Shown: positions 1-64,000 of the stretch, piece by piece
Layout: every line of letters begins with the position of its first letter
How positions within the stretch are numbered: position 1 is the first letter of the stretch
Source of the DNA: Pseudohalioglobus sediminis
Lineage (GTDB): Bacteria; Pseudomonadota; Gammaproteobacteria; Pseudomonadales; Halieaceae
Assembly (NCBI RefSeq): GCF_008370495.1
Contig: NZ_VTUX01000010.1
Coordinates: 186,001-250,000 of the forward strand
DNA length: 64,000 nucleotides
Direction: 5' to 3'
Position numbers and translations under genes: made by a program
Notes under the pieces: generated by a model
What the model saw: only the letters and a program-made list of their open reading frames with translations
What the model was told of the DNA's origin: nothing
Database searches by the model: none

Positions 1-109
1 CCAGCGAGGTAAAGCGGAACCCAGGGAAATACTCATTGCAGACGAACTGGGCGATGATACCCAGGGCCAGCCACATCGGCGGATAAATCACGCGCTTAAC
101 CCCGGCCAT
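1..109 (-). CDS. Partial membrane protein, possibly isoprenylcysteine carboxylmethyltransferase-like (N-terminus only)
   Basis: Only the first 36 codons are inside the window; the gene runs off the left edge. The ATG at 109 is preceded by a clear AAAGGAGA ribosome binding site 8 bases upstream. The visible peptide opens MAGVKRVIYPPMWLALG and continues as one hydrophobic segment. A proline pair before the first membrane helix is common in the ICMT-like membrane methyltransferases of Proteobacteria, but with so little sequence this is a guess. It is co-directional with the ZIP transporter gene upstream of it, with only 12 bases between them, so the two probably share a transcript. Confidence 0.5.
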   Translation of the reverse strand, partial: MAGVKRVIYPPMWLALGIIAQFVCNEYFPGFRFTSL

Positions 110-121
110 AGCCTGTCTCCT

Positions 122-970
122 TTACCCGCTGTGCATGCCGGCTGGCTCTACCAGCCCGATTCCATAAGCCACGACAATACCCAGCAGGAATGCCAGGGTC
201 AATTTGCCCCTGTCGTGACTGTGAAAATGCACTTCCGGCAGCAGGTCACTGAGGGCAATACAGATGAAAGCCCCGGCCGAAAACGCGAGCGCCCCTGCAA
301 CGATACTCTCCCGGGTCACCGCAAACGCATCCACACCGAAGTAGAACAGCAGCGCGCCGAGGGGACACATCAGGGCAAACACCAGATTGGTCGTTGCCCG
401 CGCGGTGCGGTTCCAACCGCCAGCCTCCATAATCGAGGTGATCGACAGTGCATCGAGGGGTTTGTGCAGCAGTATGGCAAGGAATACGCCGAATCCGGCC
501 ATGCTCACACCGCTGTGTCCGTGGGACTCACCCAGCATTACCGCACCCAGTGCCACCCCATCTATCAGGGTATGCAATGCCAGGCCAAAAGCAATACCCA
601 GCCAGCTGAGCCGATGCACCCCCGCATCGTGCAAGTGCGCGTGGCTGTGATCGTGGTGGGCGTCTTCGTCACTGCTGAAATCGTGCTGGTGAAAATGAAA
701 CATACGCAACAGCAGAAACATTGTGATCAGGCCGGCCATCAACCACCAGACGGCTGCGTCGATCCCCGACTGCCCACCTCGCATTACCATGCTGTGCGGC
801 AGCAGATGGTAGAAGGCGACACCCAGCATCAGCCCCGACACCAGGCTCATCACCATCTGCGTGCGCGTGTGGGTCATCTTGACCCAGTTGGGCAACAGGC
901 CGCCCACCAGCGAAAAGCAGGCGATAGCGATGCAGTACACGAAGAGCGTTAACGTGGGTGACGCCGACAT
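122..970 (-). CDS. ZIP family divalent metal transporter
   Basis: A 282-residue inner-membrane protein of the ZIP (ZRT/IRT-like) family, which moves zinc or other divalent cations into the cytoplasm. It has about eight hydrophobic segments. A His/Asp-rich cytoplasmic loop (HFHQHDF, then HHDHSHAHLHD) lies in the first half. The family metal-site helices appear as LHTLIDGVALG and LLHKPLDALS, corresponding to the HNxxDG and HExPHE regions of other ZIPs; here the second site reads HKxLD rather than HExPHE, so the site is variant. The reading frame is open back to a TTG at 1003, but I chose the ATG at 970 because the leader to the TTG adds only polar residues; neither start has a good ribosome binding site. 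The metal specificity cannot be told from sequence. Confidence 0.85.
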   Translation of the reverse strand: MSASPTLTLFVYCIAIACFSLVGGLLPNWVKMTHTRTQMVMSLVSGLMLGVAFYHLLPHSMVMRGGQSGIDAAVWWLMAGLITMFLLLRMFHFHQHDFSSDEDAHHDHSHAHLHDAGVHRLSWLGIAFGLALHTLIDGVALGAVMLGESHGHSGVSMAGFGVFLAILLHKPLDALSITSIMEAGGWNRTARATTNLVFALMCPLGALLFYFGVDAFAVTRESIVAGALAFSAGAFICIALSDLLPEVHFHSHDRGKLTLAFLLGIVVAYGIGLVEPAGMHSG

Positions 971-1145
971 AGAGGTGGATGGCCAAGGAGAAACAACCGG
1001 CAATTATTTCACACCAGGGGGCCCCGCGCATAGCGACATCGACTGACTGAGCGCATTCGTCAGTGCAGCTTGACGGGAGCCGTCATTGACGCCCGGGCAC
1101 ATCGACATTAGTTTGATGGGAAGATCACCACCCCGGAGCAGGCAC

Positions 1146-2687
1146 ATGTCATTGTATGAACCCATCGAATCAACCGATTCACGCCGGCACCTGCAATTGC
1201 GCAGCCCGGTCACCCTCGAGCCCACGGGCGAACTGATCTGCGCCAATGAGGAGGATGTCGCCAGCGCCATTCAGCGCGCACGCGCGGCACAGCCGGCATG
1301 GGCAGCCACCAGCATGGGTGAGCGCTCCGCCATTGTGGAGCGGGCCCTGAAAATCGTGCTGCAGAAGCAGGATGAAATCATCGACACCGTGGTGCGCGAG
1401 ACCGGCAAGGCCCGCACCGATGCCATGAGCATGGAAGTGTTTTCAGTGGCGGACCAGCTCTGCTACTACGCCAAGAACGCCGAAAAATTCCTGCAACCGC
1501 GCAAGCGCAAGGTCCATGGCCTGCTGGGCCTGATGAAACAGTTGCGCATTGTGTACAAGCCACTGGGGGTGATTGGCCTCATTACGCCCTGGAACGGCCC
1601 CTTTGTCCTGGTGATGAACCAGGCCTGCCAGGCTATCCTCGCGGGCAACACGGTGGTTGCCAAGGGTTCGGAAGTGACACCCTGGTCCGCCAGGCTGGCA
1701 GAAACCATCTTCACCGAGGCGGGCCTGCCTGAGGGCGTGCTGCAGGTCCTGCTGGGAGACGGCGAAACGGGCGCCGCGATTGTTCGCGGCGGCGTCGACA
1801 AGGTTTCTTTCACCGGCAGTGTTGCCACGGGAAGAAAGGTCGCCGTGGCCTGTGCCGAGCAGCTGATTCCCTGCACCCTGGAACTGGGCGGCAACGACGC
1901 CATGATCGTTTGCGCCGACGCGGACCTGGATCGCGCTGCGGATGGCGCCTGGGTGGGCTCTTGCATGAACACCGGCCACTACTGTTGCGGCACAGAGCGC
2001 ATCTACGTGGTTGAGCAGGTCTACGACGAGTTCCTCAAACTGGTGCTGGAGAAAGGCAAGGCATTACGCCAGGGCAGCCAGCACGGCTGGGACGAAGACG
2101 TGGGCGCCGTGTTCTGGGACCGGCAGATGAGCATCATCGAGGCACACGTGGAGGACGCCCGCGCCAAGGGCGCCAATATCCTCATGGGTGGGCGCCGCAA
2201 CCCGAATCTCGAAGGCCTCTACTACGAGCCCACGGTGATCACCGAGGTAGACAACACCATGGATATCATGGTGCTGGAGACCTTTGGTCCGGTCCTCTGC
2301 ATCCAGAAAGTGGCATCGGAAGAAGAAGCCCTGCGCCTGGCGAACGATTCCGAGTTCGGTCTCAACGGCAACGTCTGGACGCAGGACAAGGACAAGGGCT
2401 ACCGCTTGGCCGCCGCGATCGATACAGGTTCATGTTCCGTCAATGACATGGCGGTGAGCTACGGCATACCGGCGGCTCCCTTCGGTGGCAAGAAAAATTC
2501 CGGCGTCGGGCAGGTGAATGGCAAAAAGGGGCTGCGCGGCTACTGTCATGAAATGCCCATCGTGATTGACCGTTTTGGCGGCAAGATGCAGAACGGCTAC
2601 CCCTACAGCGCCAAGAGCGCCGAGGGTATGCGTAAGCTGATGGACTTCCTGTGGGTGAAAACACCGCTGGGGCGGTGGCTGAGCTAA
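1146..2687 (+). CDS. NAD(P)-dependent aldehyde dehydrogenase
   Basis: A 513-residue aldehyde dehydrogenase superfamily enzyme that oxidises an aldehyde to the acid with NAD(P)+. Visible motifs are TPWNGP (cofactor-binding region), FTGSVATGR (dinucleotide-binding turn), LELGGND with the general-base glutamate, and the catalytic cysteine region NTGHYCCGTERIYV. The late ETFGPV motif of the family is also present. The start at 1146 has a GGAGCA ribosome binding site; the open frame reaches back to 1086 without support. The C-terminal tail ending in TPLGRWLS is longer than in standard enzymes. The gene stands alone, divergent from the ZIP gene and convergent with proB, so the substrate cannot be inferred. 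Confidence 0.9.
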   Translation: MSLYEPIESTDSRRHLQLRSPVTLEPTGELICANEEDVASAIQRARAAQPAWAATSMGERSAIVERALKIVLQKQDEIIDTVVRETGKARTDAMSMEVFSVADQLCYYAKNAEKFLQPRKRKVHGLLGLMKQLRIVYKPLGVIGLITPWNGPFVLVMNQACQAILAGNTVVAKGSEVTPWSARLAETIFTEAGLPEGVLQVLLGDGETGAAIVRGGVDKVSFTGSVATGRKVAVACAEQLIPCTLELGGNDAMIVCADADLDRAADGAWVGSCMNTGHYCCGTERIYVVEQVYDEFLKLVLEKGKALRQGSQHGWDEDVGAVFWDRQMSIIEAHVEDARAKGANILMGGRRNPNLEGLYYEPTVITEVDNTMDIMVLETFGPVLCIQKVASEEEALRLANDSEFGLNGNVWTQDKDKGYRLAAAIDTGSCSVNDMAVSYGIPAAPFGGKKNSGVGQVNGKKGLRGYCHEMPIVIDRFGGKMQNGYPYSAKSAEGMRKLMDFLWVKTPLGRWLS

Positions 2688-2756
2688 GCTTGTTAAGGCG
2701 GGTCGCCATCGACTGCCCGACGGATCCGGGGCCCTATTCCGAAACCATGCCAATTG

Positions 2757-2774
2757 GCCGCGGGTAAGCGCGGC
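2757..2774. terminator. Weak hairpin between convergent aldehyde dehydrogenase and proB genes
   Basis: GCCGCG and CGCGGC form a 6-bp stem around a 6-base loop, followed on the plus strand by AAAAGCGTTCTTTT. The T-run is broken, so termination is only a possibility. It lies in the 128-base gap between the two convergent stop codons, which otherwise shows nothing recognisable. Confidence 0.3.
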
Positions 2775-2815
2775 AAAAGCGTTCTTTTGACTGTGAAAGC
2801 GAACGTTAAGGCAGG

Positions 2816-3937
2816 CTATACCAGCACCAGGTTGTCCCGGTGTATGAGTTCTTCATCGCCGCCGTAACCCAGGACCGCTTCGATGTCGGCCGAGGCCGAG
2901 CCCATGATACGACGGGTCTCATCGGCATTGTAATTGACCAGGCCGCGAGCCACCTCCCTGCCGTCGGCATCGCGGCAGGAGATCATGTCACCCCTGGCAA
3001 AATTGCCGTGCACACCGCGCACGCCCACCGGCAACAGGCTGCGACCTGACTCGCGCAATACGCGCACCGCGCCGGCGTCCAGATCCACGCTGCCCTGTAT
3101 CTGGATCATGCTGGCCAGCCACTGCTTCCGCGCATTCTGTGGCTGCTTACCGGTGCGCAACCAGGTACCAACGACGGCTCCCAGGGCCACTTTACCCACT
3201 ACATCTGCAACCCGGCCGCTGGCAATAATCGTTTCGGTACCGGATCGCGCCGCCAGGCGCGCGGCACGCAGTTTAGTGACCATGCCGCCACGTCCAAGGG
3301 CTCCGCCCTCACCCGCCATGGCATCCAGCTCGGGTGCGTGTACGTCCGCGCTCTGTACCAGCTCAGCTGCCGGGTTCTGCCGCGGATCTTCCCGATACAG
3401 CCCCTGCTGATCGGTCAGCAATAACAGGGCATCGGCATCGATCAGGTTCGCTACCAGCGCGCCCAGGGTATCGTTGTCGCCGAAACGGATCTCATCGGTA
3501 ACCACGGTGTCGTTTTCATTGACCACCGGCACCACCCCGAGCCGCAGCAGCGTATTCAGCGTGCCGCGGGCGTTGAGGTAGCGATCGCGAGCAATAACGT
3601 CGTCGTGGCCCAACAGCACCTGCGCGGAAATGATCCCGTGCTGTTTAAAGGCATTCTCGTAGCTTTGCACCAGCACCGACTGCCCCACAGCCGCGGCAGC
3701 CTGCAGGTCGTGCAATACATGCGGGCGCGTGGCCATGCCCAGGCGCACAATGCCTGCGGCGACCGCACCACTGGATACCAGCACCACCTCACAACCGCGA
3801 TCACGCAGCTGCGCCAATTGCTGCACCAGGCCGGCGATCATGCCGGCGTCCAGCCCGCGGCCGTCGTCGGTCAGCAGCGCGCTGCCCACTTTTACCACCC
3901 AGCGCCGGCTCGCGGCGATTTCCTTTCGCTCTGTCAT
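2816..3937 (-). CDS. proB: Glutamate 5-kinase
   Basis: Phosphorylates L-glutamate to glutamyl-5-phosphate, the first step of proline synthesis. The 373-residue length and layout match the two-domain enzyme: an N-terminal amino-acid kinase domain (VVKVGSALLTDDG at the start, VVLVSSGAVAAG, VPVVNENDTV, FGDNDTLGALVA, GRGGMVTKLRAA) and a C-terminal PUA domain beginning near residue 275. It is the last gene of rplU-rpmA-obgE-proB, one base after the obgE stop codon. Its pathway partner proA lies about 54 kb away in this window. Proline feedback control at this step is typical of the family. Confidence 0.97.
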   Translation of the reverse strand: MTERKEIAASRRWVVKVGSALLTDDGRGLDAGMIAGLVQQLAQLRDRGCEVVLVSSGAVAAGIVRLGMATRPHVLHDLQAAAAVGQSVLVQSYENAFKQHGIISAQVLLGHDDVIARDRYLNARGTLNTLLRLGVVPVVNENDTVVTDEIRFGDNDTLGALVANLIDADALLLLTDQQGLYREDPRQNPAAELVQSADVHAPELDAMAGEGGALGRGGMVTKLRAARLAARSGTETIIASGRVADVVGKVALGAVVGTWLRTGKQPQNARKQWLASMIQIQGSVDLDAGAVRVLRESGRSLLPVGVRGVHGNFARGDMISCRDADGREVARGLVNYNADETRRIMGSASADIEAVLGYGGDEELIHRDNLVLV

Positions 3938-3938
3938 A

Positions 3939-5192
<1,254 letters not shown>

Positions 5193-5207
5193 TTAATGGC
5201 AAGCGAC

Positions 5208-5230
5208 GGGCCAATCTGCTGCATTGGCCC
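5208..5230. repeat. Perfect 8-bp inverted repeat in the obgE leader
   Basis: GGGCCAAT and ATTGGCCC flank a 7-base loop. The repeat lies between the rpmA terminator and the obgE start, about 75 bases upstream of the ATG, and has no T-run after it. It could be a protein-binding operator, an RNA stem in the obgE leader, or chance. Confidence 0.45.
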
Positions 5231-5256
5231 TCAACCTATTTTACTTCCAGATGGAT

Positions 5257-5286
5257 AAAAAAAAGCCCCGTCAATTGACGAGGCTT
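5257..5286 (-). terminator. Rho-independent terminator after rpmA
   Basis: Read on the minus strand, AGCCTCGTC-AATT-GACGGGGCT forms a 9-bp stem (one G-U pair) followed by eight T residues. It lies 26 bases after the rpmA stop codon and should end or attenuate rplU-rpmA transcripts before obgE. Confidence 0.85.
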
Positions 5287-5311
5287 TCGGGTTCTTGTCG
5301 TGTCCGTACGA

Positions 5312-5569
5312 TCAGGCGCTCACCACCTGAACGAACTTGCGGCTCTTCGGTCCGCGGGTCACAAATTCTACCTTGCCATCCGCCAGTGCGAATAGCGTGT
5401 GGTCTTTGCCCATGCCTACATTTTCGCCGGCATGGAACCTGGTGCCGCGCTGACGCACCAGAATATTGCCTGCAAGGACTTCCTGGCCGCCGAAACGTTT
5501 CACGCCCAGGCGCTTGCTTTCCGAATCGCGACCGTTACGGGTACTACCACCAGCTTTCTTATGAGCCAT
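5312..5569 (-). CDS. rpmA: 50S ribosomal protein L27
   Basis: 85-residue L27, whose N-terminal arm reaches the peptidyl transferase centre. It opens [20 protein letters not shown], the standard bacterial N-terminus without the cleaved Firmicute extension. It follows rplU after 16 bases, with GGAGG just upstream of its ATG, and is followed by a strong terminator. Confidence 0.98.
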
Positions 5570-5585
5570 ACTCTAAACCCTCCTT

Positions 5586-5897
5586 TTACGCCGAGATACC
5601 GGTAATCTTGACCTCAGTGAACCACTGGCGGTGGCCAGTCTCTTTCCTGTGGTGCTTACGGCGGTTGAACTTAACAATTTTGACCTTCTTGTGGCGACCG
5701 TGGGCGACCACTTCAGCCGTCACCTTGGAGCCATCCACGACCGGCTTGCCGATCTTGACTTCCTCGCCTGCGCCAACCAGGAGCACCCTGTCGAACTCTA
5801 CGGTCTCGCCGGTAGCGGCTTCAATTTTTTCCAGCTTGAGGGTCTCACCCTCAACTACGCGGTGCTGCTTACCGCCCGCTTCTATTACTGCGTACAT
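5586..5897 (-). CDS. rplU: 50S ribosomal protein L21
   Basis: 103-residue L21, opening [14 protein letters not shown] and ending in the basic [17 protein letters not shown] region plus [11 protein letters not shown], all typical of the family. It is the first gene of rplU-rpmA-obgE-proB and is transcribed from a promoter about 130 bases upstream, leaving a long leader. Confidence 0.98.
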
Positions 5898-6031
5898 CTC
5901 TCACTCCGTTCAATTAGCCTGCTCGCATTTGGGAAAACCCTTGTAAATCAAGGGGGCAGAGCCAGGCACAAACAGTTCAGTTGTTGATTCTTACCGTCGG
6001 CTACGGCTGTAGCAGCGGCCAGAGGGCGGCG

Positions 6032-6060
6032 ATTTTACTCAAATAGCCTGCCCGCAGCAA
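6032..6060 (-). promoter_or_regulatory. Sigma-70 promoter for rplU operon
   Basis: On the minus strand, TTGCTG and TAAAAT are separated by exactly 17 bases. Transcription would start near 6025 and give a leader of about 130 bases before rplU. Confidence 0.65.
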
Positions 6061-6129
6061 GCCTTTATTTTTCCGAAAAACAATAACTTGCGCGCGCTGC
6101 GAGAGTTTCGCTGCGCCCCGCCCGTATGC

Positions 6130-6159
6130 TTGACAGTATGCAGCGAGCGGCCATAGCAT
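6130..6159 (+). promoter_or_regulatory. Sigma-70 promoter for ispB
   Basis: A consensus TTGACA at 6130-6135 and TAGCAT at 6154-6159 are 18 bases apart, 45 bases upstream of the ispB ATG. The transcript would begin just before the MITE-end-like sequence at 6178. Confidence 0.55.
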
Positions 6160-6177
6160 GCGCGAGCACTCACCGGT

Positions 6178-6195
6178 TAGTGTCAACAGGCCCTA
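6178..6195. repeat. Solitary MITE/IS terminal repeat copy
   Basis: GTTAGTGTCAACAGGCCC matches the right terminal repeat of the element at 61201-61465 at 17 of 18 positions (C in place of G at one site) and is followed by TA, as there. I find no partner end or related internal sequence to its left, so it is either a decayed element remnant or chance. Confidence 0.5.
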
Positions 6196-6204
6196 GTTAC
6201 CACT

Positions 6205-7167
6205 ATGCAAGATATGCGTTCGCCAGTCGCCGTCGAATTCGACCGCGTCAACCAGCTTATTATTGAACAGCTCCATTCCGATGTGGATATGGTAGAGAAT
6301 ATCGGGCACTACATCGTTGATGCGGGAGGCAAGCGACTGCGCCCGCTGCTGGTGCTGCTGACCGCGGCTGCACTGGGAAAATGTGAGGCGCCGGCAATCA
6401 AGTTTGCCGCCGTTATCGAATTTATCCACACAGCCACCCTGCTGCACGATGACGTGGTAGACATTTCCAGCCTGCGGCGCGGCAGGCCCACCGCCAACGC
6501 TGAGTTCGGTAACGCGCCCTCGGTACTGGTGGGAGACTTTCTCTACACGCGCGCTTTCCAACTGATGGTGCAGCTGGCCGATATGGACATCCTGCGCCAC
6601 ATGGCGGATACCACCAACACCATCGCCGAGGGAGAGGTACTGCAACTGGTGCGGGCGGGAAATGCCGACACTACAGAGGAACAATACCTCGACGTGATTA
6701 CCCGCAAGACCGCAATCCTGTTCGCTGCTGGCTGCTATGGCGCGGCGACGCTTGGCGGGCAGGAAGATACCGTGCGTCAGGCGATGCGCCGTTTCGGGCT
6801 GAATCTCGGCATCGCCTTCCAGATGATTGATGACGTGCTCGATTACGAGGGCGACCCGGAAACCATGGGCAAGAATGTCGGTGACGATCTCACCGAGGGC
6901 AAGCCGACCCTGCCGCTTATCCATGCTTTGCAACACGGTACTGACGCAGAAAAAGCGCTGGTCACCCATGCTATCACCGAGAAATCCGCCGAGAACATAG
7001 CACAGGTGCTGGCGGCTGTGCAGCGTACTGGCGCCCTTGAGTACACGCGTGATCGTGCCAGGCACTACCATGATCTGGCGCTTGAAGAATTGATGCGCCT
7101 GCCGCAGACCCCTGCCAGGGATGCACTGCAACAGGTCACTGCACTCTCCATACATCGCGACCACTGA
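6205..7167 (+). CDS. ispB: Octaprenyl diphosphate synthase (polyprenyl synthetase)
   Basis: Elongates farnesyl diphosphate with isopentenyl diphosphate to the side chain of ubiquinone. The 320-residue protein has the lysine/arginine region GGKRLRP, the first aspartate-rich motif HDDVVD at residues 81-86 followed by RRGRPTAN, and the second motif QMIDDVLDYEGD near residue 210. Divergence from rplU-rpmA is the usual gammaproteobacterial arrangement and supports ispB over the farnesyl synthase ispA. The chain length (C40 or C45) cannot be read from sequence alone. Confidence 0.94.
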   Translation: MQDMRSPVAVEFDRVNQLIIEQLHSDVDMVENIGHYIVDAGGKRLRPLLVLLTAAALGKCEAPAIKFAAVIEFIHTATLLHDDVVDISSLRRGRPTANAEFGNAPSVLVGDFLYTRAFQLMVQLADMDILRHMADTTNTIAEGEVLQLVRAGNADTTEEQYLDVITRKTAILFAAGCYGAATLGGQEDTVRQAMRRFGLNLGIAFQMIDDVLDYEGDPETMGKNVGDDLTEGKPTLPLIHALQHGTDAEKALVTHAITEKSAENIAQVLAAVQRTGALEYTRDRARHYHDLALEELMRLPQTPARDALQQVTALSIHRDH

Positions 7168-7185
7168 GCTCCCGGTCGCCCGGGT

Positions 7186-7214
7186 TTGCGCAGGTTCGGC
7201 GGCGTCCCTATACT
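7186..7214 (+). promoter_or_regulatory. Sigma-70 promoter for pgi
   Basis: TTGCGC and TATACT are separated by 17 bases in the 149-base gap after ispB. The predicted start near 7221 leaves a leader of about 95 bases before pgi. Confidence 0.6.
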
Positions 7215-7316
7215 CAGCAGGGCCAGCGAGGCACCTCGAACCAGGGGCGCAATACAATACAACTACAGCGCCGCTACCTAAATGTCTCACCGCAGTGAAC
7301 AACAAGGAATCCGGCG

Positions 7317-8951
7317 ATGCACTCCGCCCAGTTACTTTCCCAACTCCCGTCTTATGCCGGCTTACAGCTCAGCGCCAGGGCCCTCGCGGATCAATCGATA
7401 GCCGAAATGCTGGCCAGCGATCAGCAACGCGCCACCCGTTTCACGCTGGAGGCAGCGGGCCTGCACCTTGATTACAGCAAACAGCTGCTCGACGATGAGG
7501 CGATGCAGTCACTGCTGCAGCTGGCGCGGGAGGCGCAACTGCCGGCAGCCATTGCTGCACTGCTGGCGGGAGAAGAGGTCAACAATACCGAGCAACGACC
7601 GGCATTGCATACACTGTTGCGCGCCCGGTCCGCCCCCCACCAGGCACAGCGCCTCGAGGAGGTGGAGCATGCACGCAGGGCCATGCAGGCCTGGGCCGAG
7701 CGCATTAACGGCGGCCAGCAGCAGGGTTTTTCCGGGGCCGTCATTACCGACGTGGTGAACATTGGCATCGGCGGCTCAGACCTTGGACCGCGCCTGGTCA
7801 CCGAGGCCCTGTGCCCGTTTCACACCGACGTGGCGGTGCATTATGCAGCCAATGTTGATCCCGCGGACCTGCAGGGAACCCTGCTGAATCTGGCCCCCGA
7901 GAGCACCCTGTTCATCATCTGCTCCAAATCCTTCCGCACGGAGGAAACCCTGGCCAACAGCCTGATGGCGCGGGAATGGCTGCGTCGTGCCGGTGCCAGC
8001 GATAACGATCTCGACAAACACTTCCTGGCCATTACCAGCAACCTTGAGGCCGCCGCGGAATTCGGCATTTCCCCGGACAACTGCCTGCCCATGTGGGACT
8101 GGGTGGGCGGGCGCTATTCGGTGTGGTCGGCAATAGGGCTGTCCTGTGCCATCGCCGTTGGCTGGCCACAGTTTGAGGCCTTCCTGGATGGTGCTGCCAT
8201 GATGGATCAGCATTTCGCCGAAGCGCCCCTGGAGGCAAACATGCCGGTGCTGCTAAGCCTGCTGGAGGTCTGGTACGTGAACTTTTTTGCCGCCGGGAAT
8301 CACGTGGTGCTGCCCTACGACAACAGCCTGCAGAAATTACCGGACTTCCTGCAGCAACTGACCATGGAGAGCAACGGCAAGCGCGTCAGCAAAGCAGGTA
8401 CCGGGCTGGACTACGCTACCGGTCCAGTGCTCTGGGGTTCGGCAGGCACCATGGGGCAGCACTCTTTTCACCAACTGCTGCACCAGGGAAGCGAATTATG
8501 CCCCGCCGACTTCATTATTCCTCTGACCACCCATACCGGCATGACGCAGCAGCACAGCCGACTGGTCGCCAACGGCCTGGCGCAAAGCCGGACGCTTATG
8601 GTGGGTCGCAGTGAAGCCCAGGCACGGGAATCATTGACCGCACGGGGAGTGGATGCGACACGAGCCCAGGAACTGGCACCGCACCTGGCCATGCCCGGGA
8701 ACAGGCCCAACTCGGTGATCACCATGCCCGCCCTGACGCCACAAACGCTGGGCGCACTATTGGCGCTCTACGAGCACCGCACCTACTGCAGCGGGGTGCT
8801 CTGGGGCATCAATTCCTTTGATCAGTGGGGTGTCGAGCTGGGCAAGGAAATCGGTACACAGATTCTGGGCGTGATGTCGGGCGAGTCCACTACTGCTGAC
8901 ATGGACCCGGCCACCGAACAACTCATTGCCCGCTGGCGAGCGGCGCAGTAG
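7317..8951 (+). CDS. pgi: Glucose-6-phosphate isomerase
   Basis: Interconverts glucose-6-phosphate and fructose-6-phosphate in the cytoplasm. At 544 residues it matches the long bacterial PGI type. Visible signatures are IGIGGSDLGPRL, the sugar-phosphate loop SKSFRTEET, the catalytic glutamate in MESNGKRVSK, the histidine in HSFHQLLHQG, and the C-terminal lysine in DQWGVELGKEI. An AAGGAA ribosome binding site precedes the ATG. Next to manC, galU and manB it feeds hexose phosphates to sugar-nucleotide synthesis. Confidence 0.97.
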   Translation: MHSAQLLSQLPSYAGLQLSARALADQSIAEMLASDQQRATRFTLEAAGLHLDYSKQLLDDEAMQSLLQLAREAQLPAAIAALLAGEEVNNTEQRPALHTLLRARSAPHQAQRLEEVEHARRAMQAWAERINGGQQQGFSGAVITDVVNIGIGGSDLGPRLVTEALCPFHTDVAVHYAANVDPADLQGTLLNLAPESTLFIICSKSFRTEETLANSLMAREWLRRAGASDNDLDKHFLAITSNLEAAAEFGISPDNCLPMWDWVGGRYSVWSAIGLSCAIAVGWPQFEAFLDGAAMMDQHFAEAPLEANMPVLLSLLEVWYVNFFAAGNHVVLPYDNSLQKLPDFLQQLTMESNGKRVSKAGTGLDYATGPVLWGSAGTMGQHSFHQLLHQGSELCPADFIIPLTTHTGMTQQHSRLVANGLAQSRTLMVGRSEAQARESLTARGVDATRAQELAPHLAMPGNRPNSVITMPALTPQTLGALLALYEHRTYCSGVLWGINSFDQWGVELGKEIGTQILGVMSGESTTADMDPATEQLIARWRAAQ

Positions 8952-8955
8952 ACGG

Positions 8956-10302
8956 TTACTGCTCAATCAGCGCCAGCAAGTCTGCGGTGCGCGCTTCCAT
9001 TAACGCCTTGTCGCCACGCGACTCCACGTTAAGGCGCACGACTGGCTCAGTGTTGGACATGCGCAGGTTGAAGCGCCAGTCGCCGCAGTCAACGCTGACC
9101 CCATCCGTGTGGTCGACCTCACCCTGGTCGCCATAGGCGGCCTCGGCCCTGGCCAGGACTGCGGCCGCATCTTCCACGCTGCGGTTGATCTCACCGGAAC
9201 AGGGAAACGCCGCCATACGCTCCGCCACCAGGGTCGATAAAGGCCTGCCTGTGGAACACACAAGTCCGGCCACCAGCAGCCAGGGGATCATGCCGCTGTC
9301 ACAGTAGGCAAAATCCCGGAAATAATGATGCGCACTCATCTCGCCGCCGTAGGCGGCATTCTCTATACGCATGCGCTCCTTGATAAAGGCATGTCCACAC
9401 TTGGTCAGCACAGGCTCACCACCCGCCTGTGTTACCTGCTCTATCGTGTTCCAGGTCAGGCGCGGGTCATGCACGATTTTGGCGCCGGGCTCACGCTGCA
9501 GGAACGCTTCACCGAGCAGGCCAACGAGGTAATAGCCCTCGATAAACTCACCGTTCTCGTCAAAGAAGAAACAGCGGTCGAAATCGCCATCCCAGGCGAT
9601 ACCCATATCCGCACCCTGTTCACGCACGGCGGCGATCGTGGCGGCCCGGTTTTCCGGCAACAGCGGATTGGGCACACCATTGGGAAAGTTCCCGTCGGGG
9701 TGGTGGTGCAGTTTAATAAATTCAAAAGGCAGGTGTGGCTCGAGCAGGTCCACCACGCGCCCGGCTCCGCCATTGCCCGCATCGACCACTATTTTCAGCG
9801 GCTTGAGTTGCGTGGGGTCGACGTAAGACAGCAGGTGCTCGACGTAGGCCACATCGGTATCCAGCGCACGCAGCGTGCCGCGTTTCGCTGCGGCGACGAA
9901 CTCGTCGCGCTCGGCCATGGCCTGGATTTCTTTCAAACCGCTGTCAGCGGAAATCGGCCGGGACTCTTCGCGAACGAACTTGATGCCGTTGTAGTCCTTG
10001 GGGTTGTGGCTGGCGGTGATGGCAATGCCACCGCCCATCTGTGCATGTGAGGTCGCGAAATAGATTTCCTCCGTACCACTCAAGCCAATATCGTAGACAT
10101 CGACGCCCTGCTCCATCAGGCCTTCGCTTACGGCAGCCTTGATTGATTCACTGGACAGGCGGATGTCATGACCGACCACCACCTTGTCTGGCTTTATCAC
10201 CTCTGCGTACGCCCTGCCTATGCGCCGGGCGATATCCTCATTGAGCTGATCGGGCACGCGACCGCGCACATCATAGGCCTTGAAGCATGTAATCTCAGGC
10301 AC
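8956..10302 (-). CDS. manB: Phosphomannomutase / phosphoglucomutase
   Basis: Interconverts mannose-6-phosphate and mannose-1-phosphate (and often the glucose equivalents). The phosphoserine loop [14 protein letters not shown], the metal loop [11 protein letters not shown] and the sugar-specificity loop GEMSAHHYF are all present, and a phosphate-binding loop with SNTEP closes the protein. I chose the GTG at 10302: it has GAGGG seven bases upstream, begins four bases after the galU stop, and gives [11 protein letters not shown], which aligns with other CpsG-type enzymes. An ATG at 10317 would overlap galU and has no binding site. It ends four bases from pgi, convergent with it. Confidence 0.93.
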
Positions 10303-10306
10303 CCTG

Positions 10307-11143
10307 TCAGCCCTCATTTTTCATGTAATAGTGTTCGTAGACGTGGTTGGTCGCCTCCACAAAACCGGGTACCGAACCACAATCGAAGCGCCGTCCCTGG
10401 AACTTGTAGGCCATTACACAACCCCTGCGGGCCTGGGTTTGCAGGGCGTCGGTAAGCTGGATCTCGCCATTGGCCCCCGGCTCCGTTTCTTCGAGTATGT
10501 CGAAGATGTCAGGGGTGAGGATATAGCGGCCAATAATGGCCAGGTTGGATGGAGCGTCCTTCTGGTCGGGTTTCTCCACCATGTCGTCTACCCGGTAAAT
10601 ACCGTCCTTCAGGCTCTCTCCTGAAATGACCCCATACTTATGCACTTCCTCCATCGGGACTTCCTGAATAGCCACGATGGAGCAGCGGAACTGGTTGTAC
10701 AGTTCCGCCATCTGCGCGAGCACCCCGGCGCCTTCACTGTTGAGGCAAAGGTCGTCTGAGAGCAGCACGCCGAAGGGCTCGTTTCCAACCAGTGACCGAC
10801 CGGTGAGGATGGCGTGCCCGAGTCCCTTCATCTCGCGCTGGCGCACCATGGTGAAAATGCCCTTGTCAAGCACATTGCGGATACTCTCCAGGTAGGCTTC
10901 CTTGCCGGTACCGGATATCTGGTGCTCGAGCTCGTAGCTGATGTCAAAGTGGTCGGCAATGGAGCGCTTGCCGCGCCCCGTGACAAAGGCACAGGTGGTC
11001 ATGCCCGCCTCGATAGCCTCTTCTACGCCATATTGCACCAGCGGCTTATTCACCACCGGCAGCATTTCCTTGGGCATGCTTTTCGTGGCAGGCAGAAAAC
11101 GCGTGCCATACCCCGCTACCGGGAACAGACATGTTTTGATCAT
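10307..11143 (-). CDS. galU: UTP-glucose-1-phosphate uridylyltransferase
   Basis: Makes UDP-glucose from UTP and glucose-1-phosphate for surface polysaccharides and glycosylation. The 278-residue protein carries the nucleotide-binding signature [21 protein letters not shown], the VEKP motif in [24 protein letters not shown], and the C-terminal [18 protein letters not shown]. The ATG at 11143 has GAGGAG 8 bases upstream; a TTG directly before it is not needed. It lies between manC and manB on one strand with small gaps, which points to a sugar-nucleotide operon. Confidence 0.96.
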
Positions 11144-11169
11144 CAAGCAGACTCCTCGTTGCAGGCGCG

Positions 11170-12579
11170 CTAACTGTCGCGCCCATATTGATCGTCGAAA
11201 CGGACGATATCGTCCTCGCCAAGGTATGTGCCGGACTGCACTTCAATGACTTCCAGGTGAATTTTTCCCGGGTTGGCCAGGCGATGCCGTGTGCCCAGCG
11301 GGATATAGGTGGACTCGTCCTCACCGAGCATGAAGGTTCTGTCATCACAGGTCACCTCCGCGGTACCCTGCACCACTATCCAGTGTTCGGCGCGGTGGTG
11401 GTGCATCTGCAGCGACAGTCTCTGCCCTGGATTGACAACAATGCGCTTGACCTGGAAACGGTCGGACGAGACCAGGGATTCATAGGACCCCCAGGGGCGA
11501 TATACGCGCCGATGCAGGGATGCTTCGGGCCGCTGCTGTTCTTTCAGGGCATTGACGATGCGTTTCACGTCCTGCACCTTGTCCTTGCTCGCCACCAGCA
11601 CGGCATCCGCGGTTTCCACGACGACCACATCGGCGACTCCGGTCGCCGCCACCAGGCGTGAATCACTGAAGAAGTAACTGTCCTGGCAGTTATCGAGAAT
11701 AACATCGCCACGGCAGGCATTACCGCCGTCGTCGCGCTCGGCCACGTCCCACAGTGCGGACCAGGCGCCAACATCGCTCCAGCCGCAATCCAGCGACACC
11801 ACCGCCCCGAGGCGGGTTTTCTCCATCACCGCATAGTCAATACTGTCGGCCGGACAAGCGATAAACGCCTCGGCATCCGGGCGCACGAAATCCATGTCCT
11901 GGCGGGCGCTGGCCATGGCCAGTTCACAGGCTGCGAGCATCTCCGGCGCGTGACGTGACAGTTCCTCGAGATATGCCGCGGCGCTGAACAGGAACATGCC
12001 GCTATTCCAAAGGTAATTACCGCTTTCCAGATAGGCGGACGCGGTAGCAGAGTCAGGTTTCTCCACGAAGCGTTCTAGATCATACAGGTCTTCACCCATC
12101 CCGGAGCCGCATTTGATATAGCCGTAGCCCGTCTCAGGATGAGTGGGCACGACACCAAATGTCATCAACCGCCCCTCCTTCGCCAGCGCTACGGCCTTGC
12201 TGACAGCCGCGACAAATGCGGCCGTGTCCTGGATGACGTGATCCGCCGGTAACACCAGCAGCAGGGCCTCCGGGTCACTGGCGATCGCCTGCAAGGCCGC
12301 GAGCGCCACCGCCGGCGCCGTGTTGCGCCCGGCCGGCTCAAGAATCAGTGCGCCGGCATTGATTCCGACCTGGCGCAGTTGCTCGGCCACCATAAAGCGA
12401 TGCTCTTCATTGCAGACCACTACAGGCGCAGCCTCGTCGAGCCCGGCAGTGCGCTGCAGGGTCTCCTGCAGCATCGACAACTCACCCGCCAGCGGCTGGA
12501 ACTGCTTGGGATGTGCCTCTCGAGATACCGGCCACAGGCGGCTGCCTACACCGCCGGATAATAAAACAGGTACTAACAT
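11170..12579 (-). CDS. manC: Mannose-1-phosphate guanylyltransferase / mannose-6-phosphate isomerase
   Basis: A 469-residue bifunctional enzyme. The N-terminal nucleotidyltransferase domain (LLSGGVGSRLWPVSRE, PKQF, FVEKP) makes GDP-mannose. The C-terminal cupin domain (RPWGSYESL, MHHHRAEHWIVVQGTA) isomerises fructose-6-phosphate to mannose-6-phosphate. It belongs to the AlgA/CpsB/XanB group. The ATG at 12579 has AGGAA just upstream and gives the family start MLVPVLLSGG; the open frame upstream is unsupported. It heads manC-galU-manB, which together supply GDP-mannose and UDP-glucose. Confidence 0.95.
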   Translation of the reverse strand: MLVPVLLSGGVGSRLWPVSREAHPKQFQPLAGELSMLQETLQRTAGLDEAAPVVVCNEEHRFMVAEQLRQVGINAGALILEPAGRNTAPAVALAALQAIASDPEALLLVLPADHVIQDTAAFVAAVSKAVALAKEGRLMTFGVVPTHPETGYGYIKCGSGMGEDLYDLERFVEKPDSATASAYLESGNYLWNSGMFLFSAAAYLEELSRHAPEMLAACELAMASARQDMDFVRPDAEAFIACPADSIDYAVMEKTRLGAVVSLDCGWSDVGAWSALWDVAERDDGGNACRGDVILDNCQDSYFFSDSRLVAATGVADVVVVETADAVLVASKDKVQDVKRIVNALKEQQRPEASLHRRVYRPWGSYESLVSSDRFQVKRIVVNPGQRLSLQMHHHRAEHWIVVQGTAEVTCDDRTFMLGEDESTYIPLGTRHRLANPGKIHLEVIEVQSGTYLGEDDIVRFDDQYGRDS

Positions 12580-12793
12580 CTGATTCCTAGGGTTTCTGGT
12601 GGGCTCACCTGTGGCAGCGCGCTGGTCTCGCACATGCAGTTGCCGCTGGTCCATTCATATTAGCGAACGGGCCCATGGTTGGCCAGTGACGCCCATCACA
12701 AACCGTTGATTCAACTGGACTTGTAGGCCGCAGGCATTAGAATGGTCTCGCTCAGAGCAGCCTCTCCATCGCAGCCGACATTACGGAAAATAT

Positions 12794-13309
12794 ATGACAG
12801 GAAAAAGCGCCTACTCGAAGGAAGAGCTGATTGCATGCGGCCACGGGGAATTGTTCGGCGAAGGCAACGCCAGACTCCCCGTGGACAACATGCTGATGCT
12901 GGACCGTATCTCGCGGATCAGCTCCGAGGGCGGTGAATTTGGCAAAGGCGAGATCATCGCTGAGCTGGATATACATCCGGACCTGTGGTTTTTCGCGTGC
13001 CACTTCCCATCGGACCCGGTTATGCCTGGCTGCCTCGGTCTCGATGCCATGTGGCAATTGCTCGGCTTTTTCCTTGGCTGGCGGGGTAACCCCGGGAAAG
13101 GGCGCGCACTGGGTTCAGGCGAGGTAAAATTTACCGGACAGATACTGCCCACGGCAAAAAAAGTTGTCTATAACATCAATATCAAGCGGGTCATCGAGCG
13201 CAAACTGGTCATGGGCATAGCCGACGGCAGCGTCTCGGTAGACGGTCGTGAAATCTACACAGCCAAGGACCTCAGGGTCGGGCTGTTCACGTCAACGGAG
13301 TCATTCTGA
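12794..13309 (+). CDS. fabA: 3-hydroxydecanoyl-ACP dehydratase/isomerase
   Basis: Dehydrates 3-hydroxydecanoyl-ACP and isomerises trans-2- to cis-3-decenoyl-ACP, the branch point of anaerobic unsaturated fatty acid synthesis. The 171-residue length is standard. The active-site histidine is in [23 protein letters not shown], and the catalytic aspartate lies in the same stretch (GLDAMW). It is followed at once by fabB, the classical gammaproteobacterial pair. Confidence 0.97.
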
Positions 13310-13313
13310 AGTC

Positions 13314-14540
13314 ATGAGCAGACGAGTTGTCATCACCGGACTGGGTATTGTCTCCTGCCTCGGCAACGACGCGGAGAGCGTTACGCGCTCGCTTCGCGAT
13401 GGCCGGTCCGGGATAGCCACGCGCCAGGAACAAATCGACATGGGCATGCGGTCGCACATCGCCGGCGCTCCCGATATCGATATCCGCGAACACATCGACC
13501 GCAAGCAACTCCGATTCATGGGTGATGCCGCCGCCTACGCGTATATTTCCATGCAACAGGCAATTGCTGATTCAGGGCTGGATGACACGGCGGTATCCAA
13601 CGTGCGCACAGGGATTATTGCCGGCTCTGGCGGCGCCTCGTCGGCCAGCCAGACTGAGGCCGCAGACATTCTGCGCGAGCGCGGTATCCGGCGCGTTGGA
13701 CCCTACCGGGTAACACAGACCATGGGCAGCACGGTATCTGCCTGCCTGGCCACGCCCTTCAAGATAAAAGGCGTCAACTACTCGATCTCTTCAGCCTGTT
13801 CCACCAGTGCGCACTGCATCGGCAACGCCATGGAACAGATACAGCTGGGCAAACAGGATATTGTTTTTGCCGGTGGCGGTGAGGAACTCCACTGGACCCT
13901 GTCCAGCCTTTTCGACGCAATGGGTGCCCTTTCGACCAAGTACAACGACTCCCCGGAGCGCGCATCCCGCGCGTACGACGCCGACCGCGATGGCTTTGTC
14001 ATCGCCGGCGGCGGCGGTATGCTGGTGCTGGAAGAACTGGAGCACGCGCACGCACGCGGTGCCAGGATATACGCCGAGCTGGTCGGCTATGGCGCCACCT
14101 CAGATGGCTATGACATGGTCGCTCCCTCGGGTGAGGGCGCGGTGCGTTGCATGCAGCAGGCACTGGCAACTGTGGACGGCCCGGTTGACTATATCAATGC
14201 ACATGGCACATCCACACCGGCAGGTGACATACAGGAACTCAAGGCGGTAAGAGAGGCCTATGCTGATCGCGATGCGATTCCCGTGATCGGTTCGACCAAG
14301 TCACTCTCCGGGCACTCACTGGGCGCAGCAGGCGTACAGGAAGCCATCTATTCACTGCTCATGCAGCAGCAAGGGTTCATCGCGGCCTCGGCAAATATCG
14401 ACAACCTGGACCCGGAGGCAGAAGGGCTGCCCATAGCCATAGAGCGCCGGGACGACGTGGACCTGCAACGTGTCATGTCCAACAGCTTCGGCTTTGGCGG
14501 CACCAATGCGTCGCTGGTATTCCAGAAATATACCGATTGA
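13314..14540 (+). CDS. fabB: 3-oxoacyl-ACP synthase I
   Basis: Beta-ketoacyl-ACP synthase that elongates the cis-3-decenoyl intermediate made by FabA. The 408-residue protein has the catalytic cysteine in [11 protein letters not shown] and the two histidines in [11 protein letters not shown] and [11 protein letters not shown]. The ATG at 13314 gives [18 protein letters not shown], the family start; the open frame upstream overlaps fabA and is ignored. Four bases separate it from the fabA stop. Confidence 0.97.
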
Positions 14541-14621
14541 GTAGCACGGCGGCGGTCGGCTGAAAACGAGGTTTTCATCCCGCCCCGCTTTGCAGGTGAC
14601 AGCCTGGTTTTACTGTTGCAC

Positions 14622-15827
14622 TTACGCGGTCAACAGGTCGAGCAAGAGCACTTCCAGTTCATCACCCTCCTGCACTACCTTGCCTGCGGGCACCACTGCC
14701 AATGCCTGGCTGTCACTGACCGAGCGTAAAACCCCCGAGCTCTGGTTGGCGAAACGCCGGGCCCACAAGCCATCGTCACGTCGCTGCAGCGACACCCTGA
14801 CATAGTCTTGACGCAGGCCGGCGCGACGCGTACTGAAGTCAGCGCGTGCGGTCAGGGCGGGCAGATCAGTATCCGTGCAACCCTGTAAACGCTTCAGGAA
14901 AGGTCTCGCAACCAGGGCGAAAGTAACGAAAACCGATGCGGGATTCCCGGGCAAGCCAATAAAAGGCGTACCGGCAACATGGCCGAAGGCCAGGGGTTTA
15001 CCCGGCTTGATGGCAAGCTTCCAGAGTTCGAGCTTGCCGAGGCGCTCAACCTGCCGCTTGACATGATCTTCATCACCAACGGAAACACCGCCCGTGGTGA
15101 GCACGCAGTCGCCCTCCTCGGCTGCCTGTTCCAGTGCCGCAGCCGTTGCTTTCGCGCTATCGGCAACGATCCCGCAATCGATCATTTCCATACCCAGCGC
15201 GGCAATAAAACCGGCGAGCGTAAAGCGGTTGGAATTATAGATCTGGCCCGCTGTCAACGGCCCTTGCCCCGGTTCCACCAGTTCGTCCCCTGTGGACAAC
15301 ACCGCGACCCGGAGTGGCCGATAAACAGGCGCCGTCTCCATGCCAATAGACGCCAACAGACCCAGGTCCTGGGGACGCAGCTGACGGCCGGCCGACAGCA
15401 CCACGTCGCCCGCGGCGATATCCTGCCCAAGCGGGCGAATATTCTGCCCTGCCTGCACTGGAGTGGTTACGCTGAGCAAGCCGTCGCGCAGCTCGCAATT
15501 CTCCTGCATGATCACCGTGTCGGCACCCGGGGGAATGCTCGCGCCAGTAAAGATTCTCGCTGCCGTGCCGCCCGTCAGTGCCTCGCCAACTGTGCCCGCG
15601 GGGATGCGCTGGGTCACCGGGAGCGGACCGGGCAAGTCGTTGTACCGAACGGCATAGCCATCCATTGCGCTGTTGTCAGCGGCTGGCACATCGACACGGG
15701 AAATGACGTCTTCCGCCAGCACCGAGCCGAGGGCCTGCAAGACGGGCACGTGGTCTGCGTCAGGGGTTGAGCGAACACTGCCAAGGATGTGTGCGAGAGC
15801 GTCTTCCAGTGAAGCCAGGCCGCTCAA
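14622..15827 (-). CDS. moeA: Molybdopterin molybdenumtransferase
   Basis: Inserts molybdate into adenylylated molybdopterin in molybdenum cofactor synthesis. The 401-residue protein shows SAMDGYAVR-type sequence ([13 protein letters not shown]), [35 protein letters not shown] and [13 protein letters not shown]. It starts with TTG at 15827 overlapping the moaB stop as TTGA, with GGGAG 8 bases upstream; no later start would keep the N-terminal domain. The overlap points to translational coupling with moaB. Confidence 0.95.
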
Positions 15828-16354
15828 GTATACTGCTCCCGAACATCGATAACGCCGACAAAGTTGCAGGGCCTGTGGGTGCTATCCAGCTGCTCCCGGA
15901 TCAATCCGGACCAGGCTGTGCGACAGGCGCCGGTTGAACCTGGCATGCAAAAGATCACCGTGTTGTTGGCAAAACCCGCCAGCGCCCGTGACTGAATGGT
16001 TGACGAGCCAATTTCCTGGAAGGAAATTGTCCGAAACATCTCGCCAAAACCCTCAACTACCTTGTCAAACAGGGGGCTCACGGCTTCGGGTGTCGAGTCG
16101 CGGCCAGAAAAACCGGTGCCACCCGTCACCAGCACTGCTTGTACACCGGCATCGGCTATCCAGCGCGACACGACGGCCCTGATCGCGTAGATATCATCCA
16201 TCACAATAACTTTTTCAGCCAGCCGGTGACCCGCTGCCTGCAGGGACTCCACCAGGTAATGTCCGGAACTGTCATCCTGTTCCGTGCGCGTATCCGAAAC
16301 CGTGAGTACGGCTACTGACAGCGAACGGGACACATCATCTGTGGCCTTGGCCAT
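15824..16354 (-). CDS. moaB: Molybdenum cofactor biosynthesis protein B
   Basis: Adenylylates molybdopterin in the MoaB/Mog family. The 176-residue protein contains [13 protein letters not shown] near the start and the MPT-binding [16 protein letters not shown], followed by the PGS loop in MPGSTGACR. It overlaps moeA by four bases, so the pair acts in consecutive steps. The remaining cofactor genes (moaA, moaC, moaD, moaE) are not in the window. Confidence 0.94.
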
Positions 16355-16364
16355 CTCTTAAACC

Positions 16365-17228
16365 TCAGTCTTGTTGTTGGAAATACTGCTTCACCTGGTC
16401 AGCTATCGCACCGCGCCAGGGTTGCTGCTTGATCGCGAAGGTATTGCGAATCTTGCTGCACTCCAGGGAGCGATTGAGGCGAGCCGCACCGGGCTCCAGT
16501 GGCTGCAACGCCATGGGCGCGGCGCTGAACTCGGAAAACTGCGAGGCGGACGCAAGAATCGCCTCCGCAAACTCGTAATAGGTCGCAGTCTCCGAACTGC
16601 AATAGTGATAAATGCCCCAGAGCTCTGCCCCGGCACTTATCTGGTCCAGCAGCGCCGCGACCACTCGTGCCCCATCCACAGACGCTACCGGGCCACCGCG
16701 AAGATTGTTGTCCAGTACCAGGCGTTCACCGCGAATCATTTCACCCAGCATACGCGTGACCAGGTTGGCGCCATCACTGGCGAAAACCCGCCCCAGGCGC
16801 AGTATCAGGTGACGGTCACAATACTGCTGCACGACCGCTTCTGACGCTGCCAGCATCATCCCCGAGGGAGACGTGTTATCGGGAACATCATCCTCGTTGT
16901 ACATGCGATCCAGTTCGCCGGAGAAGACGCGCGCACTGGAAACAAACAGATAACAGGCCCCGCCACGCTGCGCGGCCTTGGCCACCCACTGGCAGCGTTT
17001 GAGATCAAGCTCGTTCATCTCACGACCGCTGTCCGCTGCGGCTTCCATGCGCACGTCCACTACTGCATCGGCATCGGCCCGACGCACCGTCTTCTTCGCC
17101 TGTCGCTCACTTTTCCAACGTGATGCGGCACGGGTCAGACATACCAGTTCATGGCGTCCCAGATGTTCCATGTGTTCGGTCAGTGCACGCCCCAGAGGGC
17201 TGTCTGACCCGATAATCAGTACCCGCAC
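16365..17228 (-). CDS. RmlD-like NAD(P)-binding protein lacking the catalytic Tyr-Lys pair
   Basis: A 287-residue extended short-chain dehydrogenase of the sugar-nucleotide reductase/epimerase (RmlD-like) type. The N-terminal dinucleotide fold begins IIGSDSPLGRAL, and the strand with SSARVFSGE corresponds to the T-D/S-Y-V-F-D-G strand of RmlD. Where enzymes have YGxxK after the TSP turn, this protein reads TSPSGMMLAASEAVV with neither tyrosine nor lysine. It may therefore bind nucleotide without catalysis. It starts with GTG at 17228 and lies 10 bases upstream of moaB. The function is unknown; related proteins may be annotated as dTDP-4-dehydrorhamnose reductase. Confidence 0.75.
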   Translation of the reverse strand: MRVLIIGSDSPLGRALTEHMEHLGRHELVCLTRAASRWKSERQAKKTVRRADADAVVDVRMEAAADSGREMNELDLKRCQWVAKAAQRGGACYLFVSSARVFSGELDRMYNEDDVPDNTSPSGMMLAASEAVVQQYCDRHLILRLGRVFASDGANLVTRMLGEMIRGERLVLDNNLRGGPVASVDGARVVAALLDQISAGAELWGIYHYCSSETATYYEFAEAILASASQFSEFSAAPMALQPLEPGAARLNRSLECSKIRNTFAIKQQPWRGAIADQVKQYFQQQD

Positions 17229-17367
17229 GCAATATCACCCGACGTGATAGTCAAAAGGAGAAAGGTAGCATATTTGTTCTGCCGGGCGACCGCTCGACAC
17301 CGAGTTTCTGGTTCCGGCGCGCCGGACCGGGCCAAGGCCTATCCGGCAGTGCGCCCGGTCATCGCGG

Positions 17368-17871
17368 CTAGAAGGGAATGTCGTCGTCAAAATCGTTGAA
17401 ATCAGCAGCGGGGGCGCTGCTGGCGGGAGCCTTTTGCGCTGCCGCCGGCGCTGCCGCCGGCGCGGACTGGCTGAAGCCACTGTCACCGCCATAGCCGGCA
17501 CCACCACCCTGCCCACTGCCGCGGCTGTCGAGCATTTGCATCTCGTTCACCACGATTTCGGTGGTGTACCGGTCCTGGCCGGACTGGTCCTGCCACTTGC
17601 GGGTTTGCAATGAGCCCTCCACGTACACTTTGGAGCCCTTCTTGAGGTATTCACCCGCGATCTGGCCCAAACGGTAATTACCCCGGTCCTTGAACACCAC
17701 CCGGTGCCACTCGGTGCGTTCTCTCTGCTCTCCGCTCTGCTTGTCACGCCAGGTTTCCGACGTCGCGATACTGGCATTCGTTATTGCGCCACCATCGGGA
17801 AAGAAACGGGTTTCCGGGTCATTGCCAAGGTTGCCAATCAGGATGACCTTGTTGACGCCACGCGTAGCCAT
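17368..17871 (-). CDS. ssb: Single-stranded DNA-binding protein
   Basis: 167-residue SSB. The N-terminal OB fold (about residues 1-110) opens [16 protein letters not shown] with the TSETWRDK and EWHRVVF strands. A Gly/Ala-rich flexible linker follows, and the tail ends [11 protein letters not shown], the conserved acidic tip that recruits repair and replication proteins. It sits beside an MFS gene and uvrA, the arrangement seen in Pseudomonas. Confidence 0.98.
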
Positions 17872-18043
17872 AAAACTTCCTCATTCTGGGTTCAAAGGCA
17901 CAATCTTTTGGACTGCCGACTATAGCAATCCCGCCATGCAATTGCGACAACGCCACCGCGCTAAAATCCATCAAACAAAGCCCACTCCGGCAGTCCAACG
18001 CGTCGCTGACAAAAACCGCCCGGGCGTTGCCTGAGCAAGCCCC

Positions 18044-19231
18044 TTATTCAGCGGCAGCGCCGGCCCTGGCAGATACCGCATCCCCCGGCAGGAATATCAG
18101 CAGCCATACCAGCGCCAGCGCCATGCAACAGGCAACCATCGCCGGGGCGCCGGCAATTTTCACCACCCAACCGCCGATGGCACCGCCAGCGAACGCACCC
18201 AGGAACTGGCAGCTCGCATACACCCCCAGGGCTGTGCCTTTGCCACCGGGAAACACCATCTTCGAAACCAGCGACGGCAAGGTAGCCTCGAGGTAATTGA
18301 AACCCACAAAGAAAAGCAATAGCCCCAGGTACACCACGACCGGCACCTCAACAGCGACCAGCAACAGCATGGCCACAATAAGTAGAGCGATCGCCAGCAG
18401 AAACATCTCCCGGAGACGCCCTTTACGTTCCGCCATGATCATCATGGGCACCATACCGGCGATCGACAACAACAGCGCCGGCAGATAGGCCAGCCAGTGA
18501 CGGTCGCGCTCAAGGCCGGCCACCTCGAGCAGCAGGCCGGGCACCAGCAGGAACAGGGCCATCAGGATAAAATGAAGGCTGAAAACCGCAAAGTTCAGGC
18601 GCAGTAGCGCCGGCTCCTGCAGTGTGCGCTTGAACAGCCCCTGTCGCGCGCCGACGTCTGCATGCACCTGCCCGGAAGGTGGGGTTGGCACGAGTGCGGC
18701 GACGATAACTATGCCCACGATTGCCAACAGGGCGGTGAACCAGAATACCGCCGCCAGCCCACCCGCCGCGGCAACCACGGGGCCAAGAACCAATGCCACC
18801 GCAAAGGACAGGCCAATACTCATTCCCACCATGGCCATCGCTTTGGTGCGCTGCGTTTCCCGGGTCAGATCCGCCACCAGCGCCATAATGGTGCTGGCGA
18901 TAGCGCCCATGCCCTGCAGCGCCCTGCCGGCTAAAACCCCATAAATGCTCTCGGCGGTAGCGGCCAGCACACTACCCAGTATGAACACCAGCAAGCCGCC
19001 GATAATCACCGGTTTACGACCCACGCGATCTGACAGCCAGCCCAGGGGGATTTGCAATACGGCCTGGCCGAGGCCGTAAATACCCAGGGTAAGGCCAATG
19101 GTCATCGGGTCGGCGCCAGGCAAATCGACGGCATACAGCGCCAGTAGCGGCAGCACCATGAACAGGCCGAGCATGCGGAAACTGTAAAGCAGTGCAAGGG
19201 AGCTGACAGTGCGCCGCTCCAGAGGCGTCAT
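18044..19231 (-). CDS. MFS transporter (drug/H+ antiporter type)
   Basis: A 395-residue, 12-helix major facilitator protein of the inner membrane. Motif A between helices 2 and 3 reads GWLSDRVGRKPVI. The opening segment SLALLYSFRMLGLFMVLPLLALY resembles YajR-like transporters, but the C-terminal cytoplasmic domain of YajR is absent. I chose the ATG at 19231; a GTG at 19249 with AGGA upstream is an equal alternative. The gene order ssb-MFS-uvrA is conserved in related bacteria. The substrate is unknown. Confidence 0.87.
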   Translation of the reverse strand: MTPLERRTVSSLALLYSFRMLGLFMVLPLLALYAVDLPGADPMTIGLTLGIYGLGQAVLQIPLGWLSDRVGRKPVIIGGLLVFILGSVLAATAESIYGVLAGRALQGMGAIASTIMALVADLTRETQRTKAMAMVGMSIGLSFAVALVLGPVVAAAGGLAAVFWFTALLAIVGIVIVAALVPTPPSGQVHADVGARQGLFKRTLQEPALLRLNFAVFSLHFILMALFLLVPGLLLEVAGLERDRHWLAYLPALLLSIAGMVPMMIMAERKGRLREMFLLAIALLIVAMLLLVAVEVPVVVYLGLLLFFVGFNYLEATLPSLVSKMVFPGGKGTALGVYASCQFLGAFAGGAIGGWVVKIAGAPAMVACCMALALVWLLIFLPGDAVSARAGAAAE

Positions 19232-19369
19232 GGGGTGTTCAGTTATCACGGGGTTCTGATCCTGGAATTCGGGCGCAATGATAGCAGTTTCACCGCATTT
19301 GAGATACGCAGCCTGTCCGCGGGGAACGGCTTTTGACGTCCCGCGTGCACGGGTGAGGTCCGTTTCTCT

Positions 19370-19399
19370 TTGCATGGCGTAATAGTGAAGGCATATACT
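19370..19399 (+). promoter_or_regulatory. Putative sigma-70 promoter for uvrA
   Basis: TTGCAT at 19370-19375 and TATACT at 19394-19399 are 18 bases apart, giving a start about 30 bases before the uvrA ATG. I see no convincing LexA box around it. Confidence 0.5.
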
Positions 19400-19434
19400 T
19401 TCCTGTTTCGGCAAATTTGCGGTAATTACTGTTA

Positions 19435-22278
19435 ATGGACACCATCCAAGTTCGCGGTGCACGCACCCACAACCTGAAAGACATCGATCTTGATATTCCC
19501 CGCGACAAGCTGGTGGTTATTACCGGTCTATCCGGGTCAGGCAAGTCCTCCCTCGCCTTCGATACGCTCTACGCGGAAGGGCAACGGCGCTATGTGGAAT
19601 CCCTGTCCACCTATGCCCGCCAGTTCCTGTCGATGATGGAAAAGCCGGACATGGACCACATCGAGGGCCTGTCACCGGCTATTTCCATCGAACAGAAGTC
19701 GACATCACACAACCCGCGCTCCACGGTAGGCACCATCACCGAAATCTACGATTACCTGCGCCTGCTGTTCGCGCGCGTGGGCGAACCACGCTGCCCGGAT
19801 CACGGCCTCAACCTGCAAGCGCAGACCGTTAGCCAGATGGTCGACACCGTGCTGGCGCTGCCGCAGGGCAGCAAATTGATGCTGCTTGCGCCCGTGGTCC
19901 GGGGCCGCAAGGGCGAGCACCTGCATGTCTTCGAAGAACTGCGAGCCGCCGGCTTCGTGCGGGCGCGCATCAACGGCATCGTGACTGACCTCGACGACAC
20001 CCCCCAGTTGGAGAAAAACAAAAAGCACCGCATCGAAGTGGTCGTGGATCGGTTCAAGGTTCGCGACGACCTTGGCTTGCGACTGGCCGAGTCCTTTGAG
20101 ACGGCACTGGGTTTGACCGAGGGTCTGGCCTCGATCAGTTACATGGACGGCGACGGTGAAGACATGGCTTTTTCCGCTCGCTTCGCCTGCCCGGAATGCG
20201 GCCACAGCATCGATGAGCTGGAACCCCGGCTGTTCTCTTTCAACAATCCCGCCGGCGCCTGTGGCAGCTGCGACGGACTAGGCGTGAAGCAGTATTTTGA
20301 CGCCGAACGCATCGTGCTCGACGCCGATGCCAGCCTGGCAGAGGGAGCCATCCGCGGCTGGGACCGTCGCAACGTCTACTACTTCCATATGCTGACCTCG
20401 CTCGCCGACCACTACGGCTTTGATATCGATACCCCCTTCGCGGAACTGAGCAAGAAGCACCAGAAGATCATCCTGCACGGCAGCGGCAAGCAGGAAATAG
20501 CTTTCGCCTACATTAACGACCGCGGCGATGTATTCAAACGCACGCATCCTTTCGAGGGCATCATTCCCAACATGGAGCGGCGCTATCGCGATACCGATTC
20601 ACAATCCGTGCGCGAAGACCTGGCAAAATTCCTGGCCACGCAGCCCTGCCCGGATTGCCATGGCACGCGCCTGCGCCGCGACGCACGCCACGTATACGTC
20701 GACGAACTCACCCTGCCACAGGTCACCGACATGTCGGTTGGGGATGCTGAGTCCTACTTCAACAAGCTGAAACTGGACGGCCGCAAGGGCGAAATCGCGG
20801 ACAAAATTCTCAAGGAATTGCGCGCACGCTACCGCTTCCTGGTGGATGTGGGGCTGAATTACCTGACCCTGAATCGCAGCGCGGAGACACTTTCCGGCGG
20901 TGAAGCACAGCGTATCCGCCTGGCCTCGCAGATTGGCGCCGGCCTCGTGGGCGTGATGTATATCCTCGATGAGCCATCTATCGGCCTGCACCAGCGGGAC
21001 AACGAGCGCCTGCTGAACACGCTCACCCACCTCCGGGACCTGGGCAATACGGTACTCGTCGTGGAGCACGACGAAGACGCCATCCGCACCGCCGATCACA
21101 TTATCGATATCGGCCCCGGCGCAGGCGTACACGGTGGCCGCGTGGTCGCCGAGGGCACGATGCAAGCCATCGTGGAGAACAAACAATCCCTGACCGGCGA
21201 CTACCTCTCTGGGCGCCGCAAGATTGAAGTACCGGCCAAGCGCACGCCCGTTAACCCGGACAAACTGATTGTGCTCAGCGGTGCACGCGGCAACAACCTC
21301 CAGAAGGTCTCACTGGAAATTCCGGTAGGCCTGTTGACCTGCATAACCGGGGTCTCCGGTTCCGGTAAGTCCACGCTGATCAACAGCACGCTGTACCCTA
21401 TTGCCGCGACAGAACTGAATGGCGCGACCACCCTGACCCCGGCTGCCCACGACGGGGTAAGCGGCATGGAACACATCGACAAGTGCATCGATATCGACCA
21501 GAGCCCCATCGGTCGCACGCCCCGCTCCAACCCGGCTACCTATACCGGCATCTTCACACCGGTGCGCGAACTGTTTGCCGGGACCCAGGAGGCGCGCTCG
21601 CGCGGCTATAAGCCCGGGCGCTTCAGCTTCAACGTCAAGGGTGGCAGGTGCGAAGCCTGCCAGGGTGATGGCGTGACCAAGGTGGAGATGCATTTCCTCC
21701 CGGATATCTATGTGCCCTGTGATGTGTGCAAGGGCAAGCGTTATAACCGCGAGACCCTGGAGATACGTTACAAGGGCAAAAACATCAATGAAGTGCTGGA
21801 GATGACTGTAGAGGATGCGCTGGCGTTCTTTGAGCCGGTGCCGGCCATCGCCCGCAAGTTGCAGACGCTCATGGATGTAGGACTGTCCTATATCAGGCTC
21901 GGTCAGGCCGCCACCACCCTGTCGGGTGGGGAGGCGCAACGCGTGAAACTGTCACGGGAATTGTCCAAGCGTGATACGGGCAAGACGCTGTATATTCTTG
22001 ACGAACCCACCACCGGTCTGCATTTTGAGGACATCAAGCAGCTGCTTGAGGTATTGCATCGCTTGCGCGACCACGGCAATACCGTGGTCATCATCGAACA
22101 CAACCTCGATGTGATCAAGACAGCAGACTGGATCGTGGACCTTGGCCCGGAAGGGGGTTCGGGGGGCGGGCGCATTATCGCCCATGGCACGCCCGAGGAC
22201 GTGGCCAGGCAGAAAGGCTCGTTTACCGGTAAGTTCCTGGGCCCTATGCTCGGCAAAAAGCGCCGACGCGCTGCCTGA
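19435..22278 (+). CDS. uvrA: Excinuclease ABC subunit A
   Basis: DNA damage recognition ATPase of nucleotide excision repair. The 947-residue protein has two ABC modules: Walker [13 protein letters not shown] and [12 protein letters not shown], signature [14 protein letters not shown] and [14 protein letters not shown], and Walker [12 protein letters not shown] and [11 protein letters not shown]. Zinc-binding cysteines are seen in CPECGH/CGSCDG and [16 protein letters not shown]. The start [15 protein letters not shown] is standard. There is no clear ribosome binding site before the ATG. Confidence 0.98.
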
Positions 22279-22318
22279 AGTATGAAGCGCTGCCCAGGGA
22301 CGGGCGACGCAGACAGGG

Positions 22319-22555
22319 TCAATCCTTGGGCATCAGGCTCCAATCGGCTTCGCCCTCTTCGATCACACCGAGCAGGCCGGAATGCATCGCCTTGACGTAA
22401 GACTCAGCCCGTTGCGCAGCCTGTAAACGGTCGTCGAAAGGGCCTTCCATAGTGCCTTCACGGGTATGGAAATACCACTTGCCCTCGTGCTGGAAAAAAC
22501 GATCCGCGCGAAACCAGGTACGCTGATTTGGGTCACTGTAACGCTTTCCGTTCAT
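22319..22555 (-). CDS. Small conserved hypothetical protein, possibly DUF6316 family
   Basis: A 78-residue soluble protein with the core RTWFRADRFFQHEGKWYFHTREG followed by GPFDDRLQAAQRAESYV. This aromatic core resembles a short family in marine gammaproteobacteria and pseudomonads that I recall as DUF6316; the assignment is from memory. I chose the ATG at 22555, preceded by GAAGGAAACAGCGAGG; an ATG at 22582 would add nine residues and has no binding site. It is convergent with uvrA. The function is unknown. Confidence 0.65.
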   Translation of the reverse strand: MNGKRYSDPNQRTWFRADRFFQHEGKWYFHTREGTMEGPFDDRLQAAQRAESYVKAMHSGLLGVIEEGEADWSLMPKD

Positions 22556-22951
22556 CGCCTCGCTGTTTCCTTCTGTACACATGCGCCGAACTTACACTGG
22601 TGGCCCATTGCCACAAGTTCATGGGCGGATTCTAGTGCCTTTTACACAAGTGGGCACGCCGCTATCCCAGAAACGTGGACCGCGTCACGTTTTATCCTTG
22701 CCCCGACCCTGCCCGGTTGCAGGACCAGAGAAATAACCCCGCAACACACTGCGACAGGGAATTCGCGATCGCCGGGGGTATCGGCGCAGCTAACCTGCGG
22801 GAACACTGTGACATAGTTCTCACTTGGTAGCCCCATGCAACCGTTTATCCCACCTGCGATCCGCTTATCGGCCAGAGCATTGCTCGTCGCCCGGTCATAC
22901 ATACACTAAGCATGGGGAAAAAAGATAAAGAGCGAAAACTTGGAATCAACA
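22556..22951. other. Gene-free region upstream of the type IV pilus operon
   Basis: About 396 bases without a supportable gene. It holds the leader of the small protein gene at its left and a weak promoter for fimT at its right. I see no repeats, operator palindromes or RNA genes; a stretch resembling half of a sigma-54 site (TGGGCACG near 22650) lacks the second element. Confidence 0.5.
22880..22907 (+). promoter_or_regulatory. Possible promoter for the pilus operon
   Basis: TTGCTC and TACACT are separated by 16 bases, about 45 bases before the fimT ATG. The match is moderate; related operons in Pseudomonas are also controlled by AlgR, whose site I cannot confirm here. Confidence 0.35.
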
Positions 22952-23554
22952 ATGAAAATACGCCAGCAGGGGCGAGCACACTCCGCAAAGACTTTCGGCC
23001 GTGGCTTCACCATGGTGGAGTTGATGGTGGTCATAGCCGTGCTGGGTGCGATAATGGTGCTAGCCGTTCCCGCCTACCAGACACTGATCCTCAATAATCG
23101 TATGCTCACTGAGGTCTACGCGCTGCGGGCGACCCTGAGCAACGCCCGCTCCGAGGCCATGGCCAGGCGCGCCCCCGTGGTGGTTTGCCCAACCCTGAAC
23201 GGGGAAACCTGCGAGGACACCAACAACTGGCTGCCCGGGTATATGAGCTTTGTCGATACCAATGGCGACACCGCACCCGACCCCAATGACCCCGATGAGG
23301 AAGTATTCCAGTTCGAACCGCGCCAGGTGCAGTCGGACATTCTCTTTGACAACGCCGCCAACCTGGTCCGGTTCACGCCGCGTGGCACCGCCCTTGGCTC
23401 CCAGGGCACCTTCACTTTCTGCGATGACCGGGGTGCCACCGAGGCTCGCGCCCTGATCCTGAATCCGGTTGGTTCCGTGCGCGGTGCCGAAGACACGGAT
23501 TCGCCCGAAGATGGCATAGTCAACGATGCTGGAGGTACCAATGTCGGCTGTTAA
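22952..23554 (+). CDS. fimT: Type IV pilus minor pilin, FimT/FimU (GspH) family
   Basis: A 200-residue prepilin. The class III leader ends at the prepilin peptidase site G-FTMVELMVVIAVLGA (cleavage after glycine, methylated phenylalanine, Glu+5), followed by the hydrophobic spine helix. The globular part has cysteine pairs and acidic loops (VDTNGDTAPDPNDPDEE). The ATG at 22952 has GGAA six bases upstream; a TTG at 22940 is rejected. It heads the operon of minor pilins that prime pilus assembly. Confidence 0.88.
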   Translation: MKIRQQGRAHSAKTFGRGFTMVELMVVIAVLGAIMVLAVPAYQTLILNNRMLTEVYALRATLSNARSEAMARRAPVVVCPTLNGETCEDTNNWLPGYMSFVDTNGDTAPDPNDPDEEVFQFEPRQVQSDILFDNAANLVRFTPRGTALGSQGTFTFCDDRGATEARALILNPVGSVRGAEDTDSPEDGIVNDAGGTNVGC

Positions 23555-24179
23555 CTCACGCGCACCGGTGCCTATGACCCGGCAGCGCGGCGTCACGCTA
23601 ATCGAGGCCCTTATAGCCGGCATTGTCCTGGCCATCGGTATACTTGGGGTCGTCAGCCTGCTGGCACTGTCCAAGGTATCCCAGCATGAAACCATCCAGC
23701 GTACGCGGGCGATTTCCCTGGCTGACGACATCCTGGAACGCATTCGACGCAACCCGGCCGGCATAACCGCTTACCAGACCGGCACCACAGGCTTCGAAAA
23801 TCCATTAGGCAATGGCAGCATTACCGATGAACCGGACCCGGACTGCAGCACAGCCACCTGCACCCCGGCACAGCTGGCGGCCCATGATCGCTGGGCCTGG
23901 GAAAGGCTTCTGGACGGTGCCTCGGTCACCGTGACCGATGGCGGGACCACCACCAGCACCACTCGCATACGCGGTCTGCGCGGATGCATTGCATTTGCTG
24001 CCGATGCCGGCAAAACCAATACCGGCGTGGTCAGCGTGGTGTTGCAGTGGCAGGGATTACGCGATACGGCGGATGCCGTGCCCACCGGAAACGTCTGTGG
24101 CGGCGACGCTGCCGGCACCGATCCCACCCGCCGACAGGTGGTTATTGACACCTACCTTATCGATGAGACGGAGCTATGA
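23541..24179 (+). CDS. pilV: Type IV pilus minor pilin PilV
   Basis: A 212-residue prepilin with the leader MSAVNSRAPVPMTRQRG and cleavage before VTLIEALIAGIVLAIGILG; the position +1 residue is Val rather than Phe, while Glu+5 is retained. The TLIEALIAxxxLAIGxLG helix is typical of PilV. The start at 23541 has GGAGG five bases upstream and overlaps the end of fimT. An ATG at 23526 is less likely. It partners PilW, PilX and PilY1 in the pilus tip or priming complex. Confidence 0.88.
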   Translation: MSAVNSRAPVPMTRQRGVTLIEALIAGIVLAIGILGVVSLLALSKVSQHETIQRTRAISLADDILERIRRNPAGITAYQTGTTGFENPLGNGSITDEPDPDCSTATCTPAQLAAHDRWAWERLLDGASVTVTDGGTTTSTTRIRGLRGCIAFAADAGKTNTGVVSVVLQWQGLRDTADAVPTGNVCGGDAAGTDPTRRQVVIDTYLIDETEL

Positions 24180-25195
24180 CGAGCATGCAACGACAGTCCA
24201 CTGCCAGTCGCGGCTTTTCCCTGGTTGAGTTCATGGTGGCCATGGTGCTGGGCCTGATTATTATTGGCGGCGCCGTGTCGGTATATCTCGCATCCAAACG
24301 TTCACTGACCGAGGTCGAGCAGGTCGCGGCCGTCTCCGAGAACGGGCGCTTCGCATTGCAGGTGCTGAATTACGCCGCCAAGCATATTGGTTTCTACGGC
24401 AGCGCCCTGCCCGCCGACATACGCCTGGACGGCTCTCTGGGCGCAGTTGGCCTGAACTGTACGGGCAATGCCGACGCCTACGACACGGATAACTCCTTTT
24501 TCGCAGTGCGCGCCACCGGGCCAACTGTCCTCGGGTGCATCACCGACGCCATGCCGAATACAGATGTGCTGGTGATCAAGGGCGTGGTCCCCAGCCCTCT
24601 GTACGATGCCAACCCGGACGATCCCAACGCACCCCGCGACGGCACCATTTCCTTCCCCACGGGGCTCGACAGCGAAACTGCCTACGTGATCTCCAATAGT
24701 GAGCGCGGCATCATCCTCGATGGAGCCGACACCGCGCCGGACGTGCGCGAGGGCAATGAGTTCGCCCTGGGTGTTGCCTGGCCTTACCGGATGCAGATTT
24801 TTTACGTGCGCAACAACCCCACCGGCCCTACCCTGAGCCGCAAGGTGCTGGCATGGGATACCGGTACCGCGTCAATGACGGTACAGAACGAGGACCTGGT
24901 ACAGGGTGTGGAGAACATGCGCTTCCTGTTTGGTTTCGACAGCAATGCGGATGGTGATGTGGACACCATCGACGATCTCGAGGCGGTAACGACTGCCGGT
25001 CGCTGGGACAGCGTCACATCCATGCAGGCCTTTGTCCTGCTGCGCAGTGACAATGCGGACCCCGCCTACACCAATGAAAAAACCTACAGCCTGGGCGATG
25101 TCACGGTCACCCCGGGGGACGACGTTCGCAGAGTACTGCTACACACTGAGATCACGCTGCGCAATCCGCGGCTGGTATTGCGAGGAGGTGCATAG
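24176..25195 (+). CDS. pilW: Type IV pilus minor pilin PilW
   Basis: A 339-residue large minor pilin. The prepilin site is SRG-FSLVEFMVAMVLGLIIIGG with Glu+5. The large globular domain includes the acidic loop FDSNADGDVDTIDD, which looks like a calcium-binding DxNxDGxxD loop. It overlaps pilV by four bases (ATGA), and is co-translated with pilX downstream. Length and position agree with PilW of the fimU-pilVWXY1E cluster. Confidence 0.9.
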   Translation: MTSMQRQSTASRGFSLVEFMVAMVLGLIIIGGAVSVYLASKRSLTEVEQVAAVSENGRFALQVLNYAAKHIGFYGSALPADIRLDGSLGAVGLNCTGNADAYDTDNSFFAVRATGPTVLGCITDAMPNTDVLVIKGVVPSPLYDANPDDPNAPRDGTISFPTGLDSETAYVISNSERGIILDGADTAPDVREGNEFALGVAWPYRMQIFYVRNNPTGPTLSRKVLAWDTGTASMTVQNEDLVQGVENMRFLFGFDSNADGDVDTIDDLEAVTTAGRWDSVTSMQAFVLLRSDNADPAYTNEKTYSLGDVTVTPGDDVRRVLLHTEITLRNPRLVLRGGA

Positions 25196-25698
25196 TGCAA
25201 ACCATCAGCACATCAACAGAGGGGCAAAGCGGGGTTGCACTGGTAACCAGCCTGCTGTTTTTGCTGGTCGTGACCATTATCAGCATCACCGCCGCCAACA
25301 ACAGCTCACTGGGGCTGAAGATGTCTGCCAACATGCAGGACTCCTACCAGTCGTTTCAGGCGGCAGAAGCCGGCATCTACGCCACTCTGGGCCTGGCGGG
25401 GACAACCAACGACCCCTTCCTGCGCCAGCCGGTGATCGATGACCCCTTCGCCAGTGTCACCCAGCACCCCCTGCGCAGGATGGCAGCGGATCCGAACGAC
25501 GTGCCTATCAACGTGGATGTCTTCCTGATTTCAATTGAGCGCGCCTGTCCACGGCCACCCTCAGCGAGCGGTGGCACCAGCATCGGCCTGCTGGACTGCG
25601 ATTACTATCGCATCGAATCAGAACACGACCTGCCAGGTAAGGCCCGCACCCGGGTGGAACTGGGTGTGGTCAAGACGGTGATTGGCAACAATGGCTAA
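25195..25698 (+). CDS. pilX: Type IV pilus assembly protein PilX
   Basis: A 167-residue PilX-type minor pilin without the usual GFxxxE cleavage motif: the N-terminus reads QSGVALVTSLLFLLVVTIISITAANN and is followed by the PilX-like QDSYQSFQAAEAGIYA segment. It starts with GTG at 25195, sharing one base with the pilW stop TAG. The cysteines at the C-terminal side (RACPRPPS, LLDCDYY) may form a disulfide. Confidence 0.87.
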   Translation: MQTISTSTEGQSGVALVTSLLFLLVVTIISITAANNSSLGLKMSANMQDSYQSFQAAEAGIYATLGLAGTTNDPFLRQPVIDDPFASVTQHPLRRMAADPNDVPINVDVFLISIERACPRPPSASGGTSIGLLDCDYYRIESEHDLPGKARTRVELGVVKTVIGNNG

Positions 25699-25759
25699 AC
25701 AAACAGTAACAACTCAACGCAGCGCCCAATCAGGGCAAGAAGTTGTGGAGGATAGTTCC

Positions 25760-28700
25760 ATGTTCTACCGGATTTCTCGATCAGTAGCGGGTGTCGGACT
25801 GGCGGCATTCTGCCTGCTGGCAACAACATCTGTACCTCTTTCGGCGGACGATACCGAGATCTATCAGTCTGAATATAATGCCGCGACCGGCTCGCGGCCG
25901 AAGGTGCTGATTGTATTCGATGATTCGGGCAGTATGCGCGGCACCATCGACCAGCAGCGTCCGACCTACGATCCCTCTGCGACCTACCAGAATAGCGTGA
26001 GCGCCGGTCGGATCTACTGGTCCACGGACGGCACGGTTCCCGATACGGACAGCAACAATTATTTCACCGCCAGCCAGAACCGCTGCGCGTCTTCCTATGA
26101 CAGCCTTGACGATGCCGGGCGCTTTACGCCGGAAAGGGCGCGGCGCTGGGTGAACTCCTCCATTCAACAAGGGCAGTGCACCAGTGCCTGCCCCGCAGGC
26201 ACAACCTATCGTAATCCCGCCGGGCCGAACAATGCAGGGTGCTATCAGGAGGTCACTGTTCAGGCGCCGGCAGCAAAGCTGGTATACAGCCGCGACGACT
26301 GGAGTGGCAACAACTGCTATGACGGTCTCACGTATGTCGACCCGCCCGGGGGCAATAATGATGCATGCTACGAATGGGTAACCAGTTCCGACCCGGTCAC
26401 TGGCTGGGTGTATCGCCAGAACGATAACAGCAACAACTGCCCCAGTGGGCTGACCAGGCTGGTTGTAGACCCCCCCGGTGGCAACAACCGCTATGACGCC
26501 TGTTTTGAAGAGGTTAGCGAACCGGTTTTTACCGAGTCTACCGAGTGGCAGTATTCCGGGCCGCGCGTGGAAACCTGCGAGCCGGATACCACCATACCCG
26601 GCAGCTGGCAGTCACTCACAAGTTCCGTGCAGGATCCACCTCACGTGGAGTGCCTGGATGATGTAAACAATTCCAACACCGGAAACGGCAGCGGCCAGGG
26701 TGCGGGCTTCCCGCAGGCCAATGCAACCGACGGCAACGAATATGGATCATCTATAGACGGCAGCCTGGACTGGGGTAATACCGCCTATACCTTCTATACC
26801 TCACACTATATGGACTGGTGGCACGATGATTCCCTGGTGGCGCCGCGATCGAAGATTGACATCGCGGCCGACGTCATCGGCACCATCATTGATACCAATA
26901 CCAGTATCGATTTCGGCCTGCTGGAGTTTAACCGCAGCCAGGGCGGCCGTGTCACCCAGCGCATTATCCAGGACATGACCGCGGCCGACCGCAGCAACCT
27001 CATTGACCTGGTGAACGACCTGGAACCGGCTGGCGTGACACCGTTGTGTGAGTCGACCTATGAGGCCTATCTTTACCTTTCCGGCCAGGCGCCCAAGTAC
27101 TCCAGCCAGGCGTCATGGAACACTACCAGCAACGGTTGGTACCACGATGAAGCGGCAGTGGACACGACAGCCATCAGTGGTGGCAGCTATGTATCGCCCA
27201 ACACCGACTGTGCCTATACCTATATCATCGTAATGACGGATGGCCAGCCCAACCGAGACGAAGACGCCAATACGGACATCAAGAACCTGTCCGGTGTCAC
27301 CCCCACCGGTAGCGGAGGGCGATGCTCCATCTACCCAGACGATGACGGCAACACCAATCTCTCGTGGTCTTATGTGGACTCATCGGGTGTGACCAGAAGC
27401 GGCACCAATGGCGGCGAAAACTGCATGCCGGAACTCGCCGAGTACATGGCCACCAATGACCTTGACGGCGATACTACCAACGGCGACCAGTTCGGCATCA
27501 CCTATACCATTGGTTTCGCGACCGACCAGCAATTGCTGCAGGATACCGCAGACAAGGGCAAGGGCGAATACTATACCGCAGACAACGCAGCGGAACTCAC
27601 CGAGGCGTTCCAGGGTGCCCTGGTCAGCATTCTCTCCAGAGACACCACATTTACCTCACCTGCGGTGGCGGTGGATACCTTCACCCGGACCCAGAGCCGC
27701 GATGAAGTCTTCTACGCCATGTTCAAGCCCGGCGAAAGTGTTGACTGGGTGGGCAACATCAAGAAACTGCGCCTGAATGTCGAGAACGGCAACGCCACCT
27801 TGGTAGATGCCAACGGCGCGGCCGCGGTAGACACCGATACCGGTGATATCAAGTCCACGGCGGTGACCTTCTGGAATACCGTAGAGGATGGCGGCACCGT
27901 TGAAAAAGGTGGTGTTGGCGCACTGCTGGCCGCCCGCAATCCGAGCACCCGGTCGCTTTATATCGATACCGGCACCAACGGAGCGCTGGAAGCGTTCAAT
28001 AACACCAATATCGATGCCGCTGCACTGGGCGCAATCAGCGACGCGGCCCTGTACAACCTCTTCGGCGCGTCCACTGCCGGCGCATTCAACCAGCAGATTG
28101 CCTGGGCACAGGGTTACGACGCCTACGACCGTGACGGGGACAGCATCACCAACGAACCGCGCAACTGGATACTGGGCGACATCCTGCACAGCCAGCCACT
28201 GGTGCTGAACTACGGTGCACGTGGTTCCTATACCTATGACGATCCGGACCTCCGCATTCTGGTGGGCAGCAATTCGGGCTGGGTGCACATGTTCAACAAC
28301 AGCGACGGACAGGAAAGCTGGGGCTTCTTCCCGAAAGAGCTGGTGACCATTCTGCCACAGCGACGCAGGAACGCCGTCTCCAGCGACCACGTCTATGGAA
28401 TGGACCTGACTCCGGTGTCCTACACCTTTGACGCCAACGCGGATGGCACACTTGACTACACTGCGGGCGACAAGGCCTGGGCCTACTTCGGCATGCGCCG
28501 CGGCGGCCACTCCTATTACGCCCTGAATGTCTCCAACCCCGACAGCCCTTCTTTCATGTGGCGCATCGGGAAGGACGTCAGCGGTTTCGAGGAGATGGGA
28601 CAGACCTGGTCTGAACCCGTGGTGACGCGCATACCTGGCTACGTGGACAGCGATGGTGTTGCCAAACCTGTGCTGATCTTCGGCGCCGGTTACGATACCA

Positions 28701-29743
28701 ACAAGGATGCCTCGGGCGTCGGCACTGCCGACAGTGAAGGCCGCGGGGTATTTATTGTCGACGCCGAGACCGGCGCACTGGTGTGGAGCATCACCCCCGC
28801 CGCGGACAGCGCCACCAACATGTCCGAGTCGGACCTGGTGCATTCCGTCCCGGGAGACGTAACGGTGCTCGACAGTAATGGGGATGACCTGGTCGACAGG
28901 ATCTACTTCGGCGATACCGGCGGCAACCTCTGGCGTGTTGATATGCCGGGCAACACCCTGCCCACATCAAGCCAGGACACCTGGTTTATCAGCAAGCTGG
29001 GCGACTTCAATGGCAGCACCACGCAAACGGATCGCCGCTTCTTCAATGCACCTGATGTCGTGCGCATCCGCTTTGAAGGCGAGGCCGTCGATGCCGTGGT
29101 CATTGGTACCGGTGATCGCACCAACCCCAATGCCACTGATGTCGACAACAGCCTGTATATGATTCGCGACCAGGGAACGGTGCCCTACTCCACTGCCGCG
29201 CCAAGCAGCACGGATTGTTCAGATCCCGACTTTGAGGATTTCCGCTGTGGCCAACCTTTCTCGGAGACCGATCTGTATGACATCACCGACAACGTGTTGA
29301 CCAACGGTACGGACACGGAGAAGGCGACTGCCCTCGAAGCGCTGAAAGCAGCCAATGGCTGGCGTCTCGATCTGGTCAGCGCCGGTGAGAAGAGCCTGGC
29401 CAAGACCCTGACCATTAACGGGCGGGTGTTCGCAGCGACCTTTACCCCCTCAAACCTGCTCAACGACATCAATGTCTGCGAGCCACAGGCTGGCACGGGG
29501 CAACTCTACGTCATTGACCTGTACGAGGGTGATCGCAGCACCATTAACCTGGGCGGCATCATCCCCGACACCCCCTCGGTGCACTTCGGTGACGACGGGC
29601 AGATTCGCGTGCTGTTGCCCCCGGGCACCCCGGCGACCAGTGTTGACCAACCCGGCGAGGTGGACTGCAGCGGCGGTGTCTGTGACGTCAACGAGTTCCT
29701 GCGAGCCCCCTACGGCAACTACTGGTTCCAGGAGGAGTACTAA
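25760..29743 (+). CDS. pilY1: Type IV pilus tip adhesin / assembly protein PilY1
   Basis: A 1327-residue secreted protein that promotes pilus extension, adhesion and surface sensing. The start at 25760 has GGAGG upstream and gives a Sec signal peptide (MFYRISRSVAGVGLAAFCLL, cleavage near SADD); an open frame to 25682 is unsupported. A von Willebrand A-like domain has its MIDAS motif DDSGS at residues 54-58 and MTDGQPN further on. Three cysteine-bounded repeats interrupt it near residues 144, 186 and 227. The C-terminal half is the PilY1 beta-propeller (LVGSNSGWVHMFNN) with a calcium loop DSNGDDLVD at residues 1038-1046. Confidence 0.93.
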   Translation: MFYRISRSVAGVGLAAFCLLATTSVPLSADDTEIYQSEYNAATGSRPKVLIVFDDSGSMRGTIDQQRPTYDPSATYQNSVSAGRIYWSTDGTVPDTDSNNYFTASQNRCASSYDSLDDAGRFTPERARRWVNSSIQQGQCTSACPAGTTYRNPAGPNNAGCYQEVTVQAPAAKLVYSRDDWSGNNCYDGLTYVDPPGGNNDACYEWVTSSDPVTGWVYRQNDNSNNCPSGLTRLVVDPPGGNNRYDACFEEVSEPVFTESTEWQYSGPRVETCEPDTTIPGSWQSLTSSVQDPPHVECLDDVNNSNTGNGSGQGAGFPQANATDGNEYGSSIDGSLDWGNTAYTFYTSHYMDWWHDDSLVAPRSKIDIAADVIGTIIDTNTSIDFGLLEFNRSQGGRVTQRIIQDMTAADRSNLIDLVNDLEPAGVTPLCESTYEAYLYLSGQAPKYSSQASWNTTSNGWYHDEAAVDTTAISGGSYVSPNTDCAYTYIIVMTDGQPNRDEDANTDIKNLSGVTPTGSGGRCSIYPDDDGNTNLSWSYVDSSGVTRSGTNGGENCMPELAEYMATNDLDGDTTNGDQFGITYTIGFATDQQLLQDTADKGKGEYYTADNAAELTEAFQGALVSILSRDTTFTSPAVAVDTFTRTQSRDEVFYAMFKPGESVDWVGNIKKLRLNVENGNATLVDANGAAAVDTDTGDIKSTAVTFWNTVEDGGTVEKGGVGALLAARNPSTRSLYIDTGTNGALEAFNNTNIDAAALGAISDAALYNLFGASTAGAFNQQIAWAQGYDAYDRDGDSITNEPRNWILGDILHSQPLVLNYGARGSYTYDDPDLRILVGSNSGWVHMFNNSDGQESWGFFPKELVTILPQRRRNAVSSDHVYGMDLTPVSYTFDANADGTLDYTAGDKAWAYFGMRRGGHSYYALNVSNPDSPSFMWRIGKDVSGFEEMGQTWSEPVVTRIPGYVDSDGVAKPVLIFGAGYDTNKDASGVGTADSEGRGVFIVDAETGALVWSITPAADSATNMSESDLVHSVPGDVTVLDSNGDDLVDRIYFGDTGGNLWRVDMPGNTLPTSSQDTWFISKLGDFNGSTTQTDRRFFNAPDVVRIRFEGEAVDAVVIGTGDRTNPNATDVDNSLYMIRDQGTVPYSTAAPSSTDCSDPDFEDFRCGQPFSETDLYDITDNVLTNGTDTEKATALEALKAANGWRLDLVSAGEKSLAKTLTINGRVFAATFTPSNLLNDINVCEPQAGTGQLYVIDLYEGDRSTINLGGIIPDTPSVHFGDDGQIRVLLPPGTPATSVDQPGEVDCSGGVCDVNEFLRAPYGNYWFQEEY
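26189..26515 (+). repeat. Three Cys-bounded repeats inside pilY1
   Basis: Units at 26189-26254, 26315-26380 and 26438-26515 encode C-x-G-[TL]-T ... P-x-G-x-N-N ... C-[YF]-x-x-V. Units two and three share DPPGGNN. They are spaced about 41 residues apart and lie in the N-terminal third of PilY1, between the MIDAS motif and the rest of the VWA-like fold. Confidence 0.75.
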
Positions 29744-30199
29744 GTGAAACCACCAATCAATAACCGGGGTAATTACGGGACGGCCTACTCGGCCCGTGGC
29801 TTCACCCTGATGGAAGTCATGATCGTGGTTGTGATTGTCGGCATCCTGCTGGCGGTTGCCTTGCCGGGCTACCAGAACAGCCTGCAAAAGGGCCGCAGGG
29901 CCGAGGCCAAAGCTGCATTGCTGGATGCCGCCAACCGGCAGGAGCAGCGCATGCTCGACCGAGGAACCTACACCGCCAACCTGGCCGAGCTTGGCCTGCC
30001 CGTCCCCTTCATATCCGAAGAGGGGCACTATACGATCACTGCAGCGGATTGCGGAGATGGGCTTGATCGCTGTTATATTCTAACGGCCACACCAAGGTCC
30101 AACTCGGCTCAATCGAAAGATTCACGTTGCACCACGTTTACCCTGGATTCCACCGGCGCCAAAAACGCGACTGGATCCGACAGCGACAATTGCTGGTAG
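29744..30199 (+). CDS. pilE: Type IV pilin PilE (minor pilin)
   Basis: A 151-residue prepilin with cleavage at ARG-FTLMEVMIVVVIVGILLAVALPGYQ, including Glu+5 and the proline kink. Four cysteines in the C-terminal part are consistent with pilin disulfides. The GTG start at 29744 directly follows the pilY1 stop and is preceded by AGGAGGAG inside pilY1. It is the last pilin of the operon and matches PilE of the Pseudomonas fimU-pilVWXY1Y2E cluster rather than the major pilin PilA. Confidence 0.9.
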   Translation: MKPPINNRGNYGTAYSARGFTLMEVMIVVVIVGILLAVALPGYQNSLQKGRRAEAKAALLDAANRQEQRMLDRGTYTANLAELGLPVPFISEEGHYTITAADCGDGLDRCYILTATPRSNSAQSKDSRCTTFTLDSTGAKNATGSDSDNCW

Positions 30200-30223
30200 A
30201 AGAATCAACAAGAGGATGCGCTT

Positions 30224-30535
30224 ATGTTGAAATTACGATATCCTGTGCTGGCATTACTCTGCTGTGCATGCGCCAGCGGCGCTATGGCCGAGCGTGAGTG
30301 GCCCGAACACAAGTTTGAATGCCAGGTTGTGACCGCAAGTGGCGCAGCCGGCCACGTAGCGATACAAACCCACTCAAGACAGCTCGCGCAGAAAAATGTA
30401 GTCGGCCTGCAGGCCATTACCAACAGGAATCGAGCAGAGAAAGCCGTGTCGGTCGTTCAGTGTATTGAACGCGCAAAGGGTGAGAACTTTTCCGATAGTG
30501 GTTTCGCTTTCTGGTTGACCACCCTCGAGGAGTAG
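30224..30535 (+). CDS. Small secreted protein of unknown function
   Basis: A 103-residue protein with a signal peptide (MLKLRYPVLALLCCACASGAMA, cleavage before EREWPE), so it is probably periplasmic. The mature part is about 81 residues with two cysteines, one early (FECQVV) and one late (VVQCIE), that could pair. There is a GAGG site before the ATG, and it lies 24 bases after pilE and before the operon terminator, so it should be co-transcribed with the pilus genes. I recognise no family. Confidence 0.7.
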   Translation: MLKLRYPVLALLCCACASGAMAEREWPEHKFECQVVTASGAAGHVAIQTHSRQLAQKNVVGLQAITNRNRAEKAVSVVQCIERAKGENFSDSGFAFWLTTLEE

Positions 30536-30582
30536 AAGCCGCTGGCAGCCTGCTAACCAGGCGCCGGATTTTCAGCCACACA

Positions 30583-30614
30583 CAAAAAAGCCGGGGCATG
30601 CCCGGCTTTTTCTT
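30583..30614. terminator. Bidirectional terminator between the pilus operon and rplQ
   Basis: AAAAAAGCCGGGGCATGCCCGGCTTTTT: a GCCGGGCATGCCCGGC-like stem with A-run on one side and T-run on the other. It can terminate the rightward pilus operon and the leftward S10-spc-alpha superoperon. Confidence 0.9.
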
Positions 30615-30632
30615 ACCTGAATACGAGGAATC

Positions 30633-31019
30633 TTAATCCTCGTCGTCATAGGCCTCTACCTGCGGACGATCAACCAGCTCCACATAAGCCATGGGCGCTT
30701 TGTCGCCAGCACGGTAGCCACACTTGAGAATGCGGATATAACCACCGGGACGCGCCTGGTAGCGAGGGCCCAGCTCATTGAATAGCTTACCAACAGCTTC
30801 CTTGTTGCGCACACGATCGAAAGCCAGGCGGCGGTTCGCCACACTGTCTTTCTTCGCCAGGGTGATGAGCGGCTCAGCGTAGCTGCGCAGTTCCTTCGCC
30901 TTGGGCAGGGTTGTCTTGATCAGTTCGTGCTCAACCAGTGAGATGGTCATGTTACGGAACATGGCCTTACGGTGAGAACTGTTGCGGTTCAGTTGACGTC
31001 CACTATGACGATGACGCAT
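30633..31019 (-). CDS. rplQ: 50S ribosomal protein L17
   Basis: 128-residue L17 opening [20 protein letters not shown], with [14 protein letters not shown]. It is the last gene of the alpha part of the ribosomal superoperon, after rpoA, and is followed within 20 bases by the shared terminator. Its C-terminal tail ends in the acidic EAYDDED. Confidence 0.98.
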
Positions 31020-31079
31020 TTTTCCAATCCTATTCTAAGGGTGCTATCTCAGCACTGCTATCTGGTCGACCCGGGGTGC

Positions 31080-32084
31080 TTAAGCGCTCAATACCCGGTC
31101 ATCGTTTTTCAGGCTGGCCGGCGGCCAGTTGTCCAGGCGCATACCCAGGGACAACCCACGCGATGCCAGGACATCCTTGATTTCTGTCAGCGACTTTTTG
31201 CCCAGGTTTGGAGTCTTCAGCAGCTCCACCTCTGTGCGTTGCACAAGGTCGCCTATGTAGTAAATGTTCTCCGCCTTCAGGCAGTTGGCTGAACGAACAG
31301 TCAGTTCCAGATCGTCCACCGGGCGCAGCAGAATCGGATCTACTTCATCCTCTTCCTCGACCGACTCGGATTCGGATTCAGACTCCAGGTCCACAAATAC
31401 TGCCAACTGCTGCTGCAGAATAGTAGCGGCGCGACGGATCGCCTCTTCCGGGTCGATGGTGCCGTTCGTTTCAAGATCCAGAACCAGCTTGTCGAGGTCT
31501 GTGCGCTGCTCAACACGGGCTGCTTCAACCACATAGGACACGCGATGTACCGGAGAGAAGGTCGCATCGAGCTGCAAACGGCCGATGGAACGGGTCTCTT
31601 CTTCAGGGTTTTCCCGTGAATCGGCGGGAGAATAGCCACGACCGCGAGCAATCGTCAGCTTCATGTTGATTTCGCTATCACCGTTCAGATGACAAATCAC
31701 ATGTTCGGGATTACGAATCTCGATATCGTGGTCAACCTGGATGTCCGCAGCCGTAACCGCTCCTGGGCCCTTCTTGGTGAGAGTCAGTTCGGCTTCATCC
31801 TTGCCGTTCATCACCAGGGCGACGCCCTTCAGGTTCAACAATATTTCAATGACGTCTTCCTGCACACCCTCTATTGCACTGTACTCGTGCAGCACGCCAT
31901 CAATCTCTACTTCAGTGATGGCACAGCCGGGCATTGAAGACAGCAGGATACGACGCAGGGCGTTGCCCAGAGTGTGGCCAAATCCACGCTCAAGGGGTTC
32001 CAGGGTAACCTGGGCGCGCGTTGCGTTCTTCTCATCAACATTGATGACGCGCGGGGTCAAAAATTCGTTCACTGCACTCTGCAT
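31080..32084 (-). CDS. rpoA: DNA-directed RNA polymerase alpha subunit
   Basis: 334-residue alpha subunit: the N-terminal dimerisation domain ([20 protein letters not shown]) and the C-terminal DNA/activator-binding domain ([42 protein letters not shown]). The linker between them is unusually regular and acidic, with alternating Glu-Ser repeats then EEEDEVDP. The ATG at 32084 with AAAGGT upstream gives the family start [12 protein letters not shown]; a GTG nine bases earlier is rejected. Confidence 0.98.
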
Positions 32085-32120
32085 TCGGGGCACCTTTATG
32101 TAGGTTAGTCCTAAAGTGGA

Positions 32121-32741
32121 TTACTTGGAGTAAAGCTCAACGATCAGGTTCTCGTTGATCTCTGACGAGAGATCCTGACGCTCGGGAACAGCCTTGAACG
32201 TTCCTTCCATCTTCTCAGCGTTCACTTCAATCCACTCGGGTTCGCCACGCTGGGCGGCCAGTGCAAGGGCAGACTGCACACGCAGTTGCTTCTTGGCCTT
32301 TTCGCGCAGAGACACTACATCCCCTGCCTTCACCTGGTATGACGGGATGTTTACAACCTGTCCGTTCACCAGAATTGCCTTGTGTGATACCAGCTGGCGT
32401 GATTCTGAGCGTGTGGCGCCGAAGCCCATACGGTAAACCACGTTATCCAGGCGGGATTCCAGCAATTGCAGCAGGTTTTCGCCGGTAGCGCCCTTCAGGC
32501 GAGCAGCTTCCTTGTAGTAGTTGCGGAATTGCTTTTCCAATACACCGTAAATCCGACGCACTTTCTGCTTCTCACGCAGCTGCACTCCATAGTCGGAGAG
32601 ACGACCGCGGCGGGCGCCATGCTGGCCGGGGGCCGCTTCGGGTTTACACTTACTTTCCAGCGCACGTACACCGCTCTTGAGAAAGAGGTCGGTTCCTTCG
32701 CGACGGGAGAGTTTGCACTTGGGTCCTATATATCGAGCCAT
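32121..32741 (-). CDS. rpsD: 30S ribosomal protein S4
   Basis: 206-residue S4, which nucleates 30S assembly and in enterobacteria represses the alpha operon. It opens [19 protein letters not shown] and carries the S4 RNA-binding domain ([32 protein letters not shown]). The zinc-binding cysteines of some S4 proteins are absent. It lies between rpsK and rpoA as expected. Confidence 0.98.
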
Positions 32742-32762
32742 GTCTAGTTCTTCCTCTCAGCC

Positions 32763-33155
32763 TTATACGCGACGTTTCTTGGGCGGGCGACAACCGTTAT
32801 GGGGAATCGGCGTCACGTCAGTAATGTTACTGATCTTGTAGCCACAAGCGTTCAGCGCACGCACGGCAGATTCACGACCCGGTCCGGGTCCTTTCACCTG
32901 CACGTCAAGATTCTTAAGGCCATATTCCTTGGCCGCTTCACCGGCACGCTCAGCCGCAACCTGTGCAGCAAACGGGGTGCTCTTGCGCGAGCCCCGGAAA
33001 CCGGATCCACCAGCTGTTGCCCAGCTCAGGGTGTTGCCCTGACGGTCAGTGATCGTGATGATGGTGTTGTTAAAAGACGCATGCACGTGAGCAATGCCAT
33101 CAACAACAGTCTTGGAGATTTTCTTACGAGTGCTCTTGGCACCTGGCTTAGCCAT
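32763..33155 (-). CDS. rpsK: 30S ribosomal protein S11
   Basis: 130-residue S11 with the platform-region sequence [36 protein letters not shown] and the C-terminal [15 protein letters not shown]. It lies between rpsM and rpsD in the alpha operon. Confidence 0.98.
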
Positions 33156-33261
33156 AGTTTGCTTCCTACTTTAATATCAACACTGCACTCCGGTGCAGCT
33201 ACACTAAATCGGATTCGCTGTAACCAGTCGAGGCGGCAATCGTCGCCGCCGGACCCGGTAC

Positions 33262-33618
33262 TTACTTGCGAATCGGCTTGCGCGGTCCCTTTCGGGTACG
33301 CGCATTGGTCTTGGTCCGCTGGCCGCGCAGAGGCAAGCCACGACGGTGGCGCAGGCCGCGGTTGCAGCCCAGGTCCATCAGACGCTTGATATTCATCGAG
33401 ACTTCGCGGCGCAGATCGCCTTCCACAGCCATCTCAGCCACTTTTCCACGCAGAGCGTCCATCTGCTCTTCTGACAACTCGCCAATCTTGGCGTTTTCAG
33501 CGACGCCGGTTGCAGCACACAGCTGTTTGGCTGTGGTGCGACCTACTCCGAAAATGTATGTCAGTGAGATAACAGCATGCTTGTTATCAGGTATGTTGAC
33601 CCCGGCAATACGAGCCAT
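33262..33618 (-). CDS. rpsM: 30S ribosomal protein S13
   Basis: 118-residue S13, a head protein contacting the P-site tRNA and the 50S subunit. It opens [20 protein letters not shown] and ends with the basic [19 protein letters not shown] tail. It begins the alpha operon after rpmJ; the 148-base gap upstream could hold a secondary promoter. Confidence 0.98.
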
Positions 33619-33766
33619 TCAACTTTCTCCAATTAATCTCTTCGCTCTGCACCACTTTCCGCAAGCCCCTGATTTTCTGAGGATTTCACATTCAATCCTG
33701 AGGGGCGGCGCGAAAGGCGCGGCATTTTAGCGATATCGTTACTAAAAATCAACCGTGCCCTGGCTA

Positions 33767-33883
33767 TTAACCCTGGCGCTGCTTGTGGCGCGGATCTGTA
33801 TTGCAGATCACCCGCACAACGCCCTTACGGCGTACAACTTTACAGTTGCGGCAGATCTTCTTTACTGATGCACGTACTTTCAT
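33767..33883 (-). CDS. rpmJ: 50S ribosomal protein L36
   Basis: A 38-residue protein, [20 protein letters not shown] and onward to RHKQRQG. It contains the zinc ribbon ligands C11, C14, C27 and H33, so this is the zinc-binding form. It lies between secY and rpsM, the standard position, and is shorter than most gene-calling cut-offs. GGAG precedes the ATG closely. Confidence 0.97.
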
Positions 33884-33910
33884 CGTTACTTCTCCGTTAC
33901 TGCAAACCGC

Positions 33911-35239
33911 TTATCGAACGCGGCCGCTACCACCATAGTTTTTCAAATTGGCCTTCTTCATCACCGAATCGTACTGGTGCGACATCAGGTGGCTTTGCAC
34001 CTGGGCCATAAAATCCATCACCACAACAACCACGATCAACAGTGATGTGCCGCCGAGATAGAACGGCACGTTCGCAGTCACCACGAGGAACTGCGGGATC
34101 AGGCAGACAATGGCGATGTATGCCGATCCAAATACCGTAAGCCTGGTCAACACGCCATCTATATAGTTGGCAGTTTGCTGGCCAGGGCGAATACCTGGTA
34201 CGAACGCGCCTGAGCGCTTCAGGTTGTCAGCGACTTCCTGCGGGTTAAACATCAACGCCGTGTAAAAGAAGCAGAAAAACACAATAAACACGGTAAACAG
34301 TAAAATGTTCAGGGGTTGCCCGGGGCCAATCGCCACCGCAAGATCCTGTAACCAGTCAGCGCCGCCACTGCTTCCGAACCACTGTGCTATCGAGGCCGGG
34401 AAAAGCAGGATGCTGCTGGCGAAAATCGCCGGTATTACACCCGCCATGTTTACTTTCAAGGGCAGATGCGAGCTCTGCGCCTGATACATCTTCCTGCCCT
34501 GCTGTCGCTTGGCATAGTTGACCGTAATGCGCCGCTGGCCTCGCTCGATAAAGACGATGGCAAAAATCATCACAATCGCAAAGGCAAGTATCGCCAACAG
34601 GAACAGGATGTTGAGTTCACCCTGCCTGGCCTGCTCAAGCGACTGCCCAACCGCGGCCGGCAGCCCGGCAACAATACCTGCAAATATCAGCAGGGAGATA
34701 CCGTTGCCGACGCCCTTCTCGGTAATCTGCTCACCCAGCCACATCATGAATACGGCGCCGGTGACCAGGGAAGTAATGGCGATCACGTAGAACAGTATCG
34801 ACGTGTCGTAACTCATTCCCTGGTTCGCCATGCCCACGGTCATGCCCGTAGCCTGTATGATAGCCAATACAACTGTCAGGTAGCGCGTATACTGACTGAT
34901 CTTGCGTCGGCCGGATTCGCCCTCCTTCTTCAACTGCTCCAACTGCGGCGTCACGGCCGACATCAACTGCATGATGATCGATGCAGAGATGTAAGGCATG
35001 ATGCCCAGCGCCAGGATACTCATACGCTCCAGCGCACCGCCCGAAAACATATTCGCCAGACCAAGAATCGTGCCCTGGTTCTGGTTAAACAATGCCTGCA
35101 GCTGGTTGGGATCTATTCCCGGTACCGGTATATGTGTACCGATCCGATAAACAATAATCGCCAGCAAAACAAAACGAAGGCGAGCAAAGAGCTCGCCCAG
35201 GCCTGCTTTGTTTACCGAAGGAAGCTGTCCTTGAGCCAT
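33911..35239 (-). CDS. secY: Preprotein translocase subunit SecY
   Basis: 442-residue channel subunit of the Sec translocon with ten predicted membrane helices. Family signatures include PGIDPNQL in the first periplasmic loop, [12 protein letters not shown], and the cytoplasmic [16 protein letters not shown] and [13 protein letters not shown] loops. It directly follows rplO with no gap (stop of rplO and start of secY adjoin), the usual spc operon order. Confidence 0.98.
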
Positions 35240-35686
35240 TTAGTCCTCGACTTTCCCGCCGGCCTGCTCGATTGCTTCACGAGCGCCTTTGGTGACCTTC
35301 AAGCCTTTCAAGGTAACTGGCTTGGTCACTTCCCCGGAAAGGAAAACGCGGGCACGCGTGACATCCTGCTTCACCAGGTCAGCATTCTTCAGCGCATCCA
35401 GGTCAATCACATCACCCTCTACCGCGTTCAGCTCCGCCAGACGAATCTGCGCAGTAGTACGCGCAATACGGGAGGTAAAGCCATACTTTGGCAGGCGCTT
35501 TTGCAGGGGCATCTGACCGCCCTCAAAACCCGGCCGGACTTTGCCACCGGAACGAGACTTCTGGCCTTTATGGCCACGCCCGGCTGTCTTGCCGTGACCG
35601 GAGCCGATTCCACGGCCAACGCGCTTGCTATCTTTCCTCGCGCCCGGTGCAGGGCTCAGGCTGTTCAATCGCATTACATCAGACAT
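35240..35686 (-). CDS. rplO: 50S ribosomal protein L15
   Basis: 148-residue L15. The conserved [22 protein letters not shown] start and [14 protein letters not shown] motif are present. It runs straight into secY downstream and follows rpmD upstream. Confidence 0.98.
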
Positions 35687-35689
35687 TGT

Positions 35690-35872
35690 TTAGTCCTCAA
35701 CCCGTACCAGGAAATTAACTTTGTTGATCATGCCGCGAACGGAAGGCGTATCTTCCACTTCCACGGTGTGACCAATACGACGCAGACCGAGGCCGGCAAC
35801 GCACGCCTTGTGATTCCTGAGGCGACCGTTGGTGCTCTTGATCTGGGTAACTTTGATCATTGCTTTTGCCAT
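35690..35872 (-). CDS. rpmD: 50S ribosomal protein L30
   Basis: 60-residue L30, [18 protein letters not shown], with the [22 protein letters not shown] motif of the family. It lies between rpsE and rplO in the spc order. Confidence 0.97.
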
Positions 35873-35890
35873 GACGAATCAACCCAATAC

Positions 35891-36406
35891 TTAGTTCAAA
35901 ATTTCTTCGACGGTCTTGCCACGCTTGGCGGCGACGTCGTCGGGTGCAGCCATGTCACGCAGGCCGTTGAAGGTGGCACGAACCACGTTCACCGGATTGG
36001 TGGATCCATAGCACTTGGCCAGTACGTTGTGCACACCAGCAATTTCGAGCACGGCGCGCATCGCGCCACCGGCAATGACACCGGTACCTTCAGATGCAGG
36101 CTGCATGTACACCTTGGAGGCGCCATGGCTGGCCTTGACCGGATACTGGATAGTGCCGTTATTCAGCTCGACCTGGATCATGTTGCGCCTGGCCGCTTCC
36201 ATTGCCTTCTGGATGGCGACTGGCACTTCGCGGGCCTTGCCGCGGCCAAAACCGACCTTGCCGTTACCATCGCCTACTACAGTCAGCGCGGTGAAACCGA
36301 AAATGCGGCCACCCTTGACCACCTTGGCAACACGGTTGACCTGGACCAGCTTCTCCTGGAGATCGCCTTCCGATTGCTGCTGTTTTTTCTGCTCGTTAAA
36401 AGCCAT
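35891..36406 (-). CDS. rpsE: 30S ribosomal protein S5
   Basis: 171-residue S5, involved in decoding accuracy and mRNA entry. It has the double-stranded-RNA-binding-like fold [25 protein letters not shown] and [17 protein letters not shown]. It lies between rplR and rpmD. Confidence 0.98.
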
Positions 36407-36417
36407 ATCTCGTACCT

Positions 36418-36768
36418 TTAGAATTCCAGTCCGCTTTCGCGCGCAGCTTCAGCCAGCGCCTTCACACGTCCGTGATACTTGTAACCGCCACGATCGAAAG
36501 ACACTTTCTCGATACCTGCATCCTTGGCACGCTTGGCAACCAGCTTGCCTACCTCTGCCGCGGCATCGATATTGCCAGTCGCACTCTTGCGCAAATCCGC
36601 ATCCAGGGTGGAAGCAGACGCCAACACCTTGTCGCCTTCCGGCGCGATGATCTGGGCATAGATGTGCCGAGGTGTACGGTGCACGCTAAGGCGGTTTACG
36701 CCCAATGTCCGCATGCGGGCACGCGCGCGACGTGCGCGGCGCAGCCTTGAATCATTCTTTGCACTCAT
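36418..36768 (-). CDS. rplR: 50S ribosomal protein L18
   Basis: 116-residue L18, a 5S rRNA binder. It shows [30 protein letters not shown] and the C-terminal [21 protein letters not shown]. It lies between rplF and rpsE. Confidence 0.98.
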
Positions 36769-36781
36769 CTCTTATACCTGC

Positions 36782-37306
36782 TTACTTCTTCTTGGCTTCT
36801 TTACGACGGACATACTCGTCGGCGTAGCGAATACCTTTACCTTTGTAGGGCTCCGGCGGACGGAAGCTACGGATGTTGGCAGCAACCTGCCCAACAACCT
36901 GCTTATCTATACCCTTTACCACGATCTCGGTCTGCGAAGGCGTCTCGGCCGACACACCTTCGGGCAGTTCATACTCGACGGGGTGAGACAGGCCGACAGT
37001 CAGATTAACTTTCTTCCCGGAGACATTGGCACGATAGCCAACGCCGTTGAGAACCAGTTTCTTCTCCCAGCCTTCGCTGACGCCTTTGACCATGTTGGCA
37101 AGTAACGCGCGAGTCGTTCCGGCGATTGCCTTGGACTGCTCATCAAATGCAATGATCAACGCGTTGTCATCCTGGTTGACCTGTATGCCTTCCGCCAGAG
37201 AAAGCGCCAGGGTACCTTTGCTGCCCTTGACAGAGAAATCACGGCCATCGACCTTGACCTCTACGCCACTTGGCAGCTGTACCGGATTATTTGCGACTCT
37301 AGACAT
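36782..37306 (-). CDS. rplF: 50S ribosomal protein L6
   Basis: 174-residue L6 with the two repeated domains: [17 protein letters not shown] at the start and the C-terminal [26 protein letters not shown] chose the ATG at 37306 because it gives the family start; the open frame upstream (to 37363) overlaps only the gap. Confidence 0.98.
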
Positions 37307-37331
37307 TGTGAATGCTCTTAAAAAACAATAA

Positions 37332-37727
37332 TTAGAAAACGGTGCAAAGCACTTCGCCGCCAACGCCGGCAGCGCGAGCTGCGCGATCTGTCATCACACC
37401 CTTGGAGGTTGAGACAATCGCAACACCGAGGCCACCACGCACAGAAGGCAACTCATCCTTACCGGAGTAGTTACGCAGGCCAGGGCGGCTGATGCGATCT
37501 ATTTCAGCGATAACGGGCTTGCCGTTGAAGTACTTAAGCTGGATGGCCAAACGCGGCTTCCCTGTTTCGGTGGAAGCGTTGAAATCGGCGATATAGCCTT
37601 CTTCCTTCAACACATTGGCAACAGCCGCCTTGAGCTTGGAACCGGGCATCTCTACCTCGGTCTTACCAGCCATCTGGGCGTTGCGAATACGGGTCAGCAT
37701 ATCTGACAGCGGATCTTGCATGCTCAT
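37332..37727 (-). CDS. rpsH: 30S ribosomal protein S8
   Basis: 131-residue S8, [18 protein letters not shown] at the start and the conserved C-terminal [33 protein letters not shown]. In enterobacteria S8 represses the spc operon at the level of rplE; no such site is demonstrated here. Confidence 0.98.
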
Positions 37728-37742
37728 TTCAGTTTCTCTCCG

Positions 37743-38048
37743 TTACCAGCTGGCCTTGACCAGCCCGGGCACATCACCGCGCATGGCGGCTTCGCGCAAT
37801 TTGTTGCGGCACAGGCCAAATTTACGATAGACCGCATGGGGACGCCCGGTCACCTGGCAGCGGCGCTGCTGGCGTACGGGGCTGGCGTCGCGCGGCAGCT
37901 TCTGCAGTGCGATTTGCGCATCCCACTTCTCTTCATCCGAAGCATTGACGTCAGCCAGGATAGCCTTCAGTGCAGAGCGCTTCTCTGCGTACTTAGCTAC
38001 CATACGTGCGCGCTTCTTCTCGCGGGCAATCATAGATTTCTTTGCCAT
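37743..38048 (-). CDS. rpsN: 30S ribosomal protein S14
   Basis: 101-residue S14 of the long, zinc-free type: [20 protein letters not shown], with the C-terminal [25 protein letters not shown]. The four-cysteine zinc ribbon of the short form is absent. Confidence 0.98.
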
Positions 38049-38061
38049 GTAATAAAGCCTC

Positions 38062-38601
38062 TTAACCTTTCAGGGGGAAGTTGAAAGCACGCAACAGTGC
38101 GCGTCCTTCATCATCCGTACGGGCAGTCGTAGTAATAGTGATATCCATACCGCGCAGTGCGTCGACCTTGTCGTACTCGATTTCAGGGAAAATGATCTGC
38201 TCGGTAACACCCATCGCGAAATTGCCACGGCCATCGAACGACTTGGGGCTTATGCCGCGGAAGTCGCGAATACGCGGGATTGCGATACTGATCAGGCGCT
38301 CCAGGAACTCATACATACGGTCCGAACGCAGAGTTACCTTACAGCCAATCGGCCATCCTTCACGCACCTTGAATCCAGCGATGGACTTGCGCGCTTTGGT
38401 GACGACGGGTTTTTGACCAGCGATCTTCTCCATATCAGCAACAGCAGCCTCAAGGACTTTCTTGTCGCCGAGCGCTTCACCCACACCCATGTTCAGGGTG
38501 ATCTTGGTGATGCGAGGAACTTCCATCACATTGTCCAAACCCAGCTCTTCTTTCAGCTGGAGAGCGATTTCGCTCTTGTACTTTTCTTTCAAAGTTGCCA
38601 T
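38062..38601 (-). CDS. rplE: 50S ribosomal protein L5
   Basis: 179-residue L5, a 5S rRNA binder that contacts the P-site tRNA. The conserved [44 protein letters not shown] and [18 protein letters not shown]-like end are visible. Confidence 0.98.
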
Positions 38602-38628
38602 TTCTATTACCTGTTAACCCCGACTGGA

Positions 38629-38940
38629 CTAGCCGATAGCCTCGCCACTGGATTTAAAGATACGAACCTTGGTATCGCCGTCTACCTTGAAGCCCACACG
38701 ATCACCCTTGCCAGTGGCCGGGTTGAAGATCGCCACGTTGGACGCCTGTATCGGTGCCTCTTTCTCCACAATACCACCGGCCACGCCAGCTTGCGGGTTG
38801 GGGCGAGTGTGCTTCTTAATCATGTTAATACCGGAAACAATGATCTTCCCGTTGTCCAGCACCTTGCGGACCTTACCGCGCTTACCCTTGTCCTTGCCGG
38901 CAAGGATAATCACTTCGTCGTCGCGTTTGATCTTCAACAT
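38629..38940 (-). CDS. rplX: 50S ribosomal protein L24
   Basis: 103-residue L24, with the KOW motif near the start ([22 protein letters not shown]). It nucleates 50S assembly. It lies between rplN and rplE. Confidence 0.98.
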
Positions 38941-38962
38941 TTCCTTTCCTCTCCTTGACCGC

Positions 38963-39331
38963 TTAGATAACTTCAGGGGCCAGAGAAATAATCTTCATAA
39001 ACTTTTCGCCACGCAGCTCGCGTGTTACCGGGCCGAAAATCCGGGTACCGATAGGCGCTTCCTGGTTGTTCAGCAATACCGCTGCGTTATCATCGAACTT
39101 GATCAATGAACCGTCAGCACGGCGAACGCCTTTCTTGGTGCGCACTACTACAGCAGTCATGACCTGGCCTTTCTTGACCTTGCCACGAGGAATCGCTTCC
39201 TTGACGGTCACCTTGATGAGGTCGCCTACACGAGCGTAACGACGCTTGGAACCACCCAGCACCTTGATGCACATCACACGACGGGCGCCGCTGTTGTCTG
39301 CGACTTCCAAATAGGACTGTGTCTGAATCAT
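38963..39331 (-). CDS. rplN: 50S ribosomal protein L14
   Basis: 122-residue L14, [20 protein letters not shown], ending [19 protein letters not shown]. It lies between rpsQ and rplX and begins the spc part of the cluster. Confidence 0.98.
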
Positions 39332-39374
39332 TTCTTACTCCAAACTGCGACAGGAGCCGCATAACTCTCGCTAC

Positions 39375-39641
39375 TTAAACCTGGGTGGCGCTCTCTACGA
39401 CTTCAACCAGCTTCCAGGTCTTGCTCTTGGAAATCGGACGAGTCTCAGCAACTGTTACCGTGTCACCGATACCGCACTCATTGCTTTCGTCGTGCGCATG
39501 TATCTTGGAAGAACGTGTTATGTACTTCCCATAGACGGGATGTTTCACCCTGCGCTCAACCAGAACAGTAATGGTCTTGTCCATCTTGTTGCTGACAACC
39601 CTGCCGGTTGCCACACGTGTACGCTTCTCTGCACCTGACAT
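39375..39641 (-). CDS. rpsQ: 30S ribosomal protein S17
   Basis: 88-residue S17, with [29 protein letters not shown]. It lies two bases after rpmC and is the last gene of the S10 part of the cluster. Confidence 0.98.
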
Positions 39642-39643
39642 GC

Positions 39644-39838
39644 TTAGTTACCTGCCTTTTCAGTAAGTACAGTCTTAACGCGTGCGATATCACGCTGGTT
39701 CTGCTTGAGCAGATGCGTTTGCCCGAGCTGACCAGTAGACTTTTGCATGCGCAGCTTGAATTGCTCCTCGCGCAGAGTGAGCAACTGCTTGTTCAGGTCC
39801 TCCGCGGACTTCTCACGCAATTCGCTAGCTTTCATCAC
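39644..39838 (-). CDS. rpmC: 50S ribosomal protein L29
   Basis: 64-residue L29 of the exit-tunnel rim, [20 protein letters not shown] with the conserved [11 protein letters not shown]. Its ATG overlaps the rplP stop as ATGA, indicating coupled translation. Confidence 0.98.
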
Positions 39839-40248
39839 ATCACCGACCGTTTAACAAATGTTGTAGCAACTGGAATCTTGGCCGCCGCGAGTTCAAATGC
39901 CTCACGTGCCAGCTCCTCGGATACGCCCTGAACTTCATAGAGCACTTTACCCGGCTGAACCTGGGCTACCCAGTATTCAACGTTACCTTTACCTTTACCC
40001 TGACGAACTTCCAGGGGCTTGCCTGTAATAGGCTTGTCCGGGAACACACGGATCCAGATCTTGCCGCCACGCTTGATGTGGCGAGTCATGGCGCGACGAG
40101 CCGCCTCGATCTGGCGCGCTGTAATGCGGCCACGACCGGTCGCTTTCAAGCCGTATTCGCCGAAGCTTACTTTGCTACCGCGATGGGCCAGGCCACGATT
40201 ACGACCCTTCTGGGTCTTGCGAAATTTTGTACGCTTTGGTTGAAGCAT
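39835..40248 (-). CDS. rplP: 50S ribosomal protein L16
   Basis: 137-residue L16, [21 protein letters not shown], with [20 protein letters not shown] and the arginine-containing [17 protein letters not shown] that is hydroxylated by YcfD-type oxygenases in other gammaproteobacteria. Confidence 0.98.
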
Positions 40249-40259
40249 CTGCGTAACCC

Positions 40260-40931
40260 TTAATTAGTTGCTGTCTTCTTGGCGCCGTCAGCAGATTCTT
40301 CTCCGCCAATCACTTCGCCTTTGAAAATCCACACTTTGACGCCGATGATGCCGTAAGTCGTAGCCGCCTCGTAGGTGGCGTAATCGATATCGGCACGCAG
40401 CGTATGCAGCGGCACACGGCCTTCGCGATACCACTCGGTACGCGCGATCTCGGCTCCGCCCAGACGACCACTTACCTGAATCTTGATGCCCTCGGCGCCC
40501 TGGCGCATGGCGTTCTGTACAACACGCTTCATGGCGCGACGGAACATCACTCGACGCTCGAGCTGCTGGGCAACGTTCTGGGCTACCAGCTTTGCATCCA
40601 GGTCCGGCTTGCGGATTTCTTCGATATTGATGTGTACCGGCACACCCATCTTTTCAGTCAAGGTCTTGCGCAGGGCATCCACGTCTTCACCTTTCTTACC
40701 GATCACGATGCCCGGGCGGGCTGTGTGAATGGTAATGCGGGCAGTTTGCGCTGGCCGCTCAATCACAACGCGACTTACCGACGCATGCTCGAGAGCTTTC
40801 TCGATGTACCCGCGCACTTCCAGATCAGTTATCAACTGCCTGGAATAGTTTTTGCTGTCCGCATACCAGATAGAGTTATGGTCTTTAACAATACCGAGGC
40901 GGATACCGATAGGGTGTACTTTCTGACCCAT
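40260..40931 (-). CDS. rpsC: 30S ribosomal protein S3
   Basis: 223-residue S3, [20 protein letters not shown], with a KH domain ([23 protein letters not shown]) and the C-terminal S3 domain ending [14 protein letters not shown]. It lines the mRNA entry channel. It lies between rplV and rplP. Confidence 0.98.
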
Positions 40932-40950
40932 GTGGTCGTCTCCTGATTCC

Positions 40951-41289
40951 TTAGCCTTCGCCGTCTGCCACTTTCACAGTGATGTGGCAGGAGCGCTTGA
41001 AAATTCGGTCTGCCCGACCCTTGGCACGGGGGCGCAGGCGCTTCATGGTCATTCCTTCATCAACGAAAACGGTGGATACTTTCAGCTCATCCACATCTGC
41101 GCCTTCATTGTTTTCAGCGTTGGCGATCGCAGAGTCGAGTACCTTCTTGACAATGTGAGCGGCCTTCTTGTTGCTGAATTCCAGCAGGCTCAGCGCCTCT
41201 TCGACAGGCTTGCCGCGGACCTGGTCTGCGACCAGACGGGCTTTCTGCGCAGATATACGCGCGCCTTTCAGTCTTGCTGCAACTTCCAT
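40951..41289 (-). CDS. rplV: 50S ribosomal protein L22
   Basis: 112-residue L22, [20 protein letters not shown], with the exit-tunnel hairpin region [21 protein letters not shown]. Changes in that loop give macrolide resistance in other species; nothing unusual is seen here. Confidence 0.98.
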
Positions 41290-41313
41290 TTCCTAAACCT
41301 CTTTACGCAGCGC

Positions 41314-41589
41314 CTAGCGCTTCGCCTTCTTGTCTACAATATGACCCTTAAAAGTACGAGTTACAGCGAACTCGCCCAGCTTGTGGCCAACCATATCTTC
41401 GTTGATCAGTACTGGCACGTGCTGACGACCGTTGTGTACGGCAATGGTCAGACCAACCATGTCAGGCGCTATCATTGAGCGGCGTGACCAGGTCTTGATC
41501 GGACGACGGTCGTTGCTTTCAAGCGCGGCTTCGACTTTCTTCATCAGGTGAAGGTCGATAAAAGGACCTTTCTTCAGTGAACGCGGCAC
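41314..41589 (-). CDS. rpsS: 30S ribosomal protein S19
   Basis: 91-residue S19, opening [21 protein letters not shown] after a GTG start at 41589 (no in-frame ATG precedes the conserved start). The C-terminal [22 protein letters not shown]-like region is intact. It lies between rplB and rplV. Confidence 0.98.
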
Positions 41590-41622
41590 AATCTATTCCT
41601 CTAGTCTCTAGTCAAACGACCG

Positions 41623-42450
41623 TTATTTCTTACCACGACGGCGCACGATCAGCTTATCGGTACGCTTGTTCTTGCGTGTCTTGTAACCCTTCGTGGGCGT
41701 GCCCCATGGGCTGACCGGGTGACGACCACCCGAAGTACGACCTTCACCACCACCATGGGGGTGATCGACCGGGTTCATGGCCACACCACGGACGGTGGGA
41801 CGAACACCCCGCCAACGCGCGGCACCGGCTTTACCCAGCTTACGCAGGCTATGCTCCGAGTTGGACACTTCACCCAGGGTAGCGCGGCAGTCAGCCAGCA
41901 CCTTGCGCATTTCGCCTGAACGCAGGCGCAATGTGGCGTATTGGCCTTCACGTGCCACCAGCTGAACTGATGCCCCGGCTGAACGAGCCAGCTGAGCGCC
42001 CTTACCCGGCTTCAACTCAACCGCATGCACGATAGATCCCACCGGAATATTGCGCAGCGGCAGGCAATTACCGGTCTTGATCGGTGCCGAGGCGCCGGAT
42101 TGCAGGACATCCCCGGCCTTCACACCCTTGGGAGCGATAATGTAGCGGCGCTCACCATCGGAAAAAAGCAACAGCGCGATGTGGGCTGTACGGTTGGGGT
42201 CGTACTCCAAACGCTCGACCTTCGCCGGGATGCTGTCTTTAATCCGCTTAAAATCTATGACGCGGTAGTGCTGCTTATGCCCACCACCCACGTGACGGGT
42301 CGTGATACGGCCATTGTTGTTACGACCACCGTTGCGGCTCTGCTTCTCCAGCAAAGGCTTGTACGGTGCACCCTTGTGCAGGTCCTCGCCAACAACACGG
42401 ACGACGTGACGACGACCGGGCGAAGTAGGCTTGCTCTTCAAAATTGCCAT
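41623..42450 (-). CDS. rplB: 50S ribosomal protein L2
   Basis: 275-residue L2, needed for subunit association and peptidyl transfer. The C-terminal [21 protein letters not shown], with the conserved functional histidine, and [21 protein letters not shown] are present. It lies between rplW and rpsS. Confidence 0.98.
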
Positions 42451-42464
42451 TGCTACGTAACTCC

Positions 42465-42761
42465 TTAGTCAACCGACGCAAAGTCGATATCCTGACCCTG
42501 CTCCAGCCGCACATACGCTTTTTTCCAGGTCGGCTTGGTGCTGTAACCAAAACGATTGCGCTTCACCTTACCCTTGACCTTGAGGGTGCGAACGTTATCA
42601 ACCTTCACCTTGAACAGCTGTTCAACCGACTTCTTGATCTCTGCCTTGGTTGCGTCTACAGCAACCTTGAACACGAACTGGTTGTTCTCATCAGCAACAA
42701 CCGCCGCCTTCTCAGAAACGTGCGGGCCTACCAGCACTTGAAATACGCGCTCCTGGTTCAT
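42465..42761 (-). CDS. rplW: 50S ribosomal protein L23
   Basis: 98-residue L23, docking site for SRP and trigger factor at the tunnel exit ([37 protein letters not shown]). Its ATG overlaps the rplD stop by four bases. Confidence 0.98.
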
Positions 42762-43375
42762 GCCAGCATCTCCTCAATCTTCTTGACCGCATCGACAGTC
42801 ACTACCACCTTGTCGTGAGCGATAAGGCTCACCGGGTCAACGCCGTCTACGTCGCGCACGTCAACCTTGTGCAGATTCCGCGCCGCCAGGTAGAGGTTTT
42901 CACCCACTTCCGAAGCAACGATCAACGCGTTGTCCACGCCGTACTCGCTGAGCTGCTTGACCAACAACTTGGTTTTGGGCTCTTCCAAGTCAAGGCTTTC
43001 CACGATCATCAGGCGGTCCTGACGAGCGAGCTCCGACATGATCGTGCGCAGGGCCGCGCGATACATCTTGCGATTCACTTTCTGCGAGTGGTCCTGCGGC
43101 TGCGCCGCAAAGGTCACACCACCGGAGCGCCAGATAGGCGAACGGATAGTGCCCGCACGGGCACGGCCAGTGCCTTTTTGGCGCCAGGGCTTCTTGCCAC
43201 CACCAGATACCGCTGCGCGGTTCTTCTGGCCCCGGGTACCCTGGCGGGCTCCTGCGAGATAAGCAGTAACGACCTGGTGTACCAGGTCTTCGTTGTACTC
43301 TTTTGCAAACGCAACATCAGAGACGGAAACTTTTCCGCCGTCCGCATTGCCAGGCTTAACAACATTCAGTTCCAC
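42758..43375 (-). CDS. rplD: 50S ribosomal protein L4
   Basis: 205-residue L4, with the extended exit-tunnel loop [30 protein letters not shown]. It starts with GTG at 43375. In enterobacteria L4 is the feedback regulator of the S10 operon through the leader RNA; whether this leader has that site is not shown. Confidence 0.98.
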
Positions 43376-43393
43376 GTTAGAGACCCCCTAACC

Positions 43394-44029
43394 TTATGCC
43401 TTGATGGTAGGACGTACGACAACGTCACCACCGGGAGCACCGGGAACGGCACCCTTGATGAGCAGCAAATTGCGCTCAGCATCAACACGAACGATTTCCA
43501 GACCCTGGGTAGTCACCTGCTCGGCACCCATATGACCCGCCATCTTCTTGCCCTTGAACACACGACCAGGTGTTTGACACTGGCCGATAGAGCCCGGGGC
43601 TCGGTGCGAGATGGAGTTGCCGTGCGTGGCATCCTGCATGGAGAAGTTCCAGCGTTTAACACCACCCTGGAAACCTTTACCCTTGGACTTGCCAGTGACA
43701 TCAACAACCTGCCCTGCCTCGAAACGCTCGACAGTCAGCTCAGCGCCGACTTCGGGGGCTTCTTCCGCCTCATCAAGCCGGAATTCCAACAGACCGCTAC
43801 CCGCTTCGACACCCGCCTTGGCGAAGTGTCCCGCTTCAGATTTACTCACTTTTGAGGCCTTGCGGTTACCCGCGGTGACCTGAATTGCTCGATAACCATC
43901 GGTCTCGAGCTCTTTGATTTGAGTAACGCGGTTTGGAGAAACCTCCACTACGGTTACTGGAATGGATGCGCCGTCTTCGGTAAAAACACGAGTCATACCG
44001 GACTTACGGCCGACTAAGCCAATAGCCAT
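43394..44029 (-). CDS. rplC: 50S ribosomal protein L3
   Basis: 211-residue L3, opening [20 protein letters not shown], with the peptidyl-transferase-proximal loop [31 protein letters not shown]. The methylated glutamine site (GQCQTPG) of gammaproteobacteria is present. It lies between rpsJ and rplD. Confidence 0.98.
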
Positions 44030-44147
44030 TTTGCTAACCTCTCAGTGTACGGGGCTCTATACCCTCTATGGCCGCCGAAACACCCCAGTGTTCCGGCATT
44101 ACACACCCGGGGCACTCACCCCGAGCAGGTCTTGCTACGAATTGTCG

Positions 44148-44459
44148 TTAACCAAGACTAATCTGTACTTCTACACCTGCTGCCAGGTCCAGTTTCATCA
44201 GTGCGTCTACAGTCTTCTCTGTAGGCTCCACGATGTCCAACAGACGCTTGTGCGTACGAATTTCGTACTGGTCACGTGCGTCCTTATTAACGTGCGGGGA
44301 TACCAGCACGGTGTACTTTTCCTTCCGGGTCGGAAGGGGGATCGGGCCCTTGACCTGGGCGCCAGTACGGCGCGCAGTTTCCACAATCTCCTGAGTCGAC
44401 GTGTCGATCAGCTTGTGGTCAAAAGCCTTGAGGCGTATACGAATACGTTGATTCTGCAC
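44148..44459 (-). CDS. rpsJ: 30S ribosomal protein S10 (NusE)
   Basis: 103-residue S10, which also acts in NusB-NusE antitermination. The family start [19 protein letters not shown] is obtained from the GTG at 44459, preceded by GGAG at 8 bases; a TTG at 44474 is rejected. It is the first gene of the S10-spc-alpha superoperon. The usual upstream str genes (rpsL, rpsG, fusA, tuf) are not next to it here. Confidence 0.98.
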
Positions 44460-44527
44460 CTGACCTAACTCCAATCAAATAAAAAACCAGGGATCCGCAC
44501 AGGAACCCCCCGAAAAAAGGAACGCGA

Positions 44528-44556
44528 ATTCTAGTGATCTGCCTACTGCCTGTCAA
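44528..44556 (-). promoter_or_regulatory. Strong sigma-70 promoter of the S10-spc-alpha superoperon
   Basis: Read on the minus strand, a perfect TTGACA is followed after exactly 17 bases by TAGAAT. The predicted start near 44521 leaves a leader of about 62 bases before the rpsJ GTG. This is the best promoter match in the window. Confidence 0.9.
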
Positions 44557-44751
44557 GGCTCTTGAGGAGGCTTTTTGAGCTACGCCTAACGTTGCCCACA
44601 CCCTGCCGCGAATGGGGCGCGACTATACGCACACCGACCGGCCTTCGCCAGCGAAAATTCGACCGACAAGGCAAATTCACAATAAATCAGTGGGGCGGGT
44701 CAGGCGCTGGCGCATCTATGGCCGAATACAACCCGGAATCGGGGGGGAGAA

Positions 44752-44782
44752 ATAAAATCCGGGCGGGAGGAAACACCCGCCC
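44752..44782 (-). terminator. Rho-independent terminator of the DksA-like gene
   Basis: On the minus strand GGGCGGG and CCCGCCC pair around an 8-base loop, followed by GGATTTTATT. It lies 17 bases beyond the stop codon of the TraR/DksA family gene. Confidence 0.7.
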
Positions 44783-44798
44783 AAAAGGCCCAGCCGGG

Positions 44799-45116
44799 CT
44801 AAGCGTCAGCGCAATTCACGCAAAGTGCCGCCTCGGGGATGGCCTTGAGCCGACCTTCACCTATCTCGCCACCGCATTTTTCGCACTCGCCGTAGGTACC
44901 TTCGGCGATCTTGTCGAGCGCAACCTGAATGTCATGCAGGGATTGGCGGGTCTCATTGCCGATGGCATCTACCACCTCATCGTTTTCCCGCTCCTGGGCC
45001 TGCTCAGCAGAATCACCAGAGTGCCCCTGGGTTACATCCCGCTTGATACTGGCCAGGCGGCTGTGCATCAGAGAGCGCCGCTCCTCCAGTTCCTTTTTCA
45101 GTTCTTCAAACGCCAT
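44799..45116 (-). CDS. TraR/DksA family zinc-finger protein (short)
   Basis: A 105-residue member of the TraR/DksA family, with a coiled-coil region (KELEERRSLMHSRLASI) and a C-terminal four-cysteine zinc finger (CEKCGGEI ... ALCVNCADA). It is shorter than true DksA (about 150 residues), and the aspartates at the coiled-coil tip of DksA are not obvious (NDEVVDAIGN). A secondary-channel regulator of RNA polymerase is possible. It lies three bases after the YdcH-like gene, likely an operon, just upstream of the S10 operon. Confidence 0.85.
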   Translation of the reverse strand: MAFEELKKELEERRSLMHSRLASIKRDVTQGHSGDSAEQAQERENDEVVDAIGNETRQSLHDIQVALDKIAEGTYGECEKCGGEIGEGRLKAIPEAALCVNCADA

Positions 45117-45118
45117 GA

Positions 45119-45358
45119 TCAGGCCGCTGTCAGCATGCGATAAAGTTCATCTTTCAAGTGTACACGCCGCAATTTGGCTTCTTCTTCCGTACGCGTTGAC
45201 ACGGGCGTCACTTCATCTTCCATCTTTTCTATGGTGCGAGTGAGCTCGTGGTACTCATCGAACAGGCGGCGAAAGTGCGCGTTGTTCATCTTCATCTCAT
45301 GAATCTGGTCATTGAGCTCGGGGAAATCGTGGTGCAAATCGTGATGTTCTACGGACAT
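45119..45358 (-). CDS. YdcH family (DUF465) protein
   Basis: A 79-residue, highly charged helical protein: the DLHHDFPELNDQIHEMKMNNAHFRRLFDEYHELTRTI segment is the DUF465 signature. YdcH-like proteins have no settled function. Its stop lies two bases before the DksA-like ATG, so it is the first gene of that pair. Confidence 0.85.
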   Translation of the reverse strand: MSVEHHDLHHDFPELNDQIHEMKMNNAHFRRLFDEYHELTRTIEKMEDEVTPVSTRTEEEAKLRRVHLKDELYRMLTAA

Positions 45359-45523
45359 TATCCTTCCTTATAGGGTTAACAATCTTATGTGCAAAGCCTA
45401 ACCGCTTGTCGCTGCCGGGCCTTGATCCAGATCAGTATAGCGAGTTCCGCCGGGCGGAAACCAGACTTGTAATCCGTCTCCGGCGACCTGACTATAGCAG
45501 GACGTAATGCGCGGAGAGACGAA

Positions 45524-45922
45524 ATGGCACGGACAGAGAGCACGCACTCTGTACTGATGGGTTACCTGTTGTGGATATTCGGCTTCATCGGTGCACACCG
45601 CTTTTACTATGGCAGGCAGATATCCGGCGTCATCTGGTTTTTCACCCTCGGCCTGTTCTTTATCGGCTGGATTATCGACCTGCTGTTGATTCCGGGAATG
45701 TCCAGACAGGCGGACCGCCGCTTTATCCCGGGACCCAAGGATTATGACCTGACCTGGATTCTGCTCACGTTCCTGGGCTGGCTGGGAATCCACCGGCTAT
45801 ATATGGGGAAGTGGGTGACAGGTATCATTTACATGCTCAGCGCCGGGCTACTGGGCCTGGGCATTCTCTGGGACTTTCTGACCCTGAATGAACAGTTATC
45901 CGATGTGAATGCGGACTACTAG
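45524..45922 (+). CDS. TM2 domain-containing membrane protein (tandem)
   Basis: A 132-residue inner-membrane protein with two TM2-like units: GAHRFYYGR (GFIGAHRFYYGRQISGVIWF) in the first half and GIHRLYMGK (GWLGIHRLYMGKWVTGIIYM) in the second, each followed by a second hydrophobic helix. The usual TM2 protein has one such unit. GGAGA precedes the ATG. It is divergent from the YdcH gene and convergent with prfC. The function is unknown. Confidence 0.85.
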   Translation: MARTESTHSVLMGYLLWIFGFIGAHRFYYGRQISGVIWFFTLGLFFIGWIIDLLLIPGMSRQADRRFIPGPKDYDLTWILLTFLGWLGIHRLYMGKWVTGIIYMLSAGLLGLGILWDFLTLNEQLSDVNADY

Positions 45923-45953
45923 ATCCTGCCTGCGCTGACCGGACTGTTCCCGG

Positions 45954-47531
45954 TCAGTGCTCCCTGGTGGCCCGGAAATTCAGCTCCGGCCAGCGCTCTT
46001 CCATCAGCGCCAGATTCACCCTGGTCGGCGCCAGATAAGTCAGATGCCCGCCGCCGTCAACCGACAGGTGCTCCGCTGCTTTTTTACGAAACTCCTCCAG
46101 TTTGCGCGGGTCCTCGCAATCGATCCAGCGCGCGGTGTATACGTTTACCGGTTCGTACAGCGCCTCTACCTTGTATTCATCCTTCAGGCGGTAGGCGACC
46201 ACATCGAACTGCAATTGACCTACAGCGCCCACAATGAGTTCCGAGGAGGTAATGGGGGCAAAAACCTGTGTCGAGCCCTCCTCTGAAAGCTGCTGCAAGC
46301 CCTTCTGCAATTGCTTTGATTTCATGGGATCGGCCAGGCGGATACGCCGGAACAGTTCTGGCGCGAAGTGCGGGATGCCGGTGAACTGCAGGCTTTCCCC
46401 CTCGGTGAAGGTATCACCAATCTGGATCGTGCCATGGTTGTGCAGGCCGATGATATCGCCAGAGACCGCCGCATCCACCAGCACTCGCTCTCCCGCCTTG
46501 AAAGTCACCGCATCGGCTATCTTGACGTCCTTGCCAAGACGCACATGCTGCATTTTCATGCCTTTACTGTAGCGGCCCGAGCAGATGCGCATGAAAGCAA
46601 TGCGATCCCGATGACGGGGATCCATATTCGCCTGGATCTTGAAGACAAAACCGGACATTACAGCCTCATTCGCCGCCACCACGCGCGTGGTGGTTTCCCG
46701 GTCCAAAGGCGCTGGCGCCCACTTTACAAAGTCGTCCAGCATCTCCCTGACACCGAAGTTGCCCAGGGCCGTACCGAAAAACACCGGGCTCAGCTTGCCC
46801 GCCAGGAATTGCTCGAGGTCAAACTCATGGCTGGCACCGCGCACCAGTTCTACTTCCTCGACAAATGCATCATATTCCTCGCCCAGCAACGCTCGTGCCT
46901 CGGGTGAATCCAGACCTTCAATGCGAATATCGTCAGGCAGGACAGAGCCCTTTCCTGGCTGGTAGCAGTGAATCGTATCGGAGTACAGGTTGTACACGCC
47001 CTTGAAAAATGACCCCATACCAATAGGCCAATTGATCGGGGCGCCCTGTATATCCAACACTGACTCAATTTCATCAAGCAATTCAATGGGATCGCGAATA
47101 TCCCGGTCCATCTTGTTCACGAAGCTGAAGATAGGTGTGTCACGCAAACGGCAGACATTCATCAGCTTGATGGTGCGATCCTCGACACCCTTGGCGCCAT
47201 CAATCACCATCAGAGCCGAATCAACCGCCGTCAGGGTGCGATAGGTGTCCTCGGAGAAGTCCTCGTGGCCGGGGGTATCCAACAGGTTTACCGTGCGTTC
47301 CCGATAGGGAAACTGCATCACCGAAGAGGTCACCGAGATACCGCGCTCCTGCTCCATGCTCATCCAGTCGGAAGTGGCATGCGGCCCCTTCTTCCCCTTT
47401 ACGCTGCCCGCCACCTGGATAGCACTGCCCAGTAGCAGCAGCTTTTCGGTAATTGTGGTCTTGCCCGCGTCAGGGTGCGATATAATCGCGAACGTACGAC
47501 GGGAAGCGATGGCGTTGCCGAGGTCAGACAT
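45954..47531 (-). CDS. prfC: Peptide chain release factor 3
   Basis: A 525-residue GTPase that removes RF1/RF2 after peptide release. It has the G1 motif [16 protein letters not shown], the G2/G3 region [19 protein letters not shown] and [16 protein letters not shown], and G4 NKMDRD. The C-terminal RF3 domain follows ([17 protein letters not shown] at the end). The ATG at 47531 gives the family start [21 protein letters not shown]; the open frame to 47591 is not used. Confidence 0.97.
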
Positions 47532-47642
47532 GGGTGTTTCCGCTGGAAAAGCGCGGATTATACGCACATCACGGATATCCCGAAACGGCACTGCGACAAC
47601 TTGTCCCTGCCACTGCTGCAGGCTTGCACTTATACTACGCGG

Positions 47643-48923
47643 GTGACCGACTCAAGCCTGCAAGCCCCTGCGCACTCTCCCACACTGGAAAACCTGCGCA
47701 GCCTGCTTATTATTCGCAGCATCGCCCTGCTGGGCCAACTGTGCGTCCTCTGCTACGTGTTAATGGTGAGCAGGACCACCGAGGACCTGCTGGGGATGAC
47801 AGCAGGCCTTTCCCTGCTGGCCCTGCTGACAGTTGCCAGCTTCTGGCGCTGCAGCAAGCCGTGGCCGGTGTCGGACGCTGAGTTCCTGGCGCAATTACTG
47901 ATGGACGTGCTGATCTGGACGGTACTCATGTACTTCACCGGCGGCGCCAACAACCCCTTCATCTCCTACTACATCGTGCCACTGGTGATCGCCGCAGCAG
48001 TGCTGCCCTGGCGCCACACCTGGCTGGTAGCGGTCTCCTCGCTGCTGGCATACAGCCTTCTGCTGTATTTCTTTCGTCCATTTCCCCTGTTCACGCCACA
48101 TGCGCATGTGGGGCATGGCAACAGCAACGTCCACGTACTCGGGATGTGGTTCAATTTTCTCTTCAGTGCAGGGCTGATAACCTACTTCGTTGTGCGCATG
48201 GCCAGCCAGTTGCGCCTGCAGGAGGCCCGCTCGGTAGCGCAGCGAGAACAGCGACTGCGCACGGATCAGATCATGGCGGTAGCGAGCCTGGCAGCAGGCA
48301 CAGCCCACGAACTGGGAACGCCACTGGCGACCATGACCGTGCTGCTGGATGAAATGCTGGCCAGCGAAGAGTTGGACACACAGACCAGGCAGGATTGCGA
48401 GCTCCTGAAACAGCAGTTACAGCAGTGCAAGAGCACGCTGCAGGACCTCGCCCACACAGCCGAACTCAACACCGCGGGAGAGAGTGAGGTTGGTGAACTG
48501 GGTTATTTCGTTACCACTACGGTAGCGCGATGGGCCGTTCGCCGCCCCGGGATAAGCTACAGGATTGAGCAGGCAGACGCGGCATCCGGTGCCATGATCG
48601 AGTATGACTCCACGCTGGGGCAGGCATTTGAAAACCTGTTGAACAATGCCGTGGATGCCGGCTCGGCAGCGGTGGAAATCACCAGCGACCGCGTCGGCAA
48701 CGAGGCCGTGATACAGGTTCGCGACTGGGGTAGCGGTATCTCCCCCGAGTTGCTCGAAGATATCGGCAAGCCCATAATCCGCGCAAGTCGCTCCGGCCTG
48801 GGTATCGGCCTGTTGCTGAGTCACGCCACAGTGGAGCGCTATGGTGGGCGTGTTGAGTTACGCAACGCACCGGACCAGGGTGCTATCGCGACGCTCTATC
48901 TGCCGCTGAGAGAAACAACATGA
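47643..48923 (+). CDS. regB: Redox-sensing histidine kinase RegB/PrrB/RoxS type
   Basis: A 426-residue membrane sensor with about six N-terminal helices. The quinone-associated heptapeptide GGANNPF is present. The H-box [22 protein letters not shown] matches the RegB family, and the cysteine in [16 protein letters not shown] corresponds to the redox cysteine of RegB. N ([12 protein letters not shown]), G1 (RDWGSGI) and G2 ([10 protein letters not shown]) boxes follow. I chose the GTG at 47643: it is the last GTG/ATG before the first helix. A TATACT only 7 bases upstream would give a leaderless mRNA. It overlaps regA by 4 bases. Confidence 0.92.
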
Positions 48924-49459
48924 ACAGCCCCCACCTAACCATTGTGCTAGTGGACGACGACCGCACCTTTACCGCCGTGATGCAACGCGGGCTGGAGCGC
49001 CGTGGATTCGAGGCCCACTGCTGCGATAACGGGGCGGATGCCATCGAACTTTGCGCCCGCCTGCAGCCCAGTCACATATTGCTGGACCTGAATATGCCTG
49101 AAGTCTCTGGCCTGGTGGTGTTGCCGGAACTACTGCGCGTGGCACCGACGGCAAGACTGGTCATTCTTACGGGATATTCCAGCATCGCGACAGCGGTAGA
49201 AGCCACCAAGGCCGGGGCCACCAACTACCTGTGCAAACCCGCGACCATTGACGAGGTACTCGCAGCATTTGGCGATGATCCCGGCACTGAGGAGGTTGAG
49301 ATCCCGGCCGAGCCTATCTCGGTTGAGCGCCTCGAGTGGGAGTATATACAGCGCGTACTGAACGACAATGAGGGCAATATTTCCGCCACAGCCAGAGCGC
49401 TTGGCATGCACAGGCGCACTTTACAGCGAAAGCTGCAGAAGCGGCCGGTACGGCGCTAA
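48920..49459 (+). CDS. regA: Response regulator RegA/PrrA/RoxR type
   Basis: A 179-residue response regulator with a receiver domain (VLVDDDRTF, phosphoacceptor in HILLDLNMPEVSG, switch LTGYSSIATAVEATKAGATNYLCKPA) and a short linker, then a C-terminal Fis-type HTH (EGNISATARALGMHRRTLQRKLQKR). That HTH is near-identical in the RegA family. It overlaps regB by ATGA and forms the kinase-regulator operon that senses respiratory redox state and controls respiration, redox and, in phototrophs, photosynthesis genes. Confidence 0.95.
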   Translation: MNSPHLTIVLVDDDRTFTAVMQRGLERRGFEAHCCDNGADAIELCARLQPSHILLDLNMPEVSGLVVLPELLRVAPTARLVILTGYSSIATAVEATKAGATNYLCKPATIDEVLAAFGDDPGTEEVEIPAEPISVERLEWEYIQRVLNDNEGNISATARALGMHRRTLQRKLQKRPVRR

Positions 49460-49474
49460 ACGGCTTCTTGACCG

Positions 49475-50098
49475 TTAACGCGGAGCCTGTTCGAGCGCCT
49501 CGGCAAGGACCGCAAGCAGCCGCGATCCCACCTGATCCATATCCAGGCCCGGTTGCGAGAGCACGCGGGCCATCGATGTTACCCGGAGTCCACTGTAACC
49601 ACAGGGATTGATCCGACCAAAGGGCTCCAGATCCATATCCACGTTGAGCGCCAGACCATGGTAGGAACATCCCTTCCTGACGCGCAACCCCAGTGACGCG
49701 ATCTTGTCGCCACTAACGTACACGCCCGGCGCCTCGGGATCCGCCGCAGCTTCAATGCCGTATTCTCCCAGCAGCCTCACCAGGCACTGTTCAATCAATG
49801 TGACCAGCGCACGCACGCCAAGGCCGCGCCGCTTCAGGTCAATCAGCAAATACACCACCCATTGCCCGGGGCCGTGATAGGTCACCTGGCCACCACGGTC
49901 GACCTGGATGACAGGAATGTCACCGGGAGCCAGCACGTGCTCGGCCTTGCCGGCCTGACCCTGGGTGAACACCCGCGGGTGTTGCAGCAACCACAGTTCG
50001 TCCGGCGTATCGGCGTCCCGGGTGTCGGTGAACAACCGCATGTCCGCAAGCACAGGCTCGTACTCAGCCAGGCCGAGCGAACGTGAGCGCAGTGTCAC
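49475..50098 (-). CDS. lipB: Octanoyltransferase
   Basis: Transfers octanoyl groups from ACP to lipoyl domains, the first step of de novo lipoate attachment. The 207-residue protein has the [16 protein letters not shown] motif, the catalytic lysine in [10 protein letters not shown] and the catalytic cysteine in [13 protein letters not shown]. It starts with GTG at 50098, sharing one base with the preceding ybeD stop. The lipA gene usually next door is not visible (regA is convergent at 49459). Confidence 0.96.
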
Positions 50099-50367
50099 TA
50101 GATCACCATCTGTACGTGGCCGGTCGCCATCAAATCCTGGTGCAGGGCCTGCAATTGGTCCTTGCCGGTTGCGGTTATGGTGACGGTCATGGCGGTAAAC
50201 GTGCCCTTGGCGCTGTCGCGCACGGTAATGCCCTGCTCATCAAAACCCGGGGCATGGCGCTCAAACACCTCCAGCACAATCACCCGGAATTGCTCGCTAC
50301 TACGGCCCAGCACCTTGATAGGGTACTCACAGGGAAATTCGATCTTCGGCGGGTCCTGATCAGTCAT
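50098..50367 (-). CDS. ybeD: DUF493 (YbeD) family protein
   Basis: A 89-residue protein of the YbeD/DUF493 family with an ACT-like fold ([38 protein letters not shown]). The molecular role is unknown; it is consistently found between dacA and lipB, as here. Confidence 0.92.
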
Positions 50368-50382
50368 GACATGCGCACTCGG

Positions 50383-51543
50383 TCACACGGCAAAGAGGCT
50401 GGCGATCCACATCAGCACCATATCCCACAGCCGGGCAAAGAATCCGCCGGGCTCCACCGCCTCGAGGGCCACGACAGGGCCACGATAAACAGTCTCTCCA
50501 TCCAGGGTCATGGTAACCGTGCCCAATTGATCACCGACGGCAACGGGGGCTTCGATATTGCTGTTGACCTCGACATTGGTGGCCAGATGCTTTTTCTTGC
50601 CGCGCGGCAAGGTCAACACCGTCTCCTCGAGGATGCCAACCGGCACATAGTCCACCTGCCCTTTCCAGATACGCGGCTTATCCAGTTCCTGGGCCGCATC
50701 GAACAGCGTGCTGGTCTCGAAGAAGCGGAAACCGTAGTTGAGCAGGCTCCGGGTCTGGTTCTTGCGAGCGCTCTTGGAACTGGACCCCATCACAACAGAA
50801 ATCAGGCGCATCCCGCGACGCTCCGCTGAGGCCACCAGGCAGTACCCCGCCTCCTCGGTATGCCCGGTCTTGAGACCATCGACGGTCGGGTCCTCAGCAA
50901 GCAGGGTATTACGGTTGTACTGGCGGATATCGTTGAATGTGAATTCCCGCTCCTTGTATATCGCATACTGCTCCGGGTGGTCATTGATCATGGCTTTGGC
51001 AAGGGTTGCCAGGTCACGGGCGGTGGTAATGTGGTCGGGATCGGGCAGCCCATGCGAATTGACGTAGTAGGTGTCCACCATGCCCAGCCTCTCTGCCTGG
51101 GTATTCATCATCTCGGCGAACACCGCCTCGCTTCCGGCCAGGTGTTCCGCGACCGCTACCGTGGCATCGTTGCCAGAGGAAATGATGATCCCCCGTTGCA
51201 GGTCGGCAATGGAAACTTCCTTACCCGGCTCAATCCACATCAGCGAGGAGCCGACAAAAATGGGATTCTGTGACCAGGCATTTTCACTAACGGTGACCAT
51301 ATCCGTTTCCTGGACCCTGCCTTCATGTATTTCGGTCGCAAGAATGTAACTGGTCATCATCTTGGTAAGACTGGCGGGCGGCAAAGGCATATCGGCATTG
51401 TGCTCTGCCAGGACGGCACCGCTGTCGGCGTCTACCAGGAGATAGGCCTTGGCAGCAATCTGTGGCGGAGATGGCACGATCGAAGCCGCCCGGACGCCGG
51501 AAGCGGCGAGTGCCAGAAGCAGGACCAGGGTAATTCGAATCAT
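50383..51543 (-). CDS. dacA: D-alanyl-D-alanine carboxypeptidase (PBP5/6 type)
   Basis: A 386-residue penicillin-binding protein that trims the terminal D-alanine of pentapeptides. The signal peptide MIRITLVLLLALAASGVRA ends at AASIV. Active-site motifs are SLTKM, SSGND and LKTGHTE. A C-terminal beta-rich PBP5 domain precedes the amphipathic anchor (LWDMVLMWIASLFAV). I chose the ATG at 51543, which places the signal peptide at the terminus; an upstream open frame to 51678 is ignored. It lies after rlpA in the elongasome cluster. Confidence 0.95.
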   Translation of the reverse strand: MIRITLVLLLALAASGVRAASIVPSPPQIAAKAYLLVDADSGAVLAEHNADMPLPPASLTKMMTSYILATEIHEGRVQETDMVTVSENAWSQNPIFVGSSLMWIEPGKEVSIADLQRGIIISSGNDATVAVAEHLAGSEAVFAEMMNTQAERLGMVDTYYVNSHGLPDPDHITTARDLATLAKAMINDHPEQYAIYKEREFTFNDIRQYNRNTLLAEDPTVDGLKTGHTEEAGYCLVASAERRGMRLISVVMGSSSKSARKNQTRSLLNYGFRFFETSTLFDAAQELDKPRIWKGQVDYVPVGILEETVLTLPRGKKKHLATNVEVNSNIEAPVAVGDQLGTVTMTLDGETVYRGPVVALEAVEPGGFFARLWDMVLMWIASLFAV

Positions 51544-51646
51544 AGGATACAGACCATAAGCTAATTGCCGGAGAAGACGGAAATGGTAACGCATGCGCAC
51601 ACCAACCGGAAGTTTGCCGGCGCTTAAACAGGAAATAGAAAGGGCG

Positions 51647-52459
51647 TCAGGGTAGCGGCTGCCCGGGTGGGTAGCCACCGTCGTGCAATTGCTGTTTAAC
51701 CAGTTCCAGCTCCTCGGTGTCGGCCATTGGCCCCACCCTCACCCGATAGAGCAAGCGCCCCTGTGCATCGACCTCATTCACGAAGACAGGCACCTGCAGG
51801 AAGCCCTGAAGGTCAGCCTGCAGGCTCTCTGCGGCGCTGGCCCTGGAAAATGCCCCCAGTTGCAGATACCGGTAATGCGTTCCGGGGGCACTGCGGCGGT
51901 CATCCACTCCGGCAATATTCAGCACTGCGACCTCCACAGGCGCAGTCCCGTTTTCCATAAACCCGAGTTTGACGGCGGCCGCATAGGACAGGTCAATCAG
52001 GCGATCAGAGTGGAACGGGCCGCGATCATTGACGCGCACTACCACGCTGCGGCCGTTGTCGAGGTTAGTAACCCGGGCGTAACAGGGGATGGGCAGAGTC
52101 TTGTGAGCTGCCGATGCGGCGTATAAATCGAATATCTCGCCGTTTGACGTCTCGTGGCCATGAAACTTGCTGCCATACCAGGAAGCCAACCCCTGCTCCT
52201 TGTAGTTGCGATAGTCCTCAAGGATCTCATACGTGACACCATTGACGGTGTAGGGGCTCTTGTTACCAGCGAGCAGGATCGGGTCCGCCCGGGGCACCGC
52301 ATCCGCCACGTCGGCAGCGCTGATGGATTGCAACGGTGCCGCGTCCTGCTGCTGGGAATAGCGCGTTGCCTGATATTCGTCTCCGGACTTCGGCGCCGGC
52401 GCTCCGCAGCCCAGCAGCACCAGGGCCAGGCCGGCCGCAAGTAATGCCAGCCTGATCAC
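51647..52459 (-). CDS. rlpA: Septal ring lytic transglycosylase RlpA
   Basis: A 270-residue outer-membrane lipoprotein. The lipobox LLGC is near residue 18, the double-psi beta-barrel domain has ASWYGSKFHGHETSNGE and VRVNDRGPFHSDRLIDLSYAAA, and the C-terminal SPOR domain binds denuded glycans (YLQLGAFSRASAAESLQADL). It starts with GTG overlapping the mltB stop by four bases. In Pseudomonas, RlpA cleaves denuded glycan strands at the septum. Confidence 0.95.
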   Translation of the reverse strand: MIRLALLAAGLALVLLGCGAPAPKSGDEYQATRYSQQQDAAPLQSISAADVADAVPRADPILLAGNKSPYTVNGVTYEILEDYRNYKEQGLASWYGSKFHGHETSNGEIFDLYAASAAHKTLPIPCYARVTNLDNGRSVVVRVNDRGPFHSDRLIDLSYAAAVKLGFMENGTAPVEVAVLNIAGVDDRRSAPGTHYRYLQLGAFSRASAAESLQADLQGFLQVPVFVNEVDAQGRLLYRVRVGPMADTEELELVKQQLHDGGYPPGQPLP

Positions 52460-53454
52460 GCCTCAGGCACCCCCTCAGCAATGCGCTTGCTGAGCTGGTA
52501 TACGCTCATTGCGTACATAGCGCTGTGGTTGTAGCGCGTGATGACGTAGAAGTTGTGCAGGCCAAGCCAGTACTCCAACCCATCCGCGAGTTCGAATTCA
52601 ATGCCGATAGCCTCTGCGTTCGCATCCGCGTCGCCTGCCGGCACCAGGCCTGCGGCTGCGAATTCACCCACAGTGAATCGCGGCTGCAACTTACGCCCTC
52701 TGCTGAACATCTCCTCAGGCACATCACCCTCGACCCGCGCCGGCAGCACCACCTGTTCACCCGGGCGCCATCCATGTGCTGCAAAATAGTTGGCAACACT
52801 GCCTATCGCGTCGGTCGGGTTGTTCCAGATATCGGCCAAGTCATCGCCGTCGAAATCAACAGCGTAGCTGCGATAGCTGCTGGGCATGAATTGCCCGTAA
52901 CCCATCGCTCCCGCATAGGAGCCTTTGAGTTCGAGCGGGTCCACTTTCTGGTCTCGCGTCAGGATCAGGTAGTGCTTTAGTTCGCTGGTAAAGAACTCCG
53001 AACGCCGCGGATAGTCAAAGGCGAGAGTCGACAGCGCGTCAATGACACGGTAGCTGCCGGCGATGCGCCCGTAATAGGTTTCCACACCAATAATGGCGAC
53101 AATCATTTCCGCTGGCACGCCCCACTTACTCTCTGCACGCGACAGCGCCGCCCGGTGCTGCTGGTAAAACTCAACGCCCTGTTGCGCACGCTTGTCGTTG
53201 ACAAAAATTTCCCGGTACTCGTACCAGGGCTTGGTTTTTTCAGCCGGACGGTCCATGGCCTCGATAATGGAATCCTGTCGACTGGCGGACTCGAAGATCG
53301 CCCGCAGGGCCTGTGGGTCAAAGCCCTCTTCTGCGACCAGCTGGTCGATAACGACACCAGCCGCCGGGTTGTCAGCGTAGTTGTTCTCCCCGGCACAGGA
53401 CAGTGTGGGCCAGAGGCAGCAGGCCAGCAGGCCAGTTCTAAGAAATCGGGTCAT
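52456..53454 (-). CDS. mltB: Lytic murein transglycosylase B
   Basis: A 332-residue periplasmic enzyme that cleaves glycan strands with anhydromuropeptide formation. It has a signal peptide (FLRTGLLACCLWPTLSCAGE) with cysteines that could support lipidation; the SltB-type EF-hand-like loop DFDGDDLADIWNN and the catalytic glutamate in AIIGVETYYGRI are visible, with GAMGYGQFMPSSY. It lies between rodA and rlpA, as SltB1 in Pseudomonas. Confidence 0.94.
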   Translation of the reverse strand: MTRFLRTGLLACCLWPTLSCAGENNYADNPAAGVVIDQLVAEEGFDPQALRAIFESASRQDSIIEAMDRPAEKTKPWYEYREIFVNDKRAQQGVEFYQQHRAALSRAESKWGVPAEMIVAIIGVETYYGRIAGSYRVIDALSTLAFDYPRRSEFFTSELKHYLILTRDQKVDPLELKGSYAGAMGYGQFMPSSYRSYAVDFDGDDLADIWNNPTDAIGSVANYFAAHGWRPGEQVVLPARVEGDVPEEMFSRGRKLQPRFTVGEFAAAGLVPAGDADANAEAIGIEFELADGLEYWLGLHNFYVITRYNHSAMYAMSVYQLSKRIAEGVPEA

Positions 53455-53523
53455 ATGAGGTATCTCTCATTCAATTACCGGAGGCCATCGGTAGAGCCAT
53501 CAACAGAGCGATAGGCACAGCCA

Positions 53524-54666
53524 TTACTGGCCTACCATGCGCTTCTCCGTGCTGACAGCCATCAGCAAGCCGAACCCGGCCATCAGCGTCACCACAGAGG
53601 TACCACCGGCGCTCACCAGCGGCAGCGGCACGCCAACGACGGGCAGAAGCCCGGCCACCATGCCCATGTTAACAAAGATATAGACGAAAAATGTCAGTGT
53701 CAGGCTACCCGCCATCATTCTCCCGAAACTGGTCTGCGCCTGGACGCCTATCCAGAAACCGCGCAATAGAATGAGGGCATACAGCGTCATCAGCAACAGT
53801 ACGCCACGCAGGCCAAACTCTTCGGCCAACACGGCGATTATAAAATCGGTGTGACTCTCGGGCAGGAAATCCAGCTGCGACTGGGTGCCACTGAGCCAGC
53901 CTTTACCCTCCCAGCCCCCGGAGCCAATTGCCGTCTTGGACTGGATGATATTCCACCCGGCTCCAAGCTTGTCGCTCTCCGGATTAAGCATGGTGAGAAT
54001 GCGCTGCTTCTGGTACTCCTTGAGAACGAACATCCAGGCAGGCCAGGCCGACGCGATTGCCAGCACCAGTGCACCGATGATGTAACGCCAGCCGATGCCC
54101 GCCATAAACAGCACAAACAGGCCACTGGCCGCGATCAGCAAGGAGGTGCCCAGGTCCGGCTGCTGCAGGATCAAGCCCGCCGGCACCGCCACCAGCGCGA
54201 GACCGGCCATGACATGCCTGAACGACGGCGGCAGAATCCGGTCCGACAGGTACCAGGCCACCGCCATTGGCACCACCAGTTTCATAATCTCTGATGGTTG
54301 GAAACGAAACCCGCCGATCTCCAGCCAACGTTGCGCGCCCTTGGCGCCGACCCCGAAAAACATCACCGCCAGCAGCGTTCCCACTCCCCCGAGATACAGC
54401 CACGGCGACCAGCGCGTATAACGCTGCAAGCTGATCTGCGCGCCCAGGATCATGATCACATAGGCCACGGCAAAATACCGTCCCTGGCGCACCACCGCTG
54501 CCATACTCTGGCCCGATGCACTGTACAACACGAACAGACCATACACTGTGAGCGCCAGCAGCAGTAACAGCAGTGGCACGTCGATGTGCATACGCGCGGC
54601 GGTGCTAGGTGGTTTTGCCAGGTCCGCGCTGCTCTGGTGAGGCATCTGGCGAACGTAATCGCCCAT
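53524..54666 (-). CDS. rodA: Rod shape-determining glycosyltransferase RodA
   Basis: A 380-residue SEDS family peptidoglycan polymerase with about ten membrane helices. SESDS family regions seen are FRFQPSEIMKLVVPMAVAWYL, QQPDLGTSLL, KTAIGSGGWEGKGWLSGTQSQ, and SHTDFIIAVLAEEFGLRG. It shares one base with the mrdA stop and works with PBP2 in cell elongation. Confidence 0.95.
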   Translation of the reverse strand: MGDYVRQMPHQSSADLAKPPSTAARMHIDVPLLLLLLALTVYGLFVLYSASGQSMAAVVRQGRYFAVAYVIMILGAQISLQRYTRWSPWLYLGGVGTLLAVMFFGVGAKGAQRWLEIGGFRFQPSEIMKLVVPMAVAWYLSDRILPPSFRHVMAGLALVAVPAGLILQQPDLGTSLLIAASGLFVLFMAGIGWRYIIGALVLAIASAWPAWMFVLKEYQKQRILTMLNPESDKLGAGWNIIQSKTAIGSGGWEGKGWLSGTQSQLDFLPESHTDFIIAVLAEEFGLRGVLLLMTLYALILLRGFWIGVQAQTSFGRMMAGSLTLTFFVYIFVNMGMVAGLLPVVGVPLPLVSAGGTSVVTLMAGFGLLMAVSTEKRMVGQ

Positions 54667-56522
54667 CAGGCCGGGTCCTCGAATTCGCTGCTACCGAATA
54701 TCCAGGTGTCGATCACGTGCCTGGCTATTGGCGAGGCGGCAGAGCTGCCGCCGCCGTTCTCCACGATGATGGCCACGGCGATTGTCGGCGCATCAGCCGG
54801 CGCAAAGGCGATAAACAAGCCGTGGTGACGATGGCGCTCGTCCACTTCGTCTTCCTTGTAGACCGCGTTCTGGGCAATACCGATCACCTGGGCAGTACCC
54901 GTCTTGCCCGCCATCTGGTAGCGAATTCCCTTGGCAAGGTACTTGGCAGTGCCCCGTTTGCCGTGCACCACCTCGAGCATACCGTCATAGACTGCCTGCC
55001 AGTTCGCGGCGCTGGCAGCTATCGGTTCCAGCTCCGGGGCCGACACGGGTTCACCATCCATGGCCATCAACAGCCGTGGAACGCGCCGCAGCCCCTTGCT
55101 CGCCATGACACTGGTCGCCATCGCGAGCTGCATGGGCGTGGTGAGCATGTAACCCTGGCCAATGCTGGCACTGATCGTCTCGCCGGGATACCAGGTCTGC
55201 CCCAGGGCATCGCGCTTCCACTGCGTGGAAGGCAACACACCCCGGCGCTCGTTGGTGGTATCCACTCCGGTGCGCGCACCGAGTCCGTAGGGGGACAGGT
55301 AGTCATGCATGCGGTCGATAGTCAGGCGCCGACCGAGGTCGTAAAAATAGGTATCGCAGGATTCGGCAATCGCCATATTCAGGTCGACTTCCGGAGCATG
55401 TCCGGTGCCACGTATGCGCAGAATCCAGTCTCGATAGCGATGCGAATCACCGGGCAAGCGGTAATAGCCGGGGTCCGGCACCGTACTTTCCGGCGTCACC
55501 AGCCCTGATTCCAGCCCAGCCATGCCCATGAAGGGCTTGATCGTCGAGCCGGGCGGATACTGGCCCTGTATTGCCCGGTTGAACAGTGGCACATCCGGCG
55601 AATCGCGCAGCGCACTGTAGTCGGCGGTACTGATGCCATTCACAAACAGGTTGGTATCAAAACCCGGCGTTGACACCAGGGCCAACACGCCACCGGTGGC
55701 AGGATCAATGGCTACCACCGCACCCCGTCGGTCGCCCAGGGCCTCGTATGCCGCGCGTTGGATATTGATATCCAGGTGCAGCGTCAGGTCGGATCCCGGC
55801 CTGGGCGCGTACTTCTCAAGCACGCGCAAGACACGTCCGTGGGCATTGGTTTCAACGTTCTGGTAACCCACATCACCATGCAGCACATCCTCGTAGTACT
55901 TCTCTACGCCCACCTTGCCTACGTGGAAGGTCCCCCGGTAGTCGGTCTCATCGAGCTCAAAGGCTTCGCGTTCATTGATGCGGCCGACGTAGCCGAGGGC
56001 ATGGGAAAACAACTCGCCGTGGGGGTAATGGCGCAGCAGTTGCGCTTCTACAACGACACCCGGCAGCCGGTAGCGATTCACGGCCAGCAGCGCCCGCTCC
56101 TCTTCATTGAGGCGGAAATGCAGCGGCACCGGTTCATAGGGCCGCCGCCGGGGCAATCGCTCGTGGAATTTCTCGACATCGCTATCTGTAATCGGCACCA
56201 GACGGCGCAACTCTTCCAGCGTGGCCTCGAGATCAGGCACCCGCTCCTTGATCACTGACAGGGTAAAGCTGGGGCGATTGTCAGCCAGCAGCACGCCATT
56301 GCGGTCGAAGATAAGGCCGCGCTTGGGAGGCAGTGGCTGCAGTTTGACACGATTGCTTTCCGACTGGGTGCGATAGATCTCGTATTCGGTGATTTGCAGG
56401 CTGTAATACCGCCCCAGGATGACGCCAAGCAGGGCGAGAACAAGCAGTATCGCGGTGACGGTTCGAGCACTGTATATCCGGGCCTCCCGGTGGGGATCCT
56501 TCAGTGCGATGTACTTGGGCAT
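54666..56522 (-). CDS. mrdA: Penicillin-binding protein 2
   Basis: A 618-residue transpeptidase for lateral-wall peptidoglycan. It has one N-terminal membrane anchor, a PBP dimerisation/pedestal domain and the transpeptidase domain with STIKPFMGM (S-x-x-K), SCDTYFYDLG (S-x-N-type) and GKTGTAQV (K-T-G). It follows rlmH after 36 bases and precedes rodA, the mrdAB order. Confidence 0.96.
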   Translation of the reverse strand: MPKYIALKDPHREARIYSARTVTAILLVLALLGVILGRYYSLQITEYEIYRTQSESNRVKLQPLPPKRGLIFDRNGVLLADNRPSFTLSVIKERVPDLEATLEELRRLVPITDSDVEKFHERLPRRRPYEPVPLHFRLNEEERALLAVNRYRLPGVVVEAQLLRHYPHGELFSHALGYVGRINEREAFELDETDYRGTFHVGKVGVEKYYEDVLHGDVGYQNVETNAHGRVLRVLEKYAPRPGSDLTLHLDINIQRAAYEALGDRRGAVVAIDPATGGVLALVSTPGFDTNLFVNGISTADYSALRDSPDVPLFNRAIQGQYPPGSTIKPFMGMAGLESGLVTPESTVPDPGYYRLPGDSHRYRDWILRIRGTGHAPEVDLNMAIAESCDTYFYDLGRRLTIDRMHDYLSPYGLGARTGVDTTNERRGVLPSTQWKRDALGQTWYPGETISASIGQGYMLTTPMQLAMATSVMASKGLRRVPRLLMAMDGEPVSAPELEPIAASAANWQAVYDGMLEVVHGKRGTAKYLAKGIRYQMAGKTGTAQVIGIAQNAVYKEDEVDERHRHHGLFIAFAPADAPTIAVAIIVENGGGSSAASPIARHVIDTWIFGSSEFEDPA

Positions 56523-56558
56523 GGAACCGCTTGGCCTGATAGCTTTCTAGGGAATCGT

Positions 56559-57029
56559 CTATTCGCGATGATACGGGTGATTGACGGTAATTGTCCAAGC
56601 CCTGTAGAGCTGCTCCGACAATAAAATTCGCACCAGCGGGTGCGGCAGGGTCAGTGCGGACAGTGACCAGCGTCGCTCGGCGCGCTGCAGACAGGCGTCT
56701 GACAACCCGTCCGGGCCACCGATAAGCAGGCTGTAGTTGTCTCCGGACATCTGCCACTGCCTGAGCGACTCCGCCAGTTGCTCAGTTGACAGTGACTTGC
56801 CGCGCACATCCAGTGCGATAACCCTGTCACCATCGGGGATGGTCTTGAGGATCTGCTCTCCCTCCTGCTCGCGGTATTGCGCGGGTCGCGTGTTCTTGCC
56901 GCGCGCTGCCAGTGGCAGTGTCTTCCAGTCTACCTTGAGCTCTCGCGGCATGCGCCGGTGGTACTCCTGCACGCCCTCATCGACCCAGGCAGGCATCTTC
57001 GTGCCCACCGTGACAATACTGATTCGCAT
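56559..57029 (-). CDS. rlmH: 23S rRNA pseudouridine-1915 N3-methyltransferase
   Basis: A 156-residue SPOUT methyltransferase. Knot-region sequences [21 protein letters not shown] and [20 protein letters not shown] are present. It shares one base with the rsfS stop and belongs to the nadD-rsfS-rlmH-mrdA group. Confidence 0.96.
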
Positions 57030-57370
57030 CAGTCGCCGCGCGATCCGGGTGGCTCTGACCAGAGACGCTCAAGATCATAAAAATCGCGCGTGGCCGGAAG
57101 CATCACGTGCACCACCACGTCACCGAAGTCCACCAGGACCCACTCGCCGGCGTCCTCACCTTCAACGCCCAGCGCGCGCTGGCCCTGCTTTTTTGCCTCC
57201 AGGCATACGTTGTCGGCCAGTGATTTAACATGTCGATTGGAGGTGCCACTGGCAATCACCAGGTAGTCCATGACATCCGTCAGCCCGGTCACATCCAGCG
57301 TGACCGTGTTGACCGCTTTCAGGTCGTCCAGGGCCTCGACCACCAGTTCCTTGAGTTGTTCAGCCTGCAT
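57029..57370 (-). CDS. rsfS: Ribosome silencing factor RsfS
   Basis: A 113-residue protein that binds L14 and blocks subunit joining in starvation. The [22 protein letters not shown] and [20 protein letters not shown] motifs are present. It lies between nadD and rlmH. Confidence 0.96.
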
Positions 57371-57406
57371 TACTGTGTTGGCAAAGCATCATCCAGCCAT
57401 TCCTCT

Positions 57407-58054
57407 CTAACGATAAAGTTGCTGTTGTTCAATATAGTCCAATACCCGGTCCGGCAGCAGGTAGCGAGCAGACCTGCCTGCCTGTAACAGGTGGCGAATC
57501 TCAGTAGCGGAGATGGCCAGCGGCCTTAACTCCTCAACCAGGATAGTTCCGTGGCGCTGCCTGCGGATCCAGGAGCGATCAGACCTGCGATTCTCGGCGA
57601 GCCAGTCCGCGACCAGGCCAGCGTCCGGCAACTGCCATCCGGGGCGCGCGAGCAATACGATATGCGCCACCGACAGCAACTCTTCCCATCGATGCCAGGT
57701 GTCGATTTTCCTTACGGCATCGCAGCCCATTACCAGGCACAGGCTGTGTCGGTCGCCCAGCTCTGCGCGCAGTGCCTCGAGGCTGTCGATGGTGTAGGAA
57801 GGACCGCTGCGGTGCAGTTCGCGGTCATCGCAATGCAGGCCAGGCTCATCGGCAACGGCAAGTTCAACCATCGCCGCTCGATCATGGGCAGGGCAATCAG
57901 GCGCCGCCCGATGCGGCGGTATGGCGCAGGGCATCAGCCTCAGGTGATCCAGCTGCAGGCACTCCACCAGTTCCAGCGCCGAACGCAAGTGCCCGTAATG
58001 CACAGGGTTGAAGGTGCCGCCGAGCACACCTACAGGGGCGAACTGGTCACTCAA
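57407..58054 (-). CDS. nadD: Nicotinate-nucleotide adenylyltransferase
   Basis: A 215-residue enzyme making deamido-NAD from nicotinate mononucleotide. The nucleotidyltransferase signature [15 protein letters not shown] and the C-terminal [19 protein letters not shown] are present. It starts with a TTG overlapping the proA stop as TTGA, with AGGTG upstream; no later start leaves the first beta strand intact. Confidence 0.95.
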
Positions 58055-59307
58055 CTGCGCACCTGCCCCTCGCCCAGGACCACATACTTCTGTGAGGTCA
58101 GCCCCTCAAGACCCACCGGGCCGCGTGCGTGCAGCTTATCCGTGGAGATACCTATTTCGGCGCCCAATCCGTACTCGAAGCCATCGGCGAAGCGCGTCGA
58201 GGCATTTACCATTACCGAGCTGGAATCCACCTCCCGCAGGAAACGCATCGCGCGGGCGTGATCCCGCGTCACGATGGTCTCGGTGTGCCGGGAACTATGG
58301 GCCTCGATGTGATCCATTGCCGCCTGCAGGCTGTCGACGACCCGCACCGCCAACACAGGGCCGAGATACTCCTCCTCCCAATCTGCCTCGGTAGCCGCTA
58401 TCGCCGCCGGCAGCAGGGCGCAGGTCCGCTCACAGCCGCGCAGTTCAACTCCTGCGCTGAGGTATTCGTCAGCCAGTCGCGGCAACACACTGCCAGCTAT
58501 CGATGCATGGACCAGCAGCGTTTCCATGGTGTTGCAGGTGCCATATCGCTGGGTCTTGGCGTTGACAGCGATGGCCACGGCCATGTCCTCATCAGCATCC
58601 TCGTCAATGAACACATGGCAGTTGCCGTCGAGGTGCTTGATGACAGGCACCCTGGCTTCAGCACTGATCCGTTCTATAAGCCCCTTGCCACCGCGGGGCA
58701 CGATGACGTCCACATACTCGGGCATGCTGATCAGCCGTCCTACCGCAGCCCGGTCGCGGGTCTCTATGACCTGCACCGCGGCTTCCGGCAGTCCCGCCTG
58801 CTGCAGGCCCAGGGTGAGACAGCGGGCTATGGCCATATTGGACTCCAGTGCCTCACTACCTCCGCGCAAAATGGTGGCATTGCCGGACTTCAGACACAGG
58901 CTTGCCGCCTCGACCGTTACATTCGGTCGCGATTCGTAGATGATACCGATGACCCCCAGGGGTACGCGCATTTTCCCCACCTTGATACCGCTGGGCATAG
59001 CGTTCATGTCACTGATACTGCCCACCGGATCGGGCAGGGTCGCGACCTGGGTGAGCCCCTCCAGCATGGAATCCACCCGCGCCGGTGTCAGCTCCAGCCG
59101 ATCCATCAGCGCCGGATCAAGACCATTGGCGGCACCGCGCTCCATGTCCGCGGCGTTGGCAGCGGCCAGCGCAGGCCTTGCAGCATCCAGTGCATCCCGG
59201 GCTGCCAGCAGTGCCGTATTACGCGCGTTGGTTGCGGAGGCCGCCACATGGCGCGAGGCCGCACGTGCGGCGCGACCCACATCCGTCATGTACTGATCTA
59301 AATCCAT
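58051..59307 (-). CDS. proA: Gamma-glutamyl phosphate reductase
   Basis: A 418-residue enzyme reducing glutamyl-5-phosphate to glutamate semialdehyde, the second step in proline synthesis. Recognisable regions are the cofactor loop of [29 protein letters not shown], and the catalytic cysteine in [13 protein letters not shown]. The ATG at 59307 is preferred over a TTG at 59328. It precedes nadD, the Pseudomonas arrangement, and lies about 54 kb from proB. Confidence 0.96.
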
Positions 59308-59489
59308 TGGTACGGTTCTGTCTGGCAAATAAACGGCCGGGAATTATACATCAAGCGAGGGGCAATGCTCGCGCTGGGCCCACCACCCTGGGGGATGTGC
59401 GTTACCCGGCGTTAGCAAGAGCCAATTGACGCCACCAGCAGACTACCCGCAGTTGACTGGCGACGGGGCCATCCTGAGCTGTGAAGCAG

Positions 59490-59514
59490 AAAAAAGCGGG
59501 CCGAAGCCCGCTTT
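59490..59514 (-). terminator. Rho-independent terminator of the peroxiredoxin gene
   Basis: On the minus strand AAGCGGGC-TTCG-GCCCGCTT is followed by TTTT; the TTCG tetraloop is the exceptionally stable type. It lies 24 bases after the peroxiredoxin stop codon. Confidence 0.92.
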
Positions 59515-59537
59515 CGTCGTGTTGCTTGAGTGTCTAA

Positions 59538-60140
59538 TTACAGACCTTCAGCGTTTTCGGACAGGTAGGCAGCTACACCGTCAGGTGATGCGTCCATGCC
59601 CTTGTCGCCCTTGTTCCAACCCGCCGGGCATACTTCACCGTGCTCTTCGTGGAATTGCAGCGCTTCAACAAGGCGAATCAGTTCGTCAATGTTACGGCCC
59701 AGCGGCAGGTCGTTTACGAGTTGTGAACGCACCATGCCTTCCTTGTCGATCAGGAACGCACCCCGGAAGGCGACGCCACCCTGCTCTTCCACATCGTAGG
59801 AGCGACAGATGTCGTGATTCACGTCAGCGGCCATGGTATAGCTCACAGCGCCAATACCACCGTCCTTCACATCGGTGTTCCGCCACGCGTTGTGCGTGAA
59901 CTGAGAGTCTATCGATACCGCCACGACTTCCACACCCAGCTCACGGAACTTGTCCATGCGGTGATCCAGTGCAATAAGCTCTGATGGGCAGACAAACGTG
60001 AAGTCCAGCGGGTAGAAAAACACCAAGCCGTACTTGCCGGCCATCGCCTCTGAACGCTTGTAGGAATCAACGATTTCACCATTGCCCAGTACGGCCGCCA
60101 CGTCAAAATCCGGGGCAGGCTTACCAACTAATACGCCCAT
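59538..60140 (-). CDS. 2-Cys peroxiredoxin (AhpC/TSA family)
   Basis: A 200-residue cytoplasmic peroxidase that reduces hydrogen peroxide and organic hydroperoxides. The peroxidatic cysteine lies in YPLDFTFVCPSELIAL, and the resolving cysteine in HGEVCPAGWNKGDKGM; the GGIG and C-terminal YL-type motifs of sensitive typical 2-Cys enzymes are suggested by KDGGIGAVSY and VAAYLSENAEGL. GGAG precedes the ATG. No ahpF is adjacent, so thioredoxin is the likely reductant. It is divergent from bfd. Confidence 0.95.
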   Translation of the reverse strand: MGVLVGKPAPDFDVAAVLGNGEIVDSYKRSEAMAGKYGLVFFYPLDFTFVCPSELIALDHRMDKFRELGVEVVAVSIDSQFTHNAWRNTDVKDGGIGAVSYTMAADVNHDICRSYDVEEQGGVAFRGAFLIDKEGMVRSQLVNDLPLGRNIDELIRLVEALQFHEEHGEVCPAGWNKGDKGMDASPDGVAAYLSENAEGL

Positions 60141-60209
60141 GTGCTGTTACTCCTTATTGAATACATTAAGTTTCAGTTGTTGCGGCGTCCTTAACGACGC
60201 CAGTCGGAC

Positions 60210-60238
60210 ATGATACACAGGCAGCGTGAGCGCTCCAA
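60210..60238 (-). promoter_or_regulatory. Sigma-70 promoter for the peroxiredoxin gene
   Basis: On the minus strand TTGGAG and TATCAT are separated by 17 bases. The leader contains a GGCGTC/GACGCC hairpin at 60185-60202. I see no clear OxyR site. Confidence 0.55.
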
Positions 60239-60327
60239 TTTGTCTGTGCGAATTGGGGGGATAGTTTTGATCTATCAGCGGGACCGGGTCGGCGCGTGGG
60301 CGGAAACCCGTCCCGGGCAATATGTTA

Positions 60328-60356
60328 TTGACAATCATTATCATTACGATTACTTT
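60328..60356 (+). promoter_or_regulatory. bfd promoter overlapped by a Fur box
   Basis: TTGACA at 60328-60333 is followed 17 bases later by the poor -10 TACTTT. The stretch 60329-60343 (TGACAATCATTATCA) matches the 7-1-7 Fur consensus at 14 of 15 positions and overlaps the -35 element, so iron-loaded Fur should block transcription of bfd. Confidence 0.85.
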
Positions 60357-60387
60357 AAGCACTTCAGCAACCAACACAGTTCGAACC

Positions 60388-60594
60388 ATGTACGTTTGCC
60401 TCTGTAAAGGAATTACCGACACCCAGATTCGCGACGCCGTGCAGGAGGGAGCGCGCTCGATGCGCGACGTGCATGCCTCACTCGGGGTCGCCAGCCAGTG
60501 CGGCAAGTGCGGAATCACCGCGAGAGACATTGTGCGCGAGTCCCTGTCATGCAATGCAGAAGCGGAGCAGCAGCTGTTCTACGCCGCCACCTGA
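60388..60594 (+). CDS. bfd: Bacterioferritin-associated ferredoxin
   Basis: A 68-residue [2Fe-2S] ferredoxin that delivers electrons to bacterioferritin to release its iron. The cluster ligands are CLC near the start (MYVCLCKGIT) and CGKC later (ASQCGKCGITA), the BFD pattern. The ATG at 60388 gives the family start; an upstream open frame to 60322 is not used. It lies 121 bases before bfr and has a Fur-box promoter, consistent with iron-starvation induction. Confidence 0.94.
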   Translation: MYVCLCKGITDTQIRDAVQEGARSMRDVHASLGVASQCGKCGITARDIVRESLSCNAEAEQQLFYAAT

Positions 60595-60715
60595 GCGAAT
60601 TCCCGGGCCATCACCTGCGCCTGCATCACCTGTTGATCCGCAGCGCGGGGCAAATCTTTGACAGCCGCCCCGGTGCGGTCCATGCTACGGTCGACTGCTG
60701 CCAAGGAGAGTACAC

Positions 60716-61201
60716 ATGAAGGGCGACCCTAAAGTTATCGAGCACCTGAATATCGTATTGGGCAACGAACTGGTCGCCATCAACCAGTATTTCCTGCATG
60801 CCCGTATGTACAAGGACTGGGGCCTGCGCGAGCTTGGCGAGCACGAATATCACGAATCCATCGATGAAATGAAGCACGCGGACACGCTGATTGAGCGTAT
60901 CCTTTTCCTGGAGGGCTTACCCAACCTGCAGGACCTGGGCAAATTGCTGATCGGCGAGAACACGCGTGAAATGCTCGAATGCGACCTGAAACTGGAGCAC
61001 AAGGCCCATGCGGACCTGAGAGAGGCAATTGAGTACTGCGAAAAGGCAGGTGACTATGTCTCGCGGGACATTTTCAAGGAGATTATGGCCGCGGAAGAAG
61101 AGCACATAGACTGGCTGGAAACACAGCTCGGACTGATAGAAAAAGTGGGTCTGCAGAACTACCTGCAGACCGCTATGCATACCGTCAAGCCGGAGGACTA
61201 G
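60716..61201 (+). CDS. bfr: Bacterioferritin
   Basis: A 161-residue subunit of the 24-mer iron store. The ferroxidase ligands are seen in [30 protein letters not shown] and EEEHIDWLE, and the haem-ligand methionine is M52. The protein ends KPED, and its TAG stop takes its last base from the MITE-like element that begins at 61201. AAGGAG precedes the ATG. It is paired with bfd. Confidence 0.96.
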
Positions 61202-61465
61202 GGCCTGTTCACACTAACTGAGTTGGCCCTGTTGTGACAGAAAAAGCGCCAGTCGAGGCGTGAGGAGAGAAGTTTGGTTGCTCCAAATGAACGACGAATA
61301 ACGAAGAATGGCGCTTTTTCTGCCACAACCCATAGGGCTGCCGCTGGTTTCGCAACCTGCGGCGTTAGAAATTGCTTATGTGGCGCCACCACACCGCGCA
61401 ATTCCTGCCTTGCAGGCCACGAAACCAGTGGCAGCAGGGCTAACTCAGTTAGTGTGAACAGGCCC
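61201..61465. mobile_element. 265-bp MITE-like element between bfr and grxD
   Basis: The element begins GGGCCTGTTCACACTAACTG and ends with its reverse complement; the outer repeat is perfect for 24 bases, then 6 of the next 7 match. It is flanked by TA on both sides (61199-61200 and 61466-61467), consistent with a duplicated TA target. Inside are two further inverted repeats: 61231-61250 against 61310-61329 (19 of 20) and 61337-61352 against 61420-61435 (15 of 16). It has no transposase; short open frames across it read out of the repeats. TA duplication fits IS630/mariner or the IS427 group of IS5, so it is probably a non-autonomous derivative. Confidence 0.85.
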
Positions 61466-61794
61466 TAATCCGCCGCATTGCTGGCGGCCGCCTCCTTGAT
61501 AAGGGTCTGCAACTCTCCGGATTCAAACATCTCGGTCACGATATCGCAGCCGCCAATCAATTCACCATCCACCCAGAGCTGCGGGAACGTGGGCCAGTTC
61601 GCATACTTGGGCAGGTTCGCCCGGATCTCGGGGTTGGAAAGTATGTCCACGTAGGCAAAGCGCTCCCCGCACTGCATCAGTGCCTGCACCGTGCGAGCAG
61701 AAAAGCCACACTGCGGTTGGTTGGGAGACCCCTTCATATAAAGAAGGATAGTGTTGTTCTCAATCTGTTCTTTGATGGTGTTAATAATATCCAT
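61465..61794 (-). CDS. grxD: Monothiol glutaredoxin
   Basis: A 109-residue Grx4-type glutaredoxin that carries and transfers [2Fe-2S] clusters. The CGFS active site is in PNQPQCGFSARTVQAL, with the glutathione-binding WPTFPQLWVDGELIGGCDIV. It is convergent with bfr across the MITE, and the last base of its TAG stop lies inside the element. Confidence 0.96.
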   Translation of the reverse strand: MDIINTIKEQIENNTILLYMKGSPNQPQCGFSARTVQALMQCGERFAYVDILSNPEIRANLPKYANWPTFPQLWVDGELIGGCDIVTEMFESGELQTLIKEAAASNAAD

Positions 61795-61899
61795 GATAAA
61801 CCTGCGTCTTGTTACTTACCGCGGCCCGGAGCCACGCATCTGAAAGCCGCGCATTCTACCCTATTCTGACTGCAAAATACCCACGGCGTTCGCAGGTGA

Positions 61900-61928
61900 T
61901 TTACAAGCGGGCCATCGGCGTCTATAGT
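61900..61928 (+). promoter_or_regulatory. Sigma-70 promoter for argD
   Basis: TTTACA and TATAGT are separated by 17 bases; the transcript would start near 61935, about 50 bases before the argD ATG. I do not see a convincing ArgR box. Confidence 0.65.
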
Positions 61929-61983
61929 GCTCTGCTTCGAGGCAGCCGCAGCTGCCTTTTTGCGTTTATATGGAGGACGAAAA

Positions 61984-63147
61984 ATGTCGGCGCTGATGCC
62001 AACGTATTCCAGATTACCGGTCAGCTTTGATTACGGGGAAGGCGTGTACCTCTTCGACAAAGAGGGACGACGCTACCTGGATGGTATCGCTGGCATCGCC
62101 GTCAATGGCCTTGGGCACGCCCATCCCGGCGTTGCCGCAGCACTGACAGAACAGGCAGACAAACTGCTGCACACCTCCAACCTTTACGGCGTTGAGCTAC
62201 AGGAAGCGCTGGCCGAGCGACTGTGTGAAGTCACCGATATGGAGCGCTGCTTTTTCAGCAACTCCGGCGCCGAGGCCAATGAGGCAGCGATCAAGCTCGC
62301 ACGCCTGTTCGGGCATGACCGGGCCGTGGAAAAGCCGGCTATCGTGGTACTGGAAGGCGCATTTCACGGCCGCACCCTGGCGACCCTGAGTGCCACTGGC
62401 AATCGTAAAATCCAGGCTGGTTTCGAGCCGCTGGTCAGTGGCTTTGTGCGCGCGCCCCGCAATGACATCGAGGCCATTCGGCAGATAGCCGCCAACAATC
62501 CTGACGTGGTGGCCTTTATGGCCGAGCCGATCCAGGGTGAGGGCGGCATTTACGAACTGGATCCCGAATACCTGCTGGCCGTGCGCGAACTCTGTGATGA
62601 ACACGACTGGCTGATGATGCTCGATGAAGTTCAGACGGGTAACGGCCGCACCGGCACCTGGTTCGCCTACCAGGACATGGGCTTTACGCCCGACGTCGTC
62701 ACCACAGCAAAGGGGCTGGGCAACGGTGTCCCTATCGGTGCCTGCCTGGCACGCGGCAAGGCGGCGAGCGTGTTCGGACCGGGCCAGCATGGCTCTACCT
62801 ACGGCGGCAATCCACTGGTCTGCGCGGTGGCCCTGACGGTGGTAGATACCATACTGGGCTCCGGCCTGCTCGACAATGCGGTGCGCATGGGAGCACTGAT
62901 AAGAGAACACATCGAGTCGGCAACGGCCTCCTCTGGCAAGCTCAGGAGCGTCCGCGGAAAGGGCCTGATGCTCGGTTTCGAGGTCAACCGTGAGTGCCCG
63001 GAACTGGTGGCGAAGGCACTGGAACAGGGCCTGTTGATCAACGTGACCAACGGCAACACCGTACGCCTGCTGCCGCCGCTGATCATCAATGAGACCGAGG
63101 CCAATGAGCTGGCCGAGGGCGTGGCCAAACTCATACTGGGCCTTTAG
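61984..63147 (+). CDS. argD: Acetylornithine aminotransferase
   Basis: A 387-residue PLP enzyme of class III that aminates N-acetylglutamate semialdehyde in arginine synthesis (and often succinyldiaminopimelate in lysine synthesis). The PLP region FSNSGAEANEAAIKLAR, the QGEGGIY motif, DEVQTGNGRTG, and the PLP lysine in TTAKGLGNGVP are all present. The ATG at 61984 has GGAGG at 7 bases; the open frame to 61927 is ignored. It precedes argF. Confidence 0.95.
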   Translation: MSALMPTYSRLPVSFDYGEGVYLFDKEGRRYLDGIAGIAVNGLGHAHPGVAAALTEQADKLLHTSNLYGVELQEALAERLCEVTDMERCFFSNSGAEANEAAIKLARLFGHDRAVEKPAIVVLEGAFHGRTLATLSATGNRKIQAGFEPLVSGFVRAPRNDIEAIRQIAANNPDVVAFMAEPIQGEGGIYELDPEYLLAVRELCDEHDWLMMLDEVQTGNGRTGTWFAYQDMGFTPDVVTTAKGLGNGVPIGACLARGKAASVFGPGQHGSTYGGNPLVCAVALTVVDTILGSGLLDNAVRMGALIREHIESATASSGKLRSVRGKGLMLGFEVNRECPELVAKALEQGLLINVTNGNTVRLLPPLIINETEANELAEGVAKLILGL

Positions 63148-63177
63148 CCCCAAAGCAAGAAGCAGGACAGACTGACT

Positions 63178-64000
63178 ATGGCTGACACGCGGCATTTCCT
63201 GACACTACTGGACTTCACCCCGGGCGAACTGCAGCAGCTCATCCAACGGGCGAGCAAAATGAAGCAGGACCACCACGCGCGCACCGACGAGCGCCGTTTC
63301 ACCGGCCACGTGCTGGGGATGATCTTTGCCAAATCGTCCACCCGTACCCGGGTATCATTTGAAGCCGGGATGACCCAACTGGGCGGGCATGCCATGTTCC
63401 TGTCCCCGGACGACACCCAGCTTGGCCGCGGCGAACCTATCGAGGACAGCGCACGGGTCATATCCTCGATGGTCGATATCGTCATGATTCGCACCTTCGG
63501 CCATGACATTGTCGAAACTTTCGCGGCACACTCCTCCGTCCCGGTCATCAACGGGCTAACCGACGACTACCACCCCTGCCAGTTACTCGCGGATATGCAG
63601 ACCTTCCATGAGCACCGCGGCAGCATCAATGGGAAAGTGGTGACCTGGGTGGGTGACGGCAACAACATGGCCCAGAGCTACATCAACGCGGCCCGGCAGT
63701 TCGATTTTGAATTGCGCATCGCCTGTCCCCCGGGTTTTGAACCTTCCAGCGAACTGCTCGCGGCAAATCGCGATCGCGTCAGCATTGTGCGCGACCCGAA
63801 GACTGCAGCGGAGGGCGCCCACCTGGTGGTGACCGATGTCTGGGCCTCCATGGGCCAGGAGGCCGAGCAAAAGGCCCGCGCCGCCGCGTTTGCGGGCTAC
63901 CAGGTCAACGCCGAGCTGATGAGCCGGGCGGCCCCGGATGCGCTGTACATGCACTGCCTGCCCGCGCATCGCGGTGAAGAAATCAGCGCTGAGCTGATGG
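63178..64000 (+). CDS. argF: Ornithine carbamoyltransferase (partial, 3' end outside window)
   Basis: Converts ornithine and carbamoyl phosphate to citrulline. About 274 codons are visible. The carbamoyl-phosphate-binding [10 protein letters not shown] is near residue 53, HPCQLLAD and a GDGNNMAQS nucleotide-like turn follow, and [10 protein letters not shown] (catalytic cysteine) lies just before the window ends. It begins 31 bases after argD with no promoter visible, so the two genes form an operon. Confidence 0.95.

Follow-up and report, generated by a model that had tools for sequence, protein, structure and literature searches.

What separates bfr from grxD in Pseudohalioglobus sediminis, and how do two convergent genes come to end in TAG exactly at the edges of the DNA that lies between them? 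In the window, the 64,000-nucleotide stretch analyzed here, bfr (60716-61201, plus strand) and grxD (61465-61794, minus strand) flank a 265-bp element at 61201-61465. The names, bacterioferritin and monothiol glutaredoxin, were assigned in an earlier reading of the letters of this DNA (the sequence-only reading); bfr is taken from the list of open reading frames and adjoins grxD in relatives. The element is bounded by perfect 24-bp terminal inverted repeats (left, 61201-61224, plus strand; right, 61442-61465, minus strand), of which the left resembles the ends of IS5-family elements. Its first 24 bases are the reverse complement of its last 24, and base 25 is mismatched. A TA dinucleotide stands on either side (61199-61200 and 61466-61467), so that the left junction reads ...GGAGGAC-TA-GGGCCTGTTC... 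and the right junction ...GAACAGGCCC-TA-ATCCGCC. The stop codon of bfr consists of the left TA and the element's first G, and that of grxD of the right TA and the element's last base; both are TAG, and they lie 263 bases apart. Removing the element together with one TA yields GGACTAATCC, in which bfr ends GAC-TAA and grxD ends GAT-TAG on a common TA. The boundaries, the excision product with its overlapping stops, and the two TAG codons formed through the element tips had all been described in the sequence-only reading, and each is reproduced to the base from the sequence and the open reading frames. The longest open reading frames inside the element are 67 and 64 amino acids, and we regard it as short and non-coding.

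The same reading had called the element MITE-like. Its identity as a MITE is supported by related copies elsewhere, identical copies at two loci, empty sites in sister species and IS5-family partners. Chance does not account for the element: a 19-base end query (at most 3 mismatches) finds three matches in the window, the two ends of the element and one other place, versus none in 100 shuffles. The genome-wide end search that had been proposed finds, in the organism's own genome (G000; 4.43 Mb in 23 contigs), solitary ends (1 or 2 mismatches) at three other places and a fourth, weaker match (84% over 31 bases). A genome without another copy of the end, or relatives with the same spacing filled by unrelated sequence, had been named as grounds for doubting a mobile element; neither was seen, yet the window element is the sole full copy found in its own genome. 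Beyond this genome, the whole-element query gave matches in 14 of 140 family genomes, and a 16-base end with at most 1 mismatch is present in 24 of the 140; a 26-base end, up to 3 mismatches allowed, occurs in 12 of 390 sampled genomes of the order. Halomonas, Azotobacter and Pseudomonas plasmids contribute elements of 268-269 bp built on the same plan. For comparison we assembled 48 distinct full elements from families f1, f24, f41 and f46 and from two plasmids, starting from 52 end pairs, removing 4 judged spurious by hand and counting identical elements once (L226 with L225). Measured from TA to TA, 23 of the 48 are exactly 270 bp long; the range 269-270 bp takes in 30 of them, and 268-270 bp takes in 31. 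One genome (G201) holds two identical 270-bp copies at different loci, and the copy in a sister species (G283) differs by one base.

TA is present at both ends of 33 of the 48 full elements, and for 31 of these 33 the implied target is YTAR (CTAG in 11, CTAA in 9, TTAG in 8 and TTAA in 3). Only the TA, 2 bp, appears to be duplicated, because the bases next to it are often not the same on the left and the right. The target being TA and both tips starting with G, TAG therefore arises at both junctions. States like those before and after such an insertion are seen at another convergent gene pair, which we take from the sequences to be fur and recN. In G031 (GGGCTAGCC) and G028 (TCCTAACT), the stops of this pair overlap on one TA, and in G029 a 33-bp form, TA-[GGGCC...GGCCC]-TA, sits exactly there and both genes end in TAG. 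Five other members of the genus have different spacers in this alignment. An empty site of another kind is provided by a 320-bp full element in G031 (L034:1500-1819), which is absent from the same place in all six sister genomes viewed (G029, G028, G000, G025, G027 and G026; the contig of G030 ends before the site). Its left end is CA, as in five of the six empty relatives (G025 has TA), and it therefore gives no support for TA duplication. This element seemingly stands between two genes, parting the upstream stop from the downstream start, so that the downstream gene begins right at the element end. For bfr and grxD, 30 loci were fetched and 20 relatives had both genes measurable; their stops lie 7 to 1060 bp apart, no empty site was found among them, and none of the 19 intervals viewed (all but L183) holds the element. 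Insertion at overlapping stops, as first proposed, thus has the logic of the junctions and the parallel fur/recN-like states in its favor, whereas the exact empty bfr/grxD site was not found. A similar search at L221 reached relatives at 66-74% identity.

We next consider what could move such an element. A query with the 33-nt end matched six plasmid records, and five of them, all but the Thioclava record, were examined. In all five loci a second, inverted end lies 809-828 bp away, and in four an IS5 family transposase is annotated beside the end, the fifth being without annotation there. The left ends of these plasmid IS elements read TAGGGC[CG]TGTT[AC]AC[AG]CTA. A further IS of 812 bp, with ends TAGGGCCTGTTCACACTAATT...AATTAGTGTGAACAGGCCCTA, is found in one of the carrier genomes (G325, L319:1464-2275), and its 21-bp ends are identical to those of a MITE (L157) in the same genome. 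TA stands at both junctions in six of six IS elements (the five plasmid loci and G325), the open reading frame is split into two frames at an A8 run in all five that were translated (four plasmid and G325), and two ORF-A pieces match Pfam PF13340. The second open reading frame of the G325 IS is without a stop of its own; it continues into the end (...SVNRP), where TA and the flanking G form its stop. Among the 16 carrier genomes searched, G325 is the one with an ORF-A homologue (E<=1e-8), and none was found at this threshold in G000. The 50 end matches listed for G314 include no inverted pair 0.7-2.5 kb apart, and no autonomous copy was seen. An IS630 transposase is annotated beside one Azotobacter copy, with similar sequence beside another, and IS630 also uses TA; as mobilizer it was rejected, since the MITE ends match IS5 elements. 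The Paracoccus members of the IS427 group are 832-865 bp long with a 2-bp duplication in nearly all, and have two overlapping open reading frames with a frameshift motif, according to the accessible text of PMC3281130. Judged by the features given there (about 0.8 kb, two frames, TA duplication), the partner IS would be of the IS427 type.

The window element is thus very probably a MITE that was moved in trans by an IS427-type IS5-family transposase into YTAR, with stop codons preserved. Such a transposase would insert the MITE at the TA of YTAR and duplicate that TA, and with G at both tips each junction would read TA plus G, that is, TAG going inward. Where the YTAR is a stop (TAA or TAG), or a pair of overlapping convergent stops, it would remain a stop and the proteins would be unchanged. 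Copies inside genes would presumably be purged, and stops would make up about a third of the YTAR sites that remain, so that placement at stop codons would follow from target choice together with selection. Later, the giant hairpin may promote loss of the DNA from one short direct repeat (GGCCCT or AACT) to its partner; forms of 33 or 43 bp would be left, and their terminal TAG would persist where it is used as a stop.

To count stops, genes beside the element ends were called from codon usage in six frames. A gene reads into 17 of the 96 ends of full elements, and in 15 of these 17 it stops at the element's TAG (P 4e-6); two of the 15 in-frame ends (L154 and L166) look like one ancestral insertion common to G201 and G283. 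Of the other ends, 26 are next to gene starts, and 53 of the 96 are without a call. A stop-codon end is found in 14 of the 48 full elements, among which the window element alone is called with genes ending on both sides. These calls supersede a census by open length (frames 0/1/2, 23/7/6 for full elements and 37/9/6 for short forms), which was discarded because it counted antisense frames as genes; it miscalled L034, for example, where the left gene starts at the element. In the window itself there are 160 YTAR sites, of which our own script's gene calls place 75 inside genes, 58 in intergenic DNA and 27 at stop codons, two of these 27 being made by the window element. Once gene interiors are set aside, 85 YTAR sites remain, and 27 of them are stop codons.

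Many relatives are far shorter than the full elements. We collected 100 sites with an end and no full partner and dropped 6 element fragments, leaving 94: 35 labelled as 33 bp, 6 that are 43-bp near-palindromes, and 53 without a second end by the script's rule. Within these 94, one mutated 43-bp form (L121, in the group of 53) stands as two rows, some are probable chance matches inside genes (e.g., L058, L081 and L105; all without TAG), and the short forms from f24 and f41 are a partial sample. Genes reading into these sites are in frame at 27 of the 35 near ends and at 20 of the 21 far ends. The near-end TAG is intact in 23 of the 27 in-frame cases versus 1 of the 8 out of frame; at far ends the TAG is intact in 16 of the 20 in frame, and the single out-of-frame case is mutated. 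A TA second end is present in 14 of the 35 forms labelled as 33 bp, and GGCCCT lies exactly at its place in 24. Those without the TA mostly end in TG, as the interior of a full element would also give; the forms with TG could also be truncated ends, and a few of the 35 keep part of the interior. In the window element, GGCCCT occurs as a subterminal copy (61225-61230, plus strand) and a terminal copy (61461-61466, plus strand). The 33-bp form is exactly what deletion from one to the other would leave, and a join at AACT produces the 43-bp near-palindrome. All 35 forms labelled as 33 bp are in f1 and none of the 9 short forms of f24 and f41 is of this kind (P 0.024; for the 14 firm ones the contrast is without power). 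The subterminal GGCCCT is mostly present in f1 full elements and absent from the aligned f24 and f41 elements. We infer that the short forms arose by hairpin-assisted deletion and that an end serving as a stop was kept by selection.

Two other accounts of these gene-end positions have to be weighed. The transposase might actively target stop codons or convergent gene ends beyond its preference for YTAR, and at least one end is indeed a gene stop at 44 of the 94 short-form sites versus the 27 of 85 expected. This excess fits retention of a TAG in use, as seen in the contrast between in-frame and out-of-frame near ends, and special targeting is not required because the share of full elements with a stop-codon end, 14 of 48, is close to that of stop codons among non-interior YTAR sites, 27 of 85; active targeting is accordingly very unlikely. 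The short forms could also be mobile units in their own right, or simple one-end truncations, instead of deletion scars. Two genomes speak for this, G029 with 28 and G042 with nine end matches (at most 1 mismatch), in both of which the whole-element query gave only short matches, and so do the scarcity of TA second ends among the forms labelled as 33 bp, with TG mostly in its place, and the 53 sites without a second end by the script's rule. We nevertheless consider it rather unlikely, since repeat-to-repeat deletions give the exact 33-bp form and the 43-bp near-palindrome, and since the forms labelled as 33 bp are confined to f1, where subterminal GGCCCT is mostly present (with the same lack of power for the 14 firm ones).

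The window element folds end to end as a Y, with a basal stem formed by the terminal repeats and two arms of 99 nt: arm 1 (61231-61329, plus strand), a stem-loop whose 24-nt stem arms are separated by 51 nt, and arm 2 (61337-61435, minus strand), of the same size and homologous to arm 1 in inverted orientation. This fold lies 13 to 18 standard deviations below dinucleotide shuffles (z of -12.9 for DNA, and of -13.9 and -17.6 for the RNAs of the two strands). For alignment A1 we took, among the 48, the 31 elements of 260-273 bp that come from genomes, with the two plasmid elements left out (identity down to 62%). The consensus fold of A1 has 90 pairs, and 97.7% of cells pair versus 86.9% in shuffles; 48 pairs are changed on both sides versus 25.4 in shuffles, with the structure derived from A1 itself, and sliding the partner abolishes the signal. 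Arm 1 aligned with inverted arm 2 scores 21 versus -6.0 +/- 4.0 for shuffles, and the loop region common to both arms scores 18 versus -2.1 +/- 3.3. Elements whose ends have a different sequence, GGGCCTGTTGACGTTT, carry a similar loop core. Among the matches listed for that end sequence are records from Halomonas, Azotobacter and Aeromonas with the annotation IS5 family transposase. G-U cells outnumber A-C mismatch cells in A1 by 40 to 27 overall; the ratio is 22:2 in arm 1, 4:15 in arm 2 and 14:10 for the basal stem. The pattern, which comes from few independent changes, looks as though each arm were under constraint as a single strand read in its own direction.

Covariation within the arms is not explained by recognition of the terminal repeats; it could reflect selection on the fold or correction of an imperfect palindrome. 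Such correction by template switching between arms is a known mutational process, and in its favor pairing is nearly complete over the whole length, terminal repeats included. The length of 268-270 bp kept in 31 of the 48 elements and the conservation of loops common to both arms stand against correction as the whole explanation, which we regard as quite possible, if short of probable. A further reading, that the Y is a regulatory or terminator structure of the host, conserved between convergent genes and not mobile, could draw on the strong fold, the covariation and the position. It is extremely improbable, given that identical copies occupy different loci, that sister species have empty sites, that the element is absent from the viewed bfr/grxD intervals of relatives and that its ends are shared with IS5 elements. 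The suggestion in the sequence-only reading that the element acts as a two-sided terminator is not supported either: a scan for intrinsic terminators, which considered loops of 3-8 only, found none inside it. Arm 1 does have a stem with T5, but with 51 nt between the stem arms. An Rfam search of the element returned a chance-level match alone (14.6 bits versus a gathering threshold of 51). Inside the 3' end of bfr, at 61148-61171 (minus strand), there is a hairpin that resembles a terminator and has a T run (1 site versus 0.5 in shuffles); its orientation is that needed to stop transcription from grxD, and the element now lies between it and grxD.

Taken jointly, these results allow a broader reading that we hold only tentatively. 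The Y core may be a functional module, bound by protein as single-stranded DNA or RNA, which would drive mobility or else a silent stay at gene ends; it may travel under at least two IS5-type ends (GGGCCTGTTCACACTAAT and GGGCCTGTTGACGTTT), and its collapse into short remnants would steadily rewrite TAA stops as TAG in many genomes.

Several known systems share parts of this behavior. IS870, to go by the title of Fournier et al. from 1993 alone, reportedly uses a CTAG target that creates the stop of the element's own open reading frame; that title is silent on host stop codons. Nearly precise excision of Tn10, a deletion between short repeats near the inverted-repeat ends, leaves a short remnant. 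The short forms differ from such remnants in being found in natural genomes, often carrying the stop of a neighboring gene. According to the available portion of PMC4133298, ISPsp10 duplicated TA and the stop of its second open reading frame is supplied by the target TAA. The second open reading frame of the G325 IS likewise obtains its stop from TA plus a flanking base. In ISPsp10 and IS427, as these sources present them, the target stops an open reading frame of the IS; the MITE, unlike them, supplies host stops on both sides and does so without a transposase. MITEPsy1 of Pseudomonas syringae is likewise a small non-autonomous element, attributed to the IS5-family ISPsy2 and inserting at CTAG or YTAA in the accessible text of PMC3189936. 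It differs in its 100-bp size, 4-bp duplication, other terminal repeats and 1194-bp parent, and the description in that text includes neither a Y core nor an effect on host stop codons. RUP, Correia/NEMIS and CIR are small repeats with stable folded transcripts; RUP is attributed to an IS630 transposase and TA targets, and CIR, with two arms and a linker, is described as being without the end-to-end stem of the others (PMC2229807, as far as its available part extends). These are other elements, and RUP uses another transposase family.

The MITE kind, mobilization of the IS5 type, the CTAG/YTAA target and a stop supplied by the target are thus already published, as the accessible parts of PMC3189936, PMC4133298 and PMC3281130 attest. 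A literature search that covered few subscription papers, with ISfinder outside it, found no report of the element family; with the same coverage, neither the return of host stops at overlapping stop codons nor the short forms were found. A palindromic, stop-like target combined with G tips would let an element enter compact genomes at little cost, the element itself restoring host stops. The family also offers an explicit test of whether targeting or survival accounts for mobile DNA at gene ends. Further, the short forms may record insertion followed by near-precise loss and may be an overlooked source of stop-codon change and new gene spacing.

Related ends also turn up in other settings. 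IS5-type elements with like ends are located on clinical Pseudomonas and Enterobacter plasmids (L317:2501-3328 and L313:2501-3309), the one in L317 close to a gene annotated as tmexC. Pairs of ends are also present on two viral contigs, at spacings of 270 and 267 bp (L310:935-1204 and L312:365-631), so that the element family may travel with prophages. In the window, the end search places a solo family end with one mismatch at 6177-6195 (minus strand), directly before the start of a gene that is presumably polyprenyl synthase-like; this end is called as next to a start, not a stop.
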